A stretch of 38,467 bases of DNA, taken from assembly GCA_016283615.1 (NCBI GenBank), contig JAEENG010000209.1:1-38467 (forward strand), given 5' to 3'. Origin of the DNA: Treponema sp. (lineage in GTDB: Bacteria > Spirochaetota > Spirochaetia > Treponematales > Treponemataceae). The notes beneath the pieces are model-generated. The model was not told the origin of the DNA. It was given only the letters and a program-made list of their open reading frames with translations, and did no database searches. The position numbers and the translations under genes are program-made. Positions 1 through 38,467 of this stretch are shown here, in pieces (the first letter of the stretch is position 1; each line of letters starts with the position of its first letter).

Positions 1-8
1 ATTCACAC

Positions 9-38
9 TTGGTCAATCGCTCCCTTTCGTGATATACT
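9..38 (+). promoter_or_regulatory. Candidate promoter giving a leaderless mRNA
   Basis: TTGGTC at 9-14 and TATACT at 33-38 are separated by 18 bases. A start seven bases past the -10 falls on base 45, the A of the ATPase start codon. No ribosome binding site lies between, consistent with a leaderless message. This is inferred from the motifs only. Confidence 0.4.
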
Positions 39-44
39 TTGATA

Positions 45-1187
45 ATGCAGATAATACCTATAGCCAGCGGTAAAGGCGGCGTTGGAAAAAGTCTTCTTTC
101 CGCTAACCTCGCAATAACTTTAGGACAGGCAGGAAAAAAAGTTGTTCTTGCTGATTTGGATCTGGGGGCTTCAAACCTCCACCTTGTAATCGGACAAAGC
201 TCACCAAAAAAGGGAATCGGAACCTTTCTCACAGGCGAGAGTTCCTTCGAAGAAATAATTCAGCCCACAGAGTACGAAAACGTTTCCTTTATTGCCGGAG
301 ATTCCGAAATTCCGGGCTTAAGTTCCCTCAAAATTTTCCAGAAAAACAATCTGATTAAAAAGTTCCAGTCACTGGACTGCGACTATCTCATTATAGACCT
401 TGGTGCAGGAACACACCTCACAATTCTTGATCTGTTCCTCCTGTCACCTCAGGGAATCGTTGTAACCGCTCCCACAGTTACAGCCACATTGAACGGTTAT
501 CTTTTCCTTAAAAACGCAGTATTCAGGCTGATGGCAAGTTCATTCAAAAAGAACAGCCCGGCAGCCCAGTACATGAAAAAGCTCAAGGGCGACTCTGCAT
601 CCCTTCAGCGCTTATACATTCCAAAAATGATTGAGGCAATCAGCGAAATTGACCCTGAAAGTGCAAAAGTTTTCTCTGAACGCATGAGTCAGTTCCATCC
701 GCGCCTCGTAATGAACATGATTGACGAACCGAAGGACGCTGACAAGGCTCTCAAAATCCGCCGTTCATGCCAGCAGTACCTTGGTCTCGATGTTGAATCC
801 CTGGGCGTAATGTACCGGGACTCACTCCAGGACAAGGCGCTTTCTTCACGCCTGCCGGTTATCATTTACAAACCGAATGCAGTAATTTCCCAGGCAATTT
901 ACCGTATCGCAGAAAAGGTTCTCCAGAGCGAAACACTTCAGTTTGAAGGAACTTTTGAAGACATTGATACGGACGCTTCTTACGAACTTGCAACAGAAGA
1001 AGCAAACGACGATTTTTCTCAGAAAATGTCTTATGTTGAAGACCTGGTTGGAACCGGTGCCCTCAGCATGGGCGAACTTGCAGAAACAATCAAAACCCAG
1101 GCTTACGAAATTAACCAGTTGAGAAACGAAAACCTGCTTTTAAAGAGTAAACTCGTAAAGGCAGCCCAGCAGGGATTTAAATTATAG
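45..1187 (+). CDS. MinD/ParA-family ATPase (FlhG/MinD-like)
   Basis: A 380-residue P-loop ATPase of the MinD/ParA/FlhG class, which use ATP-driven dimerisation to position division, flagellar or other machinery. The deviant Walker A GKGGVGKS is at residues 9-16 with the signature lysine at 10. It is followed by the switch I-like DLDLGASNLH and a Walker B-like DYLIIDLGAG. The last 60 or so residues (ELAETIKTQAYEINQLRNEN) look like a coiled coil, an extension beyond a plain MinD. I chose ATG 45 over the in-frame TTG at 39 because neither has a Shine-Dalgarno and a promoter places the transcript start at about 45. lgt follows after 21 bases, so they are probably co-transcribed. No minC or minE is present, so a division role is not shown; FlhG-like flagellar placement is equally possible. 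Confidence 0.85.
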   Translation: MQIIPIASGKGGVGKSLLSANLAITLGQAGKKVVLADLDLGASNLHLVIGQSSPKKGIGTFLTGESSFEEIIQPTEYENVSFIAGDSEIPGLSSLKIFQKNNLIKKFQSLDCDYLIIDLGAGTHLTILDLFLLSPQGIVVTAPTVTATLNGYLFLKNAVFRLMASSFKKNSPAAQYMKKLKGDSASLQRLYIPKMIEAISEIDPESAKVFSERMSQFHPRLVMNMIDEPKDADKALKIRRSCQQYLGLDVESLGVMYRDSLQDKALSSRLPVIIYKPNAVISQAIYRIAEKVLQSETLQFEGTFEDIDTDASYELATEEANDDFSQKMSYVEDLVGTGALSMGELAETIKTQAYEINQLRNENLLLKSKLVKAAQQGFKL

Positions 1188-1208
1188 AATTTAAAAAAGG
1201 AATAAAAA

Positions 1209-2180
1209 ATGAATTTTCTACCGCTATACATTAACTATCCTTCATGGATTCATCCCGAAATTTTTCCGGGAGTACCGGTGCTGGGTTTAATCCGCTGGTA
1301 CGGACTTATGTATATTTTTGCCTTTGGAACCGCATTCATTGTGCTCAAGAAACTTCTCAAAGAAGGTGCTCTTGATACACAGGACTACAAGGCAACGGAA
1401 GATGACATTTTTAGTTTTATTGCCACAGGCATCGTCTTTCTTTTAATCGGCGCCCGCATTTTTTCCACCCTCGTTTACGACACTTCAGGAATTTATTATA
1501 AAAAACCATGGCTGATTTTCTGGCCCTTCAATGATAAGGGACAGTTTACAGGTCTTGCCGGCATGAGTTATCACGGCGGTTTTATCGGCGGCTTTATCGG
1601 AATGATTTTCTGGTGTGTACGCCGCAAAAAACCTATACTCAAATGGGTGGACGCAATGGCAACCGCAATTCCTGCCGGATACACATTTGGCCGCCTGGGA
1701 AACTACCTCAACGGAGAACTTTACGGCCGCATCACAACAATACCGTGGGGAACCGTTTTTCCTGGTGCTGAACGCTTTTCTGCTTCGATTGCGTGGGTAC
1801 AGAACTTTGCACAAAAGTGCGGAATGGAACTCAACGGCGCTCTCATCAATTTGCCGCGTCATCCAAGCCAGCTCTACGAAGCTCTTTTTGAAGGGCTGAT
1901 TTTATTTTTGATTATATGGCTGCTTCACAGAAAAAAGCCGTTTGACGGATTTTCAAGTTCACTTTATATCGCAGGCTACGGAATTTTCAGATTCTTTATT
2001 GAATACTTTAGGGAGCCGGACGCAGACATCGGTTACCGCATCTCAGCAGACCCGTCGGCACCGCTCTACATGAACACTTCCATGTTCAACATTTCTACAG
2101 GCCAGATACTCTGCTTTCTGATGATAGTTGGCGGAATTACACTTGGTGTTGTGTCATATTTAAAATCCAGAAAAGACTGA
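1209..2180 (+). CDS. lgt: Prolipoprotein diacylglyceryl transferase Lgt
   Basis: Lgt moves a diacylglyceryl group from phosphatidylglycerol onto the lipobox cysteine of prolipoproteins, the first step of lipoprotein maturation in the inner membrane. The 323-residue polytopic protein carries the family signatures: YHGGFIGG with His122, GRLGNYLNGELYGR with Arg162 and Asn165, HPSQLYEALFEG, and FFIEYFREPD near the C-terminus. Several hydrophobic segments fit a multi-pass membrane protein. Start ATG 1209 follows AAGGA at a normal distance. It sits 21 bases after the ATPase gene and ends before a strong hairpin terminator. The LivK lipoprotein encoded in this same window would be one of its substrates. 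Confidence 0.96.
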   Translation: MNFLPLYINYPSWIHPEIFPGVPVLGLIRWYGLMYIFAFGTAFIVLKKLLKEGALDTQDYKATEDDIFSFIATGIVFLLIGARIFSTLVYDTSGIYYKKPWLIFWPFNDKGQFTGLAGMSYHGGFIGGFIGMIFWCVRRKKPILKWVDAMATAIPAGYTFGRLGNYLNGELYGRITTIPWGTVFPGAERFSASIAWVQNFAQKCGMELNGALINLPRHPSQLYEALFEGLILFLIIWLLHRKKPFDGFSSSLYIAGYGIFRFFIEYFREPDADIGYRISADPSAPLYMNTSMFNISTGQILCFLMIVGGITLGVVSYLKSRKD

Positions 2181-2200
2181 CGGTTTAATTTTTAAAAGCA

Positions 2201-2242
2201 AACGCCCGGAAAAGGTAAAACCTTCCCCGGGCGTTCGTTTTT
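2201..2242. terminator. Terminator between lgt and tkt
   Basis: AACGCCCGG (2201-2209) pairs perfectly with CCGGGCGTT (2227-2235), and an inner AAGG/CCTT extends the stem. It is followed on the plus strand by CGTTTTTC. It lies between convergent lgt and tkt, and the opposite strand also has a T-rich exit, so it may serve both. Confidence 0.85.
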
Positions 2243-2248
2243 CTATGA

Positions 2249-4216
2249 TTATTTTATTAATTCAGCAAGTTTTTCTGCTGTAAAGCCGAAGGCTTCCGCA
2301 ATTTTCTTGCCAGGTCCGCTTTCGCCAAAGCGGTCGATTGTAAACAAATCTTTTTTGTCGTTAACGTAGCTTTCCCATCCGGTTGAACATCCGGCTTCTG
2401 TAACAACAACGCGTTTTGCTCCGCCAAGGATTTGAGCCTTAAAGGCGTCGTCCTGAGCTTCGAAAAGTTTTTTGTCCATTACACTTACTACGCGAACAGC
2501 CTTTCCGGTTACCTTTGCTGCAGCATCAAGAGCCATGCAAACTTCACTGCCTGTAGCAAGGATTGTTACATCAGGAGTATCGCTTCCTTTTTTAACAATG
2601 TAAGCGCCCTGCCTGATAGTGTTTTTCCAGTTTGAATCCTCTTTTGCATAAACAGGAACATTCTGTCTTGTAAGGGCAAGAACAACCGGATGGTCCTTGC
2701 TTTCCATAGCCATGTGCCATGCACTTACAGTTTCTTCAGCATCGCCCGGTCTCAAAACCTGTACGCCCGGAATAGCCCTCAGAGAAGCGAGCTGTTCAAT
2801 CGGCTGGTGTGTGGGACCGTCTTCGCCAAGGTAAATTGAGTCATGAGTCAAATCGTAGATTACAGGCTGCTTCATGATGGAAGCGAGACGAATTGACGGT
2901 CTCATGTAATCACTGAATACAAGGTATGTTGCAACGAACGGGCGGATTCCTCCGTGGAGACTCATTCCGGCAGCTTCGCTTGCCATTCCAAACTCGCGGA
3001 TACCGTATTCAATTGAACGGCCTGCTCTGTTTGAAGGTGTATAAGTTCCACCATCACACTTCATTCCTGATTTATTTGAACCCTTAAGGTCTGCACTTCC
3101 ACCAACGAGATATGAATGGCTCAGACCCATTGTGTTGATCATATCGCCGCTTGCAGTACGTGTTGCAACAGAAGCTCCAATTTCGTAAGCCGGGTCTGCA
3201 GCAGAAGCAGTTTCTGTTCCTTCGTAAGAAGCCTTCCACTGTTTTGCAAGTTCAGGATTTTCATCTGCCCAGGCGTTAAATTCTTTGTTCCAGTCGTCTT
3301 CTTTTCTGGCAAAGTCAGCTTTCTTTTCGTTAAAGTAGCGCAATGCATCCGGATCAACATAGAAAAATTCTTCAGGGCTGATTCCGAGAGCCTTCTTTGT
3401 AAGGGCTACATCGTTGTCACCGAGAGGTTCGCCGTGTACGGCAGGAGTTCCCTGTTTTGGTGCAAACTTACCGATAACTGACTTGAGCATAATCAAAGTC
3501 GGTTTGTCAGAGCATTTTTTAGCCTTTTCAACAAGTTTTACAAGGCCCTTAACATTGTACATGTCGCCTTTCAAAACCTGCCAGCCGTATGCTTCGTAGC
3601 GCTTTCCGATATCTTCCGTAAAAGTAATGTCAGTTGAACCGTCGATGGAAATTTTATTCTGATCGTAGAATACAATCAGTTTGCCGAGCTTGTTGTGACC
3701 TGCAAAAGAACTTGCTTCAGAAGAAACACCTTCTTCAAGACAGCCTTCGCCGACAAGAGCATATGTGTAGTGATCTACGATTTTGTGATTTTTAGTATTA
3801 TATTTTGCAGCCAGGTGTGATTCTGCGAGAGCCATACCAACAGCAAGTGCAATGCCCTGACCAAGAGGACCACTTGTGTTTTCTACACCGTCTGTGTAGC
3901 CGTATTCCGGGTGTCCCGGGCAGGCCGAACCAATCTGGCGGAAGTTTTTGATGTCTTCCATTGTAACTTTGTAGCCGCTCAAATGCAAAATTGAATAAAG
4001 CAGCATTGAACCATGTCCTGCAGATAAAACAAAGCGATCACGATCAGCCCATTTTGAATCAGCCGGATTGTGCTTGAGGATTTCTCCGTACAAAACAGCA
4101 GCAAGCTCTGCACATCCAAGCGGGAGTCCAGGATGACCTGATTTTGCTTTCTGGATAGCATCGATTGACAAACTGCGAATTGATTTTGCAACGGCAGCAA
4201 TACCTTTTGTGTCCAT
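2249..4216 (-). CDS. tkt: Transketolase
   Basis: A thiamine-diphosphate enzyme that transfers two-carbon ketol units between sugar phosphates in the non-oxidative pentose phosphate pathway, linking ribose-5-P and erythrose-4-P supply to glycolysis. At 655 residues it has the usual full length. KSGHPGLPLG and AGHGSML near the N-terminus and GPLGQGIALAVGMA are typical. The thiamine-binding motif begins GEGCLEEG and ends DQNKISIDG. The pyrimidine and C-terminal domains follow (EYGIREFGMA, HDSIYLGEDGPTHQP, VVTEAGCSTGW). Start ATG 4216 is preceded by AAGGGG. It lies 36 bases after the PtsN-like gene with no terminator between, so it is probably the last gene of a three-gene operon. Confidence 0.97.
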   Translation of the reverse strand: MDTKGIAAVAKSIRSLSIDAIQKAKSGHPGLPLGCAELAAVLYGEILKHNPADSKWADRDRFVLSAGHGSMLLYSILHLSGYKVTMEDIKNFRQIGSACPGHPEYGYTDGVENTSGPLGQGIALAVGMALAESHLAAKYNTKNHKIVDHYTYALVGEGCLEEGVSSEASSFAGHNKLGKLIVFYDQNKISIDGSTDITFTEDIGKRYEAYGWQVLKGDMYNVKGLVKLVEKAKKCSDKPTLIMLKSVIGKFAPKQGTPAVHGEPLGDNDVALTKKALGISPEEFFYVDPDALRYFNEKKADFARKEDDWNKEFNAWADENPELAKQWKASYEGTETASAADPAYEIGASVATRTASGDMINTMGLSHSYLVGGSADLKGSNKSGMKCDGGTYTPSNRAGRSIEYGIREFGMASEAAGMSLHGGIRPFVATYLVFSDYMRPSIRLASIMKQPVIYDLTHDSIYLGEDGPTHQPIEQLASLRAIPGVQVLRPGDAEETVSAWHMAMESKDHPVVLALTRQNVPVYAKEDSNWKNTIRQGAYIVKKGSDTPDVTILATGSEVCMALDAAAKVTGKAVRVVSVMDKKLFEAQDDAFKAQILGGAKRVVVTEAGCSTGWESYVNDKKDLFTIDRFGESGPGKKIAEAFGFTAEKLAELIK

Positions 4217-4252
4217 AAAATAACCCCTTAAAAAATATTTATGACTAAAAAC

Positions 4253-4714
4253 CTAGAACTGGCGTGTCAACGGAAAGATGACATCAAAATCCTGTCTGGT
4301 TTCCAGTGCATTTTTAAACTGTGGATTTTGTAAAAGTCGTGCCAGACGCGAAATAATATGCAGATGCGCCTGTACACTGCAGCTCAGGGGAATAATCATC
4401 GTAGAAACCCTTTTGCTGTCCATTGCCTGCATATCAATCGGATCTTTCAAGTAGCAGATATAAATTCTCTGGTCTTCAACACGCTTTACAAGTGGCTGCT
4501 GCGAGTGCGGAATTGCAAATCCCTTTCCGACAGCAGTGCTCAAAACGCTTTCTCTCTGACAGAGAGCATCATATAAATGTCTGGCTGATAATCCTTGAGG
4601 AAGGTTGATTTTTTTGCAGATTGAATCAAAGCACTCTAAAGCTGTAGAGCCGCCAATGTCTTTGTAAATGCCACCAAGTCTTAAAAACTCACCGATATTT
4701 ACATCTGAAAGCAT
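4253..4714 (-). CDS. PTS EIIA protein, nitrogen-type (PtsN-like)
   Basis: A 153-residue PTS_EIIA_2-type domain. Such proteins are phosphorylated on histidine by HPr or NPr and act in sugar uptake or, for PtsN, in regulation. The phospho-acceptor is predicted as His70 in GKGFAIPHSQ, in the position of the family's G-x-A-x-P-H motif. No EIIB or EIIC gene is adjacent, which favours a regulatory rather than a transport role. I place the start at ATG 4714, behind GCGGAGGATTACA. An in-frame TTG at 4729 would bury that ribosome binding site inside the gene. The gene is sandwiched between an unknown protein and transketolase, all on one strand with short gaps, suggesting a link to carbon status. The exact target is unknown. 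Confidence 0.85.
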   Translation of the reverse strand: MLSDVNIGEFLRLGGIYKDIGGSTALECFDSICKKINLPQGLSARHLYDALCQRESVLSTAVGKGFAIPHSQQPLVKRVEDQRIYICYLKDPIDMQAMDSKRVSTMIIPLSCSVQAHLHIISRLARLLQNPQFKNALETRQDFDVIFPLTRQF

Positions 4715-4749
4715 TGTAATCCTCCGCAAAAATAGCGAACAGTCTCTGA

Positions 4750-6216
4750 TCAGATAACTTTGAATCTTTTAGCAAGAGATCTGTCAACAGCTGCCTTTAA
4801 GCGGGTTCTTATGTCTTCAAAATTATATTCCATGCCTTCAAGCGAAAGTTTAATTGCAGTTTGTTCTTCGTCTGCACATTCCTTTTCACCGGCAAGCATT
4901 TCGAGCATCCTTGTAATGTGAGCAAACAATTGTGAAAGGGTTACAAGTTCCTGCTGCGGGAACTTAACAATTTCTTTGCCTGCACAATCTACTTCGTAAA
5001 CAAGGTCGCCTACTCTTGAATACAAACTCAATGCGTCATGTCTGATTGAACCCATCGCAAAATCAGCAAATCTGTTGTATTTGTTACGGATTATAGCATT
5101 TCGCCGCATAATATGCAATGTAAAGTCAGATCTCTCTTTTTCTGTCATTTGAATTGAACTCGGAATCATTGCTTCGCACAACGAATCCAGATCATCTTTT
5201 TTTTCATACAGCTGGTCTTTTATATAGCAGTCAATTATATACTCAGGCATTCCACTGAATCTTGCGGGAGCAAAATCATCTTTATCGGACCTTCCGTGGA
5301 AAAGTGTGTCCATATTCCACTTGCCTACCGCAGGAACATCTTCATTCTTTTTCCAGAGACGTGTTTCTACGCCAAAAAGTTCCATACCAACGCGTGCAGC
5401 CTTGTCCAGAAATTCATGAATCGAACTGCATTCCGGAGAACATAACTCGCGCCGGTTTTCGTAAAAAGCAAAACCGAGCTGCTGTTCCATTGAATTACAC
5501 GGGCCCATCTTGTCAAAACTTAAAAGAAGTGCATCTTCAAGTTTTTTACACCATTTTTCGCGTTCAGTAATTTCTGCGGCACGGATAAATGGATTTTTGT
5601 TGTGTTCGATTTCCGGAAAGATTTCTATAATGCCTCTGTCCCAGTTGTTGACACGGCAGAGAATTCTGTCGCCTTTCTGAAAGTCAAAGTCTTCCATTAC
5701 GCGTTCAAGAGAAACTGCCGTGAGCTTTAATTTTGGCGGAAGTTCAAAACCGTTGTTTGCCAGGTTTAAATCTGCGTTTATCGGGTCTGCTCCGATGTAC
5801 TGACTTGCGTATTCATCACCGTAAAAGGTAAAGAGGTCGCGGGCGGTGTTACAGTCCGTTTCAAATGTAGTCTTCGGAAGAATTTTACCCGCATACTCAA
5901 AATCCAGGCTGCAGGAAAGCATTTCGCCGTCCACAAACGGCATACATCTGTCGCCCGGTACAAAAACTTTCTGGTCCAGTTCCTGCTGAGTCGGAACAAA
6001 ACTAAAGAACATTCCGGTAAATGCGCCGGCCTGAGTTATAAAATGATTGCCTTCAAGTGCAAAAACTCTTTCGTCCATCTGAAGAAATTCAATCAATTCA
6101 TCCTTATCAACTTTTTTGCCGCAGGTTTTCATCAACTGGGCAAGATCGTTGACTGTAAATGGAGAAGTATAATTTCTTAAAAATCTTTCGAGCAGAGATT
6201 CTAAACTCAGGTTCAT
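4750..6216 (-). CDS. Uncharacterised 488-residue protein
   Basis: I do not recognise this protein. It is soluble by inspection, with no signal peptide or membrane segment. The first 60 or so residues (LRNYTSPFTVNDLAQLMK...ELIEFLQMDERVFALEGNHFI) resemble a winged-helix or helix-turn-helix fold. The middle has FDFQKGDRILCRVNNWDRG, a beta-rich stretch, and a KNPFIRAAEITEREKW segment. The C-terminal half is mainly helical and acidic, ending in SLAKRFKVI. No catalytic motif is obvious. The ATG at 6216 has no Shine-Dalgarno but sits just behind a promoter. It is the first gene of the probable operon with the PtsN-like protein and transketolase, 35 bases upstream of the former. Codon use matches the neighbours, so recent transfer is not indicated. 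Confidence 0.8.
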   Translation of the reverse strand: MNLSLESLLERFLRNYTSPFTVNDLAQLMKTCGKKVDKDELIEFLQMDERVFALEGNHFITQAGAFTGMFFSFVPTQQELDQKVFVPGDRCMPFVDGEMLSCSLDFEYAGKILPKTTFETDCNTARDLFTFYGDEYASQYIGADPINADLNLANNGFELPPKLKLTAVSLERVMEDFDFQKGDRILCRVNNWDRGIIEIFPEIEHNKNPFIRAAEITEREKWCKKLEDALLLSFDKMGPCNSMEQQLGFAFYENRRELCSPECSSIHEFLDKAARVGMELFGVETRLWKKNEDVPAVGKWNMDTLFHGRSDKDDFAPARFSGMPEYIIDCYIKDQLYEKKDDLDSLCEAMIPSSIQMTEKERSDFTLHIMRRNAIIRNKYNRFADFAMGSIRHDALSLYSRVGDLVYEVDCAGKEIVKFPQQELVTLSQLFAHITRMLEMLAGEKECADEEQTAIKLSLEGMEYNFEDIRTRLKAAVDRSLAKRFKVI

Positions 6217-6227
6217 ATATATAATTT

Positions 6228-6256
6228 AATATAGGAAATTGCTGGAGTCCATTAAA
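6228..6256 (-). promoter_or_regulatory. Candidate promoter of the unknown-ptsN-tkt operon
   Basis: On the minus strand, TTTAAT (6251-6256) and TATATT (6228-6233) are 17 bases apart. The predicted start falls about 4-5 bases before ATG 6216, leaving almost no leader and no ribosome binding site. The -35 is weak (3/6) and the -10 strong (5/6). Confidence 0.4.
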
Positions 6257-6274
6257 TTATTAAAAGTTATTGAA

Positions 6275-6311
6275 ATCTCTAAAAAACCGCTTTAAACGGC
6301 TTTTTAGAGAT
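6275..6311 (-). terminator. Terminator after the CBS-ACT gene
   Basis: Arms 6275-6289 and 6297-6311 pair over 15 positions with one mismatch, starting ATCTCTAAAAA. A 7-base loop separates them, and a T-rich but interrupted tail follows on the minus strand. It begins five bases past the CBS-ACT stop codon. Confidence 0.75.
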
Positions 6312-6315
6312 AATT

Positions 6316-6963
6316 TTATTTAGTTTCGCGGATGTCGAGAATTTTTACGTTGCAGCCGTTCAGGATAGATTCAACTTCTTTGAGCGAAATATTACCTACC
6401 TTGATTGTTACGTTGCGCTTTGAAACATCGATTCCTTCAGTAGTTACCGTAGAAACAATATTTGCGTTCTTTTCGGCAAGTGCCTGGGTAATACGTGCAA
6501 GTTCACCAGGTTTTTCGAGAGCTTCGAGTGTTACGCGTACGCCCGGATGACGGGCACCAAACATGTTTACAAAGGCGTTAAAAATATCTGTTTCTGTGAT
6601 GATTCCGCTCAAAATGCCTTCGCACAGAACCGGAAGACAGCCGATTTTTTTGTCTGCCATAATGCGGGCAGCTTCCTCGATTACCTCATCGCAGTCAACA
6701 GTTACAACATTTTTAACCATAACCTTTTCAACCTTGAGTTTAGACAAAAGGTATCCAAGTTCATAAATATCGAGGGTAGAAGCACTTGATGGATCTGCTT
6801 TCTGAAGATCATTCTTAGTTACGATTCCAACAAGACGATTTGATTTATCAAGAACAGGCAACTTATTGATTTTTTCTTTATTCATAAGAGCCTTTGCGTC
6901 AGTTACAGAAGTGTCCGGTCCTACATAAATAGGATTTTTAGTCATAATATCACAAACTTTCAT
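6316..6963 (-). CDS. CBS-CBS-ACT domain protein (AcuB-like)
   Basis: A 215-residue regulatory protein. Two CBS domains occupy about residues 1-60 (MTKNPIYVGPDTSVTDA, VGIVTKNDL) and 75-135 (MVKNVVTVDCDEVIEEA, SGIITETDIFNAFV). An ACT domain fills about 138-212 (EKPGELARITQALAEKNANI). CBS pairs usually bind adenosyl nucleotides and ACT domains usually bind amino acids, so this is a plausible nucleotide/amino-acid sensor with no catalytic domain of its own. The layout resembles Bacillus AcuB. ATG 6963 has a strong ribosome binding site, GGAGG. It lies 43 bases after livF with its own extended -10, and its position behind an amino-acid importer suggests a role in amino-acid control. That role is inference. 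Confidence 0.85.
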   Translation of the reverse strand: MKVCDIMTKNPIYVGPDTSVTDAKALMNKEKINKLPVLDKSNRLVGIVTKNDLQKADPSSASTLDIYELGYLLSKLKVEKVMVKNVVTVDCDEVIEEAARIMADKKIGCLPVLCEGILSGIITETDIFNAFVNMFGARHPGVRVTLEALEKPGELARITQALAEKNANIVSTVTTEGIDVSKRNVTIKVGNISLKEVESILNGCNVKILDIRETK

Positions 6964-6992
6964 ATCAAACCTCCTATATAAACACCTTATAT

Positions 6993-7001
6993 ATTATAAC
7001 A
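6993..7001 (-). promoter_or_regulatory. Extended -10 promoter for the CBS-ACT gene
   Basis: The minus strand reads TGTTATAAT, a consensus -10 with the TGn extension, inside the 43-base gap between livF and the CBS-ACT gene. There is no good -35, as is common for extended -10 promoters. Read-through from livF is also possible because no terminator lies between. Confidence 0.5.
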
Positions 7002-7006
7002 CAACA

Positions 7007-7723
7007 TCAGCCGCCGAGGTATGCTGCTTTTACTGCAGGATCATTAATCATGTCAGCCGCATTTCCGCTTGAAGCTACGCTTCCTGTTTCGAGAATATAA
7101 ACACGGTTTGCGATGCTCATTGCCTTAAACGCGTTCTGTTCAACCAGAAGGATTGTAGTTCCGTCTGCGTTGATTTTTTTGATAATGTCAAAAATTTCGT
7201 CTACAAGAATCGGAGCAAGCCCCATACTCGGTTCATCGAGGAGGAGAAGTTTCGGCTCTGCCATAAGACCGCGTCCCATAGCAAGCATCTGCTGTTCACC
7301 ACCGCTCAAAGTACCGCTGATCTGACGGATACGTTCCTTGAGGCGTGGAAAAAGCTCAAAAACATGTTCCATATCATTTTTGATTGCAGCACGGTCCTTT
7401 CTTGTAAAAGCGCCCATTTCGAGGTTTTCCTTTACAGTAAGGTTTGCAAAAATTCGTCTTCCTTCCGGAACGTGAATCAGGCCGCGGCGTACAATCTGTT
7501 CCGGAGCAAGCGAAGAAATATTTTCGCCGTCAAACACAACGCTGCCGTTCTGTTTTTTGATAAGGTTGGAAATTGAATGAAGTGTTGTTGTTTTACCGGC
7601 ACCGTTTGAACCGATAAGGCTGATAATTTCGCCCTGTTCAACATCAAAACTTATTCCTTTGAGGGCTCTGATTGCCCCGTAATTTACGACTAAATCTTTT
7701 ACTTCAAGCATCTTATTTGCCAT
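7007..7723 (-). CDS. livF: Branched-chain amino acid ABC transporter ATPase LivF
   Basis: One of the two cytoplasmic ATPases that power the LivHM permease. Walker A is GSNGAGKTT, the signature is LSGGEQQML, and Walker B is LLLLDEPSMGLAP, a LivF hallmark. The switch histidine region reads TTILLVEQNAF. It is about 238 residues from ATG 7723, which has GGGAG eight bases upstream. An alternative ATG at 7738 overlaps the livG stop as TAATG and adds five residues (MGESR). That start would be translationally coupled but has no clear ribosome binding site. It is the last liv gene before the CBS-ACT protein. Confidence 0.93.
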   Translation of the reverse strand: MANKMLEVKDLVVNYGAIRALKGISFDVEQGEIISLIGSNGAGKTTTLHSISNLIKKQNGSVVFDGENISSLAPEQIVRRGLIHVPEGRRIFANLTVKENLEMGAFTRKDRAAIKNDMEHVFELFPRLKERIRQISGTLSGGEQQMLAMGRGLMAEPKLLLLDEPSMGLAPILVDEIFDIIKKINADGTTILLVEQNAFKAMSIANRVYILETGSVASSGNAADMINDPAVKAAYLGG

Positions 7724-7737
7724 TCTGCTTTCTCCCA

Positions 7738-8541
7738 TTACGCAAGGCTTTCGGCTTCAGAACCGAGATAAGCTTTGATAACTTCCGGATTTGTTTTGAT
7801 TTCGTCCGGAACTCCGCTTGCAAGAACACGACCGTAGTTCAATACATAAAGCCGTTCACAAATACCCATTACAAGCTTCATGTCGTGTTCAATCAGCAGA
7901 ATGGTAAGATTGAATTCATTGCGGATAAAGGCGATGAGTTCCATCAGTTCTTTAGTTTCCTGAGGGTTCATGCCGGCTGCAGGTTCGTCGAGCAGAAGAA
8001 GTGCCGGATTTGCGGCAAGGGCACGGCAAATCTCAAGCTTGCGCTGTTCACCGTAAGGCAGGTTTGAGGCAAGTTCATTTTCTTTTTCTGCAATCTTAAA
8101 CAATTTAAGAAGATTATGAACCCTGAGGCTCATCCATGCTTCGTCACGGCGGTAACGCGGTGTGCGGAACAAAACATCAAGCTGGTTGCAGTGCCGGCTT
8201 GAGTGGAGCGCAATACGAACGTTGTCAGCAACAGTCAGGTTTCCAAAAAGACGGATATTCTGGAAAGTTCTGGCAATACCGATTTTATTCAAATCGGCCG
8301 GTGATTTTTTATTTACCAGGTGAACTTTGCCCTTTTTGTCCCAGAAAGTAATCTGTCCGCTGGTCGGCGTGTAAACTCCGCTCAACATGTTGAATACAGT
8401 TGTCTTTCCGGCACCGTTTGGTCCGATAAGACCGACAAGTTCGCCTTCGTGTAATTCAATATTAAAATCGCTTACGGCCTTTAATCCGCCAAAAACAATT
8501 GAAATGTCAGAGGCCTGCAAAATCATTTTTTTATCGCTCAT
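7738..8541 (-). CDS. livG: Branched-chain amino acid ABC transporter ATPase LivG
   Basis: The second ATPase of the Liv importer, partner of LivF in a heterodimer under the LivHM permease. Walker A is GPNGAGKTT, the signature region is LPYGEQRKLEICRAL, and Walker B is LLLLDEPAAGMNP, which is typical of LivG. The C-terminal VLASGVPDEIKTNPEVIKAYLG is also family-typical. I chose ATG 8541, five bases after GGGGAGG, rather than the GTG at 8544, which lies too close to it. The gene starts 12 bases after livM ends. Its stop codon overlaps the upstream possible start of livF. Confidence 0.95.
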   Translation of the reverse strand: MSDKKMILQASDISIVFGGLKAVSDFNIELHEGELVGLIGPNGAGKTTVFNMLSGVYTPTSGQITFWDKKGKVHLVNKKSPADLNKIGIARTFQNIRLFGNLTVADNVRIALHSSRHCNQLDVLFRTPRYRRDEAWMSLRVHNLLKLFKIAEKENELASNLPYGEQRKLEICRALAANPALLLLDEPAAGMNPQETKELMELIAFIRNEFNLTILLIEHDMKLVMGICERLYVLNYGRVLASGVPDEIKTNPEVIKAYLGSEAESLA

Positions 8542-8553
8542 CACAGCCTCCCC

Positions 8554-9567
8554 TTAAACCTTTTCCTTTTTGAATTTTGAACAGAGTTTTTTGAAAAATC
8601 CCGGAAGTCCGTCCCAGATTTTTACAAATGAAACTTCGCGCATTCCCATGAGTCCCTGCGGACGGAAAAGCATTACAAGAATCAAAATTACCGGATAAAT
8701 CAATAGTCGATAATTCTGTAAGAATCGCAAAAATTCCTGAAGATATGTCAGGACAAAGGCCGCAAGAATTGAACCTGTTACCGAACCCATACCGCCCAAT
8801 ACAACGAAAATCAAATCGTTGATTGAATTGTTAAAGCTTGCAAGGTCAGGTTTGATAAAGCCGATAAACGGAGCGTAAAGTGCGCCGGCAAAACCTGCAA
8901 TCAAAGATGCGATTACAAAGCCGACCATTTTGTACTTAAATACGCTGATACCGTTTGAATTTGCGGCAATTTCATCTTCGCGGACAGCGAGGATTGCGCG
9001 TCCGTAAGTTGAATGAATAAAGTTCAAAACAAGAACAATTACAGCCACAAGCGAACCGATGATTACAAAATAAGAAAGAGTCGGGCCCCATTCAAGGTTT
9101 GTTGTAAACACTGAAGGAAACTGCTTGCCGTTCGGGCCGCCTGTAATTCCCTTTAAGTTAACGAGAACTACACGGATGATTTCGCCAAAGGCAAGTGTTA
9201 CGATTGCAAGATAGTCGCCTTCGAGTTTGAGTGTCGGAAAGCCGATTAAGAACCCGAAGAAAGCGGCAATCAGGGCTGCAATTATAATTGATACAGGAAG
9301 TGGAATTCCAATATTCTGAGTCAAAATAATAACTGAATATGCACCGAGCGCTTCAAAACCGGCCTGGCCGAGACTGAGCTGACCTGTGATACCGCAAATC
9401 ATGTTTACCGAAAGAGCCATCAGAGCATTGATTCCACCGAGCGTAAGAATCTGTGCGGTGTAAGCGTTGATAGCGCCTGCCTTAATCAAAATTGTCGGAA
9501 CGATAATAGCCAGAAGAGCAAGAACTCCGGGAATGGCCATGTTACGGATAATTTTATTCTTCATCAT
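8554..9567 (-). CDS. livM: Branched-chain amino acid ABC transporter permease LivM
   Basis: A 337-residue inner-membrane permease subunit that forms the substrate path with LivH. Many hydrophobic segments are visible. The conserved core GGPNGKQFPSVF, AVREDEIAANSNGI and VVLGGMGSVTGSILAAFVLTYL is diagnostic for BPD_transp_2 permeases. The C-terminus is basic and cytoplasmic (KKLCSKFKKEKV). Two ATGs stand in tandem at 9567 and 9564. The first is eight bases from GGGAGGG and is preferred. It lies 16 bases after livH and 12 bases before livG. Confidence 0.95.
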   Translation of the reverse strand: MMKNKIIRNMAIPGVLALLAIIVPTILIKAGAINAYTAQILTLGGINALMALSVNMICGITGQLSLGQAGFEALGAYSVIILTQNIGIPLPVSIIIAALIAAFFGFLIGFPTLKLEGDYLAIVTLAFGEIIRVVLVNLKGITGGPNGKQFPSVFTTNLEWGPTLSYFVIIGSLVAVIVLVLNFIHSTYGRAILAVREDEIAANSNGISVFKYKMVGFVIASLIAGFAGALYAPFIGFIKPDLASFNNSINDLIFVVLGGMGSVTGSILAAFVLTYLQEFLRFLQNYRLLIYPVILILVMLFRPQGLMGMREVSFVKIWDGLPGFFKKLCSKFKKEKV

Positions 9568-9583
9568 TTTACATGCCCTCCCA

Positions 9584-10483
9584 TCAAACCTTAACGTGGG
9601 TTTTTCTGCCCAGAATTCCGCTTGGTTTTACAAGAAGAATTACAATCAGAATACAGTAAGAAATCGCATCCGCATACTGTGACGAAATGTAAGCCTTGGT
9701 CATTGTTTCTGCGATGCCGAGGATTATGCCGCCGAGCATTGCCCCGGGAATTGAACCGATTCCACCGAGTACGGCCGCTACGAATGCTTTAAGGCCGGGA
9801 ATATAACCCATAACCGGGTCAATCTGCGGGTAGGCTGTAGCGTACAGAACACCGCCCGCACCCGCCAGAACAGAACCGATGACGAAAGTTATTGCGATTG
9901 TCCTGTTTACGCTGATACCCATAAGACTTGCGGCACCGAGGTCATAACTTACGGCGCGCATTGCCTTACCGGTTTTTGTATAGTTTACGATGTAATTGAG
10001 GAGGACCATCAGAACGGCACTCAAAATAATTACAATCAGCTGAATATTCGAGATTGAAACAAAAGATAAAGAAAAGTTCTTTGTTGCCATTGTCGGAAAC
10101 TGGCGCGGGTCCGGACCAACAAAAGGAAGAACGCGCATCAGGTTCTGCAGGATAAGTTCAACGGCAATTGCAGTGATTAAGGAATTCAATCGCGGCGCGT
10201 TACGCAAAGGTCTGTATGCAAGCCGTTCAATTACGAGGCTTAAAAGAGCACACATTACCATTGCGGCAACGAACGCACAAACCATTCCAAAAGGAGTAGT
10301 TCCAAGTGCGCACAATACAAAATAACCTGCGTATGCGCCCACCATCATTACGTCACCGTGGGCAAAGTTAATAAGCTTGACGATACCGTAAACCATCGTA
10401 TAGCCAAGCGCGATTAAAGCGTAGATACTTCCGAGGGACAGCCCGTTAATAAGCTGCTGGAAGAACATATAAAGCGAGTTCAA
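9584..10483 (-). CDS. livH: Branched-chain amino acid ABC transporter permease LivH
   Basis: A 299-residue inner-membrane permease, partner of LivM. Family landmarks are NGLSLGSIYALIALGYTMVY near the N-terminus, KLINFAHGDVMMVGAY, SYDLGAASLMGISVN and AAVLGGIGSIPGAMLGG. It starts with TTG at 10483. The ribosome binding site GGAGGA (10488-10493) lies four bases upstream, whereas the next ATG (10468) would be about 19 bases away, too far for that site. The TTG start may limit expression relative to livK. It has its own promoter after the livK terminator, so it heads the livHMGF transcription unit. Confidence 0.94.
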   Translation of the reverse strand: MNSLYMFFQQLINGLSLGSIYALIALGYTMVYGIVKLINFAHGDVMMVGAYAGYFVLCALGTTPFGMVCAFVAAMVMCALLSLVIERLAYRPLRNAPRLNSLITAIAVELILQNLMRVLPFVGPDPRQFPTMATKNFSLSFVSISNIQLIVIILSAVLMVLLNYIVNYTKTGKAMRAVSYDLGAASLMGISVNRTIAITFVIGSVLAGAGGVLYATAYPQIDPVMGYIPGLKAFVAAVLGGIGSIPGAMLGGIILGIAETMTKAYISSQYADAISYCILIVILLVKPSGILGRKTHVKV

Positions 10484-10561
10484 ATCGTCCTCCGACTTTT
10501 TTTCTGTTTTTCCCTTTTATTTTACAGGGAATTAAAAACAAGGTAAAGACAAACAAAACTT

Positions 10562-10589
10562 ATTATATCTGAATATCTTCTTCACACAA
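10562..10589 (-). promoter_or_regulatory. Candidate promoter of livHMGF
   Basis: On the minus strand TTGTGT (10584-10589) and a consensus TATAAT (10562-10567) are 16 bases apart, directly downstream of the livK terminator. The leader then holds a small hairpin, TTCCCT/AGGGAA (10510-10515 with 10526-10531), ahead of the livH ribosome binding site. Confidence 0.45.
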
Positions 10590-10630
10590 AAAAAGGCGTG
10601 GGTTTCCTGAATAAGGAAACCCACGCCTTT
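10588..10630 (-). terminator. Strong terminator after livK
   Basis: AAAGGCGTGGGTTTCC (arms 10592-10607 and 10615-10630) forms a perfect 16-bp stem, followed on the minus strand by an uninterrupted T run. It stands between livK and livH and would allow the binding protein to be made in excess over the membrane parts. Confidence 0.93.
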
Positions 10631-10676
10631 GTGAGTAAAACCGTATGCCGCGTCAACGCGCGCTCATACTAAAAAC

Positions 10677-11813
10677 TTACGGCTGTACTGTAGTTTTGTA
10701 AGCTGTTGTCAAAGCACCGTCCTTGCGGATAACTTCGAGCATTACAGCTGATTTAATCGGGTTGCGTTTGTCATCGAATGTGAGGTGACCTGTTACATAA
10801 TCACCATCAGTCTTTTCCAATGCATCACGAACAGCTTCGCTGTCAGCGCTTCCTGCAGCAGCAATTGCGTCCTTGAGCATGTAAACTGAGTCGTATCCGA
10901 GAGCAGCAAATGCGTTAGGAACTTTGTTGTATTTAGCCTGGAAAGCTTCAACAAACTTCTGAACAGCACCTTCTGTTGAGTCAGTAGCATAGTGGTTAGA
11001 GTAGAAACCATTGAGAACTTCGTCACCGGCGTTGTCGTTGTTCATTCCGTCCCATCCGTCAGCACCAACGATTGGTGTGTTGATTCCCTGAGCACGGAGC
11101 TGTTTTGCGATCAAAGCAACTGTTCCGTAGTAATCCGGGAGGTATACTACATCAGGATTAGCGTTCTTAATCTTTGTAAGCTGAGCGTTAAAGTCCTTAT
11201 CGCCAGTTGCATAAGATTCTTTTGCAACGATTTTACCGCCGAGTGATTCGAATGTAGCAACGAAGTTGTCTGTCAAACCAACAGAGTAGTCGTTACCAAT
11301 GTCGTAAAGAACGGCAGCTTTGCGTGAACCGAGTGTTTCGTAAGAGAATTTTCCTCCTACAGTTCCCTGGAACGGGTCAATAAAACATGTACGGAAAATG
11401 AAGTTTCCGGCATCTGTAATTGCAGGTGCTGTAGCAGCAGGAGCAATCTGAAGAACTTTCTGAGCCTGTGCAAGCTGTGTGATAGCCTGTGTACAACCAG
11501 AAGTCAAAGAACCAATTACGAGTTTGATTCCATCTTTTGTAGTCAATTTCTTATATGCGCTTACTGATTTTTCAGGATTTCCTTCATCATCTTCAGCAAC
11601 AACCTTGAGCAATTTGCCGTTTACACCACCGGCTGCGTTGATTTCTTCAACAGCAAGTTCGATACCGTTCTTGCATTCAACACCGTAAACAGCAACTGGA
11701 CCAGACAAAGGTCCGATAGAACCAACTTTAATTACATCTTCTGATTTTCCTGAACAGCCAAGAACCAGAAGACCAGCCATTGCCAAAGACAAAGCTCCAA
11801 CAATCTTTTTCAT
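10677..11813 (-). CDS. livK: Branched-chain amino acid-type substrate-binding lipoprotein LivK
   Basis: A periplasmic binding protein (type 1 fold, Peripla_BP_6) that delivers amino acid to LivHMGF. The signal peptide ends in the lipobox LVLGC, so Cys20 should be lipidated by Lgt. After it come VGSIGPLSGPVAVYG and GIELAVEEINAAGGVNGK, typical of Leu/Ile/Val-binding proteins. VIGSLTSGCTQAI probably contributes ligand contacts. It is 378 residues, a standard length. ATG 11813 follows GGAGG. Substrate class is inferred from the family; related binding proteins take urea, amides or aromatic compounds, so leucine or valine specificity is not proven. The gene is divergent from the soluble chemoreceptor gene. 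Confidence 0.94.
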   Translation of the reverse strand: MKKIVGALSLAMAGLLVLGCSGKSEDVIKVGSIGPLSGPVAVYGVECKNGIELAVEEINAAGGVNGKLLKVVAEDDEGNPEKSVSAYKKLTTKDGIKLVIGSLTSGCTQAITQLAQAQKVLQIAPAATAPAITDAGNFIFRTCFIDPFQGTVGGKFSYETLGSRKAAVLYDIGNDYSVGLTDNFVATFESLGGKIVAKESYATGDKDFNAQLTKIKNANPDVVYLPDYYGTVALIAKQLRAQGINTPIVGADGWDGMNNDNAGDEVLNGFYSNHYATDSTEGAVQKFVEAFQAKYNKVPNAFAALGYDSVYMLKDAIAAAGSADSEAVRDALEKTDGDYVTGHLTFDDKRNPIKSAVMLEVIRKDGALTTAYKTTVQP

Positions 11814-11881
11814 TTTTTTTCCTCCATACTTTTAGAAAAAAATGTCTCAAAATTTATTGAGTTTCTTATTCTTTAAATCTA

Positions 11882-11910
11882 ATTACTTTTTATAATTTAG
11901 TAAAGGTCAA
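11882..11910 (-). promoter_or_regulatory. Possible livK promoter
   Basis: On the minus strand TTGACC (11905-11910, 5/6 match) is followed 17 bases later by AGTAAT (11882-11887, 4/6 match). The spacing is ideal but the -10 is imperfect. Confidence 0.3.
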
Positions 11911-11981
11911 AATTTTTAATTCAAGCCTGCCGTTGTTGAATTTTTATAACGATTTTTTAACACAAGTTGTTAAAGGAGTAG

Positions 11982-12036
11982 TATAATTACCGATAATAAT
12001 AGTGAGAATTTCTTAATAAACTATTAATGTGAGAAT
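11982..12036 (+). promoter_or_regulatory. Possible promoter and direct repeats upstream of the chemoreceptor gene
   Basis: TATAAT at 11982-11987 lies about 50 bases before ATG 12040 and has no convincing -35. GTGAGAAT occurs twice on the same strand, at 12002-12009 and 12029-12036, 27 bases apart. The second copy sits where the ribosome binding site would be. Confidence 0.3.
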
Positions 12037-12039
12037 ACT

Positions 12040-14481
12040 ATGAATAAGAATACTATTGCTTTTTTAACCAGATCTCTTGTAGACGCAACCGGAAGCAACA
12101 TGTGGCGCGGAATAAAGAATGGTTGTTTAAAAGATGGAAGACCTTTATTCACCTTCAGGGGCCCTGTTTTAAATAAGGGACAAGGTTCAATCATCTATCA
12201 CCTCATCGATGATAATTCTGTTTCTGGAATTATTTCCTGGGCATCAAGTGATGCTGATCCTGCAACAACTGAGTACTACAAAAAATATCAGAAAACACCG
12301 CTTATCTGTATGACATTCCGACTCCCGGGACACCCGCTTATTGTTACAGACTGTAAGACCGGAATTATGGAAATGATGGACCACCTTATCGATGTTCATC
12401 ATTTTACAAAAATCGCATTTATCCGCGGACCGGAAGCGCACGTTTACGCAAAAGAACGCTATGAAGGCTATCTTGAAAGTCTCGCAAAACATAGAATTCC
12501 TGTAAACAACGACCTTATTTCTCCTTGCGGAGGATGGGCTTTAGGCGACGGCGCAAAGGCTGTCAACGCATGGATTAATAAAGGCTTTGTAATCGGAAAG
12601 GATATCGAAGCTGTCGTTGCAGTCGGCGATAACGTTGCAATCGGTGCCGAAGAAGAACTTATTGCAAAAGGATACTCAGTTCCACACGATATCGCAGTTT
12701 GCGGTTTTAACGGTACAAACGATGCCGCATGGAGCAATCCTCCGATCACAACTGTAGAAATGCCGTTTTACGGACTCGGAACAAAGGGTTACGAAACTTT
12801 AACTTCTTTGATGAACAATCAGCCAGTTCCGGAAGTATTCCGCTACCAGACAAAACTCGTCCTTGGAGAATCTTGCGGTTGTACATCAGTTTCTGTAAAA
12901 AAAGCATTTTTGAATATCGGTGCCAAAGATGAAGAGAGCGGCGGATTATTCAAAAAACGAAATACAGTTTCAATGACAGAAAGTGAATTAGTTTCATTAT
13001 TCAATTCTGCAACATGGAAAGATAAACTCAAACTTATCATATTAAATGTTGTGGACCATAACCGTTATTCACTTCCACAAATTCACGAATTTTTTGATAC
13101 ATTTACAATCCGCTTTATCGGAGCCCTCGTACAGGATTCACTTGATCCAAAATCAAAACCAATCTTTATGGAAGAATTGTCACGCGGCCTGAATAAATTT
13201 ATTCCTATTTCAAAGGAATTTTCTGTATGGCAGGACATTATTTCGGTTTGCCGTGCATACACACTCCCGGCCCTGCAGAAGCATCCGGTTTACTACAAAA
13301 AAGCAGATAACCTTTTCCAGCAGGCGCGTATCCTGATTAACGAAGTTGACTGTCGTACCCAGAAGCAGACTGTTCTGCTCGAAGCGCGTAAAGAAGCCAA
13401 CTTGAGAAATATCAGTACACAGATTCTTTCATGCTCAGACAAAGAGCAGCTGATGAATCTGCTTGAAAAGTCTCTTCCTAAACTCGATATTTCCGGCTGT
13501 TATGTAGTTTTGTATAATGACTGCAAATACACCGAAGAAAATCATCTTATTCCGGAAAAGAGTACATTGATTCTCGCAATACGTGGCGGAACAAGAGTTG
13601 CCCTTCCTGATGAAGGAATGGTATTCAAAACAAAAGAAATCGTTCCAGACCAGATTATGGGCAGCGGTGAAGGCGAACTTTTTGAAGTTGAATCTCTGCA
13701 CTATCAGGACCAGTATCTCGGTTATATCGTATTTGAATCAAAGGCCGAAATTGGAACAACTTTTTCAACACTCCGCGACCAGATTTCATGTTCATTGTAC
13801 AGCGCACTTCTTCTGGAAGAACGCAACAAGAGCCGCGTAAGACTCGAAAGAACAATGCATACAATGACAGAAAAGGCTGACCTTGTATCTAGCCAGTCTG
13901 AAGGTATTTCCATCAATATCAATGGAATTTCAAAATCAATGGGTGACGTTACTGCAAATATCAAAAATATTTCAGGCAACATCGGTACAGTTACCGACAC
14001 AATTGATTCTGCAAACAAATTGATTTCAGAAGCAAACCAGGCTATCGGACAGCTTGTTGAAAGCACCGTTCAGATTAAAAACTCTATCCACATGATTAAC
14101 GACATTGCGGAAACCACAAACGTTCTTTCCCTCAATGCGGCAATCGAAGCGGCTCACGCTGGTGACGCCGGCCGTGGATTCAGTGTAGTTGCCAAGGAAG
14201 TTAAATCTCTTGCGGCCCAGACTGTAAATTCAACCAAGTCCATCCAGGAACTCGTTGAACATACATCAGACAATACCAAACAGACAGAAGAAATTATCAA
14301 CAAAACCTATTCTGCAATGCAGAAAATCGCTGAACTTGCAGACAACATCAAGCTGTCAATCAACGATCAGGTTAGTTCTTCAACATCGATTTCTACACAG
14401 TTGCAGGGTGCATCAGAAGGTGCAGTCCAGATTTCCAATGCAATTACAGAAATCGCTTCTCTTGGTGAAAAGCTGATTTAA
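12040..14481 (+). CDS. Soluble methyl-accepting chemoreceptor with LacI-type ligand domain
   Basis: An 813-residue fusion. Residues 1 to about 285 match the ligand-binding core of LacI/GalR regulators ([52 protein letters not shown]) and end in GESCGC at 276-281. The usual N-terminal DNA-binding helix is absent. Residues about 465-595 look like a GAF-type sensor. Residues about 600-813 are the helical signalling domain of methyl-accepting chemotaxis proteins, with the conserved tip around residues 690-720 ([20 protein letters not shown], then [12 protein letters not shown]). I see no signal peptide or transmembrane segment, so both ligand sensing and CheA/CheW contact should be cytoplasmic. 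The ligand is probably a sugar or small metabolite, but this is unknown. No CheR-docking pentapeptide is seen at the C-terminus. The ribosome binding site is weak. Confidence 0.9.
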
Positions 14482-14490
14482 AAAAATAAT

Positions 14491-14514
14491 GCCGTCCTTG
14501 CCATGAAGGACGGC
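14491..14514 (-). terminator. Terminator of the S10-spc-alpha operon
   Basis: GCCGTCCTT (14491-14499) and AAGGACGGC (14506-14514) form a perfect 9-bp stem with a 6-base loop. On the minus strand the exit is ATTATTTTTTT, a good U-tract. On the plus strand no T run follows, so the chemoreceptor gene gets at most a weak terminator from it. Confidence 0.88.
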
Positions 14515-14534
14515 TCAAACACAGTTAAACTACT

Positions 14535-14786
14535 TTATGCCTGTGCTTCTTCTGCAGGAGCTTCATCGCCAGCAGGAGCTGCTTCTACAGCAGGCTTTGC
14601 TTTTCTTGCTTCAACTCTAGCAGCATTTTTGAGGGCAGCGTTACAGTATTTGCATACTTTTACCTGAGCGCCATCAATTTCTTTTTCGTAAAGAACTTTA
14701 ATGTTTTCTTTACCACAGCGAGGACATTTTCCTCTTCCGTGATTTGCTTCGTTACGGATACCAGTTCCGCGATGTGCTTTAGACAT
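14535..14786 (-). CDS. Small zinc-ribbon protein closing the ribosomal operon
   Basis: An 83-residue basic protein of unknown function. Two CxxC pairs, CPRCG (Cys21, Cys24) and CKYCN (Cys45, Cys48), 20 residues apart, predict a zinc ribbon. The N-terminus (MSKAHRGTGIRNEANHGRG) is positively charged, as in RNA-binding proteins. The C-terminal third is rich in Ala, Glu and Pro (AAPAGDEAPAEEAQA) and probably disordered. ATG 14786 has GGAG upstream, and the gene begins 11 bases after rplQ ends, so it is the last gene of the operon before the terminator. It does not match the standard ribosomal proteins that I know (L31, L32, L33, L36, S14). A ribosome- or RNA-polymerase-associated role is inferred from position only. 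Confidence 0.85.
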   Translation of the reverse strand: MSKAHRGTGIRNEANHGRGKCPRCGKENIKVLYEKEIDGAQVKVCKYCNAALKNAARVEARKAKPAVEAAPAGDEAPAEEAQA

Positions 14787-14797
14787 AACAATACTCC

Positions 14798-15340
14798 TTA
14801 TTTTGCTTCTTCAGCAGCAGGAGCTGCTTTTGCAGACTTAGCTTTTGGAGCAGCTGCTTTTTTTGCAGGTGCTTTTTTAGCTGCCGGCTTTTTAGCTTCA
14901 GATTTTGCTTCTTTTGCTTCAGCCTTTGGTTCTGCTTTCTTTGCCTTTGCAGCAGGTTTTTCTTTAGATTCTTCAGTTGGAAGCTTGTAGTCAACCAATT
15001 CAAGAATTACCATGTCAGCTGCATCACCCTGACGGAAACCAATCTTAAGAATGCGAGTGTAACCACCCTTGCGTTCTTTCATGCGTGGTCCGAGTTCTGT
15101 GAAAAGCTTATTCAAGATTTTTTCATCCTGAATGTACTTTGCAGCAATACGGCGGTTATGTACTGTGTCAACCTTGCTGCGTGTAATCAATTTTTCAGCA
15201 GCTTTACGAACTTCCTTAGCTTTTGAGCTGGTAGTTGTAATGCGTTCAAATCTGAAAAGTGAAGTTACCATGTTACGTGACATTGCACGGCGATGTGCAG
15301 TTGTACGCGAAAGTGGATTAAAACCAGTTCTATGATTCAT
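14798..15340 (-). CDS. rplQ: 50S ribosomal protein L17, with long Lys/Ala tail
   Basis: L17 sits near the peptide exit tunnel of the large subunit. Residues 1 to about 120 are a normal L17 ([53 protein letters not shown] with a leading GQG). The protein then continues for about 60 residues of Lys, Ala, Glu and Pro ([20 protein letters not shown]), giving 180 residues where about 120-130 is usual. The tail resembles histone H1-like low-complexity sequence and is probably disordered. ATG 15340 overlaps the end of rpoA by 11 bases, so the two are translationally coupled. Confidence 0.96.
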
Positions 15341-16388
15341 TGGATTCTTCCTTTTGCTTTGGATTTGCTAAATTTACATTTTTAAGATGACTGTAATCTG
15401 TCATACCAAGAGTAAGTCCCCATTCAAGGAGTTTTTCTTTAATTTCAGTAAGAGATTTCTTACCGAAGTTTCTTGTTTTGGCAATGTCATCTTCTGTCTT
15501 TTTAGTCAATTCCCCGATAGTACGGATATTGGCGTTCTTAAGGCAGTTTGAAGAGCGAACTGAAAGTTCAAGTTCTTCAACAGGAGTGTTGAGCAATGCA
15601 CGAATACGTTCATCACCTTCATCTCCATCATCTGCGCTAGATACATCATTGTCGTTAAAGTTAACAAAGATTGAGAAGTGATCTTTTGCAATCTTTGCAG
15701 CTTCTGCGAGTGCATCATCCGGAGCAATAGTTCCATCTGTCCAAACTTCGAGTACGAGTTTGTCGTAGTCATTTCTTTCGCCGACACGACAAGGTTCAAT
15801 AGCATATTTTACCTTGCGTACAGGTGAGAAGATTGCGTCCATTGGAATAGTTCCAACAACTTCAATATAACCACTGTTTACTTCGGCAGGAACATAACCT
15901 CTACCAAGATCTACCTGAATTTCAATTGTAAGATTAGCACCAGCCATCATTGTGAATACCGGTACATCTTTAGTCAAAACTTCAAGCTGACCTTCTTTAG
16001 CAAAGTCATTACTTGTTACAGTTCCAGGTCCTTTAAATTCGAAAAGAAGTGTGTCCTGTTCCGCATCATTCGGAAGTCTAAAGCGAATCATCTTAAGACT
16101 GTTAAGTATTTCGAGAGTATCCTCAGAAACATTAGCAATTGAATCAAATTCACTCTGAATTACACGAGGAACACCTTCAGCATCAAATGAAGTAATCCTT
16201 ACAGATGTTACTGCATATCCCTGAATTGAAGACAAGAGTACACGGCGGAGAGTATTTCCGATAGTTGTACCGAAGCCTGGTTCAAACGGATAAGCTGTAA
16301 ATTTTCCGTAGTTCGGATTTGTTTCTAGATGTTCAAATGTAATGCCTTTTGGTTTTTTAAAACCTTTCAGCAGATTTTTTCGAGCCAT
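15330..16388 (-). CDS. rpoA: DNA-directed RNA polymerase subunit alpha
   Basis: Alpha dimerises to nucleate RNA polymerase assembly and contacts promoters and activators. The 352-residue protein has the N-terminal domain ([20 protein letters not shown], the dimer interface) and, after an acidic linker ([11 protein letters not shown]), the C-terminal domain with [18 protein letters not shown] and [17 protein letters not shown]. The arginine equivalent to E. coli Arg265, which binds UP elements, is present. ATG 16388 follows AAAGGAG. A 146-base spacer with a terminator-like hairpin separates it from rpsK, suggesting separate adjustment of its expression. Confidence 0.98.
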
Positions 16389-16432
16389 CTGAACTCCTTT
16401 TTTAGGTTTACGCTCAACGAAGAGCTAATTTT

Positions 16433-16462
16433 TTTATACTTTTCCCTGAACAAATGTTTCAG
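16433..16462 (-). promoter_or_regulatory. Possible internal promoter for rpoA-rplQ
   Basis: On the minus strand CTGAAA (16457-16462) and TATAAA (16433-16438) are 18 bases apart, downstream of the rpsK-rpoA hairpin. Both hexamers match consensus only in part. Confidence 0.3.
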
Positions 16463-16498
16463 GAAAACCTAACATTTACTGACCTTGGTAAAACAACA

Positions 16499-16527
16499 AA
16501 AATGGACGTAGCTGATACATCCATTTT
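16499..16527 (-). terminator. Attenuator-like hairpin between rpsK and rpoA
   Basis: AAAATGGACGTA (16499-16510) pairs with TACATCCATTTT (16516-16527): 12 bp with one G-U pair in the minus-strand RNA and a 5-base loop. The minus-strand exit is TGTTGTTTT, a partial U-tract. It would be a leaky terminator inside the operon. Confidence 0.6.
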
Positions 16528-16534
16528 GTGTATT

Positions 16535-16915
16535 TTACATACGGCGAGTCTTGCGTGGACGGCATCCATTGTGTGGAATTGGAGTAACATCAGAAATTGA
16601 TTTTACTTTAAGTCCAAGCGATCCAAGAGCGCGTACTGCGTTTTCACGGCCCATTCCTGGTCCCTTAACGAATACGTGTACTTCACGCAAGCCATAGCTT
16701 ACTGCTTTCTGTACAGCTGTTTCAGCAACTGACTGTGCAGCAAATGGAGTCGATTTTTTTGCTCCACGGAAACCAAGTCCGCCAGAAGATGCCCATGAAA
16801 GAGCATTTCCGTTCAAGTCTGTAATTGTTACGATAGTATTGTTGAACGTAGCCTGGATATATACGTTTCCTTCGTATACGCTCTTCTTTTCCTTTCGTTT
16901 TTTTACGGTAGCCAT
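16535..16915 (-). CDS. rpsK: 30S ribosomal protein S11
   Basis: S11 lies on the platform of the small subunit near the Shine-Dalgarno helix and helps form the mRNA exit. The 126-residue protein shows the typical [53 protein letters not shown] and the C-terminal [19 protein letters not shown] 16915 has GGAGG upstream, 20 bases after rpsM ends. It precedes the 146-base structured spacer before rpoA. Confidence 0.98.
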
Positions 16916-16935
16916 TAATTAATTCCTCCGCCTTA

Positions 16936-17307
16936 TCAGACAGCCTTTTTCTTGTTAGCAACAGTCTTCTTCTTACCTTTGCGAGTACGTGAGTTAGTGC
17001 GTGTGCGCTGACCACGAACTGGCAAGCCTTTTCGATGACGAAGACCACGATAGCAACCAATGTCCATAAGACGTTTAATGTTAAGACCAATTTCAGAGCG
17101 AAGGTGACCTTCAACCTTGTACTCTGCATCAATCAAAGCACGAAGTTTTGCCTGCTCATCCTGATCAAGATCATTCATCATCTTGGTAGGTTCAATCTTA
17201 CATTTTTCGCAAATCGTTTTTGCAGATGAACGACCGATACCGTAAATATAAGTCAATGCAACAACGACATGTTTATTAGGGAGGTCAACTCCCGCAATTC
17301 GAGCCAT
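16936..17307 (-). CDS. rpsM: 30S ribosomal protein S13
   Basis: S13 is in the head of the small subunit, touching the P-site tRNA and forming bridges to L5. The 123-residue protein begins [20 protein letters not shown] and contains [35 protein letters not shown] and the basic tail [20 protein letters not shown], which reaches the tRNA. ATG 17307 lies 10 bases after the rpmJ stop. Confidence 0.98.
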
Positions 17308-17317
17308 CTGTTACTCC

Positions 17318-17431
17318 TTAACCCTGTCTCTGCTTATGTTTTGGGTTTGAACAAATGATACGGACGATTCCGTTTCTTTTGATAACCTTACATTTGTCGC
17401 AGATGGGCTTTACGCTGGTTCGTACTTTCAT
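17318..17431 (-). CDS. rpmJ: 50S ribosomal protein L36, zinc-binding form
   Basis: A 37-residue gene read directly from the sequence. The product starts [20 protein letters not shown] and ends [11 protein letters not shown]. Zinc ligands Cys11, Cys14, Cys27 and His32 mark the C+ form of L36, which binds 23S rRNA at the base of the L7/L12 stalk region. ATG 17431 has a GGGGGA ribosome binding site. It lies between secY and rpsM with no infA or map beside it, unlike the arrangement in many Firmicutes. Confidence 0.96.
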
Positions 17432-17455
17432 AAAAGTCCCCCTGGGAATGTGTTG

Positions 17456-17497
17456 AACCCGAATCATGGCAATTCGCAATGAATTACAATTCGGGTT
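17456..17497 (-). promoter_or_regulatory. Hairpin in the secY-rpmJ spacer
   Basis: AACCCGAAT (17456-17464) and ATTCGGGTT (17489-17497) form a perfect 9-bp stem. A 24-base interior can fold again through AATTC/GAATT. No U-tract follows, so it is more likely an RNA structure that affects processing or translation than a terminator. TATATT/TATAAC-like sequences just upstream on the minus strand could also be a promoter. Confidence 0.45.
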
Positions 17498-17569
17498 ATA
17501 AAATATACCACATATTCCCTTGTTTGTTCTATAGAAATTTGTTAAAAATTTGCAAGAATTTGCGAAATT

Positions 17570-18904
17570 CTACAGATTTCTTGAACGTAATTTACCCTTC
17601 TTTACAAGACCTTCTGAGTGATGCATTTTAAGAAGAGCTTCAATCTGGCTCATAGTATCCAAATCAACACCAACCAGAATTAACAGAGAAGTACCACCCA
17701 TCAACATAGCAATTGACTGTGGGAACTTGAATGCAATCTGAATGATTGTTGGTAATACAGCGATAGCTGCAAGATACAAAGAACCTGGCAACACGAGACG
17801 GTTCAAAACCTTCTGCATGTATTCTTCTGTTTTGTCGGTACGGATTCCAGGAATGGAACCACCGTTTTCACGAATGTTCTTTGCGATTTCTGTGGGGTTC
17901 AGGGTTACCTGTGTGTAGAAGTATGCAAAGAATACGATCAAAAGAACCAATAAAACATTATATGTTAAACCAGTCGGCTGAAGTAAATATGCCAGCTTAG
18001 AAACCCATCCTGCTGACGCACCACTTGAACCTACACTGGAAATAATCTGGAGCGGGAAAGTCAAGAACGATGATGCAAAGATTACCGGAATAACTCCCGA
18101 CGGATTAATTTTAAATGGAATATAAGTACTCTGTCCACCGTACATTTTTCGGCCAACTACGCGTTTAGCATAGTGAACTGGAATTTTACGTTCGCCGGAC
18201 TGTTCATATACTACAAGTGCAATTATTCCAAAGAACATGAGAATAACTACGATTACTGCAACTGCGTTGATTTCGTGGCTGCGAACTTTTGATACAAGTT
18301 CAATAACAGCGTGTGGAAGACGAGCAACGATACCTGCGAAAATGAGAATTGAAATTCCGTTTCCGATACCGTGTGCTGTAATCTGATCACCGAGCCATAC
18401 TGTAATCATGGCACCAGTAGTAACAGTGAGCATTGCAAGCAGCTTAAATGCAAGCTGATTATCCAGAATCATTGCTCCTGGAATACTGTTTGCATAAACA
18501 GTTACAGCAAGGGACTGAATCAAACATACAAATACTGTACCAATTCTTGTCCAAGCTGCAAATTTGCGCTGACCTCCATCCTCCTGAACGATACGTTTAA
18601 GAGAAGGGAAGATAATCAGCGCAAGCTGCAAAATAATCTGTGTTGAGATGTATGGCATTACACCAAGCATGAACACAGAGAAATTTGAGAATGCACCACC
18701 GGCAAAGAAGTCCATATAACTAGCAAATGCGTTCTGACCGTTCTTCGCAAGGTCGTTGAAGTACTGAACAAGTGCTCCAGCGTTGATACCAGGGATAGTA
18801 AGAACACATCCCAAGCGGTATATTGCGAGAATAGCCAAAGTAAAGAGCAGTCTGTTTCTGAGCTCTTTAATTCTAAACATATTTACAATCGGATTGTTTG
18901 CCAT
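17570..18904 (-). CDS. secY: Protein translocase subunit SecY
   Basis: SecY forms the protein-conducting channel in the inner membrane with SecE and SecG. The 444-residue protein has about ten hydrophobic segments. Family signatures include LAIYRLGCVLTIPGIN in the first segment, GVMPYISTQIILQL, GNGISILIFAGIV, RKIPVHYAKRVVGRKMYGG in the large cytoplasmic loop, and FYTQVTLNPTEIAKNIRENG. ATG 18904 follows GGAGA. It lies 21 bases downstream of rplO, as in the usual spc operon, and 138 bases before rpmJ, with a hairpin in that spacer. Confidence 0.98.
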   Translation of the reverse strand: MANNPIVNMFRIKELRNRLLFTLAILAIYRLGCVLTIPGINAGALVQYFNDLAKNGQNAFASYMDFFAGGAFSNFSVFMLGVMPYISTQIILQLALIIFPSLKRIVQEDGGQRKFAAWTRIGTVFVCLIQSLAVTVYANSIPGAMILDNQLAFKLLAMLTVTTGAMITVWLGDQITAHGIGNGISILIFAGIVARLPHAVIELVSKVRSHEINAVAVIVVILMFFGIIALVVYEQSGERKIPVHYAKRVVGRKMYGGQSTYIPFKINPSGVIPVIFASSFLTFPLQIISSVGSSGASAGWVSKLAYLLQPTGLTYNVLLVLLIVFFAYFYTQVTLNPTEIAKNIRENGGSIPGIRTDKTEEYMQKVLNRLVLPGSLYLAAIAVLPTIIQIAFKFPQSIAMLMGGTSLLILVGVDLDTMSQIEALLKMHHSEGLVKKGKLRSRNL

Positions 18905-18925
18905 GTGTGTCTCCGGTACTTATTG

Positions 18926-19393
18926 TTATTTAGTTTCGCTTTCAGCAGCAGTTTCTTTAACTGAACCACCAGCTTTTTCGATCTTGGCTTTTGCAGAAGC
19001 AGAAACCTTATCTACAGCAACGGTAAGTTTTTTAGTCAAATCACCTGTACCAAGAATCTTAACAGAAGCATCGATCTTGCTGATCAATCCTTTTGCCAAA
19101 AGTGATTCGTTGTTAACAGTGTCACCAGCTGAAAACTTTTCTTCAAGAAGAACAACATTCACTACTGAATATTCCTTCTTGAACGGGTAATTAGAGAAAC
19201 CGCGGTGTGCAATACGGCGGTATAAAGGCATCTGTCCACCTTCGAAACCGATGTATGTTTTGCCACCAGAACGAGACTGCTGTCCCTTGTTTCCTTTTCC
19301 TGCAGTTGTTCCACGACCTGATGAAGAACCGCGGCCAACAATGCGTCTTTTCTTGTTAGCACCTTCTGGTGCGCTCAAAATAAAATCTGCCAT
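18926..19393 (-). CDS. rplO: 50S ribosomal protein L15
   Basis: L15 is a late-assembling large-subunit protein with a long extension into the 23S rRNA. The 155-residue protein has the Gly/Arg-rich N-terminal region (KKRRIVGRGSSSGRGTTAGK, then GNKGQQSRSGG), then FEGGQMPLYRRIAHRGFSNY and a globular C-terminal domain ending in an acidic KETAAESETK. Its ATG overlaps the rpmD stop as TAATG, so the two should be translationally coupled. Confidence 0.97.
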   Translation of the reverse strand: MADFILSAPEGANKKRRIVGRGSSSGRGTTAGKGNKGQQSRSGGKTYIGFEGGQMPLYRRIAHRGFSNYPFKKEYSVVNVVLLEEKFSAGDTVNNESLLAKGLISKIDASVKILGTGDLTKKLTVAVDKVSASAKAKIEKAGGSVKETAAESETK

Positions 19394-19578
19394 TATTTTA
19401 CTTCCTCGATAGTAATCAGGTGTGATACAGCATCAGCCATTCCGAGAACAGCTGGGGTTGCTTCCAACACATTTGAAGAGTTGATCTTTTTAAGACCAAG
19501 ACTGCGAACAGTTGCTACTTTTGCAGGTTTCTGTCCGATTGTACTTCTTACGAGAGTAACTTTAATTTTCTTAGCCAT
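19393..19578 (-). CDS. rpmD: 50S ribosomal protein L30
   Basis: A 61-residue large-subunit protein starting MAKKIKVTLVRSTIGQKPAK with the family motif TVRSLGLKKINS. I use ATG 19578. The in-frame GTG at 19590 would overlap the end of rpsE and make the protein longer than the usual 60 or so residues, and the GGGG just before ATG 19578 fits as a ribosome binding site. It starts two bases after the rpsE stop and overlaps rplO at TAATG. Confidence 0.95.
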   Translation of the reverse strand: MAKKIKVTLVRSTIGQKPAKVATVRSLGLKKINSSNVLEATPAVLGMADAVSHLITIEEVK

Positions 19579-19580
19579 GA

Positions 19581-20096
19581 TTAACCCCACATTTCCTGCA
19601 GAGATTTACCTCTGTTAGCTGCAACAGCCTTTGCATCCATAAGATTTTCAAGAGCTGAGAATGTTGCACGTACTACATTGACTGGGCTTGATGAACCCAA
19701 CGACTTAGAAATAACGTCTGTTGCTCCAATTGCATCCATGATTGCGCGAACCGGACCACCTGCGATGATTCCAGTACCGGCACAAGCTGGTTTTAACAAG
19801 ATTGAAGAACTCTTGTATTTTCCAAGCATTTCGTGTGGAAGAGTACCATTCTTTACAGGAACTGTAATGAGGTTTCTCTTAGCCTTGTCAATGCTCTTTC
19901 TAATAGCTTCAGATACGTCATTAGCTTTACCAAAACCGTATCCTACGCGACCTTTTCCATCGCCTACAACTGTAAGAGCTGAGAATGACATACGGCGTCC
20001 ACCTTTTACGGTTTTAGCTGTACGATTCAATCTTACGAGCTTTTCAACGAATTCCTTCTGTTCTTTTTCTTTATCGAACTTATTCTGGCGTTCCAT
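19581..20096 (-). CDS. rpsE: 30S ribosomal protein S5
   Basis: S5 is at the mRNA entry and contributes to decoding fidelity. The 171-residue protein shows LVRLNRTAKTVKGGRRMSFS, VVGDGKGRVGYGFGKANDV, a double-stranded-RNA-binding-like N-terminal domain, and KPACAGTGIIAGGPVRAIMD in the C-terminal domain. ATG 20096 is eight bases downstream of the rplR stop. Confidence 0.98.
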   Translation of the reverse strand: MERQNKFDKEKEQKEFVEKLVRLNRTAKTVKGGRRMSFSALTVVGDGKGRVGYGFGKANDVSEAIRKSIDKAKRNLITVPVKNGTLPHEMLGKYKSSSILLKPACAGTGIIAGGPVRAIMDAIGATDVISKSLGSSSPVNVVRATFSALENLMDAKAVAANRGKSLQEMWG

Positions 20097-20104
20097 AGAG
20101 TCTC

Positions 20105-20467
20105 CTAGAAAATGATCCCGGCTTTACGAGTTCCATCTGCAAGGGCTTTTACAACACCATGATACAGATATCCGTTGCGGTCAAAAACTACAGTTGTAAT
20201 TTTCTTGTCCTGAAGACGTTTTCCAAGAGCTTCACCGATTTTAGCGGCACCTTCTACATTAGGTTTGATGCCGGCAAATTCTTTTTCCAGAGTGGAAATA
20301 GAAGCCAATGTAACGCCTTCTTCATCATCAATTACCTGAGCGTAAAGATTACAGTTGCTGCGTGTTACAGTTAAACGTGGGCGAGCAGCTGTTCCGTAAA
20401 TAGTCTTACGAATATGAACTTTACGATGCAGGCGCTTTCTTGCTTTATCATTAAGTTTCTTAAACAT
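20105..20467 (-). CDS. rplR: 50S ribosomal protein L18
   Basis: L18 binds 5S rRNA with L5 and forms part of the central protuberance. The 120-residue protein has [20 protein letters not shown], the [20 protein letters not shown] segment and the C-terminal [20 protein letters not shown], all typical. It sits 10 bases downstream of rplF. Confidence 0.98.
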
Positions 20468-20477
20468 ATGCTACACC

Positions 20478-21017
20478 TTATTTTACGCCGGTCTTTCCGA
20501 CTTTGCGTCTAATTGTTTCGTTTTCATAGCGGATACCCTTTCCTTTGTAAGGTTCCGGCATACGCAATTTACGAATCTGAGAACTGAATTCTCCGACCAA
20601 CTGTTTATCAATACCGGAAATTGTAACCTTACCTGCAGCATCAGCTGTAACAGTAAGACCTTCCGGAATCAAAGCGATAAAGTCAGAAGAATAACCAAGG
20701 TTCATAACCAGGTTCTTTCCCTGAACTTCAGCTCTGTAACCTACACCATTGATTATAAGTGACTTGCTGAAACCAGCAGTAACACCTGTAACCATATTGT
20801 GGATCAATGCGCGGTACAAACCATGAGCTGCACCAGCTGCTTTTGATTCATCTACCGGTTTTACAGTAAGAGTACCGTCTTTAACTTCTACAGTCACTTT
20901 GTCATTGATGTGCTGTTTAAGTTCACCTTTTGGTCCCTTAACTGAAATTTCACCAGCATTAACTGTGATTGTAACTCCTGCAGGAATAGTAACAGGAAGC
21001 TTACCAACTTTAGACAT
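20478..21017 (-). CDS. rplF: 50S ribosomal protein L6
   Basis: L6 lies near the factor-binding site and the sarcin-ricin loop, where elongation factors dock. The 179-residue protein has the tandem L6 domains, starting MSKVGKLPVTIPAGVTITVN, with INGVGYRAEVQGKNLVMNLG in the middle and the C-terminal signature PEPYKGKGIRYENETIRRKV. The gene begins 12 bases after rpsH ends, behind a GGAGG ribosome binding site. Confidence 0.98.
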   Translation of the reverse strand: MSKVGKLPVTIPAGVTITVNAGEISVKGPKGELKQHINDKVTVEVKDGTLTVKPVDESKAAGAAHGLYRALIHNMVTGVTAGFSKSLIINGVGYRAEVQGKNLVMNLGYSSDFIALIPEGLTVTADAAGKVTISGIDKQLVGEFSSQIRKLRMPEPYKGKGIRYENETIRRKVGKTGVK

Positions 21018-21029
21018 GTCTTCCTCCTA

Positions 21030-21428
21030 TTACCAAACTTTGCAAACGAGTTCTCCGCCGATCATTTTTTCGCTTGCTTTCTTACCGGTTGTTACACCAG
21101 AAGAAGTTGAAACGATCAATGTACCGTATCCGTTAAGAACACGTGGCAGATCTTTGTAACCTGAATAAATGCGGCGGCCCGGTGTTGAGATTTTTTCAAT
21201 ACCGTGAATAACCGGAGCATTAGCTTCGTCGTATTTCAGGAAAATACGGATGATCGAACGACCTTCTTCCTGTACTTTCTTGAAGTTCTTAATATAACCT
21301 TCTGTTTTAAGGATCTTAACAATTTCAAGCTTGAGCTTAGATGTTGCAACATCTACTTTCTCGTGGCGAGCCTGAACAGCGTTGCGAACCTTAGTAAGCA
21401 TATCTGCTATTGGGTCTGATGCACTCAT
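21030..21428 (-). CDS. rpsH: 30S ribosomal protein S8
   Basis: S8 binds helix 21 of 16S rRNA and, in E. coli, also represses the spc operon by binding its mRNA. The 132-residue protein has [20 protein letters not shown], the [20 protein letters not shown] core and the C-terminal [20 protein letters not shown] signature. A GGAGG ribosome binding site precedes ATG 21428, 13 bases after rpsN. Confidence 0.98.
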
Positions 21429-21441
21429 TCTACTTCCTCCA

Positions 21442-21627
21442 CTACCAACTTGATTTTGTTACGCCTGGTAAAAGGCCTTCGCTTGCCAACTTGCGGAAGC
21501 AGACACGACACATCTTAAACTTACGCAAATATCCGCGTGGACGACCACAAATCTGACATCTGTTATAGCTGCGAGTGCTATAGCGAGGTGTACGATTTGC
21601 TTTGATAATCATTGATTTCTTAGCCAT
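21442..21627 (-). CDS. rpsN: 30S ribosomal protein S14, type Z (zinc-binding)
   Basis: A 61-residue short, zinc-binding S14 in the head of the small subunit. Cys24, Cys27, Cys40 and Cys43 (CQICGRP, CRVCFRK) form the zinc site that is lost in the longer C- form. The C-terminus [11 protein letters not shown] is standard. It lies 10 bases after rplE. Confidence 0.98.
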
Positions 21628-21637
21628 GATTCCTCAC

Positions 21638-22189
21638 CTACTTTCTGAAAGGCATTCCGAACTTGGTAAGCAATGCACGACCTTCAGCATCTGTGCGAGC
21701 GCTTGTTACAATCGAGATGTTCATACCAGCAATCTTAACGATTTTGTCGAAGTCGATTTCTGGGAAGATAATCTGTTCTGTAATACCAAGAGAGAAATTT
21801 CCGTGTCCGTCAAAACCTGTTGCTTTGATTCCGCGGAAATCCTTAACACGAGGTAATGCTACATTGATAAGGCGGTCCAAGAATTCATACATAATTGTTC
21901 CGCGCAATGTAACCATTACACCAACTTCATTGCCCTCACGAAGTTTAAAGTTAGCAATACTCTTCTTAGCCTTAGTCTTAACAGCGTGCTGTCCAGTAAT
22001 CTGACTCAAATCAGTTACTGCGGCGTCAAGGAGTTTCTTGTTAGTGAGAGCTTCGCCAACACCCATGCTTACTACTACTTTTTTGATAGCAGGAATCTGC
22101 ATTACGGATGTGTATCCGAGTTCTTTAAAGAGCTCTGGTGCGATAGTGTCCTTATAGACTTTCTTAAGCCGTGGTACGTACTTATCCAT
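21638..22189 (-). CDS. rplE: 50S ribosomal protein L5
   Basis: L5 binds 5S rRNA and bridges to S13 in the head. From ATG 22189 the product is 183 residues ([20 protein letters not shown]), the usual family length. An in-frame upstream start at 22216 would overlap rplX by 28 bases and add nine non-family residues. Conserved stretches are [41 protein letters not shown] and [20 protein letters not shown]. Start and rplX stop overlap as TAATG, indicating translational coupling. Confidence 0.97.
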
Positions 22190-22503
22190 TACAGTGCTTC
22201 TCCACACTTGCGGCAAACGCGAGTTTTCTTGTCGCCGCTAATTTTATAGCCAATTTTTGTCGGACCGCATTTTTTACATACGATCGCGATATTTGAGATG
22301 TTCAGCGGAGCTTCAATCTCTACGATTCCGCCCTGATCCTGCTGTGAGCGCTTTCTCATGGCCTTTTTAACCATGTTTACGCCAGATACAATTACTGCAT
22401 CCTTTTTAGCGATAACGCGTACAACAGATCCACGCTTACCTTTGTCTTTTCCAGCGATTACCTGTACAGTATCGTCTTTACGGATTTTAAATTTCTTTTC
22501 CAT
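22189..22503 (-). CDS. rplX: 50S ribosomal protein L24, zinc-binding C-terminus
   Basis: L24 is an assembly initiator of the large subunit. The 104-residue protein carries a KOW motif ([20 protein letters not shown]) and two CxxC pairs (Cys76/79 and Cys97/100, CKKCG and CRKCG), a zinc-ribbon-like tail seen in one class of bacterial L24. ATG 22503 has AAGGAG at a good distance; the TTG at 22509 is too close to it. Confidence 0.96.
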
Positions 22504-22515
22504 ATTCAATACTCC

Positions 22516-22884
22516 TTACAGAACCTCTGGAGCGAGTGATACGATCTTCATAAAGTCCATATCACGAAGCTCGCGTGCTACAGGTCCGAAAATACGTTTT
22601 CCTTTTGGGTTTTTATCAGCATCAACGAGAACGCAAGCGTTGTCATCGAAACGGATATAAGTTCCATCAGGACGGCGGTATTCTTTCGATACACGAACGA
22701 TTACAGCCTTTTCTACTGAACCTTCTTTAATTGTAGATGTAGGAATGGCTTCCTTAACAGCTACAACAACAATGTCACCGATTCCGGCATATCGGCGGTG
22801 TGAGCCACCGAGAACCTTGATTACCTGAACAAGTTTGGCACCAGAGTTATCAGCAACATTCAATTTTGATTGCATCTGCAGCAT
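22516..22884 (-). CDS. rplN: 50S ribosomal protein L14
   Basis: L14 sits at the subunit interface and is where silencing factor RsfS binds in other bacteria. The 122-residue protein is standard: [60 protein letters not shown] and [26 protein letters not shown] precedes ATG 22884. There is a 17-base gap to rpsQ. Confidence 0.98.
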
Positions 22885-22901
22885 TTTCTAACTCCTTAAG
22901 C

Positions 22902-23177
22902 CTAACGTGCTCTTTCAATTACTTCTGCAAGTCTCCAGCATTTATCTTTGCTGATTGGACTGCATTCAATGATGCGAACTGTGTCACCAATGTGTGCATC
23001 GTTCTTTTCATCATGTGCCTTACACTTCTTAGTACGTGTAACATATTTCTTATAAAGTGGATCCATACGCTTTGTGTTGATTGAAACAACGATGGTTTTG
23101 TCCATTTTGTCGCTTGTTACGATACCAACAAATGAGCGTTTAGCTCCCTTTTTAGTCTGAACTTCCTGTTCTGCCAC
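22902..23177 (-). CDS. rpsQ: 30S ribosomal protein S17
   Basis: S17 is a primary 16S rRNA binder in the body of the small subunit. The 91-residue protein has [40 protein letters not shown] and [20 protein letters not shown]. It starts with GTG at 23177, seven bases after GGAG. A short non-family N-terminal extension (about 12 residues, [12 protein letters not shown]) precedes the S17 core. Confidence 0.97.
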
Positions 23178-23187
23178 GGGTCAGCTC

Positions 23188-23400
23188 CTACTTAGTCTGT
23201 CCGGCAATTTCTTTTGCACGGATGAGCGTATTGAGTGTCGCAATTTCGCGGCGCATTGTACGCTTCTGCATCGGGTTATCTACATGGCCCATTACCATCT
23301 GGAAACGGAGGTCCATGTATTTTTGTTTCATGTCATTGCGTTCAGCTACCAACTCAGCGTAAGACATTTCTTTTACATTCTTTTTCTTTGAATTAGCCAT
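23188..23400 (-). CDS. rpmC: 50S ribosomal protein L29
   Basis: L29 lies beside the exit tunnel, near the trigger factor and SRP docking site. The 70-residue helical protein has MSYAELVAERNDMKQKYMDL, RFQMVMGHVDNPMQKRTMRR and IATLNTLIRAKE. The spacing to rplP and rpsQ is 10 bases on each side. Confidence 0.97.
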   Translation of the reverse strand: MANSKKKNVKEMSYAELVAERNDMKQKYMDLRFQMVMGHVDNPMQKRTMRREIATLNTLIRAKEIAGQTK

Positions 23401-23410
23401 ATCTTACTCC

Positions 23411-23827
23411 TTAGTCAATTGTAGGTTTGAATGCAATTTTTGTTCTGATTGGGAGCTTAGCAGCTGCAAGCGTAAGAGCTTCTTCTGCAAGCTTAATATC
23501 AATTTCACCAACTTCAAACAGGATTACACCTGGTTTAATGTTTGCTGCCCAGAATTCTGGAGAACCTTTACCCTTACCCATGCGGACTTCCGATGGTTTT
23601 TTAGTAATTGGTTTGTCTGGGAATACACGCAACCATACTTTACCTTTACGTTCAAGTTTACGGTTGATAGCAACACGAGCTGCTTCGATATGGCGAGCCT
23701 GAAGCCATACTGGTTCAAGAGCTACGAGAGCGATCTTGCCAAAATCGATATTGTTTGCACGTGTAGCGTTTCCTTTAACTTTACCGCGCTGTACCTTACG
23801 GTGAATAACTCTTTTAGGACTAAGCAT
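23411..23827 (-). CDS. rplP: 50S ribosomal protein L16
   Basis: L16 contacts A-site tRNA and is needed for peptidyl transfer and late assembly. The 138-residue protein starts MLSPKRVIHRKVQRG and has WLQARHIEAARVAINRKLER, WLRVFPDKPITKKPSEVRMG, KGSPEFWAANIKPGVILFEV. It begins five bases after rpsC ends. Confidence 0.98.
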   Translation of the reverse strand: MLSPKRVIHRKVQRGKVKGNATRANNIDFGKIALVALEPVWLQARHIEAARVAINRKLERKGKVWLRVFPDKPITKKPSEVRMGKGKGSPEFWAANIKPGVILFEVGEIDIKLAEEALTLAAAKLPIRTKIAFKPTID

Positions 23828-23832
23828 TTACG

Positions 23833-24579
23833 TTACTCCTTTGAAGAATCTGCGCGAGCAGGGCGTTTAGCTTTTGAACCGTCAGCCTGACCACGATTCT
23901 GTCTTGGTCTGCGAACAAGCTGTCCAGCATCTTCATTCTTTTCATGACCGTAGTTCATTCCGTTGTAAACCCATACTTTAATACCGATTTTTCCGTATGT
24001 TGTATGAGCTTCGAATGTACCGTAATCGATGTCTGCACGGAGAGTGTGGAGAGGAACACGTCCTTCCTTATGCTCTTCTGAGCGACTCATATCGGCACCA
24101 CCGAGACGTCCTGACAAACGAATCTTGATTCCCTGTGCTCCGCCTTTCATAGCGTTTGATGAAGCCTGTTTGAGGGCCTTGCGGAATGAACCGCGTCCTG
24201 CAAGCTGGCGTCCAACGTTCTGTGCAATAAGTGACGCATTGATGTCGGCACGTTTAACTTCCTTGATCTTAATCTGAACTTTCTTAGTCAACTGTGCCTG
24301 GATTTCTGCGCTGATCTTTTCGATATTTGCACCTTTCTGTCCAATAATAACACCTGGGCGTGCTGTGTGAATTACAATTGTAACACGCTGAGGGTGACGA
24401 ATAATTTCGATTTCTGCAATGTCTGCATTCTGGCATTCTGGTAAAGCTGTTACCATCTTGCGGATTTTAATATCTTCAAGAACCAGGTCTGCATAGTCAC
24501 GAGGACCTGCATACCAGCGAGACTGCCAAGTCTTGTTAATTCCAAGACGCAAACCGATAGGATTTACTTTCTGACCCAC
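23833..24579 (-). CDS. rpsC: 30S ribosomal protein S3
   Basis: S3 forms part of the mRNA entry channel with helicase activity together with S4 and S5. The 248-residue protein starts at GTG 24579 (read as [20 protein letters not shown]), seven bases after GGGGG. The upstream in-frame start at 24606 would put nine unrelated residues ahead and overlap rplV. The KH domain carries [14 protein letters not shown], and the C-terminal domain has [18 protein letters not shown] and [19 protein letters not shown]. The final 25 or so residues are an Arg/Lys-rich tail. Confidence 0.97.
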
Positions 24580-24580
24580 T

Positions 24581-24937
24581 TTATTCCCCCGCCTTCTCGT
24601 CAACAATGACGGTGATATGACACATACGCTTTAAGAGCTGATCTGCACGGCCGCGAGCGCGGAACCATACTCTCTTAAGTCTTGGACCTTCGTCAATGCG
24701 AATTTCCTTAACATAAAGCGAATCTTCATCAAGTTTCTTGTTAGCATACAAAGCGTTTGCAACAGCTGATTTAAGAGTACCTTTAATCAACTCTGCACCC
24801 TTCTGTGGCATGTTATCAAGAATTGCCATAGCCTCAGAGCAAGACTTCTGATTGATTACATGAGCTACAGGGCGAACCTTTGTAGGAGATGCAATCAGGA
24901 ATTTTGTAGTGGCTACATAACCTTTATTTTCTGCCAT
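24581..24937 (-). CDS. rplV: 50S ribosomal protein L22
   Basis: L22 lines the peptide exit tunnel, and its beta-hairpin reaches the constriction where macrolides bind. The 118-residue protein starts at ATG 24937 behind AAGGTGG; a GTG at 24946 lies inside that ribosome binding site. Visible landmarks are [40 protein letters not shown] and [20 protein letters not shown]. It ends one base before the GTG of rpsC. Confidence 0.97.
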
Positions 24938-24948
24938 CGTATCCACCT

Positions 24949-25230
24949 TTACTTAGCACCAGCGCCTTTGTCTGTGCCGCCATGTCCCTTGAACGTACGA
25001 GTTGGAGCAAATTCGCCGAGCTTGTGGCCAACGAGATTTTCAGTAACGTATACAGGAATCCATGACTTACCATTGTAAACACTGATTGTGTTTCCAACCA
25101 TTTCTGGAATGATTGTAGAGCAGCGAGAATATGTTTTGATCATTTTCTTGTCTGACTCTTTATTCATTTCAATTACTTTCTTGTAAAGACTCTTTTCAAT
25201 AAAAGGTCCTTTCTTAACTGATCTTGACAT
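24949..25230 (-). CDS. rpsS: 30S ribosomal protein S19
   Basis: S19 is in the head of the small subunit next to S13 and touches the large subunit. The 93-residue protein shows [40 protein letters not shown], and the C-terminal [20 protein letters not shown]. It lies 15 bases after rplB and 11 bases before rplV. Confidence 0.98.
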
Positions 25231-25245
25231 TGTTAACTACTCCTA

Positions 25246-26070
25246 CTACTTCTTACGGCGTGAAACAATGAAACGGTTAGAAGGCTTTCTCTTATTGCGA
25301 GTCTTATAACCTCTACAAGGCTGACCCCAAGGAGTAACTGGGTTACGTCCTTTACCAGCACCTTCACCACCACCAAGTGGATGATCAACTGGGTTCATAG
25401 CCATACCACGAACGGTAGGTCTAATACCGAGCCAGCGACTGCGTCCGGCTTTACCAAGCTGAGTGTTCATACGATCTTCGTTTCCAACTACACCGATTGT
25501 TGCATAGCATTTGCCAAGAACACGGCGTGTTTCACTTGAAGGAAGACGAATGATTACATATTCACCATCTTTAGCTGCTACGAGAGCAGATGCACCTGCA
25601 GAGCGGGCAAGCTGTCCACCACGGCCAAGTGTAAGTTCGATGTTGTGAACTGTAAATCCTACAGGAATAGCTTCAAGAGGAAGTGCATTTCCAACAGTTG
25701 GAGCTGCATTTTCGCCAGACATGATTTTCTGTCCAACTACAAGACCTTTTGGAGCGATAATATAGCGTTTTTCGCCGTCTGCATAATAGATCAAAGCAAT
25801 GTTAGCACTGCGGTTTGGATCATATTCGATTGAACGAACAGTTCCAGGAATACCGTGCTTGTTGCGTTTGAAATCAATTACGCGATACTTTCTTTTGTGT
25901 CCGCCGCCCTGATGACGTACAGAAATACGTCCACCAGCACCGCGACCACCGTTTGATTTAAGACCTGATACCAGACTTTTTTCGGGTTTATCGGTTGTCA
26001 GTTCTTCTCTTACCAAATCAATACGGGTACGTGTACCTGCTGTATATGGTTTAAAAACTTTAAGAGCCAT
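25246..26070 (-). CDS. rplB: 50S ribosomal protein L2
   Basis: L2 is essential for subunit association and the peptidyl-transferase centre. The 274-residue protein shows [40 protein letters not shown], and the conserved [20 protein letters not shown] with its histidine, followed by [14 protein letters not shown] 26070 lies 25 bases after rplW. Confidence 0.98.
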
Positions 26071-26095
26071 CTGGTTCCCCTTAATTTACGAAGGC

Positions 26096-26383
26096 TTACA
26101 CGCCTTCGAATACCTTAATTGTTTCACCTGGAGCAACTCTAACGATTGCTTTTTTCCAGTCGGCTGTCTTTCCTGGTTTACCACGAAGACGTTTTACTTT
26201 GCCGAGAACATTTACAGTTGTGATTTTAACAACTGTAACACCGAAGAGTTTTGATACTGCTTCTTTAATCTGTGTTTTGCTTGCTGAAGGCTGTACTTTG
26301 AATACATATTTTCCTTCTTCACGCAAAGCAGTTGCTTTTTCTGACAGTACTGGCTCAATAAGAACATCATTCAAACTTGTCAT
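26096..26383 (-). CDS. rplW: 50S ribosomal protein L23
   Basis: L23 is the docking site at the tunnel exit for trigger factor and SRP. The 95-residue protein has LIEPVLSEKATALREEGKYV, FKVQPSASKTQIKEAVSKLF and KRLRGKPGKTADWKKAIVRV. The ATG overlaps the rplD stop as TAATG, so translation is probably coupled. Confidence 0.98.
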   Translation of the reverse strand: MTSLNDVLIEPVLSEKATALREEGKYVFKVQPSASKTQIKEAVSKLFGVTVVKITTVNVLGKVKRLRGKPGKTADWKKAIVRVAPGETIKVFEGV

Positions 26384-27018
26384 TATTTAGCCTCCTCTTC
26401 TTTATAGAATTCTGAAAGATTTTTAGCTGCTGATTCGAGCATGATAACTTTTCTTCCGTAGAAGAGGTCGTGTGCACGAAGGCGGTTGTATGACAAGAAG
26501 TAAACATTGTGGATATTACGTCCAGCCTGTTTAATTTTTGCATCGTTATCTTTAAGAATGATGACTGTGCGTTCGTCCTTAGCAAAGTTGTTAAGGATTT
26601 TTACCAAGTCTTTTGTTTTTCCGCTTTCAACAGTGAAATCTTCAACAACAGTAAGTCTGTCGCTCTGTGCCTGAAGACTCAGGATTGATTTCATTGCAAG
26701 GCGTTTTACCTTTTTAGGAAGTGCATAGCTGAAGTCGCGTGGTTTTGGTCCAAAGATTGTACCGCCGCCAACATTGATTGGAGACTTTTTATCACCACGA
26801 CGAGCATGTCCTGTGCCCTTCTGTTTGTACGGTTTTGCGTTAGATCCGTGTACTTCAGAACGAGTCTTTGTACATGCTGTTCCAACACGTTTATTTGCTA
26901 ATTCGTTATTGATGGCATAATAAATAACATCTTCATTTACTGGAAGTCCGAAAATGCTATCATCAAGCGTAATAGTGCGCAGTTCTTTACCATCGGTTGA
27001 AAAAACTTTCTTATCCAT
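26383..27018 (-). CDS. rplD: 50S ribosomal protein L4
   Basis: L4 lines the exit tunnel opposite L22. In E. coli it is also the S10-operon autoregulator, acting on the leader upstream of rpsJ. The 211-residue protein carries TACTKTRSEVHGSNAKPYKQ, KGTGHARRGDKKSPINVGGG and TIFGPKPRDFSYALPKKVKR, the tunnel loop, plus a normal C-terminal domain. Whether L4 regulates this operon is unknown. Structured spacers occur upstream of both rpsJ and rplC. Confidence 0.98.
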   Translation of the reverse strand: MDKKVFSTDGKELRTITLDDSIFGLPVNEDVIYYAINNELANKRVGTACTKTRSEVHGSNAKPYKQKGTGHARRGDKKSPINVGGGTIFGPKPRDFSYALPKKVKRLAMKSILSLQAQSDRLTVVEDFTVESGKTKDLVKILNNFAKDERTVIILKDNDAKIKQAGRNIHNVYFLSYNRLRAHDLFYGRKVIMLESAAKNLSEFYKEEEAK

Positions 27019-27035
27019 TTCTCATTTCCTCCGGA

Positions 27036-27656
27036 TTATTTCTTTACTGCGGACTTGATTATAAGTGTGCAGTCTTTAACTCCTGGAACTGCTCCACGTA
27101 CCATAATAACCTTAAGTTCAGGATCAATCTTAACGATTTTGAGGTTCTGAACAGTTACACGTTCAAAGCCCATGCGGCCAGGCAACTTAATATTTTTTAC
27201 ACTGTGTCCCGGTGTAGTACAGTTTCCTGTTCCACCTGGTTCACGATGAAATTTTGAACCGTGAGTTGCACGTCCACCATGGAAGCCCCAGCGTTTCATA
27301 ACACCCTGGAATCCCTTACCTTTTGAAGTTGCTGTAACATCAAGGAATGATGTTTTTTCAAACAACTCAAGACCAATCTGATCACCGACTTTTACTTCTT
27401 TTTCGAATTCTCTAAATTCTTTCAAATGACGTTTCGGTGAAACATTTTCAGGAAACTGACCTTTGTAAGCTTTGTTAACTTTTGATTCTTTAACATCTTC
27501 GATGCCAAGAACAACAGCATCGTAGCCGTTAGCTTCCTTTGTTTTTGTAGCAACAACTGTATTCGGTTCTACATGGATCACGGTTACTGGTGTCAGCTCG
27601 CCGTTGTCGTCGAATACCTGTGTCATTCCTACTTTTTTTGCAATCAGACCTTTCAT
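27036..27656 (-). CDS. rplC: 50S ribosomal protein L3
   Basis: L3 starts large-subunit assembly and its loop reaches the peptidyl-transferase centre. The 206-residue protein begins MKGLIAKKVGMTQVFDDNGE, with the characteristic GKGFQGVMKRWGFHGGRATH and GSKFHREPGGTGNCTTPGHS loop. A ribosome binding site (AGGAG) follows immediately after a perfect hairpin, so translation may depend on RNA folding. The 122-base spacer upstream is the longest inside the first half of this operon. Confidence 0.98.
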   Translation of the reverse strand: MKGLIAKKVGMTQVFDDNGELTPVTVIHVEPNTVVATKTKEANGYDAVVLGIEDVKESKVNKAYKGQFPENVSPKRHLKEFREFEKEVKVGDQIGLELFEKTSFLDVTATSKGKGFQGVMKRWGFHGGRATHGSKFHREPGGTGNCTTPGHSVKNIKLPGRMGFERVTVQNLKIVKIDPELKVIMVRGAVPGVKDCTLIIKSAVKK

Positions 27657-27663
27657 TCTGATA

Positions 27664-27689
27664 TTTCTCCTATAAGAAGAAAACGCCCG
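27664..27689 (-). promoter_or_regulatory. Perfect hairpin just upstream of the rplC ribosome binding site
   Basis: Plus-strand AAGAAGAAAAC and GTTTTCTTCTT form a perfect 11-bp stem with a four-base loop GCCC. In the minus-strand mRNA it ends directly before ATAGGAG, so it borders the rplC ribosome binding site. There is no long U-tract. Confidence 0.55.
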
Positions 27690-27745
27690 TTTTCTTCTTC
27701 ATCGGCCGCCATCCCTGATCCAAGGGACCGTTACCGTTTTTTTTC

Positions 27746-27783
27746 AGTAAGTTTTAGTTGCGACGCAACCTAAAATCCTTACT
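27746..27783 (-). promoter_or_regulatory. Long imperfect hairpin at the rpsJ 3' end
   Basis: Nested pairings AGTAAG/CTTACT, TTTTA/TAAAA and GTTGC/GCAAC around a GAC loop form an almost continuous stem that includes the rpsJ stop codon. The minus-strand RNA downstream is A-rich, not T-rich, so it is unlikely to be a terminator. It may protect or process the 3' end of the rpsJ segment. Confidence 0.5.
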
Positions 27784-28087
27784 GTTTAATTTCTACGTCT
27801 ACACCGGCAGGCAATTCAAGTTTCATCAAAGAATCCATAACATCTGCTGTTGGATTCAAGATGTCAATAAGACGTTTGTGAGTTCTCATTTCAAACTGTT
27901 CACGAGACTTTTTGTTTACGTGTGGTGAACGAAGAACTGTTACCTTATTGATTCTTGTAGGAAGCGGAACTGGTCCTGAAACCTTTGCTCCAGCTTTCTG
28001 TACTGTCTGTACGATGGCTTTTGCGCTCTGATCGATCAGCTCTACATCAAATGCACGAAGTCTGACACGAATTTTTCCGTTAGCCAT
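27779..28087 (-). CDS. rpsJ: 30S ribosomal protein S10 (NusE)
   Basis: S10 is in the head of the small subunit and, as NusE, joins NusB and NusG in transcription antitermination. From ATG 28087 it is 102 residues, the family norm ([20 protein letters not shown]); GGAG lies upstream and overlaps a TTG at 28099 that I reject. Conserved segments are [40 protein letters not shown]. It lies 60 bases after tuf, with a 10-bp hairpin in the gap, and heads the S10-type gene order. Confidence 0.97.
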
Positions 28088-28103
28088 TATATTCTCCAAT
28101 AAC

Positions 28104-28130
28104 AGAGATGCGGCTTTTCACCGCATCCCT
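28104..28130 (-). promoter_or_regulatory. Hairpin between tuf and rpsJ
   Basis: AGAGATGCGG (28104-28113) pairs with CCGCATCCCT (28121-28130) over 10 positions, with one G-U pair in RNA and a 7-base loop. No U-tract follows in the minus-strand RNA, so it could be a processing or stability element that separates abundant tuf RNA from the r-protein part. Confidence 0.5.
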
Positions 28131-28147
28131 GCAATTTACGATTAAAA

Positions 28148-29338
28148 CTATTCGATAATCTTTGTAACCTGTCCAGAAGCGATTGTACGACCGCCTTCAC
28201 GGATAGCAAGTTTAAGACCTTCGTCCATAGCGATTGGGTGAATAAGTTCACCAATAATCTTAACGTTGTCGCCTGGTTTAACCATGTCTGTACCAGCTTC
28301 GAGTTCTACAGTACCTGTGATATCTGTAGTTCTGAAGTAGAACTGTGGGCGATAACCTGTAAAGAATGGGCTGTGGCGTCCACCTTCTTCCTTAGAAAGA
28401 ACGTAGATCTGAGCTTCGAATTTTGTGTGTGGGTGAATTGAGTTAGGAGCAGCGAGAACCTGTCCGCGTACAACGTCTTTCTTTTCAACACCACGGAGGA
28501 GGATACCAACGTTATCACCAGCGATACCCTGATCCAAAGTCTTCTGGAACATTTCGATACCAGTAGCTGTTGTATCCTGTGTTGGGCGGATACCTACGAT
28601 CTGTACAGGGTCGTTGAGGTTGATTACACCACGTTCGATACGACCTGTTACTACAGTACCACGTCCAGAGATTGTGAAGATGTCTTCGATTGGCATCAAG
28701 AATGGTTTCTGATCATCACGAACTGGATCATCGAACCAAGAGTCCATTGCAGCGAGCAATTCTTCGATACATTTTGTATCATCAGCAGAAGCGCCGTCCT
28801 GGAGAGCTTTGAAAGCAGATCCCTTGATGATTGGTGTTTCAGCAGAGAAGCCGTATTTCTGGATTGTATCTTTAACGTCTTCTTCTACGAGCATCAACAT
28901 TTCTTCATCGCCGTCGAGCTGGTCAACTTTGTTCAAGAATACGATGATCTTTGGTACACCTACCTGACGAGCAAGCAAAAGGTGTTCCTTAGTCTGAGCC
29001 ATAACACCATCAGTAGCTGCGATTACGAGAACAGCACCGTCCATCTGAGCGGCACCAGTAATCATGTTCTTTACATAGTCAGCGTGTCCTGGACAGTCGA
29101 TGTGTGCGTAGTGGCGTTTGTCTGACTGATATTCCAAGTGACGAGTATTGATAGTAATACCACGCTCTTTTTCTTCTGGAGCGTTATCAATTTCATCATA
29201 CTTAAGAACTTTATCACCATACTTTTTAGCACAGTATGAAGTGATAGCAGCAGACAAAGTTGTCTTACCATGGTCAACGTGACCGATAGTACCAACGTTC
29301 ATGTGAGGTTTAGTTCTGACGAACTTCTCCTTAGCCAT
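28148..29338 (-). CDS. tuf: Elongation factor Tu
   Basis: EF-Tu delivers aminoacyl-tRNA to the ribosomal A site as a GTP complex. The 396-residue protein has the G1 loop GHVDHGKT (residues 19-26), switch [17 protein letters not shown]3 [21 protein letters not shown]4 NKVD and G5 GSAFKA. Domains 2 and 3 follow and end in [16 protein letters not shown] 29338 follows GGAGAAACAC. It is separated from rpsG by 543 bases containing its own promoter and a long structured leader, and it is followed by rpsJ, so it heads the S10-spc-alpha transcription unit. fusA does not precede it. Confidence 0.98.
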
Positions 29339-29759
29339 GTGTTTCTCCTTTGCCGAAACTCTTTTTTCGTTCGGCTTTTAAAAATATATGTGTTGCACTT
29401 TAAGCCAGAACGGGACTTTTTCACACAGAAAAGGTCACATTCGCATACACACTAATTTATTTATTATTGATTTAGAAAAGCAGCTTTTAACTGTACCTTA
29501 TATAATTCAAGGTACATTTCCGAAACCACCTATCATCATCAAAATAAAATCTCAACAACTGGTCTGGCATTCAGAATTATCATGCGAGGCAAGAAGATTA
29601 CCTGCAACAGAAACCCAGACCTTTGCGCCAGGGCCACATTTACCTGAAAACTGTTTTGCAGTTAACTTTACGGTAAACATCAGACTTAATAATTGAAGTC
29701 TGTCTGAACAATTCAAAGAACCCAACCTAAATACCGACAATAAGCCCATTTAGGCGCGT
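29339..29759 (-). other. Long structured 5' leader of tuf
   Basis: About 420 bases lie between the predicted tuf transcription start (about 29759) and the tuf ATG. Several inverted repeats are seen: CAGACTT/AAGTCTG (29681-29702), AACTG/CAGTT (about 29649-29663), GGTCTGG/CCAGACC (about 29561-29620), TGTACCTT/AAGGTACA (29492-29516) and GCCGAA/TTCGGC (29352-29375), the last right before the ribosome binding site. The part around 29560-29700 has clearly higher GC than its AT-rich flanks. No tRNA or other known RNA was recognised. A regulatory leader is the best reading; a separate small RNA is an alternative. Confidence 0.45.
29552..29749 (-). other. 65-codon upstream ORF in the tuf leader
   Basis: An ATG at 29749, about 10 bases after the predicted transcription start, opens a 65-codon frame (MGLLSVFRLGSLNCSDRLQL) ending CQTSC. 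It has no Shine-Dalgarno. An internal ATG at 29680 lies just beside a hairpin. It may be chance, but its place at the very start of the leader makes a leader peptide possible. Confidence 0.2.
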
Positions 29760-29765
29760 TCTTAA

Positions 29766-29794
29766 GTTATACATTTTTTAGAAAATAAATTCAA
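29766..29794 (-). promoter_or_regulatory. Promoter of the tuf-S10-spc-alpha operon
   Basis: On the minus strand TTGAAT (29789-29794, 4/6) and TATAAC (29766-29771, 5/6) are exactly 17 bases apart. It lies shortly after the rpsG terminator, and no other promoter upstream of tuf in this gap looks as good. The predicted start is about 29759. Confidence 0.6.
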
Positions 29795-29812
29795 TAGCTA
29801 AAAATTGAATTT
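29787..29812. repeat. Inverted repeat over the tuf -35 element
   Basis: AAATTCAAT (29787-29795) and ATTGAATTT (29804-29812) are a perfect 9-bp inverted repeat with an 8-base spacer. The left arm contains the whole -35 hexamer of the tuf promoter. It could be an operator, or in part AT-rich coincidence. Confidence 0.5.
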
Positions 29813-29829
29813 TAATAAATTTATGATAG

Positions 29830-29865
29830 TAAAAAAAAAGACCGCCCGATAAAAAGGCGGCCTTT
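29830..29865 (-). terminator. Terminator after rpsG
   Basis: AAAGACCGCC (29837-29846) pairs with GGCGGCCTTT (29856-29865) over 10 positions, with one G-U in RNA. A run of nine T follows on the minus strand. It ends the rpsL-rpsG unit and separates it from the tuf promoter. Confidence 0.93.
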
Positions 29866-29881
29866 AGAAAGAAGTCTGAAA

Positions 29882-30352
29882 CTACCAGCGATAGTGAGCA
29901 AATGCTTTGTTTGCTTCTGCCATCTTGTGTGTATCTTCCTTCTTCTTGTATGCAGAACCTGTATTGTTGAATGCATCATAAAGTTCTGATGCCAATGTGT
30001 CTGCCATACCGTGACCTGAGCGGCTGCGTGCAGCTGTGATAATCCAGCGCATTGCAAGAGCTTCACGGCGTGAATCTCTGATTTCGATAGGTACCTGGTA
30101 AGTAGCACCACCAACGCGGCGTGACTTTACTTCTACCATAGGCTTAACGTTATCAAGAGCCTTGTTGAATACTTCAAGTGGATCCTGATTTGTTTTTGCC
30201 TTAAGTTTATCCATTGCTTCATAGATAATCTTAGTACATGTTTCTTTTTTACCGTCGAGCATCATTCTGCTGACAAATTTTGTAACAACCGGGCTGTTGT
30301 ATTTTGCATCTGGCATAACAGGACGGTTTACCGATTTCTTATGTCTTCCCAT
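29882..30352 (-). CDS. rpsG: 30S ribosomal protein S7
   Basis: S7 starts assembly of the small-subunit head and contacts tRNA in the E site. The 156-residue protein contains KYNSPVVTKFVSRMMLDGKK, VEVKSRRVGGATYQVPIEIR, RREALAMRWIITAARSRSGH and the C-terminal KMAEANKAFAHYRW. It is 19 bases after rpsL and is the last gene of its unit, followed by a strong terminator instead of fusA. Confidence 0.98.
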   Translation of the reverse strand: MGRHKKSVNRPVMPDAKYNSPVVTKFVSRMMLDGKKETCTKIIYEAMDKLKAKTNQDPLEVFNKALDNVKPMVEVKSRRVGGATYQVPIEIRDSRREALAMRWIITAARSRSGHGMADTLASELYDAFNNTGSAYKKKEDTHKMAEANKAFAHYRW

Positions 30353-30371
30353 AGTAATCCTCCTTTAATCC

Positions 30372-30746
30372 TTATGCCTTAGGCTTTTTAGCACCGTACT
30401 TAGAGCGGGCACGTTTACGTCCTTCAACTCCAAGAGTATCTTTTGTACCGCGGATAATGTGGTAACGTACACCAGGAAGGTCCTTTACACGTCCACCGCG
30501 GATAAGAACAACTGAGTGTTCCTGCAAGTTATGTCCAATACCTGGAATGTATGCAGTAACTTCAATTCCATTTGACAAGCGAACACGGGCTACCTTACGG
30601 AGAGCTGAGTTCGGTTTTTTAGGTGTAACAGTCATAACACGTGTGCAAACACCACGTTTCTGTGGGCACGACTCAAGTGCGGGAGCTTTAGTCGTATTTG
30701 CCAAAGTCTGTCTACCTTTACGAATTAATTGATTTATTGTAGGCAT
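30372..30746 (-). CDS. rpsL: 30S ribosomal protein S12
   Basis: S12 is at the decoding centre and controls accuracy. The 124-residue protein matches the family throughout: [66 protein letters not shown]. The lysines at 43 and 88 (E. coli numbering with Met) whose change gives streptomycin resistance are both present, so the genotype looks streptomycin-sensitive. AGGAG precedes ATG 30746. A promoter in the gap after rpoC supplies transcription. Confidence 0.98.
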
Positions 30747-30803
30747 CGGCCTATTCTCCTATTTACATGCCGGTCAGCACCCCGGACAGAATAAACAAAA
30801 CAA

Positions 30804-30818
30804 CCCTAAAGATTAGGG
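30804..30818 (-). promoter_or_regulatory. Hairpin at the start of the rpsL transcript
   Basis: CCCTAA (30804-30809) and TTAGGG (30813-30818) form a 6-bp stem with a 3-base loop, at the predicted transcription start. On the minus strand TTGTTTTGTTT follows. It may protect the 5' end or act as a weak attenuator. Confidence 0.35.
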
Positions 30819-30824
30819 AATTCA

Positions 30825-30854
30825 ATAATAACGAATTCTAAACAATACAGTCAA
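30825..30854 (-). promoter_or_regulatory. Promoter of rpsL-rpsG
   Basis: On the minus strand TTGACT (30849-30854, 5/6) and TATTAT (30825-30830, 5/6) are 18 bases apart, between the rpoC terminator and rpsL. The predicted start is about 30818, giving a leader of about 70 bases. Confidence 0.65.
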
Positions 30855-30867
30855 GAACTCATATTAA

Positions 30868-30902
30868 AAATTCGGTGAATTCATATTGAATTCACCGAAT
30901 TT
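30868..30902 (-). terminator. Terminator after rpoC
   Basis: A perfect 15-bp stem, AAATTCGGTGAATTC (30868-30882) with its complement at 30888-30902, and a 5-base loop ATATT. A T run (TTTTTAATATG with the stem end) follows on the minus strand. It separates rpoBC from rpsLG. Confidence 0.93.
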
Positions 30903-30910
30903 CAAGGAAA

Positions 30911-33900
30911 CTAGTCCTCGTCAGCTACAGTTTCTACTGCAGATTCTTCCATCTGGGCTTCCGGCTTCTCTTCTGCCTTAAGGCGTGCGAGAGCTTCTTC
31001 CATCTGGATGTCGAGGTCATTATCAGAACCGTCAAAAAGTTTAACGTTTCTGTAGTTGCGGATACCTGTTCCGGCTGGAATCATGTGTCCGATAATTACG
31101 TTTTCTTTCAAACCGCGCAAGTGGTCTTCATCACCGGCAATAGCTGCGTTTGTAAGAACGCGGGTTGTTTCCTGGAATGAAGATGCAGAAATGAATGAGT
31201 CTGTAGCCAGAGCTGCCTTTGTAATACCCTGGAACATAGGGCGTGCAACAGCCGGCTGACCGCCTTCTGCGATAACGCGTTTGTTTTCTGCGTGGAACTG
31301 GTATTTATCTACCTGGTCACCGAAGATGTATTTTGTATCACCAACAGAAACAACTTCTACCTTGCGGAGCATCTGGCGAACGATAACACCAATGTGTTTG
31401 TCATCGATTGCTACACCCTGTGCAGAGTAAACTCCCTGGATTTCGTTCATCAGGTATTCCTGGAGAGCGTTTTCACCGAGGATTGCAAGGATGTCGTGTG
31501 CACTTGCTGCACCGTCACAAAGCTGTTCGCCTGCCAGAACATGGTCACCGTCGCGAACGAGGAGACGCTGTGTCATTGGAATCTGGTGTTCAAAAGACTT
31601 GCCGTATTCGTCTTCTACAACGATTGTACGCTTACCTTTTGTAACTCCCTTGAACTTAACAGTTCCGGAAATCTGAGAAAGAACACACGGATTCTTTGGT
31701 TTGCGTGCTTCGAAGAGTTCAGATACACGTGGAAGACCACCTGTAATATCGTTTGTCTTTGCAGCAGCAACAGGCATCTTGGCAAGGATGTTACCTGCTT
31801 CAACAGACTGTTTGTCTTCTACCTGAAGGATAGCGCCTGCAGGGAGGAAGTAAGATGCTGCTTCGTTACCAGCTTCATCAGTAATAAGGATGCGAGGCTG
31901 TTTCTGATCCATGTGGAGGTCAGTGATGTAACGTTCTGTTTTACCAGAGTTAGTATCGATAACTTCTTCGAGGGTTGCACCAGGAATAATGTCTTCAAAG
32001 TGAACGTATCCGCTTACTTCGGCAATAATTGGTTCAGAGAATGGATCGAATGTACCGATTACATCTCCTGCCTTAACAATGTCGCCTGCCTTAACCTGAA
32101 CTGTAGAACCGTTGGCAATTTCTACCTTCTGTTCGTTACCTGCAAGGTAAAGAGTTCCGTCAAGAACAAGGATGCGTCCGTTTTCTTTTGCTACAAAGTC
32201 ACCGTGCTTGCGTTCAACAAGTACAGTTCCCTTGAGTACACGTCCGCCGTCCTGAACTACAGCCTTGTCTCCGCTTTCAAGTTTGCATGAATCGATGAGA
32301 CGGGTTGTGATCATTGTACCCTTGCGTGTAAAGAGCCAGCTGCCGTCGCTGTTTACAACGTGTGTACCGTTGATGTCTCCAACAAGTACGTCGTATTTAA
32401 GAACGATCTTGTTGTCTTCTGTTTCCTTGGAAGCAGTACCACCAACGTGGAATGTACGCATTGTAAGCTGTGTACCAGGCTGACCAATTGACTGAGCGGC
32501 GATAACACCTACGGCTTCACCGATTTCAACGAGCTTGTTGCGTGCGAGGTTTTTACCATAACACTTAACGCAGACACCGTGTTCAGCTTCACATGTAAGT
32601 ACAGTTCGGAGCTTAACTTTTTCAACACCGGCGTCTTCGATTTTCTTTGCGAGTTCGTCAGTGATGTAATCGTTGGCATCACAAATGAGTTCACCAGTTA
32701 CCGGGTGAATTACACGTTCAATTGTAAAGTGACCTGCAATTCTCTTTGAAAGAGGAGTGATGATTTCGTCACCGTTTTTGATAGCTGTATAATCGATACC
32801 GTTGATAGTACCACAGTCTTCTTCGTTTACAACAACATCCTGTGCAACGTCAACAAGACGGCGTGTCATGTAACCGGCGTCGGCTGTCTTAAGAGCGGTA
32901 TCGGTAAGACCCTTGCGGGCACCGTTTGAAGAAATGAAGTATTCGATAACCGAAAGACCTTCACGGAAGTTTGACTTAACCGGAAGTTCGATGATGTCGC
33001 CGTTAGGCTTAGCCATCAAACCACGCATTGCGGCAAGCTGAGAGATCTGCTTTTTAGAACCGCGGGCACCAGAATCAGCCATCATATAGATAGTATTGAA
33101 TCCGTCTTTGTCCTTCTTGAGGTTTTCGTACATGATTTCTGTAAGCTTGTCGTTAGTACGGGCCCAGATATCAGTTACCTTGTTATAGCGTTCGTCCTGT
33201 GTGATAACACCGCGGGAGTACTGACCAACGATTTCTTCAACTTCTTTGTTTGCTTTATCAACCATCGGTTTTTTCTCTTCCGGAATGATGATATCTTCCA
33301 TAGAAAGAGTTGCACCGAAGAATGTTGCGTTTTTGTAACCACAAGCCTTGATTGCGTCGAGCATCTGGATTGTGAGCCATGCTCCCTTAGTATGGAATAC
33401 TTTTTCGATCATCTTGCGGAGATCTTTATCACCCATACGTTCGTTTACAAAGCCTACACCTTCAGGCATTTCTGCGTTAAAGCGGATACGGCCTGCAGTT
33501 GTTTTGATTACGTCACCGGCTTTGAAAGCACCGTCAACAAATGAGTCTTTTGGAGCCGGAACTTTAATTTCTGCCTGCCATTCAATAAAGCCGTCTTCTG
33601 CAGCCATGATTGCTTCGTCATCGCTTGAGAAACGTTTATTTGTTCCCTTAGCGTTCGGCTTAACAGAAGTCATATAGTAGATACCCAATACCATGTCCTG
33701 TGACGGATAAACGATTGTGTTACCGTTAGCAGGGTCCAGGAGGTTGCGGGCAGAAAGCATCAATGTCCAGCATTCCATCTGAGCTGCCTGAGTAAGAGGA
33801 ACGTGGATAGCCATCTGGTCACCGTCGAAGTCGGCGTTGAAAGCCTTACATGCGAGCGGGTGAAGTTTAAGAGCTTTACCTTCAACAAGTACAGGTTCAA

Positions 33901-35176
33901 AAGCCTGGATACCAAGACGGTGAAGTGTCGGAGCACGGTTAAGCATAACCGGGTGTTCGCGTACAACTTCGTCAAGGATGGCAAATACTTCCGGAGATTC
34001 CTGTTCAACAAGAGTCTTAGCCTTTTTGATATTGAATACAACTTCTTTATCAACGAGTTTTTTCATGATAAACGGCTTGAACAATTCAAGAGCCATTTTT
34101 GTAGGGAGACCACACTGCCAGAGTTTGAGTTCCGGACCAACAACGATTACCGAACGTCCAGAGTAGTCAACACGCTTACCGAGAAGGTTCTGGCGGAAAC
34201 GTCCCTGCTTACCCTTGAGCATATCGCTGATTGATTTGAGAGGGCGGTTCGAAGCACCCTTTACAGAACGCTTGCGTTTAGAGTTATCGAACAATGCGTC
34301 AACAGCTTCCTGAAGCATGCGTTTTTCGTTACGGATAATGATTTCCGGAGCAGACAGCTGCTTGAGTCTCTGAAGACGGTTATTGCGGTTGATAACACGG
34401 CGATAAAGGTCATTAAGGTCAGATGTAGCAAAACGTCCACCATCGAGCTGAACCATAGGGCGCAAATCAGGCGGAATTACAGGAATTACATCGAGAACCA
34501 TCCATGAAGCCTTGTTGCCTGAAGAGCGGAAGTCTTCTACGATACTGATGCGTTTGAGAAGGCGTTTGTCGCTCTTAGCTCCCTTTTCGCGCATTTTGTC
34601 GCGCAATTCAGCTGCAAGTTCATCGAGGTTAAGGTTTTCGAGCATTGTTTTGATAGCTTCGGCACCCATACCTGCAGTAAATGACTGACCATAGCGTTCA
34701 ACATCTTCCATGTATTCTTCTTCAGAAAGAAGCTGGCCCTTTTTAAGTTCAGTGTCACCTGCATCGAGAACGATATATTTTTCGTAGTACAAAACAGAGC
34801 GGAGCTGAGCAACCTGCATATCAAGCAGAAGGCCCATGCGGCTCGGAACTGATTTGTAGTACCAGATGTGGCTTACAGGAGCTGCAAGTTCAATATGACC
34901 TGTACGTTCGCGGCGTACTTTAAAGTGAGTAACTTCAACGCCACAGCGGTCACAGATTACACCCTTGTAGCGGATAGACTTGAATTTACCGCAGTAGCAT
35001 TCCCATTCCTTTGTAGTACCGAAAATGCGTTCGCAGAAAAGACCGTCTTTCTCAGGGCGGAGAGTACGATAGTTAATTGTTTCCGGCTTTTTAACTTCGC
35101 CGTAAGACCAGCTGCGGATATCATCCGGGCTGGCAAGTTTAATTTTAATGGAATCGAAATCCTGAATATCACGCAT
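30911..35176 (-). CDS. rpoC: DNA-directed RNA polymerase subunit beta'
   Basis: The catalytic subunit with the active-site magnesium. From ATG 35176 it is 1,421 residues ([20 protein letters not shown]). I chose this start because AAGGAG (35184-35189) is seven bases upstream; an ATG at 35182 is only one base from it, and longer starts run into rpoB. The N-terminal zinc site is CYCGK...CDRCG, and [15 protein letters not shown] carries the three metal-binding aspartates. The trigger loop/bridge region includes [14 protein letters not shown] and [21 protein letters not shown] second zinc site is [13 protein letters not shown]. An acidic tail ends the protein. It overlaps the end of rpoB by eight bases. 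Confidence 0.98.
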
Positions 35177-38100
35177 CTTCATTCTCCTTGTCGAAACCTG
35201 AGCTCTGTTTTTCAATCAGTTCCTGGTCACGTTCGGTAAGAGCAATACGTTTGCCCTTTGCGTCATAAATTGTAAAGTCCAAAGCAAGACCACGAAGTTC
35301 CTGTACCATTACGTTGAATGATTCCGGAACACCTGCCGGAGCAGCCGGGTCACCCTTTACGATAGATTCGTAAATCTTTGAACGTCCATTCATATCATCG
35401 GATTTGATAGTCATCATTTCCTGAAGAGTATTTGCAGCACCGTATGCTTCGAGAGCCCAAACTTCCATTTCACCAAGACGCTGACCACCGAACTGAGCTT
35501 TACCACCGAGAGGCTGCTGAGTTACGAGAGAGTAAGGTCCTGTTGAACGTGCGTGCATCTTGTCATCAACAAGGTGGTGCAGTTTAAGGAAGTAGATAAC
35601 TCCGACAAAGATTGGGTTTACGAAAGGTTCGCCTGTGCGTCCGTCGCGTACAATCTGCTTACAGTCAGGGCTAAGTCCTGCTTCCTGGAGTTTTTCTGCA
35701 ATCTGTTCCTGTGAAGGAGTCTGGAATGCAGGAGATTCGAAGTACTGATTAAGGTAGCGGCCTGCAATACCAAGTTCACTTTCCATAATCTGACCGATGT
35801 TCATACGGGAAGGTACACCAAGCGGGTTAAGACAAACATCGAGTGGAGTACCATCTGCTAAGTACGGCATGTCTTCTTCCGGGAGAATACGTGCTACGAC
35901 ACCCTTGTTTCCGTGGCGTCCGGCCATTTTATCGCCTTCGCAGAGCTTACGTTTATTTGCAATAAGAACTTTAACCTGTTCATCAACACCCGGGTTAAGG
36001 TCATCACCGGCAGTTCTCTTGAGACGCTGTACATCAAGTACAACACCTTCTACACCGTGTGGAACGCGCAGAGAGTTGTCGCGTACTTCTTTTGCCTTTT
36101 CACCGAAGATTGAATTCAAGAGTTTGAATTCCGGTGTAGTTTCTGTTTCAGACTTAGGAGTTACCTTACCAACAAGGATGTCTCCCGAGCGAACTTTTGC
36201 ACCGATACGGATGATACCTTCCGAGTCGAGGTTGTTGAGCATCTTTTCAGAGGTATTTGGTACATCGCGGGTAATCTTTTCCGGTCCGAGTTTTGTTTCG
36301 CGGATTTCGGTTGAGAATTCCTTGATGTGGATAGAAGTATACATGTCTTCTTTTACTACGCGGCGGCTGATAAGAACAGCGTCCTCATAGTTGTATCCGT
36401 TCCAAGGTACGAATCCAACGAGAAGGTTGCGTCCGAGAGAAAGTTCACCGTTGAATGTTGCAGGTCCGTCAGCTAGAACATCGCCTTTCTTAACCTTTTC
36501 GCCGATTTCAACAGTTGGTCTCTGGTGGTTACATGTATCGTTGTTGGTTCTCTGGTATTTGAGAAGAGGATATTCATCAATTTTGTCAGAACCGTCAACT
36601 TTAACTTTAATGAGGTTGCTTTCTACCCAGACAACTTCACCGTCATGTTTAGCTTTAATAAGAACGCCTGAGTCATAAGCGGCCTTTCCTTCCATACCTG
36701 TACCAACATAAGGTGGTTCAGGGAAGAGAAGAGGAACGCCCTGGCGCTGCATGTTACAACCCATCAAAGCACGGTTAGCGTCATCGTGTTCAAGGAACGG
36801 AACGAGAGAAGCAGAAACCGAAATTACCTGACGAGGAGAAACGTCCATGTACTGGATGTCTTTTACGCTGCGTGTTGTGTAGTCACCCTGGTGACGGCAG
36901 CTAACCATATCAGTCGGGAAGGAACCGTCCTTCTTCATACCTTCAGTAACCTGACCGATGTAGTACTTGTCTTCATCGATAGCAGAGAGGTATTCAACCT
37001 GGTCTGTAGCCTTACCATCTACAACCTTGCGGTATGGTGTTTCAAGGAATCCGTAGTCGTTAACACGAGTGTAGATAGCCAGAGAAACGATCAAACCGAT
37101 GTTCGGACCTTCAGGAGTTTCGATAGGGCACATGCGTCCGTAGTGAGTATAGTGTACATCACGAACTTCGAATCCGGCGCGTTCACGAGAAAGACCGCCA
37201 GGACCGAGAGCGTTAAGACGACGTTTATGAGTAAGTTCAGAAAGAGGGTTAACCTGATCCATGAACTGAGAAAGCTGTGATGAACCAAAGAATTCTTTGA
37301 TAGAAGCAACGATAGGTTTGATAGAAATCAAATCCTGAGGTTTCATTGTTTCAGTTTCTTTGAGGCTCATTCTTTCTTTTGCAATGCGTTCCATGCGGCT
37401 AAATGCTGTTTTGAGCGAGTTAGTCATAAGTTCGCCAACGGAACGGATACGACGGTTACCGAGGTGGTCGATATCATCGAGGAGTTCGTTTCCGATGTAA
37501 ACTTTGATCAGGTGACGCATTGTGTTGATGATATCGCTCTTTACGAGAGTGAGTGTATCAACAGGGTCTGAGTAGTTTTCAAATTTTTTGTTGAGCTTGT
37601 AACGGCCGACACGACCGAGGTCGTAGTGACGGATATTGAAGAACATACCTTCAAGTTCGTTTTTAGCTACTTCTGCAGCCATCGGTTCGCCCGGCTTGAG
37701 GACAGTAAATACGGCAGACAGAGCGTCTTCAAGAGTAGGTTCTTCGTTAAAAGCACCTTCCTTGGTGTATTTCATGTCTTCCCGTTCGAAACAGTTGATA
37801 ATAATCTGGCTGTCCAGGGACGGGTTGAATTCTTCCTTGTCTCCCTTGCGTTTGCGTGCGTCGAAGAGAATTACGCAGATTTCCTTAACGTTCTGTGTAA
37901 TAAGGTCGTCAACTTCATGCGGGTGGAGTTTTTCACCTGCGCGGAAGAGAACTTTTTCTTCGCCGTTTTCGTCTTTGATTTTTACAGCGCTTGCAAGAAC
38001 GCGGTCAACGAGAGAATCCTTGTTTTTCGGATCTACTTTTACATTTTCTGTTTTGTAGAAGCAGCGGATAATTTCTTCGCGAGTTGAATAACCCAGAGCG

Positions 38101-38467
38101 CGGAGGAAGATAGTTCCAAGAACCTTCTTCTTGCGGTCGATTTTAGCGTAGATGAGTTCTTTTTTCTGGTCGATTTCAAATTCCAGCCATGATCCGTGAT
38201 AAGGAATGATACGGCTTGAGTATACACCTTTTTCGTGATTGAAGATTACACCAGGTGAACGGTGAATCTGTGAAACTACAACGCGTTCTGCACCGTTGAT
38301 TACAAAAGTTCCACGATCAGTCATGAGCGGAATATCACCCATGTATATATCTTTCTGAAGGATTGCACCGGAGTCCTTAAAATTAAGGTTGATTCTTGCC
38401 TTGAGTGGCACAGAATATGTCAATCCCTTCTGTTTGCATTCAAGCTCAGAAAATTTAATGTTGTCTT
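35169..38467 (-). CDS. rpoB: DNA-directed RNA polymerase subunit beta (N-terminus cut by window edge)
   Basis: The beta subunit, partial: the reading frame is open to the window end (base 38467) and about 80 N-terminal residues should lie beyond it. About 1,098 residues are visible, beginning [20 protein letters not shown]. The rifamycin pocket reads [20 protein letters not shown] then [13 protein letters not shown]. The residue matching E. coli Ser531 is Asn, while the Asp516 and His526 equivalents are kept. Other conserved parts are [50 protein letters not shown] and the C-terminal [20 protein letters not shown]. It is followed by rpoC with an eight-base overlap. Confidence 0.98.

Follow-up and report, generated by a model that had tools for sequence, protein, structure and literature searches.

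Most chemoreceptors read the outside of the cell. A small number of soluble receptors have been described, among them TlpD of Helicobacter pylori, a PAS-MCP-CZB chemoreceptor which, like Tm14 of Thermotoga maritima, is devoid of canonical methylation sites (PMC12871147). In Treponema denticola, the soluble MCP TDE2496 is coupled to ODP, can modulate CheA and has been proposed to become part of the membrane arrays (PMC7666581). Our analysis of a stretch of 38,467 nucleotides from Treponema sp. (hereafter the window; C187 among the contigs of an assembly of 2.36 Mb) points to a further soluble chemoreceptor that resembles these proteins in its signalling part and differs from them in its input.

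As in TlpD, the predicted receptor is fully cytoplasmic, carries an MCP hairpin with a conserved tip and has no canonical methylation sites. The input of TlpD consists of PAS and a C-terminal zinc-binding CZB domain, whereas that of the receptor would consist of an N-terminal LacI-type clamshell and a GAF-like domain. Tm14 (PDB 3g67 and 3g6b; 213 aa), a soluble MCP with a hairpin close in length to that of the receptor, matched over its residues 35-205 (query residues 35-204, 170 residues aligned) but is without a ligand domain. TDE2496, a soluble MCP from the same genus, does not itself contain a sensing module, and its coupling to ODP is genetic, whereas the receptor has its sensor fused. 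The receptor shares its ligand-binding core (residues 5-280) with LacI/GalR factors such as LacI, CcpA, PurR and RbsR; unlike these regulators it lacks the helix-turn-helix and the hinge, its output is an MCP hairpin and its core ends in an SCGC motif.

Gene and domain organization

The gene spans exactly positions 12040-14481 of the forward strand, reproducing the boundaries given in the initial annotation, starts with ATG and encodes a product of 813 aa. The open frame comprises 817 codons and opens only four codons 5' of this ATG, and the N-terminus of the receptor is the first strand of the LacI-type core. Because the frame is closed so near upstream, no DNA-binding helix is possible before the receptor, and a helix-turn-helix as in LacI/GalR repressors was not found at its N-terminus. 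In comparisons with two close relatives, dN/dS was 0.049 and 0.058; this indicates purifying selection which, together with seven other complete orthologues sharing 44-60% identity over the full length, excludes a chance ORF. The receptor ORF is a real gene under selection.

Pfam searches recovered both ends of the architecture that had been proposed for this protein. The LacI/GalR-type ligand-binding core (residues 1-285; 12040-12894) was detected as Peripla_BP_3 (residues 114-279, E 3.8e-20, 73.1 bits against a cut-off of 26.5) and Peripla_BP_1 (residues 58-256, 41.3 bits against a cut-off of 22.2), and the methyl-accepting signalling domain as MCPsignal (residues 655-806, E 1.2e-28, 100.5 bits against a cut-off of 34.6). 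Consistent with this, residues 5-280 had LacI-family cores as their best solved relatives in the PDB, and residues 632-806 had MCP hairpins. The NCBIfam matches pointed to LacI-family regulators (CcpA, RbsR, CytR) for the front half and to chemoreceptors for the back half, both far under the family cut-offs. By alignment of relatives, the SCGC motif (residues 278-281; 12871-12882) lies at the end of the core. It is followed by a variable linker and helical region (residues 286-455; 12895-13404), the least conserved part of the protein (22-32% mean pairwise identity), where low-confidence models place helices. The full-length AlphaFold2 model (pLDDT 36.8) was unusable because its alignment had only 3 rows.

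The middle of the receptor (residues 456-598; 13405-13833) had been called GAF-like, and here the outcome was mixed. Pfam detected no GAF domain at any threshold tried, and a PDB profile search likewise detected none. Profile-profile comparison by hhalign gave moderate support: the middle of 41 relatives scored 29.8 (27 columns) against 23 spirochaete GAF_2 domains, and that of the MCP members alone scored 25.6 with 112 columns in register, compared with at most 15.5 for ten column-shuffled profiles and at most 12.5 for other parts of the receptor. A fragment model of 171 residues (pLDDT 55) displayed, at low confidence, a helix-helix element, then strands and then a long helix entering the hairpin; its best Foldseek match was insignificant (E 1.2), although many of the weak matches were GAF chains. 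Interpretation of the middle as a distant GAF-like domain running into the hairpin is fair but not proven.

The absence of a membrane segment was borne out by hydropathy for the receptor and seven full-length orthologues. The maximum 19-residue mean was 1.26 in the receptor and 0.97-1.42 in the orthologues, compared with about 1.9-3.5 in the membrane MCPs of the genome. The other complete MCPs of this genome showed clear membrane segments, except one other soluble MCP. This second soluble protein (L083:646-2733, forward strand, contig C122, 696 aa) combines Fe_hyd_lg_C (iron-only hydrogenase large subunit), ferredoxin-type clusters and an FeS motif with an MCP hairpin and has the appearance of a chemoreceptor for hydrogen or redox state. 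For the receptor itself, the anatomy of a cytosolic chemoreceptor with LacI-type input is well supported at the sequence level.

Signalling hairpin and chemosensory partners

The coiled-coil hairpin comprises a descending arm (residues 599-685; 13834-14094), matched by MCPsignal and PDB structures, a tip corresponding to the predicted CheA/CheW-contact and trimer region (residues 686-735; 14095-14244) and an ascending arm (residues 736-813; 14245-14478). It extends for about 103 residues after the tip, compared with 167 in most of the membrane MCPs of the genome. At seven residues per heptad these values correspond to 14-15 versus about 24 paired heptads, and by the 10.5-Angstrom rule for MCP hairpins the estimated lengths are roughly 150 versus 250 Angstrom (PMC6628036). 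No site fitting the methylation consensus [ASTG]2-x2-[EQ]2-x2-[ASTG]2 was found in the receptor (P0001), and no CheR/CheB pentapeptide tail was seen at its C-terminus. Many membrane MCPs of the genome contain the consensus at offsets that recur between them, and four orthologues have single sites. Such sites are not a requirement for chemoreceptors, as TlpD and Tm14 are without them too.

The genome encodes two chemosensory systems, compared with one reported for T. denticola. The operon on C175 (L112) is of F2 type and encodes CheA, CheW-CheRlike, CheX and CheY; the CheW-CheRlike protein marks F2 arrays, the typical arrays of spirochaetes (PMC7666581). The second system, on C129 (L067), consists of CheA, CheR, CheB, CheD, CheW and an MCP that is a transmembrane Cache receptor, and an orphan CheW is located on C196. 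The tip of the receptor carries His in place of Arg; this replacement was considered as a loss of function and rejected, since the same His is common to 13 of the 16 compared MCP tips of the genome (the remaining 3 have Arg; one receptor is counted twice among the 16, from two overlapping loci). Within a 38-residue tip window, identity of the receptor was 27-28/38 to R-type and 24-26/38 to the H-type majority. As the tip is thus slightly closer to R-type receptors despite the shared H-type His, the partner array is uncertain.

A second set of CheA, CheR, CheB, CheD, CheW and MCP, the marginal nearness of the tip to R-type receptors and a short hairpin that would mismatch the layers of membrane MCPs could all be accommodated if the receptor and the CheA system of C129 built a separate two-layer (sandwich) cluster in the cytoplasm, apart from the membrane array, and cytoplasmic sandwiches are known in other bacteria (PMC3964821). 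This arrangement appears less likely to us, given that the tip His is that of the H-type majority, that the MCP of the C129 system is itself transmembrane, and that no cytoplasmic arrays were observed in T. denticola despite its soluble MCP (PMC7666581).

Conservation and candidate ligand pocket

The receptor was present in 9/195 Treponemataceae genomes, its own genome and one contig-split copy included, and this rarity implies that it does not belong to the core chemotaxis machinery. No relatives were found among viral contigs, nor any plasmid record covering 80% of the receptor. A plasmid match in two pieces (H1) turned out to be a LacI gene adjoining a separate membrane MCP gene and was discarded as a fused receptor.

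Mean pairwise identity among the orthologues was 83% in the tip, 60% in the LacI-type core, 47% in the GAF-like domain and 32% in the helical region, with 35 of the 50 tip columns (70%) invariant. The tip is the most protected stretch, which matches the prediction for a working chemoreceptor. Within the core, the segments WASSD, RGPxxHxYAKERYE, GDNVAIG and GFNG were invariant or nearly so in eight orthologues, and by alignment to LacI regulators they are candidates for the lining of the ligand pocket. The same four segments differ in relatives with other outputs, and their retention among the MCP orthologues speaks for a single conserved ligand.

A recurring spirochaete input module

The first ~600 residues of the receptor represent a recurring spirochaete input module composed of the LacI-type core, SCGC, a helical linker and the GAF-like domain. 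Other outputs of this module include AraC-type DNA-binding (proteins of about 735 and 1067 aa), GGDEF, PAS-LuxR, histidine kinase-REC-phosphatase, plain histidine kinases and HD-GYP-like domains, some of these having been assigned by motif reading and not all by Pfam. Such relatives align with the receptor over about 600 residues, SCGC included, and differ from it in the output domain and in the pocket residues. Three AraC-type members are encoded in the receptor's own genome. When the architecture was sought across spirochaetes, as the initial annotation had suggested, its MCP form proved rare (8/393 genomes of the phylum sample, by our reading of the matches), and it was the input that recurred, on other outputs.

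In a tree of the module region, the orthologues joined two copies of another family of spirochaetes in one MCP clade (97% SH-aLRT), while a third family (f50) contributed two MCP proteins that grouped with GGDEF and kinase members; a single origin of the MCP versions may still hold. A further soluble module member with a divergent MCP-like tip was found in G022. A related soluble LacI-type protein from another Treponemataceae genus (L181:418-2610, reverse strand) has a strongly altered MCP tip (NASIQAAHVGKQGAGF), which possibly confers a different kinase specificity.

The SCGC motif, whose role could be metal-related, redox-related or structural, ends the LacI-type core in 41/41 aligned members whatever their output, and an SCGC-bearing protein is encoded at each of 20 further loci (20/20, in a listing confined to ORFs with the motif). 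Such invariance is what would be expected if SCGC, and not the sugar-type pocket, were the main input of a redox or metal sensor. We regard this as improbable, because strong conservation within the MCP clade extends to the pocket columns as well, and a short motif with two cysteines may have a purely structural role.

On a broader scale, we tentatively propose, at somewhat less than even confidence, that the LacI-type core with invariant SCGC, the helical linker and the GAF-like domain constitute a general cytosolic metabolite-sensing module of spirochaetes, which would have been joined to almost all classes of output known in bacteria: AraC/LuxR transcription factors, c-di-GMP enzymes, histidine kinases and, on at least one occasion and perhaps on two or three, chemoreceptors. 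The window protein would then be the swimming version, and the CGC cysteines possibly a shared metal or redox switch.

Genomic neighbourhood

The receptor gene is not located beside che genes. Its position, its rarity and the lack of methylation consensus sites would also be compatible with a hairpin serving as a structural or inhibitory part of the array, a decoy or spacer without ligand signalling. There is little to recommend this explanation, as a spacer would require neither 60% identity in its LacI-type core nor pocket segments that are invariant.

As initially annotated, livK (10677-11813, reverse strand; Peripla_BP_6 by Pfam) lies back to back with the receptor gene, and livH, livM, livG and livF are also present in the window. 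The functional link to the Liv importer that had been suggested did not hold up in the comparison of lineages. Liv genes stand beside the receptor in 3 of 9 orthologue lineages, namely that of the window (with L013 and L014), G059 and G052, and the neighbourhood comparison found none beside the orthologues of G113, G187, G162, G166, G019 and G146. In G162 and G146 the receptor lies, with no Liv genes, at the same edge of the ribosomal operon (rpoA/rplQ side) and faces a homologue of the 488-aa protein encoded at 4750-6216, followed by transketolase; the same pair faces it in G187, and its neighbours in G113, G166 and G019 are different again. The adjacency of receptor and importer is most simply explained as an accident of one lineage. 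That the receptor senses branched-chain amino acids imported by the divergent Liv system, as the back-to-back genes of the three lineages could suggest, is hardly credible, since the six other lineages have other neighbours (the 488-aa protein with transketolase, a 1339-/1363-aa protein, or other genes) and the core is LacI-type and not Liv-type Peripla_BP_6.

The 488-aa protein (reverse strand) has no significant Pfam or NCBIfam match; in relatives it stays beside transketolase (2249-4216 in the window) and often beside the receptor. A CBS-ACT domain protein (6316-6963, reverse strand), just downstream of the Liv genes, accompanies their operon in both G059 and G052; it could act as a regulator that responds to amino acids.

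A sigma-28-like promoter sequence, TAAA-N15-CCGATAA (11971-11996, forward strand), ends 43 bases before the ATG of the receptor. It recurs in L013 and L014, the two closest relatives only, and was found neither before the other orthologues nor before the genome's other MCP genes. Genome-wide, the pattern was enriched, with 18 matches against 1 for a reversed control; many of these matches fell within long frames, and a single one clearly preceded a flagellar rod-type gene. The evidence for the promoter is weak because many matches of the pattern fall within frames and because it is absent before the other MCPs and not kept in distant orthologues, and it was rejected as proof of a flagellar regulon.

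Proposed mechanism and significance

The combination of a LacI-type core with a conserved, putative kinase-binding tip supports, at the level of predicted domains, a soluble chemoreceptor. We think it likely that this gut-type Treponema protein is a one-piece cytosolic chemoreceptor whose LacI-type metabolite input steers chemotaxis. Sensing would take place in the cytoplasm, because the protein has neither a signal peptide nor a membrane segment. The clamshell would bind a small metabolite of the cytosol, by family precedent probably a sugar, a sugar phosphate or a nucleoside, and its closure would be transmitted through the helical linker and the GAF-like domain, as a dimer, to the short coiled-coil hairpin. 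The conserved tip would dock in the CheA/CheW baseplate and set CheA activity, so that swimming would respond to the internal nutrient or energy state, probably without methylation-based adaptation. The receptor would most likely insert from below into the membrane-bound array, as proposed for TDE2496 of T. denticola. In this scheme we infer ligand binding, control of the kinase through CheA/CheW, location and behaviour.

The soluble chemoreceptors cited above sense zinc or redox state, are coupled to a sensor of oxygen or are themselves without a sensor. Our literature search, with subscription papers outside its scope, found no description of a LacI-type input on a soluble chemoreceptor; the receptor thus adds to the known ones an input that we did not find described for them, an absence that is no proof of novelty. 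If the proposed mechanism is true, the LacI-type input would let chemotaxis read an internal metabolite directly and would thus amount to a true metabolism-dependent taxis with a definable ligand. The MCP version of the module would route its cytosolic signal to chemotaxis. In sister proteins the same input is joined to transcription, c-di-GMP or kinase outputs, which would make the family a natural experiment in output swapping.
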